Of a stretch of DNA of 64,000 bases, positions 1 to 64,000 are shown one piece after another. Numbering within the stretch: the stretch's first letter is position 1; the number at the start of each line of letters is the position of its first letter. The stretch lies in assembly GCF_013314895.1 (NCBI RefSeq), contig NZ_JABTYE010000005.1:186001-250000 (forward strand), read 5' to 3'. The notes beneath the pieces were generated by a model. That model saw only the letters and a program-made list of their open reading frames with translations, was not told the origin of the DNA and did no database searches. This DNA comes from Cupriavidus gilardii. Its GTDB lineage: Bacteria; Pseudomonadota; Gammaproteobacteria; Burkholderiales; Burkholderiaceae. The translations under genes were made by a program, and so were the position numbers.

Positions 1-141
1 CATGCGGTCCGCCGCCGGCGGGCCAATGCTACGATGCAGGCCGGCACATCCGCATGCCGCCGCACGCCTGCTCCCCGCGGGACCGTGCCGATGCCGGCCG
101 CCGTCAGACCGCTTCGCTGGAACCACGATTCGATAGAGACC
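1..141. other. Window edge upstream of metY
   Basis: No gene can be assigned here. The first three bases read CAT, which on the minus strand would be an ATG running out of the window, but this is only a possibility. The region is GC-rich and carries no recognisable riboswitch fold in front of the methionine gene. A TACGAT hexamer at 28-33 could be a weak -10 box. The metY frame is open from position 34, but protein similarity begins only at the ATG at 142. Confidence 0.3.
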
Positions 142-1512
142 ATGTCCGATACCCGTTTCGATACCCTCGCGCTGCACGCCGGCGCCGCGCCCGACCCCGC
201 CACGGGGGCGCGTGCCACGCCGATCCACCTGACCACGTCGTTCGTGTTCCGCGACAGCGAGCACGCGGCCTCGCTGTTCAATATGGAACGCGCCGGCCAC
301 GTGTACTCGCGGATCTCCAATCCGACCGTGGCCGTGTTCGAGGAACGCGTCGCCGCGCTGGAGAACGGCGTCGGCGCGATCGCCACGGCCTCGGGCCAGG
401 CTGCGCTGCATCTGGCGATCGCCACGCTGATGGGCAGCGGCTCGCATATCGTCGCCTCGTCCGCGCTGTACGGCGGCTCGCACAACCTGCTGCACTACAC
501 GCTGCGCCGTTTCGGCATCGAAACCACCTTCGTGCAGGCGCGCGATATCGACGCCTGGCGCGCCGCGATCCGCCCCGAGACCCGGCTGCTGTTCGGCGAG
601 ACGCTGGGCAATCCTGGGCTGGACGTGCTCGACATCCCGACGCTCGCTCAGCTTGGCGACGAGCATGGCATTCCGCTGCTGGTGGACTCGACCTTCACCA
701 CGCCCTATCTGATCCAGCCGTTCGCGCACGGCGCCGCGCTGCTCTACCACTCGGCGACCAAGTTCCTGGGCGGCCATGGCACCACCATCGGCGGCGTGCT
801 GGCCGAGGGCGGCAACTTCGACTTCGAGGCTTCGGGACGCTTTCCCGAGCTGTCGGAGCCGTACGCGGGCTTTCACAACATGGTCTTCACCGAGGAGAGC
901 ACCGTCGCACCGTTCCTGCTGCGCGCGCGTCGCGAGGGCCTGCGCGACTTCGGCGCCTGCATGAACCCGATGGCGGCGTGGCAGCTGCTGCAGGGCATCG
1001 AGACGCTGCCGCTGCGGATGGCCCGCCATGTCGACAATGCGCGCCGCGTGGTGCAGTTCCTCGTCTCGCATCCGATGGTCGAGTCGGTGGCCTACCCCGA
1101 GCTCGAATCGCACCCCGACCATGCGCTCGCGAAGCGGCTGCTGCCGCGCGGCTGCGGCGCGGTGTTCAGCTTCAATCTGAAGGGCGATCGCGCCGCCGGC
1201 CAGCGCTTCATCGAGAGCCTGACGCTGTTCTCGCATCTGGCCAATGTCGGCGACGCCCGCTCGCTGGTGATCCATCCCGCCTCGACCACGCACTTCCGCA
1301 TGGATGCGTCGGCGCTGCGCTCGGCCGGCATCGCCGAGGGCACGATCCGCTTGTCGATCGGCCTGGAAGATCCGGACGATCTGATCGACGATCTGAAGCG
1401 CGGGCTGAAGGCGGCGCAGAAGTCGATGGAGAAAGGCGGCGGAAGCAGCGGTCGCAGCGCTGCCAGCGGTACCGGCGCCGCCGGCAACAAGAGCAACGGA
1501 GGGCAAGCCTGA
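142..1512 (+). CDS. metY: O-acetylhomoserine aminocarboxypropyltransferase (PLP-dependent sulfhydrylase)
   Basis: A 456-residue Cys/Met-metabolism PLP enzyme that would make homocysteine or methionine directly from an O-acylhomoserine and sulfide or methanethiol in the cytosol. The family signature YSRISNPT lies at residues 55-62, and the Schiff-base lysine is Lys207 in SATKFLGG. The ATG at 142 was chosen because the characteristic N-terminus (SDTRFDTLALHAG) starts there; an in-frame ATG at 34 would add 36 non-conserved residues. The last 30 or so residues are a Gly/Ser-rich tail beyond the usual fold. The stop codon overlaps the next start as TGATG, implying translational coupling. Assignment to MetY rather than MetZ is by overall resemblance and less certain than the fold. 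Confidence 0.9.
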   Translation: MSDTRFDTLALHAGAAPDPATGARATPIHLTTSFVFRDSEHAASLFNMERAGHVYSRISNPTVAVFEERVAALENGVGAIATASGQAALHLAIATLMGSGSHIVASSALYGGSHNLLHYTLRRFGIETTFVQARDIDAWRAAIRPETRLLFGETLGNPGLDVLDIPTLAQLGDEHGIPLLVDSTFTTPYLIQPFAHGAALLYHSATKFLGGHGTTIGGVLAEGGNFDFEASGRFPELSEPYAGFHNMVFTEESTVAPFLLRARREGLRDFGACMNPMAAWQLLQGIETLPLRMARHVDNARRVVQFLVSHPMVESVAYPELESHPDHALAKRLLPRGCGAVFSFNLKGDRAAGQRFIESLTLFSHLANVGDARSLVIHPASTTHFRMDASALRSAGIAEGTIRLSIGLEDPDDLIDDLKRGLKAAQKSMEKGGGSSGRSAASGTGAAGNKSNGGQA

Positions 1513-2339
1513 TGTATCTGAACGTCAATGGCCAGCGGGCCTACGCCTATACCGGCGGCAAACCCTTCGATCCCGCCCTGCCCTGTGCCGTGTTCGTGCA
1601 CGGCGCGCAGAACGACCACAGCGTCTGGGGCCTGCAGACGCGCTGGTTCGCGCATCATGGATTTTCGGTGCTGGCGGTGGACCTGCCCGGACACAACCGC
1701 AGCGAGGGGCCGCCGCTGGCCACCGTCGAGCAGATGGCCGACTGGGTCGTCGCGCTGTTGCGCGCGGCGGGCGTCAAGGCGCCCGCGCTGATCTTCGGCC
1801 ACAGCATGGGCTCGCTGATCGCGCTGGAATGCGCCGCGCGCCATGCCGGCGCGGTGCGCGCGATCGGCATGCTGGCGACCGCCTATCCGATGAAGGTCTC
1901 CGACGCGCTGCTCGATGCCGCGCAGAACCGCGAGCACGAGGCCATCGCGATGGTCAATGCGTGGTCGCATTCGAGCCTGGCCAACAAGCCGTCGTCGCCG
2001 GGGCCGGGCTTCTGGATGCATGGCGTCAGCCAGCGGCTGATGGAACGGGTCGGCCGGCGCAATCCGCAGGCCCAGGTCTTCCATACCGACTTCGCCGCCT
2101 GCAACGCCTACGCCAACGGCGAGCGCGCCGCGGCTGGCCTGCAGTGCCCGGCGCTGGTGGTGGTGGGAGGCAAGGACATGATGACGCCCGCCCGCTCGGC
2201 CCGCGCACTGGCGGCGACGATGCCGCGCGCCAGCGTGGTCGAGCTGCCCTGCGGCCACAACATCATGGGCGAGAAGCCCGACGAGGTGCTGGACGCGCTG
2301 GCCGGCTTTGCGCGGCGCGTGATCGCGAACGGTGGTTGA
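1512..2339 (+). CDS. Alpha/beta-fold hydrolase coupled to metY
   Basis: A 275-residue soluble alpha/beta hydrolase. The oxyanion segment HGAQ is at residues 30-33, the nucleophile elbow GHSMGS puts Ser98 as nucleophile, and Asp222 (GGKDMMTP) and His249 (CGHNIMGEKP) complete the triad. There is no signal peptide. It starts on the ATG that overlaps the metY stop by one base, so the two are probably made from one transcript. A role tied to sulfur or acyl-homoserine metabolism is suggested by position alone. The substrate is unknown; esterase, lactonase or thioesterase activity are all possible. Confidence 0.85.
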   Translation: MYLNVNGQRAYAYTGGKPFDPALPCAVFVHGAQNDHSVWGLQTRWFAHHGFSVLAVDLPGHNRSEGPPLATVEQMADWVVALLRAAGVKAPALIFGHSMGSLIALECAARHAGAVRAIGMLATAYPMKVSDALLDAAQNREHEAIAMVNAWSHSSLANKPSSPGPGFWMHGVSQRLMERVGRRNPQAQVFHTDFAACNAYANGERAAAGLQCPALVVVGGKDMMTPARSARALAATMPRASVVELPCGHNIMGEKPDEVLDALAGFARRVIANGG

Positions 2340-2350
2340 TCGCCGATACC

Positions 2351-2423
2351 GTCATGGCCGCGAAAGCGGGGACTCAGTGGCTCAGGAAGACGCTGGGTTC
2401 CCGCGTTCGCGGAAACGACGCGA
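2351..2423. repeat. Dispersed inverted-repeat element between convergent genes
   Basis: Two arms, CCGCGAAAGCGGGGACTCAG at 2358-2377 and its imperfect reverse complement at 2393-2412 (17 of 20 positions pair), can form a long hairpin. The sequence resembles the widespread proteobacterial intergenic element whose spurious translation reads like AKAGTQ...FPRSRE. It lies between the convergent hydrolase and brkB genes and could end transcription from either side. A genome-wide count would show whether it is a multicopy family in this strain. Confidence 0.6.
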
Positions 2424-2459
2424 TGGTTGGCGTCCGTTTCGCGGCGCGCTGCGGCCCGC

Positions 2460-5076
<2,617 letters not shown>

Positions 5077-5127
5077 CCGCCCCGCACGATCCGATCCACC
5101 CGCCGCTTCCATCGACAGCCCATCGCC

Positions 5128-6561
5128 ATGACGCAAGCCCCGACCGACGCCCGCCTCCACTCCTTCCTGTCGCTGTGCCGCGCTGCGCTGGGACCGACCC
5201 ACGTGCTGACCGAGGCCGAGGACAAGGCAGCCTATCTGACCGACTGGCGCCGGCGCTATGCCGGCGATGCGCTGGCCGTGCTGCTGCCCGGCACCACCGA
5301 GGAAGTGGCCGCAGCGGTGCGCGCATGCCATGCGCACCAGATCGCGATCGTGCCGCAAGGCGGCAACACCGGCCTGTGCGGCGGTGCTACGCCGGATGCG
5401 TCGCAGCCCTCGGTGGTGCTGTCGCTCAAGCGCCTGAACCGCATCCGCCAGGTCGATCCGCTGAACAACACGATCACCGTCGAGGCTGGCGTCATCCTGC
5501 AACAGGTCCAGCAGGCCGCCAGCGAGCATGACCGCCTGTTCCCGCTGAGCCTGGCCGCGGAAGGCAGCTGCACCATCGGCGGCAATCTGGCCACCAATGC
5601 CGGCGGCACCGGCGTGCTGCGCTATGGCAACACGCGCGAGCTGTGCCTGGGTCTGGAAGTGGTGACTGCCAGCGGCGAGGTCTGGAACGGGCTGCGCGGC
5701 CTGCGCAAGGACAACACGGGCTACGATCTGCGCGACCTGTTCATCGGCGCCGAAGGCACGCTGGGCGTGATCACCGCCGCGGTGATGAAGCTGTACCCGG
5801 CGCCGCGCGCCCGCGTGACGGCGCTGGCCGCGGTCGCCGATCCGCGCGCCGCACTGGCGCTGCTGGCGCTCGCCCAGCGCCATGCCGGCGCGATGCTGAC
5901 CGGCTTCGAGCTGATGTCGGCGATGTGCCTGGAGCTGGTGACTCGCCATTATCCGCAGCTGCGCTATCCGTTCGACCGCCCGCATCCGCAGGTGGTACTG
6001 CTCGAGCTGTCCGACAGCGAAAGCGCCGAGCATGCGCGCGCCACCTTCGAGACGCTAATGGAAGCGGCCTTTGACGCCGGTATCGTCGCCGATGCCGTGG
6101 TGGCCGAATCTGTACAGCAATCGCGCGACTTCTGGAATCTGCGCGAGCACATTCCTCTGGCGCAGGTCGAGGAAGGCAAGAACATCAAGCACGACATCGC
6201 GGTGCCGATCTCGCGCATTGGCGACTTCATCGCCGGCACCGACGCTCAGCTGCAGGCCGCATTCCCCGGCGTGCGCATGGTGACCTTCGGCCATCTCGGC
6301 GATGGCAATCTGCACTACAACGTGTCGCCGCCGGCGGGACAGGACCACGACGCCTTCCTCGCCCACCAGGACGCGATCAACCGCATCGTGCACGACAGCG
6401 TGCATGCGCACGGCGGCTCGATTTCCGCCGAGCACGGCCTCGGCCAGCTCAAGCGCGACGAGAATCGGCGCTACAAGAGCGAGATCGAACTGGCGATGAT
6501 GCGGGCGATCAAGCAGGCGCTGGATCCGCTGGGGCTGATGAATCCGGGCAAGGTGGTGTAA
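5128..6561 (+). CDS. FAD-binding 2-hydroxyacid dehydrogenase (GlcD/D-LDH/D-2-HGDH type)
   Basis: A 477-residue flavoprotein with an N-terminal PCMH-type FAD domain: the pyrophosphate-binding stretch VPQGGNTGLCGG, then GNLATNAGG and the EGTLGVIT segment. The C-terminal oxidase domain carries the metal and substrate motifs HLGDGNLHYN and SAEHGLGQLKR, as in D-2-hydroxyglutarate and D-lactate dehydrogenases. It would oxidise a D-2-hydroxyacid and pass electrons to a quinone or ETF. The exact substrate cannot be read from sequence. It follows the DUF2069 gene after 51 bases and may share the wrbA transcript. Confidence 0.85.
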   Translation: MTQAPTDARLHSFLSLCRAALGPTHVLTEAEDKAAYLTDWRRRYAGDALAVLLPGTTEEVAAAVRACHAHQIAIVPQGGNTGLCGGATPDASQPSVVLSLKRLNRIRQVDPLNNTITVEAGVILQQVQQAASEHDRLFPLSLAAEGSCTIGGNLATNAGGTGVLRYGNTRELCLGLEVVTASGEVWNGLRGLRKDNTGYDLRDLFIGAEGTLGVITAAVMKLYPAPRARVTALAAVADPRAALALLALAQRHAGAMLTGFELMSAMCLELVTRHYPQLRYPFDRPHPQVVLLELSDSESAEHARATFETLMEAAFDAGIVADAVVAESVQQSRDFWNLREHIPLAQVEEGKNIKHDIAVPISRIGDFIAGTDAQLQAAFPGVRMVTFGHLGDGNLHYNVSPPAGQDHDAFLAHQDAINRIVHDSVHAHGGSISAEHGLGQLKRDENRRYKSEIELAMMRAIKQALDPLGLMNPGKVV

Positions 6562-6620
6562 GGCCCCGGGCCAATGTGCGTGCCCGCGCGGCAGCTTGGC
6601 GGGCCGCCATCGTCGCAGAC

Positions 6621-6656
6621 GCCGCGGAGGCCGCAGAGGCCGCAGAGGCCGCATAA
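6621..6656. repeat. 9-bp tandem repeat, four units
   Basis: Four units of the type GCCGCAGAG (the first and last diverged) lie in the intergenic stretch between the dehydrogenase and the selenium-binding protein gene, upstream of its probable promoter. Confidence 0.6.
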
Positions 6657-6696
6657 GCTCATTCGGAATCCGTCGTAAGACAAGGCCCCGGTTCCG

Positions 6697-6725
6697 TTGA
6701 CGCCCCTTCCGTCGCGACCTAGTGT
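6697..6725 (+). promoter_or_regulatory. Putative sigma-70 promoter of the SBP56 gene
   Basis: TTGACG (6697-6702) is followed after 17 bases by TAGTGT (6720-6725). The -35 is good, the -10 modest. It lies about 45 bases before the SBP56 start, whose strong AAGGAGG Shine-Dalgarno is at 6754-6760. Confidence 0.4.
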
Positions 6726-6768
6726 AGATAGGTTCGCTCGACATATCCGCTGCAAGGAGGGGCCTCCC

Positions 6769-8178
6769 ATGAGCCTGCGGCCTGATCCCACATTCCACGC
6801 ATCGCCCGCACTGGCGATGCAGGCGCCGGCGGAAGAGTACGCCTACACGGTGATGCTCAGCCCCGATGCCTCGCAGCCGGATGCGCTCGCCGTCATCGAC
6901 GTCAAGCCCGGCTCGCCGACCTACAGCAAGGTCGTGCATACGGTGCCGATGACCCAGCGCGGCGACGAACTGCACCACTTCGGCTGGAACGCCTGCTCGT
7001 CGGCGCTATCGCCGCTGACGGGGCACGCGTTTCTGGAACGGCGCTTCCTGATCATCCCCGGCATGCGCTCGTCGCGCATCTACATCGTCGATACCAGACC
7101 CCATCCGACCCAGGCGGCGATCCACCGCGTCATCGAGCCCGACGAGATCTTCCGCAAGACCGGGTATTCGCGGCCGCACACCGTGCACTGCGGTCCCGAA
7201 GGCATCTACGTCAGCACGCTCGGCGGCGGGGGCAAGGATGGAACCGACGGCGCGCCCGGCATCTTCATCATGGACTGCGAAACCTTCGACGTGCTCGGAC
7301 GCTGGGAGATCGATCGCGGTCCGCAGGACAAGCACTACGACTTCTGGTGGAACCTGCCGCGCGACTACATGGTGTCGAGCGAATGGGCGCTGCCGCCGCA
7401 GTTCGAGAACGGCCTGGTGCCCGAGGATCTGCTGTCCAATCGCTATGGGCACCGCTTGCACTTCTGGGACCTGCGCGCGCGGCGCAACGTGCAGACCATC
7501 GACCTGGGCGCGCAGCATCAGATGGCGCTGGAAGTACGCCCTGCCCACGACCCGGTGCGCGAGTACGGCTTCGTCGGCGTGGTGGTCGACACCACCAACC
7601 TGGAAGGATCGATCTGGACGTGGTGGCGCGAGGACGGGCAATTCCACGTCGAGAAGACTGCGACGATTCCGGCGGAACCGGCCTCGGCCGACGTGCTGCC
7701 GCCGCTGCTGCAGGGCTTCGGCGCCGTGCCGCCGCTCGTCACCGACATCGACCTGTCGCTCGACGACCGCTTTCTCTACGTCTCCTGCTGGGGCACCGGC
7801 GAGATGCGTCAGTACGACGTCACCGATCCGCGCAAGCCGAAGCTGACCGGCTCCGTGCATCTCGGCGGCATCGCCCGCCGCACGCCGCACCCGAACGGCA
7901 AGTTGTTCGCCGCAGGTCCGCAGATGGTCGAGATCAGCCGCGACGGCCGTCGCGTCTACTGGTCCAATTCGCTCTATTCCAGCTGGGACAACCAGTTTTA
8001 TCCCGACGGCGTGCCCGCTGCGCAGGTCATGGCGCATGCCGACCCGGACGGCGGCCTGACGCTGGCCGACGACTTCTGGGTCGACTTTCCCGCGGGCTAC
8101 CGCGCCCATCAGATCCGCCTCGAAGGCGGCGACTGCTCGACCGACTCGTTCTGCTATCCCTCCGTCGGACCGCGATGA
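6769..8178 (+). CDS. Selenium-binding protein SBP56 / methanethiol oxidase family
   Basis: A 469-residue beta-propeller protein of the SBP56 (SELENBP1, methanethiol oxidase) family. Family landmarks are visible: HHFGWNACSS with the conserved Cys, SSRIYIVDT, RPHTVHCGPEGIYVSTLG, the DKHYDFWWNLPRDYMVSSEW region, TDIDLSLDDRFLYVSCWGTGE and the C-terminal GGDCSTD. The second Cys of the CSSC found in animal homologues is Ala here. Characterised members oxidise methanethiol in a copper-dependent way, giving sulfide, formaldehyde and peroxide. No signal peptide is seen, unlike periplasmic bacterial methanethiol oxidases. The start at 6769 has a near-perfect AAGGAGG eight bases upstream. It overlaps the next gene as ATGA. 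Confidence 0.88.
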   Translation: MSLRPDPTFHASPALAMQAPAEEYAYTVMLSPDASQPDALAVIDVKPGSPTYSKVVHTVPMTQRGDELHHFGWNACSSALSPLTGHAFLERRFLIIPGMRSSRIYIVDTRPHPTQAAIHRVIEPDEIFRKTGYSRPHTVHCGPEGIYVSTLGGGGKDGTDGAPGIFIMDCETFDVLGRWEIDRGPQDKHYDFWWNLPRDYMVSSEWALPPQFENGLVPEDLLSNRYGHRLHFWDLRARRNVQTIDLGAQHQMALEVRPAHDPVREYGFVGVVVDTTNLEGSIWTWWREDGQFHVEKTATIPAEPASADVLPPLLQGFGAVPPLVTDIDLSLDDRFLYVSCWGTGEMRQYDVTDPRKPKLTGSVHLGGIARRTPHPNGKLFAAGPQMVEISRDGRRVYWSNSLYSSWDNQFYPDGVPAAQVMAHADPDGGLTLADDFWVDFPAGYRAHQIRLEGGDCSTDSFCYPSVGPR

Positions 8179-8831
8179 CGTGGGAACAGACCGGTCTCTG
8201 GACCGGTGTGATCGTCAGCGGGCTGTACCACGGCCTGAGTCCCGCGATGGGCTGGCCGCTGGCGGTGTCGAACGGGCTGATGGCCCGGCGCGACGACGCC
8301 GTGTTCGCCGCGCTCGGCTATCTCGGCCTCGGTCATGCCGCCGCGGTGATGACGCTGACGCTGCCATTCGGCCTGCTCGCGTCGCTGGCCGGCTGGCAGC
8401 GCGAGATCCGCTTCGTTGCCGCCGCCCTCGTGATCGGCTACGGCATCGCGCTGCTGGCGCGACGGCGCCATGCACGCGCGCTCGCCCGCATCCCGCCGTC
8501 GCGGCTGACGCTGTGGTCCTTTGCCATTGCGCTCGCCCATGGCGCGGGACTCATGCTGGTACCGATCTATCTCGGCCTTTGCAGCACGGCTACCCACCCC
8601 GGGCATCAAGCCGCCACGGCGCTCGCCTTCGGCAACGCCGGCATGGCCGTGCTGGTCTCGATCGTTCATGCCGCGGCGATGATGACGGGCGGCGGCGCGA
8701 TGGCGTGGGTCACCTATCGCCACGTCGGCCTCGCGCTGGTATCGCGCAGCTGGCTCAATACGGACGCCGCATGGGCGTTAAGCCTGGTACTGGTCGGAGG
8801 GATGTCGCTGATGGCAGCGACGGCGCGCTGA
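8175..8831 (+). CDS. His/Met-rich polytopic membrane protein coupled to SBP56
   Basis: A 218-residue hydrophobic protein of unknown function with about six membrane segments. A histidine inside or at the edge of four of them is followed by a methionine at a fixed distance: His19/Met25, His54/Met59, His122/Met127 and His165/Met170. The segments around His54 and His122 look like an internal duplication (GHAAAVM...LP versus AHGAGLM...VP). Such paired His and Met residues are usual for copper or heme sites in membranes, so a metal-handling role for the SBP56 enzyme is a reasonable inference. The ATG overlaps the SBP56 stop, giving translational coupling. I cannot name the family. Confidence 0.75.
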   Translation: MTWEQTGLWTGVIVSGLYHGLSPAMGWPLAVSNGLMARRDDAVFAALGYLGLGHAAAVMTLTLPFGLLASLAGWQREIRFVAAALVIGYGIALLARRRHARALARIPPSRLTLWSFAIALAHGAGLMLVPIYLGLCSTATHPGHQAATALAFGNAGMAVLVSIVHAAAMMTGGGAMAWVTYRHVGLALVSRSWLNTDAAWALSLVLVGGMSLMAATAR

Positions 8832-9251
8832 AAGCGCCGGCGTGTCGATGCTCGCGCGATCTACGGCGCCGCCGAGCGAAAGACCGTCGGAATGGCAAAA
8901 AGCCCCGGAGTATTCCGGGGCTTTTCGTTTTCTACCTGCTGCTGCATGCGCGGTGCGTCGGTCCGATTGATCCGCTCGGTGCGGATCGCCGGATGCGGCA
9001 GGTCCACCAGAAACACCATCTCTGGCCGGGGACACCATGTCAGCGTTGCGCGCGTTTGAAGTTTGGAAGATGCGGCATCCGTTGCCATCGCCATGCCGAG
9101 CAATGGCAGTGGCCGCGGTCGACCGCCCGATCGCTTGAAATGGCCCGATTTCCCGCCGCGTGCGGACGGCGCGCCGATCTCCGTTCGTGCAGTGGCATCA
9201 ATCCTGCAAGCCCCTACCCCCATGCGTCCGTCTCGGCACAGGAGGTAAGGC
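8832..9251. other. 420-bp intergenic region between the SBP56 unit and mscS
   Basis: Apart from the terminator at 8898-8925 and the AGGAGG of mscS at 9240-9245, nothing is recognised. The middle section (about 8940-9230) has no convincing open frame on either strand and no repeat structure that I can see. The mscS promoter must lie here but no clear pair of boxes was found. Confidence 0.5.
8898..8925 (+). terminator. Rho-independent terminator after the SBP56 operon
   Basis: A 12-bp perfect stem (AAAAGCCCCGGA pairing with TCCGGGGCTTTT) with a 4-base loop, followed by CGTTTTC. The A-tract and T-tract symmetry would also let it act on the minus strand. Confidence 0.85.
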
Positions 9252-10415
9252 ATGAAGGAATGGCTCGATCTGAACGTCTTTCTGGGGATTTCGGCGCTCG
9301 ACTGGCTGCATGCCGGCATCGCCGCCGTGGTCAGCTATCTGGTGTTGATCACGCTGCTGCGCTTCGCCTGCGCACGGCTGGACCGGCTCGCGGCCCGGAC
9401 ACGGCCCGTGATCATCGACCGCATGGCGGACATGCTGCGGCATACGTCGCGCTTCGTGCTGCTGCTGGCCGCGCTGCTGATCGCCGTCGACTTCCTGGAC
9501 CTGCCGCCGAAATGGGCCAGCCGTATCGGCCATCTGTGGTTTCTGCTGATCGGCTTCCAGATCGCGATCTGGATCAATCACGCCGTCACGCTATGGACCC
9601 ACGACCGACTGACCGGCACCGGTCCGACCGCCCATAATCCCGTGTTCACCACGGTGATGGCGTGGGGCATGCGCGTGATGCTGTGGTCGGTGCTGCTGCT
9701 CGCCATGCTGGCCAATGTGGGCGTCAATATCACGGCCTTTGTGGCGAGCCTCGGCGTCGGCGGCGTGGCGGTGGCGCTGGCCGTGCAGAACATCCTCAGC
9801 GACCTGTTCGCGTCGCTGGCCATTGGCCTGGACAAACCCTTCGAGAACGGCGATTTCATCGTGTTCGGCGACATCGCCGGCAGCGTCGAACGCATCGGCC
9901 TGAAGACCACGCGGCTGCGCGCATTGAGCGGCGAGCAGATCGTCTGCAGCAATACTGAACTGTTGAAGACGACGATCCACAACTACAAGCGCATGGCGGA
10001 ACGCCGCATCCAGTTCAATTTCCGCGTGACATACCAGACGCCGCCGGACACGCTGCGGCGCATCCCCGAGATCGTCAAGTCCGCCGTCGTCGCCGCAGGG
10101 CGAACGCGCTTCGACCGCGCGCATTTCAAGGGCTTCGGCGAAAGCGCGCTTGAGTTCGAGGTGGTCTACTTCGTCACCGATCCGGACTACAACCTGTACA
10201 TGGATATCCAGCAGTCGATCAATCTGGCGATGGTCACCGAGCTGAGCAAGCTCGATGTCGAGTTTGGTGTGCCGGTGCGGACGGTGCGGTTGGTGGGGAT
10301 GGATGACGCCGAGGACGATGCGCGGACCGATCCGCGCGGTGTCGGCGAGCCCCAGCGTGCGTGGCCGCCACAGAACCGTGATCGACGCAACGCGGCGCTG
10401 TCGCAGGCGAGATAG
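9252..10415 (+). CDS. MscS-family mechanosensitive ion channel
   Basis: A 387-residue small-conductance mechanosensitive channel. Hydrophobic segments occur near residues 15-37, 62-82, 92-112 and 138-160. The pore-lining helix and start of the MscS beta domain read NVGVNITAFVASLGVGGVAV, followed by AVQNILSDLFASL and the DKPFENGDFI motif. The C-terminal alpha/beta vestibule is present, then about 40 charged, divergent residues. It would sit in the inner membrane and release solutes under hypo-osmotic shock. The start has an ideal AGGAGG six bases upstream. The gene appears monocistronic. Confidence 0.9.
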   Translation: MKEWLDLNVFLGISALDWLHAGIAAVVSYLVLITLLRFACARLDRLAARTRPVIIDRMADMLRHTSRFVLLLAALLIAVDFLDLPPKWASRIGHLWFLLIGFQIAIWINHAVTLWTHDRLTGTGPTAHNPVFTTVMAWGMRVMLWSVLLLAMLANVGVNITAFVASLGVGGVAVALAVQNILSDLFASLAIGLDKPFENGDFIVFGDIAGSVERIGLKTTRLRALSGEQIVCSNTELLKTTIHNYKRMAERRIQFNFRVTYQTPPDTLRRIPEIVKSAVVAAGRTRFDRAHFKGFGESALEFEVVYFVTDPDYNLYMDIQQSINLAMVTELSKLDVEFGVPVRTVRLVGMDDAEDDARTDPRGVGEPQRAWPPQNRDRRNAALSQAR

Positions 10416-10459
10416 GCCTTTGCAGGCAAGGGTATGACTGCTGCATGCCCCAAAAACAA

Positions 10460-10489
10460 AACCCCGGAAGACCGCGATCTTCCGGGGTT
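10460..10489 (-). terminator. Terminator between mscS and tRNA-Ser
   Basis: A 12-bp perfect stem (AACCCCGGAAGA with TCTTCCGGGGTT) and a 6-base loop. On the minus strand it is followed by a TTTTGTTTTTG run, so it fits best as the tRNA-Ser transcript terminator, 22 bases past the CCA end. It may also stop mscS transcription. Confidence 0.8.
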
Positions 10490-10511
10490 CCGCCGCCATG
10501 TACCGATGTAC

Positions 10512-10605
10512 TGGCGGAGACGGAGGGATTCGAACCCTCGATCCAGGTTTTGGCCCGGATGCTCCCTTAGCAGGGGAGTGCCTTCGACCTCTCGGCCACG
10601 TCTCC
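10512..10605 (-). tRNA. tRNA-Ser (anticodon GCT)
   Basis: A 94-base class II tRNA with encoded CCA. The acceptor stem pairs GGAGACG with CGTCTCC, the discriminator base is G, the T-loop is GTTCGAATC, and the anticodon loop CTGCTAA sits on a CTCCC/GGGAG stem. The long variable arm is typical of serine tRNAs. It decodes AGC and AGU. The gene has its own promoter and terminator, so it is an independent unit between lysC and mscS. Confidence 0.95.
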
Positions 10606-10614
10606 CAAACTTGC

Positions 10615-10638
10615 GTTGTGCGAGGGAGGCCGCACAAC
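10615..10638 (-). other. Hairpin in the tRNA-Ser 5' leader
   Basis: Perfect 8-bp arms (GTTGTGCG and CGCACAAC) enclose an 8-base loop. With the promoter at 10648-10676 the transcript would start at about 10641, so this hairpin would form almost the whole 5' leader that RNase P removes. Confidence 0.5.
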
Positions 10639-10647
10639 GAAGCGCGT

Positions 10648-10676
10648 ATTCTAGCGAGGGTGTGGCAATTGGTCAA
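10648..10676 (-). promoter_or_regulatory. Sigma-70 promoter of tRNA-Ser
   Basis: On the minus strand TTGACC (10676-10671) is followed after exactly 17 bases by TAGAAT (10653-10648). Five of six positions match consensus in each box, and the pair lies about 43 bases upstream of the mature tRNA. Confidence 0.75.
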
Positions 10677-10717
10677 CGACGAATCGATGACACCGCACTT
10701 GCCTGCCCTCGCCAGCG

Positions 10718-10737
10718 CCGGCGCGCGAACGCGCCGG
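10718..10737 (-). terminator. GC hairpin after lysC
   Basis: On the minus strand, 8-bp arms CCGGCGCG/CGCGCCGG close a TTCG tetraloop, three bases after the lysC stop codon. No U-tract follows, so it may act as a 3'-end stabiliser or a weak terminator separating lysC from the tRNA unit. Confidence 0.5.
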
Positions 10738-10740
10738 AAA

Positions 10741-11991
10741 TCAGGCCTGTTCCAGCTCGAACGCCTTGTGCAGCGCGCGCACGGCCAGCTCCATGTACTT
10801 CTCGTCGATCAGCACCGAGATCTTGATTTCCGAGGTCGAGATCATCTGGATATTGATGCCCTCTTCCGACAGCGTGCGGAACATCTTGCTCGCGATGCCG
10901 ACATGCGAGCGCATGCCCACGCCGACCACCGACACCTTCGACACCTTCGGATCGCCGGAGATGCTGCCCGCGCCGATATGCGCCTTGACGCCGTCGTTCA
11001 GGATGCCGAGTGCGCGCTGATAGTCGCCGCGCGGCACGGTGAAGGTGAAGTCGGTCTTGCCGTCGACGGACTGGTTCTGGATGATCATGTCGACGTCGAT
11101 ATTGGCGTCGGCGATCGGGCCCAGGATCTGGTAGGCGATGCCGGGCTTGTCGGGCACGCCGAGAACGGTGATCTTGGCTTCGTCACGGGCAAAGGCGATG
11201 CCGGAGATGACGGCTGCTTCCATGTCAGGGTCTTCCTCAAAAGTAATCAGCGTGCCCGAATGCATTTCCTGCTCGAGCGGCATCAGGGGGTCGGTCAGCG
11301 ACGACAGCACGCGCGTCTTGACGCGGTATTTGCCGGCAAACTCCACCGAGCGGATCTGCAGCACCTTGGAACCGAGGCTGGCCATTTCCAGCATTTCCTC
11401 GAAGGTGATACGGTCCAGCCGGCGCGCGTCTTCGACCACGCGCGGGTCGGTGGTGTAGACCCCGTCCACGTCCGTATAGATCAGGCATTCGTCGGCCTCG
11501 ATCGCGGCCGCGATGGCGACGGCCGAGGTATCGGAGCCGCCGCGGCCCAGCGTGGTGATGTTGCCCAGCGCGTCGATGCCCTGGAAGCCGGTGACGATGA
11601 CCACGCGGCCGGCGTCGAGATCGCCCAGGATGCGCTCATCGTCGATCGATTCGATGCGTGCCTTGGTGTACGACGAATCGGTCTTCACCGGGACCTGCCA
11701 GCCGGTATAGCTGATGGCGTCGATGCCCTCGCCGTGCAGCGCGATGGCGAGCAGCGCGACGCTGGCCTGTTCGCCGGTCGAGGCCAGCATGTCGAGCTCG
11801 CGCGGATCCGGCTGCGGCGAAATCTCCTTGGCGAGTCCCAGCAGGCGATTGGTCTCGCCCGACATGGCCGAAGGCACCACGACTACGCGGTGACCGGCGC
11901 GGTGCCACTTGGCCACGCGCTTGGCGACATTCTTGATGCGTTCCGTGGAACCCATCGAAGTGCCGCCGTATTTGTGAACGATGAGAGCCAT
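10741..11991 (-). CDS. lysC: Aspartate kinase
   Basis: A 416-residue aspartokinase, first step of the aspartate family (Lys, Met, Thr, diaminopimelate). The N-terminal kinase domain begins with the signature KYGGTSMG at residues 7-14, with GFQG and the ATP-site [12 protein letters not shown] further on. Two ACT domains at the C-terminus would bind the feedback inhibitor. The ATG at 11991 gives the canonical [10 protein letters not shown] start; the open frame extends 44 codons upstream without similarity. Inside the frame an alternative beta-subunit start is possible, as in other alpha2beta2 aspartokinases, but I did not identify one. dapA in this window acts downstream in the same pathway. 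Confidence 0.95.
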
Positions 11992-12059
11992 CTTCTTGTC
12001 GACGCCAGCGATTGTGCAAAACCACTGAAAATACACCAAGCACCGGCGCCCGGCAAGGC

Positions 12060-12086
12060 GGAATAGCGGTTGTTTCGCCTTGTCAA
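12060..12086 (-). promoter_or_regulatory. Possible lysC promoter
   Basis: On the minus strand a perfect TTGACA (12086-12081) is followed after 15 bases by TATTCC (12065-12060). Spacing is short and the -10 weak, but it lies about 70 bases before the lysC ATG in the lysC-tilS gap. Confidence 0.35.
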
Positions 12087-12159
12087 GCCTTGCGGGAACG
12101 ATGTCCCGTGCGGTAGGCGGCATGGCGAGCGGGAGCGAAAGACTCCCTCGACGTGCCGG

Positions 12160-13671
12160 TCACTGCGCCGGTTCGATCTCCGGACGCCGGGCGTGCCATT
12201 CGACCCGCCAGCGCGGCGCCGGCGCCGCGTCCGGCCAGCGGCGATGCATGCCGAGACCGGCGGCCAGCACGATTTGCTCCCCCGTTTCCCCCGCGCGCAG
12301 CAGCGGCAGATAGGGACGGCGCCAGGCCGGCACGGCAGCCTCCTGATAGGCCTGCTTCAGCGCCCGGGCGGGGCCGCCCGGCCGCAACACGATGCGCTCG
12401 CCGCCAGTGCGCGGCCCCAGCGTCAGCGGCTGTCGCAGCACCGCCTCCGGCACGCCGAAGGTATCGTCACGCGTGAAGCGCAGTTCGCCGTCCCAGGCCG
12501 GAACCGGCAGGCTGCCCTCTCCTTGCCACTGCAGCGCGACGGTCTGGACCGGCGGCGCGCCGGGCGGCACGCAGGCCAGTGCCCGCGAACGGAAGCGGCG
12601 CAGCACCAGGCCATCGTGCGGCAGCGCCGGTTCGCCGCCATGGTGGTCGATCAACTGCTCGCGCATCGCCGCCAGCCGGGCCACCGACGGCGCCCGCGCG
12701 CCAAGGTCGCGCAGCCACAGCCGCAGCACGGCATCGCCCTGCGCCGTCGGCAACGCGCGCAGCCCGTCGAGGTCGAGTTCGGCCAGCGTCGACGCATCGC
12801 GCCCCGGATGCGCCAGGTTCGCCAACTGGCGAGCCGCCAGGGCATCGAGCGCCTGCGCGGCTTCGGCCAGGTGCGCAGCGGCCTGCGCAACATTGGCGCG
12901 CAACGCCGGGAAGGCGGCGAGCAGGCCCGGCAGCTGCTGGCGCAGCGCATTGCGGGCGAAGCGAGTGTCGTCGTTGGAGGGATCGTCGATCCAGCGCAGG
13001 CCGTGCGCGCGGCAATAGGCCTCGATGTCGCGCCGCTCGATCTCGAGCCAGGGGCGCAGCAGCGCGATGTCTCTGCGCTCGGCCAGGCGGCGCAGCGCGG
13101 GCATGCCGGCCAGGCCGTGCACGCCGCTGCCGCGGAACAGCCGCATCAGCACGGTCTCGACCTGGTCGTCCAGATGATGGCCGAACAGCAGCCAGCCGAC
13201 GTTGTGCTGCTCGCACAGATCCGTCAGTGCCTGGTAGCGGGCACGCCGGGCAGCGGCTTCCAGCCCTTCCCCCTGCGCGGGCACGACCGTCACGCGCGCG
13301 GCACGGTATTCGATGCCCCAGTCGCGGCACAGCTCGGCGCAGAAGCGGTCCCATTCGTCAGCCTGGGCCTGCAGGCCGTGATGGACATGCAACGCCAGCA
13401 AGGGCGCGGGCTCTGCATCGTCGACGCGCGTCGCGGCGAGCGCGGCGCGGGCCGCATGCAGCAGCGCGACCGAATCGCGGCCGCCCGACAGGGCCACCGC
13501 CACCGCTCTCCCACCATGCGCGCCATATTGGCCGGCCCCGGAAACGACAAAGGCCGCACCGGCCTGCAGGGCCTGTGCGACCTTGTCGGTCAGCGTGGCG
13601 GTCGGGTCGCGCAAATCGGGCGCGACGGGATCAGCCTTGGCCCTGGGCGCCGGTTTCCTTGAACTTGCCAT
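12160..13671 (-). CDS. tilS: tRNA(Ile)-lysidine synthase
   Basis: A 503-residue TilS, which modifies the CAU anticodon of tRNA-Ile2 to lysidine so that it reads AUA. The N-terminal PP-loop motif is SGGRDS, followed by HVHHGLQ and [10 protein letters not shown], all expected of the family. The C-terminal half carries the TilS substrate-binding and HTH-like regions in a degenerate Arg/Ala-rich form. The start at 13671 overlaps the accA 3' end by 41 bases. No better start is seen downstream before the PP-loop, so the overlap is probably real and the pair co-transcribed. Confidence 0.92.
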
Positions 13672-14608
13672 AGGCCATCAGCCGCTCGTGGCGGCGTGCC
13701 TGCAGTTCCTTGACGCTCATGCCCTGGAACTGGCGCAGCGACTCGGCCAGCGAACGCTTGAGCATCGCGGCCATGGCCTTCGGATCGCGGTGCGCGCCGC
13801 CGAGCGGTTCGTTGACGATCTTGTCGATCAGCCCCAGCGCCTTCAGGCGATGCGCGGTCAGGCCCAACGCCTCGGCGGCTTCGGGCGCCTTCTCGGCGGT
13901 CTTCCACAGGATCGACGCGCAGCCTTCCGGCGAAATGACCGCGTAGGTGGCGAATTGCAGCATCTGCACCACGTCGCCCACGGCAATCGCCAGCGCGCCG
14001 CCCGAACCGCCTTCACCGATGATGGTGGCGATCAGCGGCACCTTCAGGCCGGCCATCACGTACAGGTTGTGGCCGATCGCCTCCGACTGGCCGCGCTCTT
14101 CCGCATCGATGCCCGGGAACGCGCCTGGCGTATCGACAAAGGTGAAGATCGGCAGGCCGAACTTGTCGGCCAGTTCCATCAGCCGCTTGGCCTTGCGATA
14201 GCCCTCGGGCTTGGACATGCCGAAGTTGCGCAGCGCGCGCTCCTTGGTGTCCCGGCCCTTCTGGTGGCCGATCACCATGCAGGCCTGGCCGTTGAAGCGG
14301 GCCAGCCCGCCCACGATCGACAGGTCGTCGGCGAAGGCGCGGTCGCCGTGCAGTTCGTGGAAGTCGGTGAAGATTTCCCGCACATAGTCCAGCGTGTAGG
14401 GACGCTGGGGATGGCGAGCGATCTGGGCCACCTGCCACGGGGTCAGGTTGGCGTAAATATCCTTGGTCAGCTGCTGGCTCTTGCCGGCCAGCCGCGAAAT
14501 CTCTTCGGAAATGTCGACCGCCGAGTCGTCCTGCACGAAGCGCAGTTCTTCGATTTTTGCCTCGAGTTCGGCGATCGGCTGCTCGAAATCCAGAAAGGTG
14601 GTTTTCAT
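13631..14608 (-). CDS. accA: Acetyl-CoA carboxylase carboxyltransferase subunit alpha
   Basis: A 325-residue AccA, the alpha subunit of the biotin-dependent carboxyltransferase that makes malonyl-CoA for fatty acid synthesis; it pairs with AccD, which is not in this window. The N-terminal coiled-coil segment ([12 protein letters not shown]...) and the crotonase-fold motifs GRQKGRD-like ([10 protein letters not shown]), [16 protein letters not shown] and [10 protein letters not shown] are present. Length is standard. It sits between the glycosylase and tilS genes, all on the minus strand. Confidence 0.95.
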
Positions 14609-14719
14609 TGAATCACGCGTACCTGTCTGTGAAGGGGCGCATTCTACCGGAATTTCCTTGCGCTCCGGGGGCCGAAATCGCCCCGAATGCGCCGAATTCG
14701 CCGCCTGAAGATGGTGAAA

Positions 14720-14737
14720 GGAGCACTTTCGTGCTCC
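14720..14737 (-). terminator. Hairpin with GAAA tetraloop after the glycosylase gene
   Basis: Read on the minus strand, GGAGCAC and GTGCTCC pair perfectly around a GAAA loop and are followed by TTTC. It lies 18 bases past the glycosylase stop. The short U-tract makes it a weak terminator candidate. Confidence 0.45.
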
Positions 14738-14754
14738 GGCTATCGAATGCCAGA

Positions 14755-15669
14755 CTAGTAAGTGACAGGCAGCGGATCAAGGCTGCGCCACATGTACCAG
14801 GTCGCCACGGTGCGCCACGGCTCCCAGTTGGCAGCGACTTCGCGCGCCTCGCTGCGCGTGACCGGCTCGCCGCTGAAATAGTTGGCCGAAATCGCGTTGA
14901 TCAGGCCGATGTCGTCCAACGGCAGCACGTTCGGCCGCATCAGGTTGAACATCAGGAACATCTCCGCGGTCCAGCGGCCGATGCCGCGGATCTGCGTCAG
15001 CTCGGCGATCACCGCCTCGTCGTCCATCTCGGCCCATTTGTCGACATGGACGCGCCCCGCCTTGAAGTGCTCGGCCAGGTCGACGATGTACTCGGCCTTG
15101 CGGCGCGACAGCCCGCAGGCGGCCAGCTTGTCGACGCCGGCGCGCAGCAGTTGCGCGGGGGTCAGCTTCGGACAGGCCGCGGCCAGCCGCTCCCAGACCG
15201 ATTGCGCGGCCTTGACCGAGATCTGCTGCCCGACGATCGAACGCGCCAGCGTGACGAAGGGATCGCCGCGCGAGACCAGATGGGCCGGCCCGTAGGTCGG
15301 AATCATCTTGCGCAGGATGCGGTCGCGCTTCATCAGGTCGGCGCAGGCCTCGTCCCAATAGGCGGGACGCACGGCGCCTTCGACCGTCTCGACCGGCAGC
15401 GGAATCGCCGCGGCCTCGGGCAGGGTCTTGCCGGCGCGCGCCGTCTTCAAGGTCGGCTTGCCGTCGGCCTTGGCGACCGTGCGGCTCCTGGGCGCGGGCG
15501 GCGCGCTGGACGCGGCCGTGCCGCCGGCGGCCGGCGCCTTGGCGACCTTCGCTGCCTTGGTCGCCTTGGCGGCCTTGATGGCCGGCTCTCCGGTGGCCCG
15601 CGCCGGCTTGGCGGTCCTGGCCGCCGTGCCGGGCGTCTTGCGCACGGCAGCGTTCAAGCACGCCTCCAT
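14755..15669 (-). CDS. DNA-3-methyladenine glycosylase, AlkA/HhH-GPD type, with H1-like N-terminal tail
   Basis: A 304-residue base-excision glycosylase. The helix-hairpin-helix is at [15 protein letters not shown] and the catalytic Asp lies in LPLDDIGL, the HhH-GPD order. The catalytic domain starts near residue 95. Residues 1 to about 90 are low-complexity Ala/Lys/Pro/Thr with KAAK-type repeats resembling histone H1 tails, absent from typical AlkA. The ATG at 15669 overlaps the cysS end by 16 bases. A TTG at 15657, five bases after a GGAGG and overlapping the cysS TGA, is an equally plausible start. It probably removes alkylated purines; the substrate range is not visible. Confidence 0.85.
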
Positions 15670-17042
15670 TCGGTCACGCCGCCCGGCTTGTCCTCGAGCA
15701 CGATGCCCGCCTCGAGCAGCTCCGCGCGAATGCGGTCGGCCTCGGTGAAATTGCGTTCGGCCTTGGCCTGCTTGCGCGCGGCGATGCGCGCCTCGATCTG
15801 CTCCGGCGCGATGCCGCCCGCATCGGCGCCGCCCTGCAGGAAAGCGTGCGCATCGCGTCCGAGCAGGCCTAGCGTGGCGGCCAGACCTTTCAGTTGCCGC
15901 GCCGCCGCGGGCGAGCCGCTGCGGTTGACTTCGCCGGCCAGGTCGAACAGCACCGAGACGGCGATCGGCGTATTGAAGTCGTCGCCCATCGCCTCGGCGA
16001 AGCGGCGCGCGTGCGGTTCGTCCCAGTCGAGCGGCGCGTTGTCGGGCTGCACGTCCTTGAGCGCGGTATAGAGACGGGTCAGGCCGTGGCGCGCGTCGTC
16101 CAGATGCGCGTCGCTGTAGTTCAGCGGGCTGCGATAGTGCGCGCGCAGGATGAAGAAGCGCACCACCTCGGCGTCGTACTGCTTGAGCACCTCGCGGATC
16201 GTGAAGAAGTTGCCGAGCGACTTCGACATCTTCTCGTCGTTGATGCGCACGAAGCCGTTGTGCATCCACACGTTGACGAAGGGCTTGCCGCTGGCCCCTT
16301 CGGACTGCGCAATCTCGTTCTCGTGATGCGGGAACTGCAGGTCGGCACCGCCGCCATGGATGTCGAAATGCTCGCCGAGCAGCGCGCAGCTCATCGCCGA
16401 GCATTCGATATGCCAGCCCGGACGGCCGACGCCCCACTTCGACGGCCACTTGCTTTCGGCCGGTTCGCTGTCCTTGGCGGACTTCCACAACACGAAGTCG
16501 AGCGGGTCGTGCTTGGCATCGTTGGCCGCCACACGCTCGCCGGCGCGCAGGTCTTCCAGCGACTTGCCGGACAGCTTGCCGTAGCCGTTGAACTTGCGCA
16601 CCGCGTAATTGACGTCGCCGTCGCTGGCCTGATAGGCCAGGCCCCTGGCCTCGAGCTTGCCGATAATGTCGAGCATCTGCGGCACGAACTGCGTCGCGCG
16701 CGGCTCGTGGTCCGGGCGCTGGATGCCCAGCGCGTCGGCGTCCTCGTGCATATAGCCGATGAAGCGCTCGGTCAGCTCGCCGATGGTCTCGCCATTTTCG
16801 GCGGCGCGGCGGATGATCTTGTCGTCGATGTCGGTGATGTTCTGCACATAGGTCACCTCGTAGCCGGCGGCGCGCAGCCAGCGCTGCACCATGTCGAACA
16901 CCACCATCACGCGCGCATGCCCGACGTGGCAGTAGTCGTACACCGTCATGCCGCAGACATACATGCGGACCTTGCCGGGTTCGATGGGCACGAAGGGCTG
17001 TTTCTCGCGCGCGAGCGTGTTGTAGATGTTCAGTGGATGCAT
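15654..17042 (-). CDS. cysS: Cysteinyl-tRNA synthetase
   Basis: A 462-residue class I synthetase. The HIGH-equivalent is CHVGHA in [12 protein letters not shown], the zinc-binding residues lie in [15 protein letters not shown] and FPHHENE, and the KMSKS loop is [10 protein letters not shown]. The C-terminal DALR-type helical anticodon region is complete. It starts at ATG 17042 (MHPLNIYNT), the family N-terminus. It leads the minus-strand group cysS, glycosylase, accA, tilS, lysC, and overlaps the glycosylase gene. It is divergent from the TPR gene across a 219-base gap. Confidence 0.96.
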
Positions 17043-17261
17043 GAAACGAGGTGTTCGAAGAGAATGCGTGGCGCCCGCCGCGCGGCAGCCGGAGCCGACT
17101 TGCCGGTTGCCCGCCGGTCGATCAGCCGGGCCGGTGCGTCGTGGCCGCCGGCGTCGAAATCGGTTCGCCGAGCGAGGCCATATCTTACCGGAAGCCTTCG
17201 CGCGTCGGCGTCGATGCCGCGCTTTGCTAGAATGCCGCGAAGTATAAAGGACCGCACCTAC

Positions 17262-18074
17262 ATGAGCTTGCCATCGCCCAACGTCGCGACCGACGCCACG
17301 CCCAACGTCACGCCCAACGTCACGCCCGGCATCATGACCGTGTGCCGGCGCGCCGCCGCAGCCACCGCGCGCACCGTGCGCGCGAATGCCGTCACGGTGG
17401 CGAGCGCCGCGCTGCTGTGCGCGCTGCCCGCCGCCCCCGCGCTGGCGCAGTCGCTCGGCTTCCCCGGCAGCGGCGCGGCCGGCGCGACGGGCTTCCAGCC
17501 CTCGGCCGACCCCGGCATGGCCGAAGCCGAGAAGGCAGCGCAGCAGCGCCGCTATGCCGAGGCGGTCGAGCGCTTCGACAAGGTGATCGCCGCCAACCCG
17601 CGCAATGTGCAGGCCCGCTTCGAACGCGCCTGGGCGCTGTCGCAGGCCGGTCGCGAGGATGAAGCGGTGCAGGCCTTCCACGAGATCGCACAGGAATATC
17701 CCGAGCTGCCCGAGCCGCACAACAATCTGGCGCTGATCTATGCGCGCCGCGGCGATCTGAAGCGCGCCGAGGCCGAGTTGCTGGCGGCGCTCGAAGCCAG
17801 GCCCGGTTTCGCGATCGGCTATACCAATCTGGGCGACGTCTACCGCAAGCTCGCCGAGCGCTCCTACGCCGAAGCGCTCAAGCGCAATCCCGGCGATGCG
17901 CGCGCCCGCAGCGGGCTGGCCGCGGTCGGCACCAAGGCTGCCGCCAATGCGTCCGCCAACGCGCCCGCCGCAACCCCGCCGCGCACACGGGAGCCGGCCG
18001 CCGCGCCGCAGGCACCGGTCGCACCGCCGCCGCTGCCCAGGCCGCCCGGTCCCGATCGCGACGACCTGGACTGA
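17262..18074 (+). CDS. Periplasmic tetratricopeptide-repeat protein
   Basis: A 270-residue exported TPR protein. A hydrophobic export segment (about residues 38-62, ending PALAQ) is followed by three TPR motifs over roughly residues 85-205 and an Ala/Pro-rich tail ([14 protein letters not shown]). The ATG at 17262 follows an AAAGGA, giving an unusually long 37-residue leader before the hydrophobic core. An internal ATG at 17334 would give a normal signal peptide but lacks a Shine-Dalgarno. The leader is encoded partly by a 12-bp repeat CCCAACGTCACG (two exact copies at 17301-17324 and a diverged one at 17277-17288). Likely a scaffold for periplasmic proteins; partner unknown. It precedes two cyclophilins. 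Confidence 0.75.
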
Positions 18075-18250
18075 CCCGTCGGCAGCGCAGTCCCGCTGGC
18101 GCCGCTGCTCGATACGAGGCTGGAGGCGAGGCCCCGGCAATGCGTAGCGAGCGCGCGTAATCGATATCCATGCGAGGCGACCGTCGAGGCGGCCGATCCA
18201 CCAAGCGCCGGCATCCGCCGATCGCCCTCGCCCTATCCCTGGAGAACCCC

Positions 18251-18871
18251 ATGTCCCTCAACCGACGCGGCGCCCTTGGCGCCATGCTGGCCGCACTGAT
18301 GGCCGGCACCCTGAGCTTCGGTGCCGCACAGGCACAGGCGCCGAGTTCGGCTTCCGCTTCGGCGCCCGCTCAGGCAGCGGAGCGCGTGCGCTTCACCACC
18401 AACGCCGGCAACTTCACCATCGAGGTCTATCCCGAGGCCGCGCCGAAGACCGTCGCCAACTTTCTCGAGTACGTGAATAGCGGCTTCTACAGCGGCACGA
18501 TCTTTCACCGCGTGATCAACGGCTTCATGGTGCAGGGCGGCGGCTTCGACCGCGACATGAAGCAGAAGCCGACGCGCGCGCCGATTCCGCTGGAGTCGCA
18601 GAACGGCCTGAAGAACAAGGCCGGCACCGTGGCCATGGCCCGCACCGGCGACCCGAACTCGGCCACGGCGCAGTTCTTCATCAATGTGGTAGATAATCCG
18701 AATCTCGACTATCCGCAGCCGGACGGCAACGGCTATGCCGTGTTCGGCAAGGTGGTCGAAGGCATGGACACCGTCGATCGCATCAAGAAGACGCCGACCA
18801 CCGCCTACGGCCCCATGCGTAATGTGCCAGCCACGCCGATCGTCATCGAGTCGGCCACCATCGTCAAGTAA
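18251..18871 (+). CDS. ppiA: Periplasmic peptidyl-prolyl cis-trans isomerase (cyclophilin)
   Basis: A 206-residue cyclophilin with an N-terminal signal peptide ([12 protein letters not shown]... ending GAAQAQA). The catalytic domain starts near residue 47. Active-site signatures [15 protein letters not shown] and [12 protein letters not shown] are intact. It would assist folding of exported or outer-membrane proteins. The ATG at 18251 has a GGAGA upstream. Only 12 bases separate it from ppiB, a close paralogue without signal peptide, so the two look like a tandem duplication that diverged in location. Confidence 0.9.
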
Positions 18872-18883
18872 CAGAGGAAAGCC

Positions 18884-19384
18884 ATGTCCAAGGTCCAGCT
18901 CCAAACCAATCACGGCGCCATCGTCATCGAACTCGACGCCGACAAGGCGCCCAAGACGGTGGAGAACTTCCTGTCCTATGTCCGCAAGGGCCACTACGAC
19001 AACACGATCTTCCACCGCGTCATCAAGAACTTCATGATCCAGGGCGGCGGCTTCGAGCCCGGCATGAAGCAGAAGCCCACCGACGACCCGATCGACAACG
19101 AGGCCGGCAACGGCCTGAAGAACGATCGCTACACCGTGGCGATGGCGCGCACCAACGCGCCGCACTCGGCCACCGCGCAGTTCTTCATCAACGTGGTCGA
19201 CAACGACTTCCTGAACTTCACCTCGCCCACGCCGCAGGGCTTCGGCTACGCGGTGTTCGGCAAGGTCGTCGAAGGCACCGACGTGGTCGACAAGATCAAG
19301 GCCGTACGCACCGGCAGCGCCGGCTTCCATCAGGACGTGCCGCTCGAGGACGTCGTGATCGAGAAGGCGGTGGTGCTCGAATAA
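18884..19384 (+). CDS. ppiB: Cytoplasmic peptidyl-prolyl cis-trans isomerase B (cyclophilin)
   Basis: A 166-residue cyclophilin with no signal peptide. [15 protein letters not shown] and [13 protein letters not shown] are the catalytic signatures, matching the neighbouring ppiA closely. An AGAGGAAAG Shine-Dalgarno precedes the ATG. It would catalyse proline isomerisation in cytosolic proteins. A hairpin 17 bases past the stop may end the ppiA-ppiB transcript before lpxH. Confidence 0.93.
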
Positions 19385-19401
19385 GTCGTGCGCTGCTTCT
19401 T

Positions 19402-19427
19402 CGCAGCACGGCGCGTGCTGCGTCTTT
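19402..19427 (+). terminator. Terminator-like hairpin after ppiB
   Basis: CGCAGCAC (19402-19409) pairs perfectly with GTGCTGCG (19415-19422) around a 5-base loop and is followed by TCTTT. The U-run is short, so termination may be partial and lpxH could be read through. Confidence 0.5.
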
Positions 19428-19488
19428 GCGGCACAGCGCGCGCCCTTCACGGCGGCATCCCCTCGCCCATGGACATCTTCCCGAATCG

Positions 19489-20271
19489 ATGAGCTCTGCC
19501 GCCAGCACGCCGGCTGCCTCCGCCCTGGCGGTGGAGGCGCCGGCGTGGTTCATTTCCGACCTGCATCTGACGCCCGGGATGCCGCGCACGCTGGCCGCAT
19601 TCGAACGTGTGCTCGAACGCGCGGCCGCACAGGCCCGCACCCTCTTCATCCTCGGCGACTTCTTCGAATTCTGGATCGGCGACGAGGAAAGCGAGGCGCC
19701 GTTTCCGCGCGCCGTTGCCGCGGCGCTCGCCCGTCTGGTCGCGCGCGGCGTGCCGGTCTATCTGATGCACGGCAATCGCGACTTCCTGCTCGGCCCGCGC
19801 TTTGCCCGCGAGGCCGGCGTCACGCTGCTGCCCGATCCGACCGTGATCGATTGCGCCGGCCATCGCGTGGTGCTGACCCACGGCGACATGCTGTGCACCG
19901 ACGACACGCGCTACATGCGGTTCCGGCACTGGACGCGCAAACCCTGGATCCAGCGGCTGTTTCTGGCGCTGCCGCTGTCATGGCGGCTCGGCATCGCGCA
20001 GAAGCTGCGCAGCGACAGCGAGGCGGGCCGCCAGCGGCCCGGACCGCCGCGCGACTATGGCGATGTCGCCCCGGCCGCGGTGGCCGCGCTGCTGCGCGAC
20101 AGCGGCACCGCGGCGATGGTGCATGGCCATACGCACCGGCCGGCCCGGCATGACGAGCCGCACGGCCTGCGCTGGGTACTGACCGATTGGGATCTCGATG
20201 GCACGCATCCGCGCGCGGCGGCGTTGCAGCTCGACGCCGAGGGCTTTCGCGAGCTGCCGCAACTCGACTGA
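19489..20271 (+). CDS. lpxH: UDP-2,3-diacylglucosamine diphosphatase
   Basis: A 260-residue calcineurin-like phosphoesterase of lipid A synthesis that cleaves UDP-2,3-diacylglucosamine to lipid X and UMP at the inner membrane. The metal-binding blocks appear in order: SDLHL, GDFFEFWIGD, HGNRDFL, THGDMLCTDD and HGHTHRP. The length is typical (about 240-270). The ATG at 19489 is used; about 20 Ala/Ser-rich residues precede the first metal motif and the true start could lie a little downstream. A convergent cysE gene follows. Confidence 0.92.
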   Translation: MSSAASTPAASALAVEAPAWFISDLHLTPGMPRTLAAFERVLERAAAQARTLFILGDFFEFWIGDEESEAPFPRAVAAALARLVARGVPVYLMHGNRDFLLGPRFAREAGVTLLPDPTVIDCAGHRVVLTHGDMLCTDDTRYMRFRHWTRKPWIQRLFLALPLSWRLGIAQKLRSDSEAGRQRPGPPRDYGDVAPAAVAALLRDSGTAAMVHGHTHRPARHDEPHGLRWVLTDWDLDGTHPRAAALQLDAEGFRELPQLD

Positions 20272-20300
20272 GCAGTTCGGCTGATCAGCTCGGCTGAGCA

Positions 20301-20335
20301 ACATGGGGCAAAGGCCGATGCGCCCTGCCCCATGT
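20301..20335. terminator. Inverted repeat between convergent lpxH and cysE
   Basis: ACATGGGGCA (20301-20310) pairs perfectly with TGCCCCATGT (20326-20335) around a 15-base loop. It lies midway in the 80-base gap between two convergent genes and would form in both transcripts. No T-run follows, so the terminator call is tentative. Confidence 0.5.
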
Positions 20336-20351
20336 CGTTCATGGCATCGCG

Positions 20352-21095
20352 CTACTTCATCAGCTTGCGCAGCTCGCTGGCATCGAAGCGATCGTTCGGC
20401 GTGTTCTCCAGATGCTCGCCGAGCCGGTCCAATGCGGCCTGCACGGCCTCGAGCTTTTCCTGCTGGCTGGCGGCATGGTCGATCAGACTTTTCAGCGCCA
20501 GCGACACCGGATCGTCGGCATTCGGCGTGATGCCGTAAGCCGAGAACTCCTGCCGCGCGCCCTGCTGCGACGGGGGCGCATCGGGCAGGATGATGCGGGC
20601 CGGTACGCCGACCGCGGTGGCGCCCGGCGGCACCGGCTTGAGCACCACGGCATTGGAGCCGACCCGGGCGCCATCGCCGATGGTGAAGCCGCCCAGCACC
20701 TTGGCGCCGGCGCTGACCACCACGCCGGTGCCCAGCGTCGGATGGCGCTTCTGGCCCTTGTACAGCGAGGTGCCCCCCAGCGTCACGCCCTGATAGATGG
20801 TGCAGTCATCGCCGATCTCGGCGGTCTCGCCGATCACCACGCCCATGCCGTGATCGATGAACACGCGCCGGCCCATCTTCACGGCGGGGTGGATTTCGAT
20901 GCCGGTCAGGAAACGCGACCAGTGCGAAATCCAGCGGCCCAGCCAATGCAGCCCCGCGTTCCAGCAGGCGTGCGCGAAGCGGTGAAACACCACCGCATGC
21001 AGGCCCGGGTAACACGTCAGCACCTCCAGCCGGCTGCGCGCGGCGGGGTCGCGCTGCATGATGGTGTCGATATCTTCCTTGAGGCGAGAGAACAT
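20352..21095 (-). CDS. cysE: Serine O-acetyltransferase
   Basis: A 247-residue CysE, making O-acetylserine for cysteine synthesis. The short N-terminal helical region ([16 protein letters not shown]) leads to a hexapeptide left-handed beta-helix with the signatures [17 protein letters not shown] and YQGVTLGG, and KRHPTLG near the active site. The C-terminal 70 residues form a less conserved helical tail. The N-terminal domain is shorter than in the E. coli enzyme, as in the small CysE form. An inverted repeat at 21133-21162 lies just upstream. It may be in one transcript with trmJ, although the gap is 373 bases. Confidence 0.92.
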
Positions 21096-21468
21096 CTTGG
21101 TCGTGTGCGATTGCCCCGCCGTACCGCGCGCGCATATGGATTGTCCGCATCGGGGCCATATGGGCGCGCATGCCGTCAGGGTCGTGTCCGGGCAATGCCC
21201 TGGGGAAACGGAAGCAGGGAGTGTAAGAGATTTGGCACCCTGATGCCGTCATGGGCATCGGGCGCCGCACCTGCCCCGCCGCTACGTCGACACGCGCGGG
21301 AAAAGCCCGGGCGTGCGCGGCGCTGGCGTCAACATCGCTCGCGATGGAAAGCGGGGGCGGCAGTGCTTGCGGTCAGCTCGCGTCGATCGAGCGACAGACG
21401 GCCCGCTCGGTCACGTCGTGCGTGACGGGCTGGATGCCATCGAGAGGAGGCGACGATTCGCGCCAATG
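21096..21468. other. 373-bp region between trmJ and cysE
   Basis: No supported gene on either strand. It holds the cysE upstream inverted repeat at 21133-21162 (CATATGG and CCATATG around a 16-base spacer, flanked by GCGCG runs) and a small stem at 21410-21426 (GTCACG with CGTGAC). The remainder is unstructured GC-rich sequence that I cannot interpret. Confidence 0.45.
21133..21162. promoter_or_regulatory. Inverted repeat upstream of cysE
   Basis: Perfect 7-bp arms CATATGG and CCATATG are 16 bases apart, and GCGCG tracts outside them extend the pairing with a bulge. It begins 37 bases before the cysE ATG, so it could be an operator or a leader hairpin. Confidence 0.35.
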
Positions 21469-22377
21469 TCATGTCTCCGTGGTGTCGCAACGGGGGTCGC
21501 CACTGCAGTCGCCACTGCGGTCGCCGCCGCGCGATCCGCGCCCGGCGAGCGTCATCTGCTTGGCGATGCCACGCAGCAGATTGACCTCCTCCTGCTCCAG
21601 CCCACTGCGCGCGAACAGCCGGCGCAGCCGAGGCATCAGCTTCTTCGGATGGGCCGGATCCAGAAAGCCGATCGCCTCCAGGCCCTGCTGCAGATGCGCG
21701 AACATCGCCTCGATCTGCTCGGCCGTGGCGACCTGGCCAGCATAGCCGATATCGCTCGGCGGCGCCGCGCGGTCCTGCAGCAGCGCCAGCCGCATCTCGT
21801 AGGCGATCAGCTGCACCGCCTGCGCCAGGTTCAGCGAAGCGTACGCGGGGTTGGCGGGGATATGGGTCACCACCGAGCAGCGGTCTACCGCCTCGTTGGG
21901 CAGACCATAGCGCTCGTTGCCGAACACGAAGGCGATGTCGGTCGCTGCGGCGGGAGCCTCGGCCGCTGGAGCCGCGGCCGTCAGCAGGTGCTGGCTGGCC
22001 CGCGCCGTCGCGTCGCGCGGCAACAGCCGCGGCGGCCCGAACTCGCGCTGGCGCGCGGTCATCGCGACGGTATAGGACGCGCCCGCCAGTGCCGTCTCCA
22101 GATCGTCGACCACGCGCGCGGCCCGCAGCACGTCGTCGGCGCCGCTGGCCAGCGCGACCGCTTCCGGATGCTCGCGCACCGCGGACTCTCGCGGCGACAC
22201 CAGCACCAGCGCCCCGGGCTGCGCGCCGAACCCCATGGTCTTGATGGCGCGGGCGACCGAGCCGACGTTGCCGGGATGGCTGGTTTCGACCAGCACGAAG
22301 CGCACGCGCGCGAATGCCGCCTCCACGGCCGCCTGCTGCGCGGCCGGTGCCTCGTTGGCGTGCTCGCTCGTGTCCAT
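21469..22377 (-). CDS. trmJ: tRNA (cytidine/uridine-2'-O-)-methyltransferase, TrmJ/SpoU family
   Basis: A 302-residue SPOUT methyltransferase. Motif 1 reads [20 protein letters not shown], motif 2 [13 protein letters not shown], and motif 3 [17 protein letters not shown], as in TrmJ (2'-O-methylation at tRNA position 32). The C-terminal helical extension ends in a Gly/Asp/Ser-rich tail encoded by a 12-bp tandem repeat at 21496-21531. An in-frame start 45 bases upstream is less likely than ATG 22377. It is divergent from suhB, as is common in related genomes. Confidence 0.9.
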
Positions 22378-22496
22378 TGACGAGTTCCTATACAATGCAG
22401 GGTTCCATTTTTGGCGCGCCACTCCGCCACCCTGGCCAAGGCTTCGATGCCGGCCACCGGAGATCCGGTCAGCGCGCCCGTTCTTCTACAATCCGT

Positions 22497-22502
22497 TGTG
22501 TT
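22497..22502 (+). promoter_or_regulatory. Likely -10 box of suhB
   Basis: TACAAT lies about 70 bases before the suhB ATG within the 193-base trmJ-suhB divergent gap. A second TACAAT occurs at 22391-22396. No strong -35 hexamer was found for either. Confidence 0.35.
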
Positions 22503-22570
22503 GTCCGCCGGGAGCCGCGCGCGCCATGCCGTCCGCAGCGCTGCCCGCTTTTCGGCGGCTGGAGAGATTC

Positions 22571-23389
22571 ATGCACCCGATGCTCAATATCGCCATCAAG
22601 GCCGCTCGCAAGGCGGGTTCCATCATCAACCGCGCGTCGATGGACGTGGATCTCCTGCGGGTTTCGCGCAAGCAACACAACGATTTCGTCACCGAGGTCG
22701 ACCGTGCCGCCGAGGCCGCGATCATCGAGATCATCCGTACCGCCTACCCGGAACACGGCATTCTAGCGGAAGAGTCGGGCCAGTCCTGGCGCGAGGGCGA
22801 GGAAGGGCACGAGTACACCTGGGTCATCGACCCGCTCGACGGCACCACCAACTTCATCCACGGATTCCCGCAGTACTGCGTGTCGATCGCCCAGATGCAC
22901 AAGGGCTCGCCGGTGCAGGCGGTGGTCTACGATCCGACCCGCGATGAACTGTTCACCGCGACCAAGGGCGCCGGCGCCTTCCTGAACAACCGCCGCATCC
23001 GCGTCAGCCGCCGCGACAAGCTGGCCGACTGCCTGATCGGCACCGGCTTCCCCTTCCGCGATCTGGACGGCCTCGAGGCCTATGTCGAAGTGTTCGCGCT
23101 GATGACGCAGAACTGCGCCGGCCTGCGCCGCCCCGGGGCTGCCGCGCTGGACCTGGCCTATGTCGCCTGCGGCCGCCTGGACGGCTTCTTCGAGACGGGC
23201 CTGAAGCCCTGGGACATGGCGGCTGGCATGCTGTTGATCACCGAAGCCGGCGGCCTGGTCGGCAACTACGCCGGCGAAGCCCGCCAGCTCGAGCAGGGCG
23301 AGGTGCTGGCAGGCAACCCGAAGGCATTCGCGCAGATGGTGCGCCTGCTGGCGCCGTATTCGCTGGATAACGGCGGACCGGCGGCCTGA
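22571..23389 (+). CDS. suhB: Inositol-1-monophosphatase family protein
   Basis: A 272-residue lithium-sensitive phosphatase family member. The metal-binding motif is [17 protein letters not shown], preceded by the Glu of LAEESG, with KPWDMAAG near the C-terminus. SuhB proteins hydrolyse inositol monophosphate and also act with the Nus factors in rRNA antitermination in E. coli; which role dominates here is unknown. The ATG at 22571 has a GGAGAGA Shine-Dalgarno. Downstream comes the hicAB insertion. Confidence 0.92.
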
Positions 23390-23489
23390 GGGCGGGAAAG
23401 CGGCTGATGATGTTCGACGGTGTCCGCTGGTATCCCGCTGGTGTCCCGCTGGTTTCCAATACGCCGTCGCACTGAAGTCGGTGGGCAAT

Positions 23490-23532
23490 ATACGCAAAAT
23501 TGTTTATATTCGCCAAAGGCGTATGAGCGAAT
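23490..23532. promoter_or_regulatory. hicAB promoter with array of ATWCGC half-sites
   Basis: Four copies of one hexamer occur in 43 bases: ATACGC at 23490-23495 and ATTCGC at 23508-23513 forward, then GCGTAT at 23519-23524 and GCGAAT at 23527-23532 inverted. A TATATT (23505-23510) could be the -10 box, lying between the half-sites. This AT-richer stretch stands out from its surroundings. HicB antitoxins of the HTH type repress their own promoter, so this is the likely operator. Confidence 0.5.
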
Positions 23533-23540
23533 CTAGCTGA

Positions 23541-23574
23541 CACTTCGCTTCCGTTCGAGGACGGAGGCGAAGTG
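23541..23574 (+). promoter_or_regulatory. Hairpin covering the hicA ribosome-binding site and GTG start
   Basis: The left arm CACTTCGCTTCCG (23541-23553) pairs with CGGAGGCGAAGTG (23562-23574) across an 8-base loop: 12 Watson-Crick pairs and one U-G pair. The right arm contains the GGAGG Shine-Dalgarno (23563-23567) and ends exactly on the GTG start codon of hicA. When folded, the toxin start site would be closed to ribosomes. Confidence 0.65.
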
Positions 23575-23748
23575 AAGCAGAGCCAGTTCAGACGCTGGCT
23601 AAGCCGGCAAGGCGCGACCTTCGTCGACGGCGGCAAGCACCTGAAGGTCTATCTCAATGGCCGACAGAGCACGATGCCGCGACATCCCGGCAAGGACATC
23701 GCCGAACCGACGCGCAAGGCCATCCTGAAGCAACTTGGATTGGCGTGA
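23572..23748 (+). CDS. hicA: HicA-type mRNA interferase toxin
   Basis: A 58-residue protein with a GTG start, easily missed because it is short and lacks ATG. The dsRBD-like HicA fold is recognisable: FRRWLSRQGATFVDGGKHLKVYL with the catalytic His23 in GGKH, then MPRHPGKD and a C-terminal helix KAILKQLGLA. HicA toxins cleave mRNA when free of HicB. GGAGG lies five bases before the GTG. The start lies in a strong hairpin. The gene is followed after 40 bases by hicB. Confidence 0.88.
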   Translation: MKQSQFRRWLSRQGATFVDGGKHLKVYLNGRQSTMPRHPGKDIAEPTRKAILKQLGLA

Positions 23749-23788
23749 AGCCGGGGCCGAATCGGTCCACCGCACAGGAGTACTCGAC

Positions 23789-24205
23789 ATGCTGCGCTAC
23801 CCCGTCATCCTCACCGCCGACGACGATGGTGTGGCGGTCTCCTTCCCGGACATCCCCGAGGCGCTGACCTGTGGCGACTCGCGCGAGGACGCCCTTGAGA
23901 TGGCCGCCGACGCCCTTGTCACGGCGATGGAGTTCTACTTCGAAGATCGGCGACCTGTGCCGATGCCCTCGGCCCCCAAAGCAGGGCAGGAACTGGTCGA
24001 CTTGCCAGCGAGCCTGTCTGCGAAAGTCCTGCTGCTGAACGAGATGCTTGCGCAGAAGGTCAGTCAGTCAGAACTGGCACGGCGCCTGGATACCCGCCCG
24101 CAGGACGTTCAGCGCATTGTCAATCTCGATCACGCCACCAAGATCGACACGATCGAGGCCGCCTTCCGCGCCCTCGGCAGGCGGATGGAGCTGCGTATCG
24201 CCTGA
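23789..24205 (+). CDS. hicB: HicB-family antitoxin with HTH domain
   Basis: A 138-residue antitoxin. Residues 1-60 form the partially degraded RNase H fold of HicB (YPVILTADDDGVAVSFPDIPEALTCGDS), which binds the toxin. Residues 92-112 form an Xre-type helix-turn-helix (SQSELARRLDTRPQDVQRI) for operator binding. The ATG at 23789 follows ACAGGAG and begins at the conserved N-terminus. The hicAB pair is inserted between suhB and mutS and is the clearest accessory element in the window. No mobile-element remnants are seen beside it. Confidence 0.9.
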   Translation: MLRYPVILTADDDGVAVSFPDIPEALTCGDSREDALEMAADALVTAMEFYFEDRRPVPMPSAPKAGQELVDLPASLSAKVLLLNEMLAQKVSQSELARRLDTRPQDVQRIVNLDHATKIDTIEAAFRALGRRMELRIA

Positions 24206-24299
24206 GGACTCGGTCCCCGTGGCCCACCGTCGCCCGTCCGCCGACCCATTCGCGGCGCCTCCCCTCCTTTCCATCCAATTCCTCTCCGTTCCCAGCCGC

Positions 24300-24321
24300 A
24301 ACGCGCAGTAAAATGCGCGTT
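24300..24321 (+). promoter_or_regulatory. Likely mutS promoter -10 within an inverted repeat
   Basis: A TAAAAT (-10 like, 24309-24314) is framed by AACGCGCA (24300-24307) and its perfect complement TGCGCGTT (24314-24321). The mutS start is 78 bases on. The inverted repeat around the -10 could be an operator, or coincidence in a GC-rich context. Confidence 0.4.
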
Positions 24322-24398
24322 TGCGTCCGAGCCCACGGCCTCGCGCACGCGCCGAACCCGGCCGCTGCCCATTCGCAGCGGCCCGCCGAGAGGATTGC

Positions 24399-27086
24399 AT
24401 GTCCGAAGACCTGCCAACTACCGCAGTCGCCAGCGCATCGGCTGGTGCCACGGAAAAACATACGCCGATGATGCAGCAGTACCTGCGCATCAAGGCCGAC
24501 CATCCGGACACCCTGCTCTTCTACCGGATGGGCGATTTCTACGAGTTGTTCCACGACGACGCCGAAAAGGCCGCGCGGCTGCTCGATATCACGCTGACCT
24601 CGCGCGGCAGCTCCAACGGCGTGCCGATCCGCATGGCCGGCATTCCCTTTCATTCGGTCGACCAGTATCTGGCCCGGCTGGTCAAGCTTGGCGAATCGGT
24701 CGCGATCTGCGAGCAGATCGGCGATCCGGCCGCGAGCAAAGGCCCGGTCGAGCGCAAGGTGGTGCGCATCGTCACGCCGGGCACGCTGACCGACGCGGCG
24801 CTGCTGCCGGACAAGGCCGATACCTTCCTGATGGCGGTCCACCAGCAGACTACGCGTCGCGGCGTCAGCAAGACCGGCCTGGCATGGCTGAACCTCGCCA
24901 GCGGCGAGCTGCGGCTGATGGAGTGCGAAGCGGCGCAACTGGCGCGCGAACTCGAACGCATCCGCCCCGCCGAGCTGCTGCACACCGATGGCATCGAACT
25001 GCCAGGGCATCCGTGCGCGCGTACCCGGCTGCCCGAATGGCATTTCGACCAGGACGCCGGCGCCCGCCGCCTGCGCGAGCAACTGGGCGTCGCCAGCCTC
25101 GATCCGTTCGGCTGCCGCACCCTCGGGGCGGCCCTCGGGGCGGCCGGCGCGCTGCTGAACTACGCGGCCAGCACGCAGGGCCAATCGCTGCGCCATGTGC
25201 AGGGCGTCACCGTCGAGCACGAAACCGAGTTCGTCGGGCTGGACACCGCCACGCGCCGCAATCTCGAACTGACCGAGACGCTGCGCGGCGGCGAGGCGCC
25301 CACGCTGTTCTCGCTGCTCGATACCTGCGCGACCGCGATGGGCAGTCGTCTGCTGCGTCATTGGCTGCACCACCCCTTGCGCGAGCGCGCGGTACCGCAG
25401 GCGCGTCAGCAGGCCATCGGCGCGCTGCTGGCGCAGGATCTCGATACGCTGCGCGCACGCCTGCGCCGGCTCGCCGATGTCGAGCGCATCACCGCGCGGC
25501 TGGCGCTGTTGAGCGCGCGTCCGCGCGATCTGTCGTCCCTGCGGGATACGCTGGCCGCCCTGCCCGAGGTGCAGGCTTGCGTGGCGCCCGACGACACCGC
25601 CCCGCTGCTGGCGCAGACGCTGTCCGAGCTGGCAGTGCCGCAGGCCTGCCTGGACCTGTTGTCGCGCGCGATCGCCCCTGAGCCGTCGACGGCGGTGCGC
25701 GATGGCGGTGTGATCGCACGCGGCTACGACGCCGCGCTCGACGAACTGCGCGACATCTCGGAGAACTGCGGGCAGTTCCTGATCGACCTGGAAGCGCGCG
25801 AGCGCGCGCGCACCGGCATCGCCAATCTGCGCGTCGAATACAACCGCGTGCATGGCTTTTATATCGAGGTCACCAACGGCCAGGCCGACAAGGTGCCCGA
25901 CGACTATCGCCGTCGCCAGACGCTGAAGAACGCCGAGCGCTATATCACGCCGGAACTGAAGGCTTTCGAGGACAAGGCGCTGTCCGCGCAGGACCGCGCG
26001 CTGGCACGGGAGAAGCAACTCTACGAGGCGCTGCTGCAACTGCTGCTGCCGCATATCGGCGAGTTGCGCCGCGTCGCCGCGGCGCTGTCGCGCCTGGACG
26101 TGCTGGCGGCACTGGCCGAGCGCGCCCGCACGCTGGACTGGTCGTGCCCGGAACGCGTCGACGAGAACGTGATCGACATCGTGCAGGGCCGCCATCCGGT
26201 GGTGGAAGGCCAGCTGGCCGCCGAATCGACGCCCTTCATCGCCAACGACTGTCAGCTGACCGAGGCGCGCAAGCTGCTGCTGATCACCGGCCCGAACATG
26301 GGCGGCAAGTCGACCTTCATGCGGCAGACCGCGTTGATCGTGCTGCTGGCCTGCGTCGGCGCCTATGTGCCGGCGCGGCGCGCGACGGTCGGGCCGATCG
26401 ACCGCATCTTCACGCGCATCGGCGCCGCCGACGACCTGGCCGGCGGCCGCTCGACCTTCATGGTGGAGATGACCGAAGCGGCCGCCATCCTGCACAACGC
26501 GACGCCGCACAGCCTGGTGCTGATGGACGAGATCGGCCGCGGCACGTCGACCTTCGACGGACTGGCGCTGGCCTGGGCGATCGCCCGCCATCTGCTGGCG
26601 CACAATCGCAGCCACACGCTGTTCGCCACGCACTATTTCGAGCTGACGCAGTTGCCGCAGGAGTTTCCGCAGGCGGCCAATGTGCATCTGTCCGCGGTCG
26701 AGCACGGCGACGGCATCGTCTTTCTGCATGCCGTGCAGGACGGCCCAGCCAGTCAGAGCTACGGCCTGCAGGTCGCGCAACTGGCGGGCGTGCCGCAGCC
26801 GGTCATCCGCGCCGCGCGCAAGCACCTGGCCTGGCTCGAGCAGCAATCGACCGACGCCACGCCGACGCCGCAGCTGGATCTGTTTGCCGCGCCGACGGTG
26901 CCCGACGCCGACGACGACAGCGACGACGACAGCGGCGGCGGCGGTTCGGCATCGGCCGCCCCCGCCAACGATGCGCTGGGCGAGGCGATGCGCGACCTCG
27001 ATCCCGACAGCATGACGCCGCGACAGGCGCTCGATGCGCTGTACCGCCTGAAGGCTCTCGCCGAGGAATCCGGCCAGCCGGCATGA
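24399..27086 (+). CDS. mutS: DNA mismatch repair protein MutS
   Basis: An 895-residue MutS. The mismatch-reading motif is [16 protein letters not shown] in domain I. Connector, lever and clamp domains follow, then the ABC ATPase with Walker [10 protein letters not shown], Walker [17 protein letters not shown] and the C-terminal HTH. Near the C-terminus a polyAsp/Gly linker ([14 protein letters not shown]) precedes the short tetramerisation segment. The ATG at 24399 is used because the family N-terminus begins there after GAGAGGATT. It ends in an ATGA overlap with a metallophosphatase-like gene, so that protein is co-translated with MutS. Confidence 0.96.
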
Positions 27087-28162
27087 CGATGCGAAGCGCG
27101 CGCCGCCGGGCACTGAGGTGCCGACCGCTGCTGGCCATCGCGATGGCCGCGACGCTGCTGGGCACCTGGTCCTCGCACGGCGCCGCCACCGTGCAGCCGG
27201 CGGCGGCCAAGGCACAGGCACCAAGCGGCAAGACCGCCGACTCGCGGCTGGTCCGCGTCGCGCTGATTGCCGACCTGCCGCAGTGGCCCGAGGCCGAGGG
27301 GCCGACGCGGCAACTGCTGGAAACGCTCGCGCAGCGCAAGCTCGCCTTCGTCATCCATGCCGGCGGCATCAAGGGCGACACCGAATCGTGCGCCGATGCG
27401 ATGCTGGCCGGGCGGCTGCGGCTGCTCGACGAGTCCCCGTTGCCGCTGATCTATATCCCGGGCGAGACCGACTGGGCCGAATGCGAGCAAGCGATCAATG
27501 GCAGCTTCGATCCCGACGAACGGCTGGCGCGGCTGCGCGAGCTGGCCTTTCCGGACGACGATTCGCTGGGCCACCGCAAGCTTGGGCTGATCCGGCAATC
27601 GGACCAGGCCAAGTTCCGCAGCTATCGCGAGAACGTGCGCTGGACCGCGGGCAAGGTGTTGATGGTCGGCATGAACGTGCCCGACGACAACAACCACTAT
27701 CGCACCGAGGCCGGCCGCAACGGCGAATTCGAGGATCGCCGCGAAGCGAACCGGCAATGGCTGGCGCGCGCATTCTCGGTCGCCGAGCAGGAATCGCTCG
27801 ATGGCATCGTGCTGGTGATCCACGGCGACCCGCAGTTCGCCAACGGCTGGGAGAAGCGCGGCAAGCCGACACTGCTCGATGGCTTTTTGCGCCATCGCCA
27901 GCGCGACGGCTATCTCGAATTCAAACGGCAACTGCGCGAGCTGGTCAGCGGCTATCGCGGCCAGGTGCTGCTGATCCACAGCAGCATTGGCGGCTTCGGC
28001 ATCGATACGCCGCTGCGCGACGCCAAGGGCAAGACGATCCGCAACTTCACGCGTGTCGCGCTGCCGGTCGGCTCGCCGAAGCAGTGGACCGAACTGACGA
28101 TCTCGCCCGATTCGCGCGCGCTGTTCTCGGTCGCGCTGCAGGACGGCGCCGGCAAGAACTAG
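27083..28162 (+). CDS. Exported, degenerate metallophosphatase-like protein
   Basis: A 359-residue protein with an N-terminal signal peptide (hydrophobic [12 protein letters not shown], cut likely near residue 34). The core follows calcineurin-like phosphoesterase order but with eroded metal motifs: the usual D-x-H is ADLPQ, GD-x-x is AGGIKGD, GNHE is GETDW, and later HGDPQ and LLIHSS occupy the expected histidine positions. It may be a catalytically weak or non-catalytic member. The ATG overlaps the mutS stop (ATGA), although an exported protein has no obvious link with mismatch repair. A strong terminator follows. Confidence 0.7.
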
Positions 28163-28187
28163 CCTGCCGCATCGGCTCCCCAGAAAG

Positions 28188-28216
28188 CGAAAAAGCCGGC
28201 ATTGCCGGCTTTTTCG
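28188..28216. terminator. Bidirectional terminator between the phosphatase-like gene and slyD
   Basis: A 13-bp perfect stem (CGAAAAAGCCGGC with GCCGGCTTTTTCG) around an ATT loop. A-rich and T-rich flanks give a U-tract on both strands, suiting two convergent genes. Confidence 0.9.
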
Positions 28217-28237
28217 TTCGATGGATCCATACGTCGA

Positions 28238-28765
28238 TCAGTGCAGCGTGCGCGGGCTGTCGTCGTCCTCGTCCTCGTCGACCACTTCGATGCCCGACGC
28301 GCCATGCGCATGGCCATGTTCGACTTCCTCGGCGGTCGCTTCGCGGACTTCGGAGACTTTGAGCCAGAAACGCAGCGCCATGCCGGCCAGCGGATGGTTG
28401 CCGTCGAGCACCACCTTGTCTTCGGCGACATCGGTCACGGTGTAGATCACCGAATCCTCTTCGTCGCCGTCCTCGGGCACGCCTTCGAACTGCATGCCGA
28501 CTTCGAGCGGCTCCGGAAAACGATCGCGGGGCTCCACCTTGACGAGTTCGGCGTCGTAGTCGCCGAAGGCGTCCTCGGGTTCGAGCTGCAACTGCGTCTC
28601 GAAGCCTGCGGCATGACCGTCGAGTGCTTCCTCGATCTTGGGGAACGTGCCATCATAGCCGCCGTGCAAGTAGACCATCGGCTCATCCGATTCTTCGATC
28701 AGATTGCCCTGCGTATCCGACAGCTTGTACACCACGGACACAACCGTGTTCTTCGCGATTTTCAA
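28238..28765 (-). CDS. slyD: FKBP-type peptidyl-prolyl isomerase, SlyD-like
   Basis: A 175-residue FKBP with inserted IF chaperone domain, of the SlyD family. The N-terminus KIAKNTVVSVVYKLSD and the insert segment with PLAGMALRFWL are characteristic. The C-terminal tail has His (EHGHAHG) and acidic runs (DEDEDDD) that may bind nickel, though it is shorter and less His-rich than in E. coli. The start is a TTG at 28765 with a GGAG seven bases upstream; no ATG in frame is near. It lies 11 bases from the divergent oxygenase start. Confidence 0.88.
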   Translation of the reverse strand: MKIAKNTVVSVVYKLSDTQGNLIEESDEPMVYLHGGYDGTFPKIEEALDGHAAGFETQLQLEPEDAFGDYDAELVKVEPRDRFPEPLEVGMQFEGVPEDGDEEDSVIYTVTDVAEDKVVLDGNHPLAGMALRFWLKVSEVREATAEEVEHGHAHGASGIEVVDEDEDDDSPRTLH

Positions 28766-28776
28766 TTCTTCACTCC

Positions 28777-29985
28777 ATGAACGATTCCGCATTATACGCG
28801 CAGGCCCTGCCCCGCGGCCCGGTGGATCCGGATGCGCCACTTCAGCTGCTCGGGGGCATGACGCCCGCCGCATTCATGCGTGATATCTGGCACCGCAAAC
28901 CCCTGCTGGTTCGACAAGCCATCCCTGATATCGTGCCGCCAGTCTCCCGGGAAGCGCTTTTCGAGCTGGCCGACCGCGACGATGTCGAATCGCGGCTGGT
29001 CACCCACTTCCGCAACCGCTGGAAACTGGCGCACGGCCCTTTTGCTGCCGACAATCTGCCGTCGACCAAGGCGCGCCAATGGACCCTGCTCGTCCAGGGC
29101 GTGAACCTCCACAATAGCGCGGCGGCCGCGCTGATGGGGCAATTCCGCTTCATCCCCGATGCGCGCCTGGACGACGTGATGGTCAGCTATGCCACCGATG
29201 GCGGCGGGGTCGGCCCGCATTTCGACTCCTATGATGTGTTCCTGTTGCAAGTTTCGGGCCGGCGCCGCTGGCGCATCTCGTCGCAAGACCGGCTCGACCT
29301 GGTGCCGGATCTCCCTTTAAAGATACTGGCCGAATTCGAAGCGGAACAGGAGTTCGTGCTGGAGCCCGGCGACATGCTCTACCTGCCGCCGCAATACGCC
29401 CACGACGGCATCGCCGAGGGCGAGTGCATGACCTGCTCGATCGGTTTCCGCGCGCCGGCGTACCGCGAGTTGGCGGGGCATTTTCTGGCATGGCTGTCGG
29501 AAACCGTCGAGGACAACGAGGCGCTGTCCGGCCGTTATGCCGATGCCGGCCAGCCTGCCACTTCCCGGCCCGCACAACTGCCCGCGGACCTGTCGCGAGC
29601 GGTTGCGCAAAGGCTGCAGGCGTTGCGCTGGTCCAATGACATGGTGTCCGAGTTTATCGGCACCCATCTGTCCGAACCGAAGCCCGGCGTGGAGTTCGCC
29701 GAGGTTCCGCAAATCGCGCCGGGAAAATACGCGAAGCTGGCAACAACCCACGGCATTGTGCTGGCGCCCGCTTCGATCGCGCTATACGACCGCAGCCATT
29801 TCTTCCTCAACGGCGAAGCGTACGAGGTCCCCGGCGAGCTGGCCGGCTGGCTGCGGCGCCTGGCCGACCGCCGCCATTTGACAGCCGCCGAGGTCGGCCA
29901 ATGCGCCGATCTGCCGGAGTTGATGGAGACATTTCACCATTGGACGCTGGAGGGCTGGCTGCAGCTGGCACCGGCGGCGGTGTAA
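28777..29985 (+). CDS. JmjC/cupin ribosomal oxygenase, RoxA (YcfD)-like
   Basis: A 402-residue Fe(II)/2-oxoglutarate oxygenase. The N-terminal JmjC barrel has the metal triad His148-x-Asp150 (GPHFDSYDVF) and His209 (PPQYAHDG); a dimerisation region and winged-helix-like C-terminus follow (FHHWTLEGW). The architecture matches bacterial RoxA/YcfD, which hydroxylates an arginine of ribosomal protein L16. The ATG at 28777 gives the expected N-terminus, but no Shine-Dalgarno is seen. The start codons of this gene and slyD are separated by 11 bases, so their promoters must overlap the opposite coding regions. Confidence 0.88.
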   Translation: MNDSALYAQALPRGPVDPDAPLQLLGGMTPAAFMRDIWHRKPLLVRQAIPDIVPPVSREALFELADRDDVESRLVTHFRNRWKLAHGPFAADNLPSTKARQWTLLVQGVNLHNSAAAALMGQFRFIPDARLDDVMVSYATDGGGVGPHFDSYDVFLLQVSGRRRWRISSQDRLDLVPDLPLKILAEFEAEQEFVLEPGDMLYLPPQYAHDGIAEGECMTCSIGFRAPAYRELAGHFLAWLSETVEDNEALSGRYADAGQPATSRPAQLPADLSRAVAQRLQALRWSNDMVSEFIGTHLSEPKPGVEFAEVPQIAPGKYAKLATTHGIVLAPASIALYDRSHFFLNGEAYEVPGELAGWLRRLADRRHLTAAEVGQCADLPELMETFHHWTLEGWLQLAPAAV

Positions 29986-30043
29986 TAATGCGTAACAGTG
30001 TGGTCAGCAAATGACGCCGCTACACAAGCCGGGAAAACGTGGA

Positions 30044-30049
30044 TATAAT
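30044..30049 (+). promoter_or_regulatory. -10 box of the small lipoprotein gene
   Basis: A perfect TATAAT in GTGGATATAATCG. No good -35 is seen 17 bases upstream (TACACA). Transcription from here would give a leader of about 130 bases that carries the palindrome at 30124-30141. Confidence 0.5.
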
Positions 30050-30123
30050 CGCCAGCTGGCTCGTACTGTGGACCAATGCATTTACGGCACCGGGGAGAGC
30101 CATTAAATTGAAGTTCACGAGCG

Positions 30124-30141
30124 ATAATTACCGGTAATTAT
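30124..30141. promoter_or_regulatory. 18-bp AT-rich perfect palindrome in lipoprotein leader
   Basis: ATAATTACC followed by its exact complement GGTAATTAT, centred on CCGG. It is conspicuous in a GC-rich genome and lies 44 bases before the lipoprotein start codon, within the leader if the TATAAT at 30044 is used. It may be an operator or an RNA hairpin. Confidence 0.55.
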
Positions 30142-30184
30142 TCATCGCCTGTTTTTCTTTCTATTACAAGTTAAAGGACGAACA

Positions 30185-30421
30185 ATGAAGAAGTCTCTCC
30201 TGATCGCTTCCCTGCTGGCTGCTGTTGCCGTGGCCGCTTGCGGCAAGAAGGAAGAAGCCGCTCCCGCAGCTGACACCGCTGCTCCGGCTGCTACCGCTCC
30301 GGCTACCGAAGCTTCGGCTCCGGCTGCTGACACCGCTGCTGCTCCGGCTGCTGACGCTTCGGCCCCGGCTGCTGACGCTTCGGCTCCGGCCGCTGACGCT
30401 TCGGCTGCGGAAGCCAAGTAA
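30185..30421 (+). CDS. Small alanine-rich lipoprotein
   Basis: A 78-residue protein with a lipoprotein signal: basic MKKS, hydrophobic core, and lipobox VAAC with Cys19 as lipidation site. The mature part is short Lys/Glu (GKKEE) then Ala/Pro/Asp/Ser low complexity, including three APAADAS repeats made by a 21-bp tandem repeat. Codon choice (GCT-rich) differs from the GCG/GCC-rich neighbours and suggests strong expression. AAAGGA precedes the ATG. A UUCG terminator follows at once, so it is monocistronic. Function unknown; probably an abundant outer-membrane-anchored peptide. Confidence 0.85.
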   Translation: MKKSLLIASLLAAVAVAACGKKEEAAPAADTAAPAATAPATEASAPAADTAAAPAADASAPAADASAPAADASAAEAK

Positions 30422-30436
30422 GCGTTCGCCCGAACG

Positions 30437-30465
30437 AAAAAACCGGCCTTCGGGCCGGTTTTTTT
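30437..30465 (+). terminator. UUCG-loop terminator of the small lipoprotein gene
   Basis: A 12-bp stem (AAAAAACCGGCC with GGCCGGTTTTTT) on a TTCG tetraloop, with seven T residues in the descending arm and tail. This is a textbook intrinsic terminator. Confidence 0.95.
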
Positions 30466-30546
30466 ATGGGCGCTCGCCGGATTGCCATTCCCATCCGGCG
30501 CGGTGCCTGCTTCTCGATTGCTTTATCGCTTTATCGCTTTATTGCT

Positions 30547-31335
30547 TCATCCCTTCACCGTCTGCCAGCCCAGCCCTTCGTGCTGGTCCGCCACCAGGAT
30601 GTCGTCCGGTCCCGCGCCCAATACCGCGGCCAGCGCCCCGGTGGCCAATGCCGGCGTATTGTTCTGCTGGCTCAGATGGGCTGCCACCACGCGGCACAGA
30701 CCGCCGTGCGCGACGCGCGCCAGAATGGCCGCCGCGACCTCGTTGGCCAGATGGCCGAAATCGCCGCCGATGCGTCGCTTCAGCGAAGGCGGATAGACCG
30801 AGTTGCGCAGCATCTCGCGGTCATGATTGCACTCGAGCACCAGCGCATCGACACCAGCGAGACGGGCCACCAGATAAGGCGTTTCCATTCCGGCGTCGGT
30901 CAGCACGCCGAGACGCGCATCGCCATCGGACAGCACGAACTGCACCGGCTCGCGCGCATCGTGCGGCACCGTGTAAGGCAGCACCTGGAGATTGCCGATC
31001 TCGAACGCATAGTCGGCGCCGATCACGCGCACATCGGCCTTGTCGGCGCCGCGCAGATGCGAGGTCGCCAGCCAGGTGCCATGCGTGGTGAAAACCGGCA
31101 GACCGTGCCGGGCGGCAAAGGCGTACGCCGAGCCGATATGGTCGCCGTGCTCGTGCGTGACCAGCACCGCATCGAGACCGTCGGGCGTCACACCGAGCCG
31201 TTCGAGCCGTCGCGCCGTTTCGCGCAGACCGAAGCCGCAGTCGAGCAGCACACGAGTCACGCTGACGCCGTCGCGCGATTCGATCAGCAGCGAATTGCCC
31301 TCGCTGCCGCTGCCGAGAAAGCCGAACCGCATCAT
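30547..31335 (-). CDS. MBL-fold metallohydrolase (YycJ/WalJ-like)
   Basis: A 262-residue metallo-beta-lactamase-fold protein. It starts MMRFGFLGSGSEGNS, a hallmark of the YycJ group, and has the metal motif THEHGDHIG, then VPHDAREP and the LTDAGM segment. Two adjacent ATG codons (31335 and 31332) are equally possible starts. YycJ-type proteins are suspected exonucleases linked to DNA processing; the substrate here is unknown. It ends the minus-strand group dapA, bamC, MBL, the same order as in relatives. Confidence 0.85.
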   Translation of the reverse strand: MMRFGFLGSGSEGNSLLIESRDGVSVTRVLLDCGFGLRETARRLERLGVTPDGLDAVLVTHEHGDHIGSAYAFAARHGLPVFTTHGTWLATSHLRGADKADVRVIGADYAFEIGNLQVLPYTVPHDAREPVQFVLSDGDARLGVLTDAGMETPYLVARLAGVDALVLECNHDREMLRNSVYPPSLKRRIGGDFGHLANEVAAAILARVAHGGLCRVVAAHLSQQNNTPALATGALAAVLGAGPDDILVADQHEGLGWQTVKG

Positions 31336-31408
31336 CGCCGCGCCCACCCCATGGGGCGGACCGCGGCGGCGCAACGGTTCGGCATGACCGGCCGATTCAA
31401 CGCAGCGC

Positions 31409-32647
31409 TCAATGCAGCTGCTCGTCGAGCAGCGTCAGGATGCGCTTGGCGATCTCGGTCGACTCCGGCTGGCCCGCGTCGTTCAGCACGGTCACCGTGG
31501 TGCCCGTGCCGCTGCCCTTCAGCGCCACGCGATACTTCTTCGCCTGACGCGCGGCATCCCCGCCGCTGCGCGTGAACAGCTTGGAGAAGAAGCCGCGGTT
31601 GTCGTCCACCGTGTCACGCGTGTCGACATAGCGCACGTAGTACAGGCCCTGCCCGCGGTCACGGTCTTCCACCGTGAAGTTGACGCGGTCCAGCGCCAGG
31701 CCGACCGAGCGCCAGGCGCGGTCGAATGGCTCGGGCAGCTGCAGCGCCTGCGCACCGTTGACCTGCGTCAGATAGCTCGCCGAACCGGCAGCGGCGGCCG
31801 CCGTCTTGCCGGCGCCGGCGTCGGCCGGTGCGGCCGGCTTGGCGGCGCCCGCCGGTGCGGGCAGCGTGCCGTTCTTCGCCATGCGGTCGGCCTGTTCCTT
31901 CTGCACGCCCAGGCGTTGCGCCAGGCGCGACAGGAATTCGGCTTCCAGTTCGGGATCGGCTGCGCGCGGCGTCCACACGGTCTGCGACTTGTCCAGGCCG
32001 GTCAGCTCTTCCTTGGCGCCGCGATGGCTGATGAAGACTTCCAGGTTGCCGTTCTGGCCCTTCTCAACCCGCGTGCGGAACTTGTCGCGCTCCGAGGTCG
32101 AATACAGGCTGTCGAACACCTTGCCGATGGTGTTGCGGATGAAGTCCTGCGGAATCTTGGCCCGGTTCTCGGCCCAGTCGGTTTCCATGATGCCGGTCTC
32201 GGGCGAGTCCTGTACCAGCAGGAAGCCGTTCTCCTGCCAGAACTCGCGCATGGTCTGCCACAACTGGTCGGGCGCCATGCCGTTGCTGATGACGAGCCAG
32301 CGCTGGTTGCCGTCGCGTTCGACGCGGATGCCTTCGGCCGACGGCAGCACGTTGGTGCCGGCAACCTTCGGCTGGGTGCTGGTGGCCTGCTGGTAGCCCG
32401 ACAACGTTGCGCTCGCCTGCTCGGGGACCGAATAGCGACGATCGCCGTCGAGCTTGGTCAGGTCCGGCGGCACCTCGAGCGTCGAGGTGCGCTTGGCCGC
32501 GGCGGCCGACTTGTAGTCGATCTTGTCGGCCTGCATCATGTCGTTGACGGTGCTGCAGCCAGCGATCATGCCGACCGCGAGCAGCGGCAAGACCAGGGCG
32601 GCACGGCGGCCTTGCGGCACGCCATGGCGGTTAAGCTTGAGTTTCAT
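31409..32647 (-). CDS. bamC: Outer membrane assembly lipoprotein BamC
   Basis: A 412-residue lipoprotein of the BAM complex that inserts beta-barrel proteins. Signal peptide with lipobox IAGC at the N-terminus; then the unstructured lasso region around VPPDLTKLDGDRRYS, which binds BamD in E. coli; and two helix-grip domains, the first including RWLVI and MADRMAKNGT-type linker, the second VNFTVEDRDRG...YYVRYVD. The ATG at 32647 is preferred to a GTG at 32653. It follows dapA by 58 bases, the conserved dapA-bamC pairing. Confidence 0.9.
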   Translation of the reverse strand: MKLKLNRHGVPQGRRAALVLPLLAVGMIAGCSTVNDMMQADKIDYKSAAAAKRTSTLEVPPDLTKLDGDRRYSVPEQASATLSGYQQATSTQPKVAGTNVLPSAEGIRVERDGNQRWLVISNGMAPDQLWQTMREFWQENGFLLVQDSPETGIMETDWAENRAKIPQDFIRNTIGKVFDSLYSTSERDKFRTRVEKGQNGNLEVFISHRGAKEELTGLDKSQTVWTPRAADPELEAEFLSRLAQRLGVQKEQADRMAKNGTLPAPAGAAKPAAPADAGAGKTAAAAAGSASYLTQVNGAQALQLPEPFDRAWRSVGLALDRVNFTVEDRDRGQGLYYVRYVDTRDTVDDNRGFFSKLFTRSGGDAARQAKKYRVALKGSGTGTTVTVLNDAGQPESTEIAKRILTLLDEQLH

Positions 32648-32705
32648 TGACACGCAATCCTAGTGAAGGGAATGACCGCTTGGCGCGAAAGAAAAATGGG
32701 GTCGA

Positions 32706-33590
32706 TCAGGCGAGCAGCCCGGCGCCGGCCAGCGCGCGGCGCACGGTCTCGTGGTGGTCCGGCGACAGCGGCGTCAGCGGCAGGCGGATGCCGGCGCCCA
32801 TCTTGCCCATCTGTTGCAGCGCCCACTTGACGGGGATCGGGTTGGCCTCGATGAACAGCGCCTTGTTCAGGTCGATCAGTTCCATATGGAGGCGGCGGGC
32901 CGTGATGGCGTCGCCCTTTAGCGCGGCGACGCACAACTCGTGCATCTTGCGCGGTGCCACGTTGGCGGTCACCGAGATATTGCCGTGGCCGCCCAGCAGC
33001 ATCAGCGCCACCGCGGTGGGATCGTCGCCGCTGTAGATCGCGAAGCCTTCCGGCGCGTCCTTGATCAGCTGGGCCGCGCGGTCGATATTGCCGGTGGCCT
33101 CCTTGACGCCGACGATGCCGGGCACCTGCGCCAGGCGCAGGATGGTGTCGTTGCTCATGTCGGCGACGGTGCGTCCCGGCACGTTGTACAGCAGCACCGG
33201 CAGATCGACCGCTTCCGCGATCGTGCGGAAATGCCGATACATGCCTTCCTGCGTCGGCTTGTTGTAGTACGGCACCACCTGCAGCGATGCATCGGCACCG
33301 ACCTGCCTGGCGAAAGCGGTCAGCTCGATCGCTTCGCGCGTCGAGTTGCCGCCGGTCCCGGCAATGATGGGGATGCGCCCGGCAGACTGCTCGACCGCGA
33401 CCCGGATCAGCTCGCAATGCTCCTCGACCGACACGGTGGGCGATTCGCCCGTGGTACCGACGATCACGATGCCATCGGTGCCTTCGGCCACGTGCCAGTC
33501 GATCAGGCTGCGCAGCGCGGGGTAATCCAGGCTGCCATCCTCCTGCATCGGCGTCACGATCGCGACGATGCTGCCGGTAATCTGTGTCAT
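32706..33590 (-). CDS. dapA: 4-hydroxy-tetrahydrodipicolinate synthase
   Basis: A 294-residue class I aldolase of lysine and diaminopimelate synthesis. [10 protein letters not shown] (residues 43-52) binds the pyruvate carboxylate, the tyrosine lies in [12 protein letters not shown], and the Schiff-base lysine in VGVKEATGN. Length and spacing are canonical. The ATG at 33590 ([15 protein letters not shown]) is the family start. A TACAAT box lies 35 bases upstream. It acts after lysC in the same pathway. Confidence 0.96.
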
Positions 33591-33624
33591 AGCTTGTATG
33601 GTTTTCGAGATTTCGAATAGCGGG

Positions 33625-33630
33625 ATTGTA
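33625..33630 (-). promoter_or_regulatory. Likely -10 box of dapA
   Basis: TACAAT on the minus strand, 35 bases before the dapA start, in the 160-base gap after the methyltransferase stop. The upstream TTCGGC is a poor -35. Confidence 0.45.
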
Positions 33631-33750
33631 CCGGATACGAATTGGCCGCCGAAGCACACCGGCACCCCCTGCCTACCCGGGCAAACACTAAGTGGATCAA
33701 CGCATCGGCCCGCTTGTGCGCCGACATCGCGCCGACATCACCCCGCGCGG

Positions 33751-34380
33751 TCAGCCGTCCAGCCGGTAGCGTGGCGGGGCCGCCCCTTCGGCACGGTCCA
33801 GTGCCTCGCGCACGGCGCACACGCGCTGGACGAACGCCGTCCTGGGCACTTCGATGACCCCGTCCTCGTAGGCAATGACCCGCAGGCTCCCGCGCACCGC
33901 ATCGAGCAGTTCGCCCGGCCGCAGCAGGAAATCGGGGTTGGACGGCTTGCCGACCGTCTCGTTCCCCACCGCGAACGTCTCGTAGATCAGTACGCCGCCG
34001 GGTGCCAGCGCATCGAGCAGATGCGGCCACAAGGGGCGATGCAGATAGTTGGTGACGATCACCGCGTCGAACGGTGCCTCGTCGCCCAGCGGCCAGACGC
34101 CCTGCTCCAGGTCGGCCTGGCGGGTCCGCACGGCACCCGGCAGCCCTGACAGCGCGACCGCATCACGGTCGACGCCCAGCACGTCGAAGCCGCGCCCGGC
34201 CAGCCAGCGCGCATGGCGCCCGCTGCCGCAGGCCAGGTCGAGCACGCGGCCGCCGGCACGCAGCAACGGCGCCCAGCGCACGACCCATGGTGACGGCTCG
34301 CCGATCGCGGCATGCGGGGCGGCGACGCGCGTGAATGACGACATGGCGGACGACACGGTCGACGACGGCAGCGACCCCAT
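33751..34380 (-). CDS. Class I SAM-dependent methyltransferase (TehB-like)
   Basis: A 209-residue Rossmann-fold methyltransferase. Motif I is VLDLACGSGRHARWL, followed by the acidic VLGVDRD and the post-II FDAVIVTNYLHRPL segment. The size and the HARWLA motif resemble the TehB/tellurite-type or small-molecule methyltransferases. The substrate is not evident. Its ATG overlaps the trpS stop (TGATG), so it is co-translated with tryptophanyl-tRNA synthetase. An ATG 12 codons in (MSSFTRV) is an alternative start. Confidence 0.82.
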   Translation of the reverse strand: MGSLPSSTVSSAMSSFTRVAAPHAAIGEPSPWVVRWAPLLRAGGRVLDLACGSGRHARWLAGRGFDVLGVDRDAVALSGLPGAVRTRQADLEQGVWPLGDEAPFDAVIVTNYLHRPLWPHLLDALAPGGVLIYETFAVGNETVGKPSNPDFLLRPGELLDAVRGSLRVIAYEDGVIEVPRTAFVQRVCAVREALDRAEGAAPPRYRLDG

Positions 34381-35582
34381 CAGCGGTATCCCAGCCCCAT
34401 GGCCTCGCGCACTTCACGCATGGTTTCCTGCGCGACCGCGCTGGCCTTGGCGCAGCCGTGGTCGACGATGTCGCGCAGCAGGGCCGGATTGTCCATGTAC
34501 GGCTGCGCGCGCTCGAGCATCGGCTGCTGCTCGCGCAGGATGCCTTCGATCACCGGCTGCTTGCATTCGATGCAGCCGATGCCCGCGCTGCGGCAGCCCT
34601 TGAGCACCCACTCCTTGGTCGGCTCGTCGGAATACACCTGGTGCAGCTGCCACACCGGGCAGCGGGCCGGCTCGCCCGGATCGGTGCGGCGCACGCGCGC
34701 CGGGTCGGTCGGCATGGTGCGGACCTTCTTTTCGACCGAGTCCTTGTCCTCGCGCATGCGGATCGTGTTGCCGTAGGACTTCGACATCTTCTGGCCATCG
34801 AGCCCGGGCATGCGCGACGCCGCCGTCAGCAGCGCCTGCGGCTCGACCAGGATGGTCTTGCGCGAGCCGGCCAGATAGCCCAGCAGCAGTTCGCGGTCGT
34901 CATTGGACAGGCTCTGCGACTGCGCGACCAGCGCGCGGCCCTCTTCCAGCGCGCTGTCGGTGCCCTGCTCCTGGAAGGTCTTGCGCAGGTCGAGAAACAC
35001 GCGGGTGCGCTTGCCGCCGAGCTTCTTCGCGGCCTCCTGCGCCTTCTCCTCGAAGCCGGGCTGGCGGCCGTACAGGAAGTTGAAGCGGCGCGCGATCTCG
35101 CGCGTGATTTCGACGTGCGGCACCTGGTCCTCGCCCACCGGCACCTTGTCGGCGCGATAGATCAGGATGTCGGCCGCCTGCAGCAGCGGATAGCCGAGGA
35201 AGCCGTAGGTCGCCAGGTCCTTGTCCTTGAGCTTCTCGATCTGGTCCTTGTAGGTCGGCACGCGTTCGAGCCAGCCCAGCGGCGTGCCCATCGACAGCAG
35301 CGTGAACAGCTCGGCGTGCTCCGGCACGCGGCTCTGGATGAACAGCGTCGCCTGCTCCGGATCGACGCCGGCGGCCAGCCAGTCGGTCAGCATTTCCCAG
35401 ACCGATTGCCCGATCACCTCGGGCGACTCGTAGTGCGTCGTCAGCGCGTGCCAGTCGGCGACGAAGAAGAAGCACGGGTGCTCCGACTGCAGCTTGACCC
35501 AGTTTTTCAGCACGCCATGGTAGTGGCCAAGATGCAGCGCGCCGGTAGGCCGCATGCCGGAGAGAACGCGATCGGGGAACAT
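34380..35582 (-). CDS. trpS: Tryptophanyl-tRNA synthetase
   Basis: A 400-residue class I synthetase, longer than the usual 330-350 residues. The HIGH motif is TGALHLGHYHG, KMSKS is GQKMSKSYGN, and GCRSAGIGCIECKQ near the C-terminus is the Cys-bearing segment of this TrpS subtype. The insertion lies mainly between residues 170 and 300. The start ATG at 35582 gives MFPDRVLSGMRPTG. A run of 14-bp tandem repeats separates it from the M50 protease gene upstream. Confidence 0.95.
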   Translation of the reverse strand: MFPDRVLSGMRPTGALHLGHYHGVLKNWVKLQSEHPCFFFVADWHALTTHYESPEVIGQSVWEMLTDWLAAGVDPEQATLFIQSRVPEHAELFTLLSMGTPLGWLERVPTYKDQIEKLKDKDLATYGFLGYPLLQAADILIYRADKVPVGEDQVPHVEITREIARRFNFLYGRQPGFEEKAQEAAKKLGGKRTRVFLDLRKTFQEQGTDSALEEGRALVAQSQSLSNDDRELLLGYLAGSRKTILVEPQALLTAASRMPGLDGQKMSKSYGNTIRMREDKDSVEKKVRTMPTDPARVRRTDPGEPARCPVWQLHQVYSDEPTKEWVLKGCRSAGIGCIECKQPVIEGILREQQPMLERAQPYMDNPALLRDIVDHGCAKASAVAQETMREVREAMGLGYR

Positions 35583-35610
35583 GTCGTTGTAATCAGTCTT
35601 TCAGGAAATC

Positions 35611-35680
35611 ATTGCACCAGCGTCATTGCACCAACGTCATTGCACCAGCGTCATTGCACCAACGTCATTGCACCAGTGCC
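35611..35680. repeat. 14-bp tandem repeat, five units, upstream of trpS
   Basis: Units of ATTGCACCARCGTC begin at 35611, 35625, 35639, 35653 and 35667. The variable base R alternates G, A, G, A; the fifth unit is diverged at its end (CCAGTGCC). The array starts 29 bases before the trpS start codon on its upstream side and its last unit contains the stop codon and final codons of the M50 protease gene. Confidence 0.85.
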
Positions 35681-36330
35681 AGGATCGGCGCCAGCAGCAG
35701 CTGGACCAGCGAGCCCAGCAGGCTCATCACCGGCTGCATCCAGACCCGGGTGATGACGCCGGCGGCGACCAGCGCCAGCACGACGAAGATGCCGTACGGC
35801 TCGATCTTCGACAGCGCATACGCCATGCGCTGCGGCAGCAAGGCGCTGAGCACGCGCCCGCCGTCGAGCGGCGGAATCGGAAACAGGTTGAAGGCCGCCA
35901 CCACCAGGTTGACCAGCACGCCGGCGCGCGCCATCTGCGCGAAGAACGGTTCTTCGACCTGCGCGAGCACCAGTCCCAGCGCGATCAGCGCCCAGGCGAA
36001 GGCCTGCACGAGGTTCGCGCCCGGCCCGGCCAGCGCCACCCACATGCTGTGCCAGCGCGGATTGCGCAGGCGGCCGAAGGCGACCGGCACCGGCTTGGCA
36101 TAGCCGAACACGAACTGGCCGCTGGTGACCAGATACAGCAGCAGCGGCACGGCGATGGTCCCGATCGGATCGATATGGCGGACCGGATTGAGGCTGACCC
36201 GGCCGAGGATATAGGCGGTGTTGTCGCCGAAATGCTTGGCCACATAGCCGTGCGCGGCCTCGTGCAGCGTGATGGCGAACAGCACGGGCAGCGCGTAGAC
36301 CGCGAAGGTCTGAATCAGAGAGGCGTCCAT
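35665..36330 (-). CDS. Site-2 protease family (M50) membrane metallopeptidase
   Basis: A 221-residue integral membrane protease. The zinc motif HEAAH is at residues 23-27 in the first membrane segment, and the second ligand motif NLFPIPPLDGG is near residue 160. About six hydrophobic segments are present and there is no PDZ domain, so it belongs to the small FtsH-independent SpoIVFB-like or uncharacterised M50 group rather than RseP. Its substrate is unknown. The stop codon lies within the 14-bp repeat array, which may have grown from its 3' end. Confidence 0.88.
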   Translation of the reverse strand: MDASLIQTFAVYALPVLFAITLHEAAHGYVAKHFGDNTAYILGRVSLNPVRHIDPIGTIAVPLLLYLVTSGQFVFGYAKPVPVAFGRLRNPRWHSMWVALAGPGANLVQAFAWALIALGLVLAQVEEPFFAQMARAGVLVNLVVAAFNLFPIPPLDGGRVLSALLPQRMAYALSKIEPYGIFVVLALVAAGVITRVWMQPVMSLLGSLVQLLLAPILALVQ

Positions 36331-36412
36331 GGGGCGCTATTGTAACGGCGGGCACCGGTCGCCACGCCGTTTCATCGGGCGGTGCCGGCTCGGCAGCAGC
36401 ATCCTGCCGCGC

Positions 36413-37036
36413 TCAGAGACCGAAACGGGCGACATCGCCGCGTCCGGCGCGCACCAGCACCGGCTCGCCGCTGGTCAGGTCGATCACCGTACAGGCATGG
36501 GCGGGCGCAATGCCGCCGCAGATGACCAGATCGAGCTGCTTCTGCAGGCGTTCGCGGATGTCCAGCGGGTCGTCCAGCGGCGCGACGTCGCCCGGCAACT
36601 GCAGCGTCGCGCTGATGATCGGCTGGCCCAGCTCGTTGAGCAGCGCCTGCGGGATGGCATGGTCGGGCACGCGCACGCCGATGGTCTTGCGCGCCGGGTG
36701 GGACAGCCGCCGCGGCACCTCTTTGGTGGCCTCGAGAATGAACACATACGGCCCTGGCGTGGCGCCCTTGATCCAGCGGTACTGGCGATTGTCGACCCGC
36801 GCGAAATTGCCGAGCTCGGACAGGTCGCGGCACATCAGCGTCAGGTGATGCTTGTCGTCGATGCCGCGCAGCCGGCGCAGCCGCTCGACCGCGGCCTTGT
36901 CGTCGAGGCGGCAGGCCAGCGCATAGCTCGAATCGGTGGGCAAGGCGATCAGCCCACCCTTGCCGACGATCTGGGCGGCCTGCTTGATCAGCCGCGATTG
37001 CGGATCGAGCGGATGGATATCGAAGAACTGCGACAT
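36413..37036 (-). CDS. YciO/Sua5/YrdC-family L-threonylcarbamoyladenylate synthase-like protein
   Basis: A 207-residue YrdC-fold protein. The N-terminal block GGLIALPTDSSYALACRL, then GIDDKHHLTLMC and SHPARKTIGVRVPDH, match the YciO subgroup, which binds ATP and threonine-like ligands and resembles TsaC. True TsaC for the tRNA t6A modification may be encoded elsewhere, so the exact function is open. It is 16 bases downstream of the PHP phosphatase gene, a common pairing. Confidence 0.87.
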   Translation of the reverse strand: MSQFFDIHPLDPQSRLIKQAAQIVGKGGLIALPTDSSYALACRLDDKAAVERLRRLRGIDDKHHLTLMCRDLSELGNFARVDNRQYRWIKGATPGPYVFILEATKEVPRRLSHPARKTIGVRVPDHAIPQALLNELGQPIISATLQLPGDVAPLDDPLDIRERLQKQLDLVICGGIAPAHACTVIDLTSGEPVLVRAGRGDVARFGL

Positions 37037-37052
37037 GGCGCGGTCCGGCGGC

Positions 37053-37898
37053 TTACCAGTCGTGCCAGACCGGCGTCAGCGACGACGGCAGCGGCGGCAG
37101 CGTGCCGATCTCGACCCGCCCCTCGCCCGGCCCGTGAAAGTCCGAGCCGCGCGAGGCCAGCAGTCCGTAGCGCCGCGCGACCTCGGCATAGCGCCGGTAC
37201 TGGTCCGGCGTATGGCTGCCGGTCACCACCTCGACCGCGCCGCCGCCGAGCGCGGTGAATTCGTCGAACAGCGCGTCGTGCTGGGTGTCGGTGTAATCGT
37301 AGCGGCCGGGATGCGCCATCACGGCGATGCCGCCGGCGGCGCGGATCCATTGGACCGCCTCGCCAAGCGTGGCCCAGCGATGGCCGACGTAGCCCGGCCG
37401 GCCTTCGGTCAAATAGCGGTCGAACACCTCGGAGATGTTGCTGCAAATGCCCTCGTCGACCATCCAGCGGGCGAAGTGCGTGCGCGAGATCAGGTCGGGG
37501 TTGCCGACGTAGCGCAGCGCGCCTTCGTAGGCGCCTTCGATGCCGACCGCCTGCAGCGCGTCGCCGATGTCCTGCGCGCGGCGCGCACGGCCGGAGCGGG
37601 TCGCGGTCAGGCCGTCGATCAGTTCGGGGCACAGCGGATCGATCTGCAGGCCGACGATATGGACGGTCTGGCCGGCCCAGGTCACCGAGATCTCGACGCC
37701 CGGCACATAGCGCATGCCCAGCGCCTCGGCGGTCTCGCGCGCGATCAGCTGGCCGCCCAGTTCGTCATGGTCGGTCAGCGACCAGATCTCGACGCCGTTG
37801 GCGTGTGCCCGCTCGGCCACGACCGCGGGTGGCAGCGTGCCGTCCGAGATGGTCGAGTGGCAATGCAGGTCGGCGTTGATGGCGTGGGAAGCGTGCAT
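37053..37898 (-). CDS. PHP-domain phosphatase (3',5'-nucleoside bisphosphate phosphatase / RnaAM type)
   Basis: A 281-residue PHP-domain protein. The metal-binding motifs run in order: DLHCHSTISDG (residues 10-20), LTDHDE (41-46), GVEIS, HPGRYD and SDFHGPG near the C-terminus. This is the YciV/TrpH family: some members hydrolyse 3',5'-bisphosphonucleotides (pAp), and E. coli RnaAM trims 5' ends of rRNA. It is co-located with yciO as in gamma-proteobacteria. It leads this minus-strand group. Confidence 0.88.
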   Translation of the reverse strand: MHASHAINADLHCHSTISDGTLPPAVVAERAHANGVEIWSLTDHDELGGQLIARETAEALGMRYVPGVEISVTWAGQTVHIVGLQIDPLCPELIDGLTATRSGRARRAQDIGDALQAVGIEGAYEGALRYVGNPDLISRTHFARWMVDEGICSNISEVFDRYLTEGRPGYVGHRWATLGEAVQWIRAAGGIAVMAHPGRYDYTDTQHDALFDEFTALGGGAVEVVTGSHTPDQYRRYAEVARRYGLLASRGSDFHGPGEGRVEIGTLPPLPSSLTPVWHDW

Positions 37899-37990
37899 TC
37901 CGCCATTCTACTCCCGGGCCTGCGCTGCCCGCAGGGTCCGGGCGCAGGGGCCCGCCCACGGCGGCGCATGGCGAGGCGCCACACGCGGCG

Positions 37991-38020
37991 GCATGCAGCG
38001 GCATGCAGCGGCACGCAGCG
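37991..38020. repeat. 10-bp tandem repeat, three units
   Basis: GCATGCAGCG twice and GCACGCAGCG once, head to tail, in the divergent gap between the PHP gene and the reductase. Confidence 0.7.
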
Positions 38021-38074
38021 GTCCATAGCCATGCCGCCAACGGTGGCGTAGCCGGAAGCACCGCGGGGCCGGGG

Positions 38075-38080
38075 TATAGT
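38075..38080 (+). promoter_or_regulatory. Likely -10 box of the ferredoxin-NADP reductase gene
   Basis: TATAGT, 37 bases before the ATG at 38117. No clear -35 was found 17 bases upstream. Confidence 0.35.
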
Positions 38081-38116
38081 TGACGCCTCCCCAGTCTCTC
38101 CGCGCGGCGCGCCGCC

Positions 38117-39253
38117 ATGGCGCACGCCGACCGCAACGATCCGATCATGCAGAACTTCCATCCGGCCTCCCGCTCTGACGACGCTTCCTCCCTGCCCGCC
38201 GCGGCGACTGCCCGGAACGCCGAACCGGTCCGCACCGACGTGCTGATCGTCGGCGCCGGTCCGGTCGGCCTGTTCGCCGCCTTCCAGGCCAGGGTGCTGG
38301 GGCTGCAATGCGAGATCGTCGATGTGCTCGATCGCGCCGGCGGGCAGTGCACCGAGCTCTATCCCGAGAAGCCGATCTATGACATCCCCGCCGTACCCGG
38401 CTGCCTGGCCCAGGAACTGGTCGACCGGCTGCTGGAGCAATGCGCGCCGTTCGCCGTGCCGATGCATTTCGGCCAGCGCGCCGAGGGCGTGCAGGAACTG
38501 CCCGGCGAGCCGCAGCGGCTGCTGGTTGCCACCGATGCCGGCAAGCGTTTCGACGTGGCGGCCGTGCTGATCTGCGCCGGCGCCGGCGCCTTCGCGCCGC
38601 AGCGCGTGTCGCTGCCGGAGGCGGCGGCGCTGGAGGGCCGGCATTTGCACTATGCGGTGCGCGATGTGTCGCGCTTTGCCGGCAAGCGCGTGATCGTCGC
38701 CGGCGGCGGCGACTCGGCGCTGGACTGGGCGCTGGCGCTGCGCAAGGTGGCCGCGCGCGTCACGCTGCTGCATCGGCGCGAGGGCTTCCGTGCGGCCGAC
38801 CATACCGTCGCCGAGATGCGCGCCGCGGTCGCGGCGGGCGAGATGGACTTCGTCGTCGGCATGCTCGGCGCGTTGCAGACCGAGGGCGAGACGCTGGTGG
38901 CGGCGCAGGTGCGCACCCGCGAGGACACGCTGACGTTGCCGGCCGACGAACTGGTCGCGCTGTACGGGCTGGTGTCCGAGCCTGGCCCGATCGCCCATTG
39001 GGACCTGGATATGCGCGCCGGCCGCATCCTGGTCGATACCACCACCTACGAGAGCTCGCGTCGCGGCATCTTCGCCGCCGGCGACATCGCCTTCTATCCG
39101 AACAAGCAGAAGCTGATCCTGTCGGGCTTTCACGAGGCCGCGCTGGCGCTGCGCCGTGCCTATCACTACGCCTTCCCCGACAAGGCCCTGGTCCACGTGC
39201 ACACCAGCAACAACGCCGCGCTGAAGGAGGCGCTGACGCACGGGACGGATTGA
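38117..39253 (+). CDS. Ferredoxin-NADP reductase type 2 (thioredoxin reductase-like, YumC family)
   Basis: A 378-residue FAD/NAD(P)H pyridine nucleotide reductase without the CxxC redox pair of thioredoxin reductase. The FAD-binding motif GAGPVGLFAAFQA is near residue 48, a second dinucleotide motif GGGDSALDWA near 196, and the GIFAAGDIAFYP FAD-capping motif near the C-terminus. This arrangement defines type 2 ferredoxin/flavodoxin-NADP reductases. The first 35 residues are variable; an ATG at 38147 is an alternative start. Confidence 0.87.
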   Translation: MAHADRNDPIMQNFHPASRSDDASSLPAAATARNAEPVRTDVLIVGAGPVGLFAAFQARVLGLQCEIVDVLDRAGGQCTELYPEKPIYDIPAVPGCLAQELVDRLLEQCAPFAVPMHFGQRAEGVQELPGEPQRLLVATDAGKRFDVAAVLICAGAGAFAPQRVSLPEAAALEGRHLHYAVRDVSRFAGKRVIVAGGGDSALDWALALRKVAARVTLLHRREGFRAADHTVAEMRAAVAAGEMDFVVGMLGALQTEGETLVAAQVRTREDTLTLPADELVALYGLVSEPGPIAHWDLDMRAGRILVDTTTYESSRRGIFAAGDIAFYPNKQKLILSGFHEAALALRRAYHYAFPDKALVHVHTSNNAALKEALTHGTD

Positions 39254-39308
39254 GGTAATGAGGCCCCGAGGCCCCAGGCCCTGCGGCCCTGAAGTGTGCC
39301 GCGCGGGT

Positions 39309-40202
39309 TCAGCCGCAGAACGATTCGATCAGCGCGGCCACCGCCTCGGGCTGATCGTGATGCAGCATGTGGCCCGCGTCGTCGACGATCACCTCGCGGA
39401 AATCGCGGAATGCGGTGAAGCGCTGCTTGAATTCCGCGATGCTCTGCTTGTGGGCGATATGGCGCAGCGTCTCCGAATCGCGCGCCTCGACGTGCAGCAC
39501 CGGCGCGGTCGCCGCGGCCCAGATCGCCATCGCCTCGTCGACGCGGTACAGCACCGGATTGATCATCTTGTGCGCCGGGTCGCCCAGGATTTCCCAGCGG
39601 CCCTGTTCATTGCGCCGCGACCAGTGTTCGGCGAGAAACGCCGCCCGATCGTCGCGCAGCCGCGGATTGGTCTTTTTCAGCCGCGCCGCCACCGCTTCGA
39701 CGCTGTCGTAGGTCTTCAGCGTCGGCGGCTCGCGCAACTCGTCGAGCCAGCGGGCAAAGCGCCGCGGCGCCTGATCCGGCCGCGTGGCGGTCATGCCGAA
39801 GCCTTCCAGATCGACCACGCGGCGCACCCGCTCGGGACGCACGCCCGCATAGAAGCACGCGATATTGGCGCCCATGCTGTGGCCGACCAGATCGACCGCA
39901 CCGTCGGGCTGATAGTAGTCGAGCAGGACTTCGAGATCGGCCAGGTAGTCGGGAAACCAGTACGAGGCCGTGCCCGGATGGCGGGTGGGCCAGCCGCTCA
40001 TGCCGAAGCCGCGCCAGTCCGGCGCGATCGCATGCCAGCGTCCCCGCAGCGCGTCGACCAGGAACTGGAACGAGGCCGCCACGTCCATCCAGCCATGCAG
40101 CAGAAACAGCTTTGGCGCGCCGGGTTCTCCCCAGTGGCGCACGTGGTAATCGAGGCCACGCACCGTGATACATTCGGAGCGCGATGTGTCGCGGATCGTC
40201 AT
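39309..40202 (-). CDS. Alpha/beta-fold hydrolase
   Basis: A 297-residue soluble hydrolase. LLHGWMDVAASFQ is the oxyanion region, DWRGFGMSG the conserved loop, GHSMGANIA the nucleophile elbow, and AGHMLHHDQP the catalytic histidine. The ATG at 40202 is preferred over an upstream in-frame start because MTIRDTSRSE begins the conserved part. It is divergent from an acyl-CoA synthetase, and a TetR-type palindrome lies midway, suggesting joint control and a substrate linked with fatty or aromatic acids. The substrate cannot be told from sequence. Confidence 0.85.
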   Translation of the reverse strand: MTIRDTSRSECITVRGLDYHVRHWGEPGAPKLFLLHGWMDVAASFQFLVDALRGRWHAIAPDWRGFGMSGWPTRHPGTASYWFPDYLADLEVLLDYYQPDGAVDLVGHSMGANIACFYAGVRPERVRRVVDLEGFGMTATRPDQAPRRFARWLDELREPPTLKTYDSVEAVAARLKKTNPRLRDDRAAFLAEHWSRRNEQGRWEILGDPAHKMINPVLYRVDEAMAIWAAATAPVLHVEARDSETLRHIAHKQSIAEFKQRFTAFRDFREVIVDDAGHMLHHDQPEAVAALIESFCG

Positions 40203-40296
40203 GGTCTGCCCTGTCCCGCCTGTCGGCTGTGTGTTGCGGCGATTGTCCTTGCCTGTCGCGATGGCCGTCGCCAGCATGGCTGAGCCGGCCGCGACA

Positions 40297-40318
40297 AAAT
40301 CGAACGCTCGTTCGATTT
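40297..40318. promoter_or_regulatory. TetR-type operator between hydrolase and acyl-CoA synthetase genes
   Basis: AAATCGAACG and CGTTCGATTT form a 22-bp palindrome: ten perfectly paired bases per arm around a CT centre. It is 95 bases from the hydrolase start and 97 from the synthetase start. The CGAACG-N2-CGTTCG style core is common for TetR/AcrR regulators of fatty acid metabolism. No TetR gene is in the window. Confidence 0.65.
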
Positions 40319-40414
40319 ACCGCGATTGTAGCCACAAGCGAGTCCGCGACGCCAGCCAGCATGCGAACAACATCCCGGGCGCGCCACGCCCCGGACACAA
40401 GAACGGAGACCATC

Positions 40415-42193
40415 ATGGCCGCATCCTCGCTACCGGACAGCCGGCGCGACGACTATCACGCGCTCTACCGCGACTTCCACTGGCACGTTCCCGAATACTT
40501 CAATCTCGCTGACGCCTGTTGCGGCCGCTGGGCGCGCGACCCTGCCACGCGAGACAACATCGCCGTCCATACCGAGCATGAGGACGGCCGGCGCGCCGCC
40601 CATCGCTACGGCGAGATCCAGCGCGACGCCGACCGCCTGTCGCACGCGCTGCGCGCGCTGGGCGTTCGCCGCGGCGACCGCGTGGCGATCGTGCTGCCGC
40701 AGCGGATCGAGACCGTGGTCGCGCATATGGCGGTCTACCAGCTCGGCGCGATCGCGATGCCGCTCTCGATGCTGTTCGGCCCCGAGGCGCTGGGCTATCG
40801 CCTGCAGCACAGCGAGGCCTGTGTGGCGATCGCCGACGAGACCTCGATCGACAATCTGCTCGCCGCGCGCGGCGATTGCCCGGCGCTGCAGGCCGTGATC
40901 GCCGTAGGCGACGCCGCGGGTCGCGGCGACCGCGACTGGGACGCGGCGCTGGCGGACCAGTCCGACGCATTCACCGCCGAGCAAACCAAGGCGGACGAGG
41001 CCGCCGTGCTGATCTACACCAGCGGCACCACCGGCCCGCCCAAGGGCGCGCTGCTGCCGCACCGCGCGCTGATCGGCAATCTGACCGGCTTCGTCTGCTC
41101 GCAGAACTGGTATCCGCACGACGACGATGTGTTCTGGAGCCCGGCGGACTGGGCCTGGACCGGCGGACTGTGGGACGCGCTGATGCCGGCGCTGTATTTC
41201 GGCAAGCCGATCGTCGGCTACCAGGGCCGCTTCTCGCCCGAGGTGGCCTTCGGCCTGATGGAGCGCTACCGCGTCACCAACACCTTTCTGTTTCCGACCG
41301 CGCTCAAGCAGATGATGAAGGCCTGCCCGGCGCCGCGCGAGCGCTACGACTTGCGGCTGCGCGCGCTGATGAGCGCCGGCGAGGCGGTCGGCCAGACCGT
41401 GTTCGACTGGTGCCGCGAAGCCTTCGGCGTGATCGTCAACGAGATGTTCGGCCAGACCGAGATCAACTACATCGTCGGCAATTGCACCGCGCAATACGAC
41501 GACGATCGGCTGGGCTGGCCGGCGCGGCCCGGCTCGATGGGCCGGCCTTACCCCGGCCACCGTGTCGCCGTGGTCGACGACGAAGGCCGCCCCTGCCCGC
41601 CCGGCGAGGATGGCGAGGTCGCGGTCTGCACCACCGATATTCACGGCCATCCGGATCCGGTGTTCTTCCTCGGCTACTGGAAGAACGAGGCGGCGACCGA
41701 GGGCAAGTTCCTCGAGCACGACGGCCTGCGCTGGTGCCGCACCGGCGACCTCGCGCGCGTCGATGAAGACGGTTACCTGTGGTACCAGGGCCGCGCCGAC
41801 GATGTCTTCAAGTCTTCGGGCTACCGGATCGGCCCGAGCGAAATCGAGAACTGCCTGCTCAAGCATCCGGCGGTGTCGAACTGCGCGGTGGTGCCGTCGC
41901 CGGACTTCGAGCGCGGCGCCATCGTCAAGGCCTTCATCGTGCTGACGCCGGGCGTGCAACGCTCGCCCGAGGCGGAAGCCGCGCTGGTCGCCGAGCTGCA
42001 GCAGCATGTGCGCGGGCAGCTGGCGCCGTACGAATACCCGAAGGCCATCGCCTTCATCGATCAGCTGCCGATGACCACCACCGGCAAGATCCAGCGCCGC
42101 GTGCTGCGGCTGCAGGAGGAAGAAGCGGCGCGCCAGCGTGCCCAGGCCCCGCGCGTCGGCAACGGCCAGGCGCTCGGCAGCGTCAGCGGCTAG
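40415..42193 (+). CDS. Acyl-CoA synthetase (AMP-forming)
   Basis: A 592-residue ANL-superfamily ligase. The P-loop-like motif is LIYTSGTTGPPKG, then SAGEAVG, FGQTEI, and the hinge and C-terminal motifs RTGDLARVDEDGYLWYQGRADDVFKSSGYRIGP with catalytic lysine in TTTGKIQRR. It resembles the medium-chain or acetoacetyl/acetyl-type synthetases with the sequence WTGGLWDAL; the chain specificity is uncertain. It is divergent from the hydrolase and downstream of a TetR-type operator. Its stop codon overlaps the convergent DUF455 stop in a shared CTAG. Confidence 0.9.
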   Translation: MAASSLPDSRRDDYHALYRDFHWHVPEYFNLADACCGRWARDPATRDNIAVHTEHEDGRRAAHRYGEIQRDADRLSHALRALGVRRGDRVAIVLPQRIETVVAHMAVYQLGAIAMPLSMLFGPEALGYRLQHSEACVAIADETSIDNLLAARGDCPALQAVIAVGDAAGRGDRDWDAALADQSDAFTAEQTKADEAAVLIYTSGTTGPPKGALLPHRALIGNLTGFVCSQNWYPHDDDVFWSPADWAWTGGLWDALMPALYFGKPIVGYQGRFSPEVAFGLMERYRVTNTFLFPTALKQMMKACPAPRERYDLRLRALMSAGEAVGQTVFDWCREAFGVIVNEMFGQTEINYIVGNCTAQYDDDRLGWPARPGSMGRPYPGHRVAVVDDEGRPCPPGEDGEVAVCTTDIHGHPDPVFFLGYWKNEAATEGKFLEHDGLRWCRTGDLARVDEDGYLWYQGRADDVFKSSGYRIGPSEIENCLLKHPAVSNCAVVPSPDFERGAIVKAFIVLTPGVQRSPEAEAALVAELQQHVRGQLAPYEYPKAIAFIDQLPMTTTGKIQRRVLRLQEEEAARQRAQAPRVGNGQALGSVSG

Positions 42194-43074
42194 CCAGCGC
42201 TGCCTGTCAGCCAGGCCAGCTCGTCCTCGTCGAAACCGGCCGCACGGCGCGCCGCCAGATTGAACGGCGGCCGCAGCCGCGGCGCCTGATGGCGCTCGGC
42301 CAGTTCGGCGTAGGTCGTCACCGGGTCGAGGCCCCGCTGCTCGCACAGCCAGCGATACCAGCGGTTGCCGATCGCGACGTGCCCGACCTCGTCCCGCAGG
42401 ATGATGTCGATGATGGCCGCCGCCTCGGCGTCGCCCGCGTCGGCCAGCCGCGTGCGGACCACCGGCGAGGCATCCAGCCCGCGCGCCTCCAGCGTGCGCG
42501 GCACCAGCGCCATGCGCGCCAGCACATCGTCGGCGGTACGGTCCGCCATCTCCCACAGGCTGTTGTGCGCCGGGAAATCGCCGTAGGCGTAGCCCAGCGT
42601 GCGCAGATGCGCGGCCAGCAGAGTGAAATGCAGCGCCTCCTCGTCGGCGACCTGCAGCCAGTCGCGGTAATAGGCCGCCGGCATGCCGGCAAAGCGCCAG
42701 ACCGCATCGAGCGCCAGATTGATCGCGTTGAATTCGATATGCGCGAGCGCGTGGATCAGCACCGCCCGTCCCGCCGGATCCTGCAGCGAGCGGCGCCGCT
42801 CGACCTTCTGCGGCGGCACCAGCTCGGGCCGCGCCGGGCGGCCGGGCACGCGGCCAACCGCCTCGACGGTCAGGCCGGCGCCGATGGCGTCGTCGCCGGC
42901 CGCCAGAGCGGCGGCGCGCAATGCGCGGGCGGCGGCCGCCTTGGCGGCGGGATCGGGCTCCGTCAGCACGGCGAGCGCGCGGTGGCGAAGGGAAAGCGGC
43001 GAAGAGTTCGCACCTGAATCGGGCGGCCCCTCGGGATTGCGGTCGGGGGCGGGTTCGGCAGCGTAGGCAGGCAT
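42190..43074 (-). CDS. DUF455 ferritin-like protein
   Basis: A 294-residue DUF455 family member. The helical core contains ferritin-like metal residues HIEFNAINLALD, DEEALHF and DEVGHVAIG (E-x-x-H pattern), suggesting a diiron or manganese site. No activity is established for the family, which is often found near gamma carbonic anhydrase-type proteins. The ATG at 43074 (MPAYAAEPA) is favoured over the 24-codon upstream extension. It is divergent from the gamma carbonic anhydrase gene, with 169 bases between starts. Confidence 0.8.
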   Translation of the reverse strand: MPAYAAEPAPDRNPEGPPDSGANSSPLSLRHRALAVLTEPDPAAKAAAARALRAAALAAGDDAIGAGLTVEAVGRVPGRPARPELVPPQKVERRRSLQDPAGRAVLIHALAHIEFNAINLALDAVWRFAGMPAAYYRDWLQVADEEALHFTLLAAHLRTLGYAYGDFPAHNSLWEMADRTADDVLARMALVPRTLEARGLDASPVVRTRLADAGDAEAAAIIDIILRDEVGHVAIGNRWYRWLCEQRGLDPVTTYAELAERHQAPRLRPPFNLAARRAAGFDEDELAWLTGSAG

Positions 43075-43243
43075 GGGCGTAAAATCCGGTCTGCCGCCAT
43101 TGTAGAGCCCTGCCGGCACGGTCCGGTCGGACGGCTGACCCGCCATTCGCGGCGTCGGCGTGGCGCTTGAGCCCTACGCTTCCCCGCTCTTTAAGGCCCG
43201 GCGGCCATCCCCATCTAGAAACGAACCCTGTACAGGAGACCCC

Positions 43244-43768
43244 ATGTCGCTTTACCAGCTCGGCGAGACCGCGCCTTCCATCGATGCCGACGCCTACGTG
43301 GCCGCGGAAGCCACCGTGATCGGCAACGTGACGCTCAAGGCGCGAGCCAGCGTCTGGCCGGGCGCGGTGATCCGAGGCGACAACGAGCCCATCGTCGTCG
43401 GCGAAGCGACCAACGTACAGGAAGGCGCCGTGCTGCATACCGATCCGGGCTGCCCGCTGACGATCGGCGACCGCGTCACCATCGGCCACCAGGCCATGCT
43501 GCACGGCTGCACGATCGGCGAAGGCGCGCTGATCGGCATTCAGGCGGTGGTGCTGAACCGCGCGGTGATCGGCAAGGAATGCCTGGTCGGCGCCGGCGCC
43601 ATCGTCACCGAAGGCAAGGTATTCCCCGATCGCACGCTGATTCTGGGCGCCCCCGCCAAGGCGGTACGGCAGCTGAGCGACGAGGAAGTGGCCGGCCTGT
43701 ACCGCAACACCGACACGTATGCGGCACGCCAGGCCGTCTACAAGACAGAATTGAAACGCATCGACTGA
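43244..43768 (+). CDS. Gamma-class carbonic anhydrase family protein
   Basis: A 174-residue left-handed beta-helix hexapeptide protein. Zinc ligands fit His65 (EGAVLHTD), His82 and His87 (TIGHQAMLHGC). It lacks the acidic loops of Cam, so it belongs to the YrdA/CaiE/PaaY-like short group, which may have thioesterase or low carbonic anhydrase activity. ACAGGAGA precedes the ATG at 43244. It is followed by hslO after 31 bases. Confidence 0.85.
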   Translation: MSLYQLGETAPSIDADAYVAAEATVIGNVTLKARASVWPGAVIRGDNEPIVVGEATNVQEGAVLHTDPGCPLTIGDRVTIGHQAMLHGCTIGEGALIGIQAVVLNRAVIGKECLVGAGAIVTEGKVFPDRTLILGAPAKAVRQLSDEEVAGLYRNTDTYAARQAVYKTELKRID

Positions 43769-43799
43769 GCGCCCGCGCGCCGGCCGATCCCACCGATGG

Positions 43800-44834
43800 A
43801 TGATCGTGACTGAAACCCAAACCCCGGACACCCTGCAAAAATTCCTGTTCGACGCCGCCCCGGTGCGCGGCGAGCTGGTGCGGCTGCAATCGACCTGGCA
43901 GGAAGCGCTGGAGCGCCACCATTACCCCGAACCGGTGCGCCGGCTGCTGGGCGAGATGATGGCCGCGGCGGCGCTGCTGTCGGCCAATCTGAAGTTCAAT
44001 GGCGCGCTGGTGATGCAGCTGCATGGCGACGGGCCGGTGCGGATGCTGGTGGTCGAATGCCTGTCCGACCTGTCGCTGCGCGGCACTGCGAAGCTGGCGG
44101 AAGGCGTCGAGATCGCCGACGATGCCACGCTGGCCGAGCTGGTCAACCAGCACGGCCAAGGGCGCTTTGCCATCACGCTGGACCCGCACGACAAGCTGCC
44201 GGGCCAGCAGCCCTACCAGGGCATCGTGCCGCTGGCCGACGCCCATGGGCCGTTGGGATCGATCAGCGCCGTGCTCGAGCACTATATGCAGGCGTCTGAG
44301 CAGCTCGACACACGGCTGTGGCTGGCCGCCGACGACCGCGTCGCGGCGGGCATGCTGCTGCAGAAGCTCCCTTCATACGGCGGCACGATGGAAGGCAAGC
44401 CGGGCCGCCCGCCGGCGCAGGTCGGCGAGACCGGCGCCCCGCTGTCGGCCCATGGCCGCGCGCAGGATCTCGATACCTGGGACCGCGCGTGCCAACTGGG
44501 CGCGACGCTCAAGACCGAGGAATTGCTGGCGGAGACGCCGGATACGCTGTTGCGGCGGCTGTTCTGGGAGGACCTGCAGGACGCCGGGCTGCGCGTGTTC
44601 GAACCGGGCACGCCGCGCTTCCAGTGCTCGTGCTCGCGCACCAAGGTGGCGAACATGCTGCAGTCGCTGGGCCAGGCCGAGGTCGACGACATCGTCGCCG
44701 AGCGCGGCTCGGTCGAGATCCACTGTGACTTCTGCGGCCAGGAGTACCGCTTCGACCCCGTCGATTGCGCGCAGCTGTTCAGCGGCGCGCCGATGCCGAC
44801 CGGTGTCGGCGAGGGCGCGGGGCATCGGCATTGA
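43800..44834 (+). CDS. hslO: Redox-regulated chaperone Hsp33
   Basis: A 344-residue Hsp33. The long N-terminal domain has the PYQGIVPL segment, and the C-terminal zinc switch has Cys pairs CSC (FQCSCSRTKV) and CDFC (HCDFCGQEYRF). Oxidation of these four cysteines releases zinc and turns on holdase activity. It is about 50 residues longer than the E. coli protein, mostly in a linker around RPPAQVGETG. The ATG at 43800 overlaps another out-of-frame ATG; no clear ribosome site is seen. Confidence 0.92.
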   Translation: MIVTETQTPDTLQKFLFDAAPVRGELVRLQSTWQEALERHHYPEPVRRLLGEMMAAAALLSANLKFNGALVMQLHGDGPVRMLVVECLSDLSLRGTAKLAEGVEIADDATLAELVNQHGQGRFAITLDPHDKLPGQQPYQGIVPLADAHGPLGSISAVLEHYMQASEQLDTRLWLAADDRVAAGMLLQKLPSYGGTMEGKPGRPPAQVGETGAPLSAHGRAQDLDTWDRACQLGATLKTEELLAETPDTLLRRLFWEDLQDAGLRVFEPGTPRFQCSCSRTKVANMLQSLGQAEVDDIVAERGSVEIHCDFCGQEYRFDPVDCAQLFSGAPMPTGVGEGAGHRH

Positions 44835-44885
44835 GTGGCAGCAACAAGCGACCGATCGCCCCGGTTGTAGTTGATGCCTGAGGTG

Positions 44886-45008
44886 TTCTCCCTCTCCCCC
44901 TCAGGGGGAGAGGGTTGGGGAGAGGGGGTGGTTTCGAGCCACACCGCCATATCCACCGCTGCTGCCCTCTCCCCTACCCCTCTCCCGCGCGCGGGAGAGG
45001 GGAGAAAC
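44886..45008. repeat. Composite inverted-repeat element (CCCTCTCCC type)
   Basis: Two hairpins face one another: CCCTCTCCCC pairing with GGGGAGAGGG (44890-44914), and CCCCTCTCCCG pairing with CGGGAGAGGGG (44977-45002). The GGTTGGGGAGAGGG side of the first is complementary to the CCCTCTCCCCTACCCC side of the second, so the whole 120-base block can also fold as one large inverted repeat. This matches a widespread family of intergenic repeats in beta- and gamma-proteobacteria. It lies between hslO and a lipoprotein gene. Confidence 0.75.
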
Positions 45009-45111
45009 CACGAGATCACGGAAAGGCAGCAAACTTTGCCCGCTCACTAAAATCAAAGCGAACAGAGTCAACAAAGTCCTGCCGCTCTCCCCGCACCGCC
45101 TGGAGGTCATC

Positions 45112-45528
45112 ATGCCGGCCATCCCTTCGTCGATCCGTGTTGCACTGCTGGCCGCGCCGCTGCTGGCCGCGGGGTGCGCCGCCAATCTGCCGCGCGATAT
45201 CAACGGTTCGCCGCCGACCGCCCGGCTGGCGCCGGATGCCGCCTCGCGCGGGCCCGCGGCGCCGCTCAGTGCCGAGGAGCGCAAACGGCTCGACGCGCTG
45301 AACAAGCAGGTGCTGCGCGACCAGGAAGCCGCGATCGCGCGCGACCAGCAGGCGCAGGCCTGGGCGCGTGCGTCGACCTACGGTTATCCCTACGCCTATC
45401 CGGCGTATCCGCTGTCGAGCTGGAGTCTCTACTACGGGGGATGGGGCCGCGGCCGCTGGGGCGGTGGCGTCAGCATCGGATCGCCCGGCTATTGGGGCTG
45501 GGGCGGCTATCCGTACTGGTGGTGGTGA
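45112..45528 (+). CDS. Lipoprotein with Gly/Tyr/Trp-rich tail
   Basis: A 138-residue predicted lipoprotein. The signal ends in the lipobox LAAGC (Cys22). The middle is a charged, Ala/Gln-rich helix (ERKRLDALNKQVLRDQEAAIARD), possibly coiled-coil. The last 50 residues are aromatic and glycine-rich (STYGYPYAYPAYP, then GRWGGG repeats, ending YPYWWW). Such tails are seen in envelope proteins that pack against the outer membrane or peptidoglycan. Function unknown. A TAAAAT at 45048-45053 could be its -10. Confidence 0.78.
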   Translation: MPAIPSSIRVALLAAPLLAAGCAANLPRDINGSPPTARLAPDAASRGPAAPLSAEERKRLDALNKQVLRDQEAAIARDQQAQAWARASTYGYPYAYPAYPLSSWSLYYGGWGRGRWGGGVSIGSPGYWGWGGYPYWWW

Positions 45529-45540
45529 AACGGGGGTGGT

Positions 45541-45624
45541 GAAGTCTTGAGGCGGAAGTCTTGAGGCGGGAGTCTTGAGGCTGGGGTCTTGAGGCTGGAG
45601 CCTCGAGGCAGGAGTCCTCGGACT
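45541..45624. repeat. 14-bp tandem repeat, six units, after the lipoprotein gene
   Basis: Units of GRAGTCTTGAGGCK begin at 45541, 45555, 45569, 45583, 45597 and 45611. The first two are identical; the last two are diverged. The array fills nearly all the gap between the lipoprotein stop and the convergent ftsB stop. Confidence 0.85.
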
Positions 45625-45637
45625 CGAGCCGTGACGC

Positions 45638-45979
45638 TCAGTGCCCGCCGGAGCCCGGCTTCGTGGCCGGAGGCGGCGGCAACGGCGGCGTGGCGCTGAC
45701 CTTCGGGGCCGGCGCGACGAACTGGATGAACACCTCGCCGTCCTTGACCATGCCTAGCTCGTAGCGCGCCCGCTCCTCGACCGCGCCGGTGCCGTCCTGC
45801 AGGTCCAGCACCTCGCCTTCGAGCTTGGCGTTGCGGCGCTTCAACTGCTCGTTGCGCGCGGTCTGCTCGCCGACCTGCTTGTTCAATTCCCAGACGCGAA
45901 GCCAGCCGCCCTTGCCCAGCCACAGGGGGTACTGGATCGCGAGCAGCACCACGAACAACAGCAGCGTAATCAGGCGCAT
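45638..45979 (-). CDS. ftsB: Cell division protein FtsB
   Basis: A 113-residue bitopic membrane protein: one N-terminal membrane segment ([20 protein letters not shown]) then a periplasmic coiled coil ([32 protein letters not shown]) and the conserved [16 protein letters not shown]. It would join FtsL and FtsQ in the divisome. A Pro-rich tail follows the usual end. The ATG at 45979 gives the standard start. The gene follows eno, as in most proteobacteria. Confidence 0.92.
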
Positions 45980-46071
45980 GGGCAATAAGGAAACGGACGA
46001 CCGGGCGGTTGCGTCGCGGGTGTGGCGGGTATGCCGCGGCCGAAGCCCGGCACACCCGCCGACTCCCGAGC

Positions 46072-47779
<1,708 letters not shown>

Positions 47780-47812
47780 GCGTATCTCCAGGACGAATCT
47801 TATGCTTGTCAT

Positions 47813-47839
47813 CGTTGCCGCCGGATGACGGCGGCAACG
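47813..47839 (-). terminator. GC-rich hairpin between kdsA and the DUF1330 gene
   Basis: CGTTGCCGCC pairs perfectly with GGCGGCAACG over ten bases with a 7-base loop. No U-tract follows on either strand. It may be an attenuator, an RNase-resistant stop or a processing site separating pyrG-kdsA from DUF1330-eno-ftsB. Confidence 0.45.
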
Positions 47840-47893
47840 TGCGGGGATCGGTGATCGGCGAGAAAGCCGTTGCAGTTGACGTTGGCGGTGCGC

Positions 47894-48763
<870 letters not shown>

Positions 48764-48788
48764 CTTGCTCTCCTGCTGGGCGCCCGCT

Positions 48789-50471
<1,683 letters not shown>

Positions 50472-50580
50472 TTATACATGAGCGAGGCGGGATCGACGCC
50501 CCGAATCGGCGTGCTGGACTGTGCGCTCGCGCGTCGTTTTCCCGCGGGACCCGGCACCGCGCAGGCCGTTGCCGGGCCGC

Positions 50581-51402
50581 TCACTGCGGTTCGCGCGGAC
50601 GCTCGCGCCGCGCCCGCACCGGCTGCCCCCAGCGGTCGCCCTCTCCCTGCCGCGCCAGCGGATGCTCGGCCTTCGCGGCGGCATCCCATTCGGGGTTGTC
50701 GATCTCGCCGAACACCTGGCGCAGGCGCTGCCCCCAGGTCTCGCGGATCATGCAGAAATACGGGTTGCGCTCGTCGATGGTGGCAAAGCGCGTGACTTGC
50801 AGCGAATCGGCCTCGTAGACCAGCAGATCGAGCGGCAGGCCCACCGAGATATTGGACTTGAGCGTCGAGTCCATCGAGATCAGCGCGCACTTGGCGCCTT
50901 CGGCCAGCGGCAACGACGGATGGACCACGCGGTCGATGATCGGCTTGCCGTATTTGGCCTCGCCGATCTGGAAGTAGCAGTTCTCCGGCGTCGCCTCGAC
51001 GAAATTGCCGGCCGCATAGACATTGAACAGGCGCACCCGCTCGCGGCCGATCTGGCCGCCGAAGATCAGGCTGACATTGAACTCGATGCCGGCATCGCGC
51101 AGCGCATCGGCGTCGCGCCGATGCACCTGGCGCACCGCGTCGCCGACGATCGAGGCGGCCTCGAACATGTCGCGGGCGGTCCACAGCGAACGCTTGCTGT
51201 CGCGGCTCTCCATCAGGATCTGCCGGATCGACTGGCTGATCGCCAGATTGCCGGCGGTCATCAACACCATGACGCGGTCGCCGGGTTCCTCGAACACCGT
51301 CATCTTGCGGGCGGTCGAGATCGCGTCGACGCCCGCATTGGTGCGCGAGTCGGACAGGAATACCAGGCCGGCATCGAGCCGCATGGCTACACAGTACGTC
51401 AT
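50581..51402 (-). CDS. Anbu (proteasome-type ancestral beta subunit)
   Basis: A 273-residue Ntn-hydrolase of the Anbu (BPH) family. After removal of Met1 the N-terminus is Thr-Tyr-Cys, so Thr2 is the nucleophile; counted from that Thr, Asp17 (LSDSRTNAG) and Lys32 (STARKM) complete the proteasome-type site. It is about 30 residues longer at the C-terminus (basic RRERPREPQ) than core Anbu. The ATG at 51402 is fixed by the requirement for an N-terminal Thr. It is the last gene of a four-gene cluster with transglutaminase-like, alpha-E and ATP-grasp proteins, the standard Anbu neighbourhood. Its natural substrate is not known. Confidence 0.92.
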   Translation of the reverse strand: MTYCVAMRLDAGLVFLSDSRTNAGVDAISTARKMTVFEEPGDRVMVLMTAGNLAISQSIRQILMESRDSKRSLWTARDMFEAASIVGDAVRQVHRRDADALRDAGIEFNVSLIFGGQIGRERVRLFNVYAAGNFVEATPENCYFQIGEAKYGKPIIDRVVHPSLPLAEGAKCALISMDSTLKSNISVGLPLDLLVYEADSLQVTRFATIDERNPYFCMIRETWGQRLRQVFGEIDNPEWDAAAKAEHPLARQGEGDRWGQPVRARRERPREPQ

Positions 51403-51544
51403 GACTTTGTCTTGTTCTGGTGACATGGCGCGCGGCGGAACGCGCGGGGAGCATCCCGGCATTCTAGCGCCCTCCTCGTGGGCGCCCTTCGCACATCCCA
51501 TGTCACGGCCCGCAACGGCCACCCGTCCGGGGCGGCGTGCGGAA

Positions 51545-52369
51545 TCAGGCCGGCTCGATGACGATCTGCACCGACAGCGATTCGGTGCCGCCGCCCTCGC
51601 GCACGCCGCGGATCGGCGCGGCGGAGCGGTAGTCGCGCCCGACCGCCAGACGGATATGGCGGGTATCGGTGAAGCACCCGTGGGTCACGTCGATGCTGCA
51701 CCAGCGCTCGCGCTCGGTGTCGACGCACAGATCGGCCCAGGCATGGCTGGCCAGTTCGGTCGCGGCCGGGTCGTAGAAATAGCCGCTGACGTAGCGTGCC
51801 GGAATGCCGAAGGCGCGGCAGGCGGCCACCATCACCTGGGCCTGGTCCTGGCAGACCCCGGCGCCGAGCGCGAAGGCCTCGGCGGCGCTGGTGCCGACAT
51901 CGGTGGCATTGGGCTGATAGCGCACGCGTTCGCCGATACCCTGCGCCAGCGCCAGCAGCGCCGCGGGCTCATGGCCGGCGGCCAGATACGGCGCGGCGAA
52001 CGCATTGAGTTCGGGCGGCGCGCTGGTCAGCGGCGTGCCGCTGCGGAAGTACAGCGGCGACACGCGCGCCTCGCCCGGCGGCGGCGCGTCGCTGAAGCAG
52101 CCGTCGGCATCCGAGGCGGGTGTGATCTCGACCTCGCCGCTGGCGGCAATGGTGATGGTGTCGGCCGGCCGCGCCAGCGTGAACTGATGGACGATATTGC
52201 CGAAGCCGTCGAGCGCCTCGGACAGGTTGCCGGGCACCGACAGCTGCCATTGGTGCACGCGCTGCAGCGGGCCGGTGCGCGGCTCCAGCCGCAGTTCGTG
52301 CACGCTGCGGATCACCGGCTCGGCATAGCGGTAAACGGTGCGATGGTGGATCTGGTATTTCACGGTCAT
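51545..52369 (-). CDS. Transglutaminase-like cysteine peptidase family protein
   Basis: A 274-residue protein with an N-terminal beta-sandwich (YQIHHRTVYRYAEPV...SVHELRLEPR) and a C-terminal transglutaminase core. Catalytic Cys lies in GAGVCQDQAQ, His in SHAWADLCVD, and Asp in WCSIDVTHG, in that order. The ATG at 52369 begins at the conserved segment; an upstream in-frame ATG at 52432 would add 21 residues. It would cleave or rearrange amide bonds. It belongs to the Anbu cluster. Confidence 0.9.
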   Translation of the reverse strand: MTVKYQIHHRTVYRYAEPVIRSVHELRLEPRTGPLQRVHQWQLSVPGNLSEALDGFGNIVHQFTLARPADTITIAASGEVEITPASDADGCFSDAPPPGEARVSPLYFRSGTPLTSAPPELNAFAAPYLAAGHEPAALLALAQGIGERVRYQPNATDVGTSAAEAFALGAGVCQDQAQVMVAACRAFGIPARYVSGYFYDPAATELASHAWADLCVDTERERWCSIDVTHGCFTDTRHIRLAVGRDYRSAAPIRGVREGGGTESLSVQIVIEPA

Positions 52370-52454
52370 GTTGCGCTGCGCCGCCAGATCCGCCGAGGCC
52401 CGTGCGCCTGGCGCGTCCGTGGGCGAATCCATGGACAAATCCGGCGACGCCGGT

Positions 52455-53408
52455 TCAGGCTGCCAGCGGCGGCACCAGGAAATCCCGGCTGATGCCGCTG
52501 CCCAGATCGCCAATGCGTTCCAGGAAGCTGGTCAGGAAAGCGTGCAGCCCGACCGCGTAGATGTCGTCGATGCGCGCGTATTTGAGGTCGGCATGCAGTT
52601 TACCAGCCTGCCGCTCGGTCTCGGCCGATTGCTGGTTGCGCACCAGCGCCAGGATCGCCACCACCTCGTCCATGCTGGACACCAGCGACCGCGGCATGTC
52701 GGGGCGCAGGATCAGCAGTTCGGCGACGCGCACCGGCGTGATCACGGTCCGGTAGATCTTGCGGTAGACCTCGAAGCCCGATACCGAACGCAGCACCGCG
52801 GCCCAGTGATAGAAGTCCTGCTCGGTCCGCTCGCTGCCGCCGTTCTCGCTGCCGGTGGCCTGGAACTTGACGTCGAGAATCCGCGCGGTGTTGTCGGCGC
52901 GCTCGAGAAACGTGCCCAGCCGCATGAAGTGGAAGGCGTCGTCCTTCAGCATGGTGCCGAACTGCACGCCGCGCGCCAGATGCGAGCGGAACTTGACCCA
53001 TTCGAAGAACTGCGACGGATCGTCGCGCAGCATGCCGTCGGCGATCATCCGCTGCACGTCGAGCCAGGTGGTGTTCAGCGTCTCCCACACCTCGGTGGTC
53101 AGCGAGCCGCGCACCGCCCGCGCGTTTTCCCGCGCCGCACGCAGGCAGCTCATGATCGACGACGCGTTGGTCATGTCGCGCACCATGAAGTCGATCACGT
53201 CCTCGCGCGACAGCAACCCGTACTTGCGATCGAAGGCGTGCGTCAGCTCGGAGATATCGAGCATCGCCCACCAGCCCTGCTCGGCCACCTCGAGCGACTG
53301 CGGCAGCAGCGAGGTCTGGTAGTTGACGTCCAGCATGCGCGCGGTATTTTCGGCGCGCTCGGTGTAGCGCGCCATCCAGAACAGGTGGTCGGCGGTGCGG
53401 CTCAGCAT
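52455..53408 (-). CDS. Alpha-E domain protein (DUF403)
   Basis: A 317-residue all-helical protein. The start MLSRTADHLFWMARYTERAENTARML is the alpha-E hallmark, followed by repeated Glu/Arg-rich helices and the LERADNTARILDVKF block. The name comes from conserved Glu residues in the helices. Biochemistry is unknown, but family members accompany circularly permuted ATP-grasp proteins, so a joint peptide or amide-forming step has been proposed. It lies 57 bases from the ATP-grasp gene. Confidence 0.9.
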   Translation of the reverse strand: MLSRTADHLFWMARYTERAENTARMLDVNYQTSLLPQSLEVAEQGWWAMLDISELTHAFDRKYGLLSREDVIDFMVRDMTNASSIMSCLRAARENARAVRGSLTTEVWETLNTTWLDVQRMIADGMLRDDPSQFFEWVKFRSHLARGVQFGTMLKDDAFHFMRLGTFLERADNTARILDVKFQATGSENGGSERTEQDFYHWAAVLRSVSGFEVYRKIYRTVITPVRVAELLILRPDMPRSLVSSMDEVVAILALVRNQQSAETERQAGKLHADLKYARIDDIYAVGLHAFLTSFLERIGDLGSGISRDFLVPPLAA

Positions 53409-53465
53409 GATGGCTCTCCGGGGTCCGGTCGGAAGGTCGCGAGGTCAAGGAAGCGGTGCGGGGGC

Positions 53466-54938
53466 TCAGCGTTCCAGCACCCAGGTGTCCTTGGTGCCGC
53501 CGCCCTGCGAGGAGTTGACCACCAGCGACCCCTCGCGCAGCGCGACGCGCGTCAGCCCGCCCGGCACCATGCGCACCTCCTTGCCCGACAGCACGAACGG
53601 CCGCAGATCGATATGGCGCGGCGCGATGCCGGCCTCGACATAGGTCGGACAGGTCGACAGCGCCAGCGTCGGCTGCGCGATGTACTGATGCGGCCGCGCC
53701 TTGACCACCTCGCGGAACGCGTCGATCTCCGCGCGCGTCGCCGCCGGCCCGACCAGCATGCCGTAGCCGCCGGCGCCGTGCGTTTCCTTGACCACCAGCT
53801 CGTCCATATGGTCCAGCACGTACTGCAGATCATCCGGACGCCGGCACATATGGGTCGGCACGTTCGCCAGCAGCGGTTCCTCGCCCAGATAGAAGCGGAT
53901 CATCTCGGGCACATAGGGATAGATCGACTTGTCGTCGGCGACGCCGGTGCCGATCGCATTGCAGATCGTGACGTTGCCGGCGCGATAGACGGCCAGCAGC
54001 CCGGCCGCGCCCAGCGTCGAATCGGGCCGGAACACCAGCGGATCGAGAAAGTCGTCGTCGACGCGGCGGTAGATCACGTCGACGCGCTGGGGCCCCTGCG
54101 TGGTGCGCATGTACAGATGGTCGTCCTGCACGAACAGGTCGCTGCCCTCGACCAGTTCGATGCCCATCTGCTGCGCCAGGAAGGCATGTTCGAAATAGGC
54201 CGCGTTATACATGCCCGGCGTCAGCACTACCACGGTGGGGTCGGCCATGCCCTGCGGCGACACGCTGCGCAGCATGTCGAGCAACAGGTCGGGATAGTGG
54301 GCCACCGGCGCGACGCGGTTGCGCGCGAACAGCTCCGGGAACAACCGCATCATCATCTTGCGGTTCTCGAGCATGTACGAGACGCCGGACGGCACCCGCA
54401 GATTGTCCTCGAGCACATAGAACTGGCCCTCGCCAGCGCGCACCACATCGATGCCGGCGACATGCGCATAGATGTCGCGCGGCACGTCGATGCCCAGCAT
54501 CTCGGGCCGGTACTGCGCGTTGTCGTAGACCTGCTCGGGCGGGATCACGCCGGCGCGGATGATGTCCTGGCCGTGATAGATGTCGTGGATGAAGCGGTTC
54601 AGCGCGGCCACGCGCTGGCGCAGGCCCTTCTCCAGCAGCGCCCAGTCGGCTGCCGGAAAAATCCGTGGAATCACGTCGAACGGAATGGTGCGCTCGGTGC
54701 CGCTGTTGGCTTCGTCCTTGTCGCCATAGACGGCGAAGGTGATGCCCACGCGCCGGAACACCAGATCGGCCTCGGCGCGCTTGTTGGCCATGGTGGCATC
54801 GGACTGGCGCGCCAGCCAGTCGCAGAACTGCCGGTAGTGCGGCCGGACCGCCTCGGGCGACAAGGCCTGTCCGGCGGCGATGATCGGGGGCGCATCGCCG
54901 CGCCAGTCCAGCATTTCATCGAAAAACGGCGCCGCCAT
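53466..54938 (-). CDS. Circularly permuted ATP-grasp type 2 protein
   Basis: A 490-residue ATP-grasp protein with permuted domain order (DUF404/DUF407). Motifs include IPFDVIPRIFPAADW, FYVLEDNLRVPSGVSYMLENR and, near the C-terminus, VVKETHGAGGYGMLVGP with ATP-binding Lys. It could ligate an amino acid or peptide, but the product is unknown. As the first gene of the Anbu cluster it sets the operon start, 190 bases from gntK; a 10-bp inverted repeat lies in that gap. Confidence 0.92.
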   Translation of the reverse strand: MAAPFFDEMLDWRGDAPPIIAAGQALSPEAVRPHYRQFCDWLARQSDATMANKRAEADLVFRRVGITFAVYGDKDEANSGTERTIPFDVIPRIFPAADWALLEKGLRQRVAALNRFIHDIYHGQDIIRAGVIPPEQVYDNAQYRPEMLGIDVPRDIYAHVAGIDVVRAGEGQFYVLEDNLRVPSGVSYMLENRKMMMRLFPELFARNRVAPVAHYPDLLLDMLRSVSPQGMADPTVVVLTPGMYNAAYFEHAFLAQQMGIELVEGSDLFVQDDHLYMRTTQGPQRVDVIYRRVDDDFLDPLVFRPDSTLGAAGLLAVYRAGNVTICNAIGTGVADDKSIYPYVPEMIRFYLGEEPLLANVPTHMCRRPDDLQYVLDHMDELVVKETHGAGGYGMLVGPAATRAEIDAFREVVKARPHQYIAQPTLALSTCPTYVEAGIAPRHIDLRPFVLSGKEVRMVPGGLTRVALREGSLVVNSSQGGGTKDTWVLER

Positions 54939-55040
54939 GATGCCCCTCCCCCCAGTGCCGGGCGCCCCACTGGCCGCCGCGGATGTTGACTCCTACAGCA
55001 TACGTCCGGCCGCTGCCCCCGAGAAGGAGGCCAGGTGCCT

Positions 55041-55069
55041 TGGCAGACATTCAAGCAAGATGTCTGCCA
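55041..55069. promoter_or_regulatory. Inverted repeat upstream of the Anbu cluster
   Basis: TGGCAGACAT and ATGTCTGCCA form perfect 10-bp arms around a 9-base spacer, 103 bases before the ATP-grasp start and 60 bases past the gntK stop. There is no U-tract, so an operator or mRNA structure is more likely than a terminator. Confidence 0.45.
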
Positions 55070-55128
55070 GTGGTTGAGCGGGGGAAAGCACCGTGAAGCG
55101 GCGCGGCGACACCGCCCCGGACACCAAT

Positions 55129-55638
55129 TCAGTGCACCGGCTTGCCGCCACAGACCGGCGGGCGCTCGGCGAGGATCTGGCGCACCAGTTCCTCTGGCGG
55201 CTTGCGGATATCGAGCACCAGCGCGTCGCGCGGCTCCTCGAGGGTATCGAGCTGGCTCTGCAGCAGCTTGGGGTCGAAGAAGTGCCCGCTGCGGCCCGAC
55301 AGCCGCGAGCGCAGCACGTCCGCATCGCCTTTCAGATAGATGAAGCTGACCCCGCCGTCGGGCGGCGTCAGCCGGTCCCGGTAGACCTGCCGCAGCGCCG
55401 AGCAGGTGAACACGTGCGGACGCCCTTCGGCGCGGGCCTGGTCGATGGCGGCGCGCATCGCATCGAGCCAGGGCCAGCGGTCCTCGTCGGTCAGCGGAAT
55501 GCCGGCGGCCATCTTGGCCTTGTTGGCGGCGCTGTGGAACTCGTCGGCGTCATGGAAGCCGCAATCGAGCGCCTGCGCCAGCAGCGAGCCGATCGTGGTC
55601 TTGCCGCTGCCGGAGACGCCCATCAGGATATAGATCAT
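55129..55638 (-). CDS. gntK: Gluconokinase
   Basis: A 169-residue P-loop kinase that phosphorylates gluconate to 6-phosphogluconate. The Walker A loop GVSGSGKTTIG is at residues 7-17, followed by DADEFH, DRWPWLDAM, CSALRQVYRD and GRSGHFF-type motifs. Length is normal. The start ATG 55638 gives MIYILMGVSGSGKTT. It follows edd by 196 bases on the same strand and feeds its product to Edd. Direct repeats in the gap suggest a separate control region. Confidence 0.93.
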   Translation of the reverse strand: MIYILMGVSGSGKTTIGSLLAQALDCGFHDADEFHSAANKAKMAAGIPLTDEDRWPWLDAMRAAIDQARAEGRPHVFTCSALRQVYRDRLTPPDGGVSFIYLKGDADVLRSRLSGRSGHFFDPKLLQSQLDTLEEPRDALVLDIRKPPEELVRQILAERPPVCGGKPVH

Positions 55639-55765
55639 GTCTGCTCCATCGATCAGGATCGGACGGTCGGGCCGTCCTTGTTGGTCTGACCGCGCGCCGG
55701 CGGGTTCGCGCGTGCGGTCGATGCCGGACGCAGAGGTCCGGCTGGCTTCGGAATTGATTCGGTAT

Positions 55766-55780
55766 GAACCGGTATGGTTC
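55766..55780. promoter_or_regulatory. Inverted and direct repeats upstream of gntK
   Basis: GAACC-GGTAT-GGTTC forms 5-bp inverted arms within a stretch of near-repeats (CGGTATG, CGGTATGG, CGGTACGG, then ATGGTTCGG) from about 55757 to 55800. It is about 130 bases upstream of the gntK start. This may be a regulator-binding array, but support is weak. Confidence 0.25.
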
Positions 55781-55834
55781 GGTACGGTCTTTATGGTTCG
55801 GCAGCCGCTGCCGAAAGTAGGCCCTACAGCACGA

Positions 55835-57703
55835 CTATAGTGCGCGCGGCGCCTGCGCCGCCATCGCATCGACCTCGCTGAGGTCCAGCGCGCTGCCGCC
55901 CTGCTCGGCGCTGCGCGCGTGGCGACGGAACAATCCGAACAGGCCGCGGCCCAGGCTGAAGTCGGCGAACGCATCTTGCGGCGGTGCAGCGGGAGCGCGG
56001 GCCGCGAACTCGGCCGGATCGCCCAGCCACTGCAGCGTGCCGGCGATCGCATCGACGCGCAGCAGGTCACCGTCGCGCACGCGCGCGAGCGGACCGCCTG
56101 CCGTCGCCTCGGGACCCACGTGGATCACTGCGGGCACCTTGCCGGAGGCGCCCGACATGCGGCCGTCGGTCACCAGCGCGACGCGATGGCCGGCGTCCTG
56201 CAGCGCGCCCAGCGGCGGCGTCAGCCGGTGCAGCTCGGGCATGCCGTTGGCATTCGGCCCCTGGAAGCGCACCACGACGATGACGTCGCGGTCGAGTTCC
56301 CCGCGCGTGAACGCATCCTGCAGCGCCTGCTGCGAGTCGAACACGCGCGCCGGCGCCTCGACGATCCGGTGCTCGGGCGCGACGGCCGATACCTTGATCA
56401 CGCCGCGCCCCAGATTGCCGGACATCAGCCGCAGGCCGCCTTCGGGTGCAAAGGGCCGCTCGATCGGCGCCAGCACCTGCGCATCGCCGCTTTGCGCCGG
56501 GCCGTCGCGCCAGCGCAGCGCACCGTCTTCCAGCACCGGCTCCTGCGCATAACGCGCCAGACCCGGCCCGGCCACGGTCTCGACATTCTCGTGCAGCAGC
56601 CCGGCGCCCAGTAGTTCGCGGATCACGAAGGCGACGCCGCCCGCGGCGTGGAAATGATTGACGTCGGCCGCGCCGTTCGGATAGACCCGCGCCAGCAGCG
56701 GCGTCACGCGCGACAGGCGATCGAAGTCGTCCCAGTCGATCACGATGCCGGCCGCGCGCGCCATCGCCACCAGGTGGATCGTGTGATTGGTCGAGCCGCC
56801 GGTCGCCAGCAGGCCGACGATGCCGTTGACGACCGCCCGTTCGTCGACGATGCGGCAGATCGGCAGATAACAGTCGCCGCGCGCCGACAGCGCCAGCGCG
56901 CGCTGCGCCGCGGCCGCGGTCAATGCATCGCGCAGGCCGCCCTCTGGCGGCACGAAGGCCGCGCCCGGCAGATGCAGGCCCATGATCTCCATCAGCAGCT
57001 GGTTGCTGTTGGCCGTGCCGTAGAAGGTGCAGGTGCCCGCGCCGTGATAGGCCTGGCATTCGGCTTCGAGCAGCGCGTCGCGGCCGACCTTGCCGGTCGC
57101 ATAGAGCTGGCGCACGCGCGCCTTCTCCTTGTTGGGCAGGCCGCTGGCCATCGGTCCGGCCGGCACCATCACCACCGGCAGATGGCCGAACTGCAGCGCA
57201 CCCATCACCAGTCCCGGCACGATCTTGTCGCAGACGCCGAGCATCACCACCGCATCGAAGGTGTTGTGCGACAGCGCGATCGCGGCACCCATCGCGATCG
57301 CATCGCGCGAAAACAGCGACAGCTCCATGCCGGGATTGCCCTGCGTGATGCCGTCGCACATCGCCGGCACGCCGCCGGCCACCTGGGCCACCGCTCCCGC
57401 TTCGCGCGCGGCCGCACGAATCAGCGCGGGATAGCGTTCATAGGGCTGGTGCGCCGACAGCATGTCGTTGTACGCGGTGACGATGCCAAGATTCAACGCG
57501 TGTTCGACGCGCAGCTTCAGCTTGTCGGCGGCCGGCAGCGCGGCGTAGCCGTGGGCCAGATTGGCGCACGACAGCCCCTGCGCCGGCCCCTGTTCGCGCT
57601 GCGCGCGGGCGCAACGTTCCAGGTAGGCGGCGCGGCTGGCGCGGCTGCGTTGGACGATGCGCTCGGTGACTTCGCGCACGATGGGATCGAGAGTCTGGGG
57701 CAT
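55835..57703 (-). CDS. edd: Phosphogluconate dehydratase
   Basis: A 622-residue Fe-S dehydratase of the Entner-Doudoroff pathway, turning 6-phosphogluconate into 2-keto-3-deoxy-6-phosphogluconate. The cluster-binding Cys motifs [10 protein letters not shown] and [10 protein letters not shown], the [13 protein letters not shown] block and [11 protein letters not shown] are intact. The ATG at 57703 starts [16 protein letters not shown]. HexR-type operator sequences overlap its probable -10 box (TAGAAT on the minus strand, 57789-57784). The KDPG aldolase gene eda is not in this window. Confidence 0.95.
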
Positions 57704-57769
57704 GCGGCAGGGGCGGCGTGCCGAGGCGGCGCGCCGAGGAGATCGGCGGCTCCGCGGCCGGCCTGTTTG

Positions 57770-57790
57770 TGTAGAATTTCTACATTCTAC
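57770..57790. promoter_or_regulatory. HexR-type operator at the edd promoter
   Basis: TGTAGAA-T-TTCTACA (57770-57784) is a palindrome with one central base. A further ATTCTAC extends it to 57790 so that GTAGAAT and ATTCTAC also pair across a 6-base spacer, giving three half-sites. The TAGAAT -10 box of edd on the minus strand lies within it. The pattern fits HexR sites of the TGTA-N7-TACA type. Confidence 0.7.
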
Positions 57791-57941
57791 CGAAGACAGC
57801 GCCGCTCCAGAAGCCCTGATTCGCAGCAATAAACCGGTGACTCCGCAAATCCTCCGAAAAAACCGCGGCTTTCATCGCATGACATCAGGGTTATTCCCGA
57901 CTGTGGCGCGGTGCGATCGGCCCGATCATTCGGCCCGACCC

Positions 57942-57956
57942 AGTAGAATCTCTACA
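57942..57956. promoter_or_regulatory. HexR-type operator at the hexR promoter
   Basis: AGTAGAATCTCTACA repeats the core of the edd site (GTAGAAT-C/T-TCTAC) and contains a TAGAAT on the plus strand (57944-57949). It lies 31 bases before the hexR start, in line with autoregulation. Confidence 0.65.
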
Positions 57957-57986
57957 TATCCCGACTCCAATCCGACCTCCGCCCTC

Positions 57987-58979
57987 ATGCGCGACCGCAT
58001 CCTCGCCGTCTACGACTCCCTTCGTCCTTCCGAACGCCGCCTGGCCGACTACGTGGCGCGCCACGGCGCCAGCGTGATCCGGCTGTCGATGCCAGAACTG
58101 GCGCGCCGCGCCGGCGTGTCGCAGCCGACCATCGCGCGCTTCTGCGCGGCGCTGGGCTATGACGGCTTTCGCGAGTTCAAGCTGCAGTTCGCGCAGACCG
58201 TCGGCGCCGGCACGCCGTTCGTGCATCAGGACGTCAATCCGCAGGACCGGCCGGCCGACATCGCCGGCAAGGTGTTCGATCGCACCATCGCGACGTTGAT
58301 GTCGGTACGCAATGCGCTGTCGGCCGATCAGATCGAGCACGGCATTGCGCTGCTGGCCGGCGCGCGCCGCATCGAGTTCTACGGCTGCGGCAATTCCGGC
58401 ATCGTGGCGCTCGATATCCAGCACAAGTTCTTCCGCCTCGGCATGCCAACCGTCGCCTATTCCGATCCCCATGTGTTCAGCATGTCCGCGGCGCTGCTGG
58501 CACCGGGCGACGTCGCGGTGCTGGTATCGAACAGCGGCCGCACCTGGGACATGCTGACCGCCGCCACGCTGGCGCGCAGCGCGGGCGCCAGCGTGCTGGC
58601 GCTGACGCACAGCGGCTCGCCGCTGGCCGCGCTGGCCGACGTGTGCGTGTTCTCCGATGTCGAGGAGGACAGCGAGGTCTACACGCCGATGACCTCGCGC
58701 ATCAGCCATCTGGTGCTCGGCGATGTGCTGGCCGCCGGCGTCGCGCTGGCGCGGGCCGATACGATGGCGGGCCGGCTGCAACGCGCGAAGGCGCATCTGC
58801 GCGAGCGGCGCATCGCCAGCGCCGAACCCGGTCATGCGCTCGAACCGGTGCCGCGGGAAAGGACGCGGCGCAATGCACGTCCGGCGGGAAAGCCCGCGGC
58901 AAAGCCGGCATCGAAAGCAGAAGCAAAGGCGGCAGCAAAGCCCGTTGCACGTCGCGCGGCCAGGCGTCAGCAGGCATAA
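57987..58979 (+). CDS. hexR: HexR-type MurR/RpiR transcriptional regulator with Lys/Ala-rich tail
   Basis: A 330-residue RpiR-family regulator. Residues 1-77 form the winged HTH (LSMPELARRAGVSQPTIARFC), and residues 120-260 the SIS sugar-phosphate domain (GCGNSGIVALDIQHKF, VSNSGRTWDMLTAA). In the HexR group the ligand is usually KDPG. Beyond residue 285 there is an Ala/Lys/Arg tail (KPAAKPASKAEAKAAAKP) like histone H1, not part of usual HexR. It is divergent from edd, with an operator copy before each gene. The ATG at 57987 is preferred because the upstream frame has no similarity. Confidence 0.9.
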   Translation: MRDRILAVYDSLRPSERRLADYVARHGASVIRLSMPELARRAGVSQPTIARFCAALGYDGFREFKLQFAQTVGAGTPFVHQDVNPQDRPADIAGKVFDRTIATLMSVRNALSADQIEHGIALLAGARRIEFYGCGNSGIVALDIQHKFFRLGMPTVAYSDPHVFSMSAALLAPGDVAVLVSNSGRTWDMLTAATLARSAGASVLALTHSGSPLAALADVCVFSDVEEDSEVYTPMTSRISHLVLGDVLAAGVALARADTMAGRLQRAKAHLRERRIASAEPGHALEPVPRERTRRNARPAGKPAAKPASKAEAKAAAKPVARRAARRQQA

Positions 58980-59004
58980 GCAGGGCTCGGCCAGCGCCAA
59001 ACCC

Positions 59005-61542
59005 TCACTCCGGCGCATCGGGCGCCGGCCGCCAGTAGCGCCGCGCCTGCTGCCGGAACGGCGCGATCGCGATGCCGTTCCGATCGGCGAGCAGTTCGAC
59101 CGCGCCAGTGCGATCGCTGCGGTAACGCGCAATGCCGCGGCGCCCATAGCGCGCCCACACCTGCGCATGCGGATGCCGGTAGCGGTTGCGATAGCCGAGC
59201 TGGAACACCGCCGCCGCGGGGCCGACCGCTTCGAGCAACTCGTCGCTGGACGAAGTGCGGCTGCCATGGTGCGGCACCAGCAGCAGGTCCGCACGCAGCG
59301 CATCGGGCGGCAGGCGCCCGACCATCGCCAGTTCGGCGGCGCGATCGATATCGCCGGTCAGCAGCATCGCCGCATCGGGGCTCGAGATCCGCAGCACGCA
59401 ACTGCGCGCATTGCTGCCGATCGTCGCGTCGTCGCCCTGCCCCGGCAACGGATGCAGCAATTCGAAGCGCACGCCGTCCCATTGCCACGCGATGCCCGCC
59501 GCGCAGACCTCGCCGACATCCGGCGCGACACCGGGCGGCAATTGCCACAGCGGATGGCCGCGCGGCAACGACGCCCACATGCGGCGCACGGGCAGCGCTG
59601 CCATGACATCGCGCGCGCCGCCGGCGTGGTCGGCATCCTCGTGGCTGATCACGAGCGCATCGAGCGCATGCACGCCGATCGCGCGCAGGAACGGCACCAC
59701 CACGCGCTCGCCGGCGCTCGGCCGCGGTGAGTCTGCCGGGCCATAGGCCGGCCCCGTGTCGTACAGCAGCCGGTGGCGGCGGGTTTCGATCAGCACCGCG
59801 GCGCCCTGCCCCACGTCGAGCGCGGTAGCGCGGAAGGCGGCGGCCGGCAACGGTGCGCGACCGCTCGACAGCATCGGGATCAGCAGCACCAGTCCATGCA
59901 CGCGCCACGCCCAGCCGAAGGCGCGCGGCGCCAGCAGCACCGCCGTGCCGAGCATCGCCAGGGCGAGTTCGACGGTGTCGGGCCGCGCCGCCTGCCAGAC
60001 CGCCCAATTCGGCGCCGCCAGCCGGACCAGCACCGCGGCGAGCCACACCATCGCCTGATGCGCGAGCGTCAGCAGCAGCGCGGCCAACATGGCGACGGCA
60101 GCGCCGATCGGCCAGTCCGCCGGCCACAGGGTCAGCAACGCCGCGCCTAATGCCAGCGGCGTCACCGCCAGGCTGACCAGCGGAATCGCCAGCGCATTGG
60201 CCAGCGGCGACACCACCGACACCTGCTGGAACAACAGCAGCGTCGGCGGCAGCAGCCCGACGGTCACGGCCCATTGCGTGCGCACCGCCTCCGCCAGATG
60301 CCGACGCAGGCGATGCCAGCGCAATTGCCAGGCCGCCCGCTGCGACGGGTCGGCGCCGGGTGCCGCCACGGTCCGCTGCGATGCCGCCAGAAAGATCGCC
60401 GCGACCGCGCCGAACGACAGCCAGAATCCCGCCGCCCGCACCGCCCAGGGATCCAGCGCGATTGCCGCCGCCGCGGCCCACGCCAGCACCAGCGAAGCCG
60501 GCGGCCGGCGCTGCCACCACAGCGCCAGCGCGGCCACGGCAACCATCGCGACCGTGCGTTGCGCCGGCACCTCCATGCCGGACAGCAGGCCATAGGCCAA
60601 CGCGGCGGCCACCGCGACCAGCGCCGCCGCGCGCTGGGCGGGACATCGCAATGGCAACGGCCGCCGCAGCCATCTGCCCAGGCCGAACGAGCGCCGCCAC
60701 AGCGCCCGCGCCAGCACGCCGGCCAAGCCGGAAATCATCGTGATATGCAGCCCCGAAATGCTGACCAGATGGCCGATTCCGGTGCGGGTGAACCAGCGCC
60801 ACTGTTCGGCGGCGATGCCGCTTTGGTCGCCGATCGCCAGCGCCACCAGCACGCCGGCGAACGGCGCATCGGCCGGCATCACCGCCAGCATGCGCGCGCG
60901 CATCCGGGCGCGCCAGCGCGCGATGCGCCAGGCAGGCCGCAGCGGCACCTGCGCTGCGGGGCGGCTCGCCAGCACGTAGCCGGTCGCACCGATGCCTCGC
61001 TGCAGCAGCCAGTACTCGTAGTCGAAGCCATGCGGATTGGCGAGGCCATGCGGCCGCTTCAGCCGCACGGTCAGCGCCAGCCGCGTACCGGGCAGCAGAT
61101 CGGGCGGCGCCTGTTGCCAGCCGAGCGACAGCAACGCGGGCAAACCGGCCGGGTGCTTGCCGTCGACGGTGAGGTTGAAGCGCACGCCCTGACTACTGCC
61201 GGTCGGCAGGCTGGACACCACGCCGGTCAGCGACAGCGCCACGCCCTCCAGTTCGGGAACGAGCCGCTCCGCCAGCCGACGCTCGGCGCGCCATGCCGCC
61301 CAGGCCGCGCCAAGCATCGCCGCGGCGAGCACGGTCGCCAGCAAGCGGGCACCAATGACCAGCGAGGAAGACGGCAAGGGCCCGGCTGCGGACGGCGCGC
61401 GTCGTTCGGCCAACGGCGACAGCGCGAGCAGCACGCCAAGCGCCGCCAGCGCGGCGATCATGCTGATCGAAGCAGCCGGCAGCGCGGGCAGCTGCTGCAC
61501 CAGCCAGCAACCCGCCACGAACGCGCACAAGGTCAGGCGCAT
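59005..61542 (-). CDS. comEC: DNA internalisation competence protein ComEC/Rec2
   Basis: An 845-residue membrane channel for single-stranded DNA uptake. The N-terminal hydrophobic and OB-like region precedes the ComEC core with FTRTGIGHLVSISGLH and about ten membrane segments. The C-terminal metallo-beta-lactamase domain has DALVISHEDADHAGG and VPHHGSRTSSSDE. All motifs are intact, so natural competence is possible if the pilus machinery is present. A 9-bp repeat lies upstream at 61578-61613. Confidence 0.9.
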   Translation of the reverse strand: MRLTLCAFVAGCWLVQQLPALPAASISMIAALAALGVLLALSPLAERRAPSAAGPLPSSSLVIGARLLATVLAAAMLGAAWAAWRAERRLAERLVPELEGVALSLTGVVSSLPTGSSQGVRFNLTVDGKHPAGLPALLSLGWQQAPPDLLPGTRLALTVRLKRPHGLANPHGFDYEYWLLQRGIGATGYVLASRPAAQVPLRPAWRIARWRARMRARMLAVMPADAPFAGVLVALAIGDQSGIAAEQWRWFTRTGIGHLVSISGLHITMISGLAGVLARALWRRSFGLGRWLRRPLPLRCPAQRAAALVAVAAALAYGLLSGMEVPAQRTVAMVAVAALALWWQRRPPASLVLAWAAAAAIALDPWAVRAAGFWLSFGAVAAIFLAASQRTVAAPGADPSQRAAWQLRWHRLRRHLAEAVRTQWAVTVGLLPPTLLLFQQVSVVSPLANALAIPLVSLAVTPLALGAALLTLWPADWPIGAAVAMLAALLLTLAHQAMVWLAAVLVRLAAPNWAVWQAARPDTVELALAMLGTAVLLAPRAFGWAWRVHGLVLLIPMLSSGRAPLPAAAFRATALDVGQGAAVLIETRRHRLLYDTGPAYGPADSPRPSAGERVVVPFLRAIGVHALDALVISHEDADHAGGARDVMAALPVRRMWASLPRGHPLWQLPPGVAPDVGEVCAAGIAWQWDGVRFELLHPLPGQGDDATIGSNARSCVLRISSPDAAMLLTGDIDRAAELAMVGRLPPDALRADLLLVPHHGSRTSSSDELLEAVGPAAAVFQLGYRNRYRHPHAQVWARYGRRGIARYRSDRTGAVELLADRNGIAIAPFRQQARRYWRPAPDAPE

Positions 61543-61577
61543 CGCCGCGCCGGCAACGCCGCGTCGGAAAAGACTGC

Positions 61578-61613
61578 AAGGACTGGAAGGACCGGAAGGA
61601 CTGGAAGGACCGC
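61578..61613. repeat. 9-bp tandem repeat, four units, upstream of comEC
   Basis: AAGGACTGG and AAGGACCGG units alternate (4 x 9 bp) in the 142-base gap between tatD and comEC. The array lies 36 bases upstream of the comEC start codon and could affect its promoter or leader. Confidence 0.75.
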
Positions 61614-61684
61614 AGACATGCTCGCCCTCGTTCGGAGGATGACAATGCCTGCGTTTATACCGCCGGGCGGCAGCCCGAAACTTG

Positions 61685-62527
61685 TCAGTCCGTCACGGCG
61701 GAGGCTGGGGCCATGGTGGCCGCAAAGGCCGCCAGGCGAGGCAGCGCGTCGACCGCGTTGCGCCAGGTCGCCCGGGCCAACGCTTCGGCATCGATGCGGC
61801 GCAATTCGCCCAGCACGCGCGCGACGCCCGCCACCTCGGCCGGCGTGTTGCGCACCTTGCGCTGTTCGCCGAACTGGTCGTCGGTCAGCCAGGATGGGGC
61901 GATGTCAGGCGCATCGGTCTCGAGCACCAGCGCCTCGAGCGGCAGCTCCACCGCCAGCCGCCGGATCTGCCGCGCCCGGCTGAAGGTCAGATTGCCGCCG
62001 AAGCCGAGCTTGAACCCCTGTTCGACGAAGCGCTCGGCCTGCTGCGTGCTGCCGTTGAAGGCATGCGCGATGCCGCGCCGCACGCCGACGCGCCGCAACT
62101 GCGCGGCGACCTGGTCCTGCGACTTGCGGACATGCAGCAGCACCGGCAGATCGAAGTCGCGCGCGATCTTCAGCTGCTCGATGTAGAGCCAGGTCTGGCG
62201 TTCCGCATCGAGGCCCGGCACGAAAAAATCGAGCCCGATCTCGCCGATGCCGACGAAGCGAGGATCGGGCAGCGCGGCCACGACCTCGTGCCGCAGGACG
62301 TCGATGTCGGACTGCCCCGCCCCGGGCGTGCACAGCGGATGGATGCCGAGCGCGTAGACGCATGCCGGATGGCGATGCGCCAGAGCGCGCACCGCGGCGA
62401 AGTTCGACACCGCCACCGCCGGCAGCACGATGCCGCTGACACCGGCCGCGGCCGCGCCTGCGATCACCGCGTCGCGGTCCTCATCGAACTCGGCCGCGTC
62501 GAGATGGCAATGGGTGTCAATCCACAT
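61685..62527 (-). CDS. tatD: TatD-family metal-dependent deoxyribonuclease
   Basis: A 280-residue TIM-barrel hydrolase. The metal motif DTHCHLD is at residues 4-10, then GEIGLDFF, HVRKSQDQ, HAFNGSTQQ and LETDAPD. The group is the YcfH/YjjV/TatD family, which acts as 3'-5' exonuclease or aminoacyl-tRNA deacylase-like enzymes. Residues 85-120 retain the catalytic pattern. It sits between lolD and comEC; the neighbourhood lolC-lolD-tatD-comEC is conserved in relatives. Confidence 0.9.
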   Translation of the reverse strand: MWIDTHCHLDAAEFDEDRDAVIAGAAAAGVSGIVLPAVAVSNFAAVRALAHRHPACVYALGIHPLCTPGAGQSDIDVLRHEVVAALPDPRFVGIGEIGLDFFVPGLDAERQTWLYIEQLKIARDFDLPVLLHVRKSQDQVAAQLRRVGVRRGIAHAFNGSTQQAERFVEQGFKLGFGGNLTFSRARQIRRLAVELPLEALVLETDAPDIAPSWLTDDQFGEQRKVRNTPAEVAGVARVLGELRRIDAEALARATWRNAVDALPRLAAFAATMAPASAVTD

Positions 62528-62550
62528 CGGCGATGCGCTCCGGCGCGGCT

Positions 62551-63309
62551 TCAGCGTTCGCGATGCAGATGGCCGTCGCGCAGCCGCAGCACGCGGTCGC
62601 AACGATTGGCCAGATCGAGATCGTGCGTGACGATCACGAAGCTGGTGCCCAGTGTGCGCGACAGCTCCAGCATCAGGTCGTAGACGCCGCCGGCAGTGTG
62701 GTCGTCGAGGTTGCCGGTGGGCTCGTCGGCCAGCACGCAGGCCGGCTGCCCCACCAGCGCCCGCGCGATCGCCACGCGCTGCCGCTCGCCGCCCGACAGT
62801 TCGCCCGGCCGATGCTTCGCGCGCTCGCCCAGGCCCACGCGGGCCAGCATCGCCTGCGCGGCCTGGCGCGCTTCGGCCTGGCGCAGGCCGCGGATGCGCA
62901 TCGGCATCGCGACGTTGTCCAGCGCGGTGAACTCGGGCAGCAGATGGTGGAACTGGTAGACGAAGCCCAGGGAGCGGTTGCGCACCAGATTGCGCTCGGT
63001 CTCGCGCAGATCGGTGAAGGGCTTGCCGAGCAACGCGACGCTGCCCGAATCGGGATTGTCGAGCCCGCCCAGCACATGCAGCAGCGTGCTTTTGCCCGAG
63101 CCGGAGGCGCCGACGATGGCGACCTTTTCGCCGGCATCGATGCGCAGATCGACGCCGCGCAACACCTCGACATCGAGCCCGCCCTGGCGGAAACGCTTGC
63201 ACAGCCCCTGCGCGGTGAGGATCGGCTGCGCGGCTGCGGCAGTGCCCGCCGGCGTGGCCGCGGGCGTGGCATCGGGGGAAGCGGTGCGGTTCAGGATGGC
63301 CTCACTCAT
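62551..63309 (-). CDS. lolD: Lipoprotein-releasing ABC transporter ATP-binding protein LolD
   Basis: A 252-residue ABC ATPase. Walker [10 protein letters not shown], the Q-loop at [10 protein letters not shown] (the LolD-typical H/LLPEF), the signature [15 protein letters not shown] and Walker [12 protein letters not shown] are all present. With LolC/E it moves lipoproteins from the inner membrane to LolA. The first 28 residues are an Ala/Pro-rich extension. It overlaps the lolC 3' end by eight bases. Confidence 0.95.
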
Positions 63310-64000
63310 AGCGCAGCGCCTCCGCGGGATTCACGCGGGCGGCGCGCCAGCTGGGATAGAGCGTGGCCAGGATGGCCAGCACGAAGGAAATGGTGCCGAT
63401 GGTGGCGATGTCGTTCACGCGCGGGTCCGAGGGCAATTCGCTGATGAAATAGATGTCGCGGGGCAGGAACTGGACCTGCAGGATCCGCTCGATGAAGGGC
63501 ACGATCACGTCGATGTTGGTCGCGATCAGCGTACCGCCGAGCACGCCGAGCACGGTGCCGATGAAGCCGATCGCCACGCCCTGCACGATGAAGATGCGCA
63601 TGATCGAGCCGGGCTGCGCGCCCATGGTGCGCAGGATCGCGATATCGGCCTGCTTGTCGGTGACCGTCATCACCAGCGTCGACACCAGATTGAAGGCCGC
63701 CACCGCAATGATCAGCGTCAGGATGATGAACATCATCCGTTTCTCGGTCTGCACCGCAGCGAACCAGTTGCGGTTCTGCTTGGACCAGTCGCGCAGATAG
63801 AGCTCGCCCGACAGCGTGCCGGCCAGCGCGTCGGCGACCTGCGGGGCGCGCTGCATGTCGGACAGCTTCAGTCGCAGCCCGTTGGGACCGTCGAGCCGGA
63901 ACAGCGTCTGCGCGTCCTGGATGTCGATCAACGCCAGCGCGCTGTCGAACTCGTAATGGCCCGACGAAAACACGCCGACCACGGTGAACTGCTTGAGCCG
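63302..64000 (-). CDS. lolC: Lipoprotein-releasing ABC transporter permease LolC/LolE (partial)
   Basis: The C-terminal 230 or so residues of an FtsX-like permease; the N-terminus lies beyond the window end. The frame is open to base 64000. The periplasmic part ends at [22 protein letters not shown], followed by three membrane segments ([38 protein letters not shown] and [19 protein letters not shown]) and the ending NPAEALRYE. It feeds lipoproteins to LolA with LolD. Whether it is a fused LolC/E or a separate LolC cannot be told here. Confidence 0.92.

Follow-up and report, generated by a model that had tools for sequence, protein, structure and literature searches.

The locus described here lies in a window of 64,000 nucleotides from Cupriavidus gilardii (contig NZ_JABTYE010000005.1, positions 186,001 to 250,000) and consists of two genes on the forward strand, as are all other features of the window given below. 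The first gene (6769–8178 of the window), preceded by a Shine-Dalgarno ribosome-binding site read from the sequence (AAGGAGG, 6754–6760), encodes a 469-residue protein of the SBP56 family, and the second (8175–8831) encodes a 218-residue membrane protein of six predicted helices and no named family, which we call MEM. The MEM start codon (ATG, 8175–8177) overlaps the SBP56 stop codon (TGA, 8176–8178), forming the four-nucleotide ATGA (8175–8178) that an earlier, sequence-only reading of this DNA had pointed out, and, counting this genome, candidate MEM starts overlap the SBP56 stop by the same 4 nt in 14 of the 15 closest relatives. An intrinsic-terminator-like hairpin follows the pair (8898–8925), a weak signal given that one was found where 0.7 would be expected by chance; a GlcD-like oxidase gene and a mechanosensitive-channel-like gene, both named by eye, are the neighbours.

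SBP56 proteins are soluble, copper-type enzymes with relatives from microbes to humans. The window protein matches the whole length of PF05694 at 594.8 bits (cut-off 34) and the Sulfolobus tokodaii protein 2ECE (2ece_A) over its length at 591 bits. Identity with MtoX was considered and rejected, since the NCBIfam MtoX model scores 105.7 bits against an equivalog cut-off of 650; moreover, the N-terminus, MSLRPDPTFHASPALAMQAPAEE, shows by eye no signal-like hydrophobic stretch, in agreement with the earlier remark that this SBP56 lacks a signal peptide. Judged by these comparisons, it is a cytosolic-type beta-propeller enzyme of the Sulfolobus-2ECE-like branch.

A set of residues on which copper-dependent activity relies (HH, HxxH, D and E; here H69, H70, H137, H140, D191 and E255) is kept in 48 of 48 MEM-linked SBP56 sequences, mapped by motif to the numbering of human SELENBP1. 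In human SELENBP1 the counterparts H73, H74, H137, H140, D189 and E252 are required for copper-dependent activity: mutants of these six residues lose nearly all of it, and changes at H137, H140, D189 and E252 also lower the copper content (PMC10362175, excerpt). Changing human H329 abolishes activity as well, and the position counts against full equivalence, being Thr or Leu in all 48 MEM-linked sequences; even the reaction is therefore not certain.

Linkage of the two genes across genomes and plasmids

Whether the membrane gene keeps company with SBP56 in other genomes was a check proposed in the sequence-only reading, and the two genes do co-occur. Of 24 Cupriavidus genomes, own genome included, the same 19 carry SBP56 and MEM, each time side by side, and the other five carry neither, one of these five being 54% complete; in one of the paired genomes (G001) a stop codon falls inside the matched MEM stretch. 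Among 299 Pseudomonadota genomes MEM is present in 20, with 18 of the 20 MEM genes adjoining SBP56, and full-length SBP56 (>500 bits) is present in 19 genomes as 21 copies. The hypergeometric probability of this co-occurrence is about 1e-25 when genomes are counted and 6e-16 when genera are, neither figure being corrected for kinship. Three full-length SBP56 copies stand without an adjoining MEM (G263 and one copy each of G298 and G220), and the four genomes with only low-scoring, MtoX-like SBP56 (127–150 bits) have no MEM beside it. Sixteen further genomes include one with MEM alone (G030) and one with SBP56 alone (G039).

Among 39 plasmid records with MEM, SBP56 lies no more than about 310 nt upstream in 37, and, conversely, tblastn finds MEM in at least 37 of the 60 listed among 74 SBP56 plasmid records. 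Of the further SBP56 plasmid records that were fetched, L205 carries MEM, and L202, L203, L204 and L274–L277 do not. The pair reaches beyond Pseudomonadota as well, occurring in Deinococcus, Gemmatirosa and Nonomuraea (Deinococcota, Gemmatimonadota and Actinomycetota, respectively). SBP56 and MEM thus form a real and widespread two-gene module, linked beyond chance. A search of genome contigs with the single MEM sequence returned two close relatives, the nearest named relatives of the window MEM are in Cupriavidus cauae and C. gilardii (91% identical), and MEM is absent from the viral contigs and phage records searched. Among the open-access papers searched, we found none that describes the pair.

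The two plasmid exceptions are both from Agrobacterium larrymoorei. One of them, pTiAF3.44 (L090), carries at 3567–3989 a 141-codon open frame matching SBP56 that sits between an ISL3 transposase gene and MEM, directly before the latter. Elsewhere, a fragment of SBP56 lies beside an IS3 transposase gene, without MEM, on plasmid plas1 of Loktanella salsilacus (L277, 3932–4957). As for the wider surroundings, a cysteine dioxygenase gene lies near the pair in Azospirillum (L091) and a cupin-domain gene near it in Deinococcus (L092), each a hint of sulfur metabolism.

Conserved residues and topology of the membrane protein

The sequence-only reading had singled out four His/Met pairs in MEM (H19/M25, H54/M59, H122/M127 and H165/M170), and all eight residues are indeed present in the window protein. 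Their conservation was followed in an alignment of 51 distinct sequences, many of them near relatives, of which 49 are SBP56-linked (among them an A. larrymoorei row whose SBP56 is only a fragment) and two are unlinked. None of the 49 linked sequences departs from the four histidines, M25 or M127, a conservation that for the histidines is beyond chance; position 59 has Met in 3 of 49, and position 170 has a residue other than Met in at least 46, so that two of the pairs do not survive as first drawn. In the last of them H165 stands and its proposed partner varies, the conserved fourth methionine being instead M169 (45 of 49); the fourth site is therefore HxxxM. The conserved residues fall in predicted helices TM1, TM2, TM4 and TM5: H19-x5-M25 in TM1 (HGLSPAM, 8229–8249), H54 in TM2 (8334–8336), with the variable M59 beside it, H122-x4-M127 in TM4 (HGAGLM, 8538–8555) and H165-x3-M169 in TM5 (8667–8681). 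There is no D, E, K or R among the positions conserved in at least 95% of the sequences; position 197 is Asp or Glu in 47 of the 49 linked sequences and lies outside the helices, in the loop before TM6. Invariant histidines predicted to be buried in this way suggest a supply of metal to SBP56.

From hydropathy and the positive-inside rule, MEM is predicted to have six helices with both the N and the C end outside. The loops at residues 37–43, 96–110 and 179–199 carry on average 2.0, 4.5 and 2.4 Lys plus Arg; the middle one, an arginine-rich loop predicted to be cytosolic (8460–8504), has no Asp or Glu. The earlier impression that two segments are duplicated is visible in the DNA itself, where a 26-nt direct repeat around H54 (8329–8354) recurs around H165 (8662–8687) with 88% identity. 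In a gapless column scan, TM1 against TM4 ranks 1 of 100, and TM2 against TM5 and TM3 against TM6 each rank 2 of 100; it is suggestive that the halves are two three-helix repeats, resembling each other weakly and in order, and hhalign of the two halves found no such repeat. An AlphaFold2 model built from three sequences (window, L016 and L017) reached a pLDDT of 42.8 and a pTM of 0.30.

The two unlinked relatives (G030 and G320; L022 and L210) bear on a quite unlikely reading in which MEM would be a membrane anchor or regulator of SBP56, its His and Met residues structural, and the pair would travel together for another reason. Both lie directly after a gene for a different enzyme, a DUF899-type protein (assigned by Pfam in G030 and by eye in G320), and the role of MEM may therefore be a general one. 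Against an anchor or regulator stand the invariance of all four histidines within predicted membrane helices and the change of a ligand-type residue in both unlinked relatives, Met25, replaced by Thr or Asn, being among the positions altered.

Comparisons with known transporter and cytochrome families

The window MEM has no family match in Pfam, NCBIfam or PHROG, and so falls in none of the named families searched; the family profile matches no PDB chain. At loose Pfam and NCBIfam thresholds, 32 MEM members gave scattered weak matches, each in one to four members, with best E values of 0.0012 and 0.0032, respectively. The earlier proposal of a new membrane component for SBP56 therefore stands on the linkage, the histidines, the three methionines kept and the lack of a named family, and fails in two of its exact His/Met pairs.

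In profile comparison by hhalign, for which two rows in the wrong frame (L129 and L146) were dropped before the profiles were built, the highest-scoring family is the RcnA-type NicO family (PF03824), weakly so at 34.1 and a probability of 26.6%; two subsets of MEM give 31.0 and 33.8. The alignment sets GLYHGLNPAMG against GIFHAAGPGHG, with H19-x3-P-x-M-G in register with H-x3-P-G-H-G, such that the TM1 H-x3-P-x-x-G motif occupies the same place in both. Other pairs of different families score 12–25, except MEM with DsbD_2 (27.4) and the ZIP-like set with ZIP (27.0); among the controls, the LysE profile includes at least two misread rows (L251 and L252). Two further controls temper the match: MEM scores 38.5 against its own reverse, a level that hydrophobic symmetry can thus attain by itself, and RcnA and NiCoT, although both belong to PF03824, score only 16.1 against each other, which together make the comparison both noisy and insensitive. 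With single sequences, three of seven RcnA-type members (best 25.2) exceed all 58 background membrane ORFs (best 20.2), as do five of 16 DsbD_2 members (best 22.2). Of those three RcnA alignments, one lies outside TM1, and the other RcnA members fall within the background. NicO proteins are built of three-helix repeats, of which a counterpart is weakly seen in MEM, and use the second His of the PGHG motif along with acidic ligands. MEM differs in having Met in place of that His (P(A/G)MG) and no acid at the positions conserved in at least 95%, and no Pfam match to PF03824 exists among the 32 members. We therefore treat the resemblance to RcnA/NicO as a lead, not membership.

Because RcnA-type NicO proteins are an efflux family, this best if weak similarity favors a reading that we think unlikely, if not strikingly so, namely that the cargo of MEM is a thiol, sulfide or another sulfur compound that SBP56 uses or makes, or that MEM exports a metal instead of importing it. 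The cysteine dioxygenase and cupin genes near two of the pairs would fit such a sulfur-related cargo. Methanethiol and H2S pass membranes freely, and invariant His and Met are not expected of a carrier for small thiols. Free crossing of membranes by H2S, as stated in an excerpt of PMC10936201, likewise argues against a carrier, and, with regard to export, the incomplete gene tables of eight annotated plasmid loci show no metal-efflux regulator next to the pair.

A cytochrome is the other family that the histidines bring to mind. It is unlikely, in our estimate, that MEM is a b-type cytochrome in which the four invariant His ligate one or two hemes and pass electrons from SBP56 to the quinone pool, even though their placement on TM1, TM2, TM4 and TM5 fits bis-His ligation and the SBP56 genes of another clade are mostly followed by a 2Fe-2S ferredoxin (see below). 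The profile score against 24 cytochromes b of PF01292 is 15.2, which is at background, though the method also missed known relations; Met25 and Met127 are as invariant as the histidines; and an invariant Pro and Gly interrupt TM1 (HGLNPAMGW), a break more usual in the helices of transporters. The replacement of MEM in Streptomyces, moreover, looks ZIP-like, not cytochrome-like.

Alternative neighbours of SBP56 and the proposed role of MEM

That replacement emerges from a tree of 63 SBP56 sequences, from which L042, L277, L043, L081 and L082 were left out as partial or MtoX-like and the fragment L090 had been dropped earlier. The 48 MEM-linked sequences and two Streptomyces sequences lie together on one side of a branch supported at 100/100, the Streptomyces pair being sister to the MEM-linked Nonomuraea sequence (100/99), with long branches and a warning from the tree program. 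Long rows (L092, L093, L096 and L204), the odd composition of L202 and the meeting of long branches at the deepest split should be borne in mind in reading the tree. In Streptomyces, inside the MEM-linked clade, a ZIP-like membrane protein takes the place of MEM, and similar proteins occupy the same position after SBP56 in haloarchaea; they differ from MEM in having HxxxE motifs instead of His/Met, and the MEM profile finds none of them. The two Streptomyces proteins match Pfam Zip below its cut-off (E 0.0011 and 0.0076), a haloarchaeal one tested alone has no Pfam match, and the set of five, haloarchaeal members included, has its best score against ZIP (27.0; next best 19.9), in an alignment that pairs its HxxxEG and HxxxE sites with the ZIP ones. 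The five are L275, L280 and L281 from haloarchaea and L276 and L202 from Streptomyces, all with HxxxEG and a second His motif; in L281 the gene comes after SBP56 and a ferredoxin, and the L202 copy has an internal stop.

The occupation of one slot by different metal-handling proteins is the main argument that MEM, too, would handle a metal; besides the ZIP-like proteins, PpoB2 beside one Paracoccus SBP56 and SCO1 beside MtoX (both below) lend it indirect support. The assignment as ZIP-like itself weakens the argument, being sub-cut-off in Streptomyces and absent for the tested haloarchaeal protein, and ZIP proteins usually carry Zn or Fe. Where the sequence-only reading had left copper loading, electron transfer and product transport side by side, metal loading now stands ahead of the other two, by the indirect evidence of partner replacement and ligand make-up. 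We consider it about evenly poised between right and wrong that the six helices of MEM form a transporter or metallochaperone for a soft metal, with Cu(I) the likeliest, in the service of the cytosolic SBP56. The two proteins would form a two-gene unit, with MEM in the inner membrane as two three-helix halves whose N and C ends face outward. Each half would offer one HG-x(3-4)-M site (H19/M25 in TM1; H122/M127 in TM4) and add one further histidine (H54 in TM2; H165, with M169, in TM5), and these soft, uncharged ligands could serve as a path or transfer site for the metal, which MEM would bring across the membrane or hand on locally, such that SBP56 may be metallated as it is made. A metal as the cargo, copper as that metal, the direction of import and a direct hand-over are what we infer, copper being suggested by the make-up of the ligands, His and Met, and by the HxxxM motif, which in CcoA-like transporters predicts Cu import when it occurs together with MxxxM (see below).

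MEM, conserved and unnamed, would offer a testable bacterial system for asking how copper is delivered to cytosolic SBP56/SELENBP1 enzymes when cells hold free copper at very low levels, and is a candidate for a new copper-transport family. A wider proposal, tentative enough that we would lean against it at present, is that MEM founds a new family of small Cu(I) importers or membrane metallochaperones, built from two three-helix repeats and dedicated to loading one class of cytosolic enzymes, that SBP56 has repeatedly recruited unrelated metal-handling partners (MEM, ZIP-like proteins, PpoB2 and SCO1), and that the MEM branch without Met25 serves DUF899 as a second client.

Three described systems can be set beside the proposed metal delivery by MEM. 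SCO1/SenC and MauG genes often accompany that of periplasmic MtoX (PMC5739008, excerpt), and there, as here, an SBP56-family enzyme is encoded with a partner, which in the case of MtoX handles copper. MtoX differs in being periplasmic, with a signal peptide and an SCO1 chaperone, whereas the present enzyme is of the cytosolic type and its membrane partner is of no named family; neither SCO1/SenC nor MauG is annotated next door in the eight plasmid loci, again with incomplete gene tables. The PpoB1–PpoB2 operon (PF09948, COG5486) of Marinomonas mediterranea likewise couples a copper oxidase gene with one for a dedicated transmembrane protein, PpoB2, that takes part in transferring copper to the tyrosinase encoded in the same operon (PMC2855505, excerpt). 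PpoB2 has a different client enzyme and no detectable homology to MEM (hhalign 18.6; no PF09948 match among the 32 MEM members), and its appearance beside SBP56, which speaks for metal delivery, was seen once. The third system, CcoA/CalT of the MFS, resembles MEM in an HxxxM within a membrane helix and provides a dedicated Cu route to one oxidase, and in CcoA-like transporters it is MxxxM together with HxxxM that predicts Cu import (PMC6362234, excerpt); it differs in belonging to another superfamily, with 12 helices and MxxxM, while MEM, at 218 residues and six predicted helices, has HxxxM only.

On the other side of the tree, a 2Fe-2S ferredoxin lies downstream of SBP56 in 10 of 13 cases, one of them (L274) assigned to Fer2 by eye, its ferredoxin-like stretch being divided between reading frames. 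Of these ten, one is then followed by a PpoB2-family protein and one by a ZIP-like protein; of the remaining three, two have a ZIP-like protein without an annotated ferredoxin, and one, from Rubrobacter, has neither annotated. With ferredoxins beside another SBP56 clade, an electron-transfer partner is a real alternative to metal delivery, and MEM may have such a role. The PpoB2-family case is on a plasmid of Paracoccus seriniphilus (L204, NZ_CP067131.1), where 4962–7537 encodes SBP56, a 2Fe-2S protein and the PpoB2-family membrane protein in turn. A recurring operon type, annotated in L278 and recognized by eye in L206, L207, L208 and L209, consists of a gene for a SELENBP1-like SBP56 and, after it, genes for a 2Fe-2S ferredoxin and for a CoA-binding protein.
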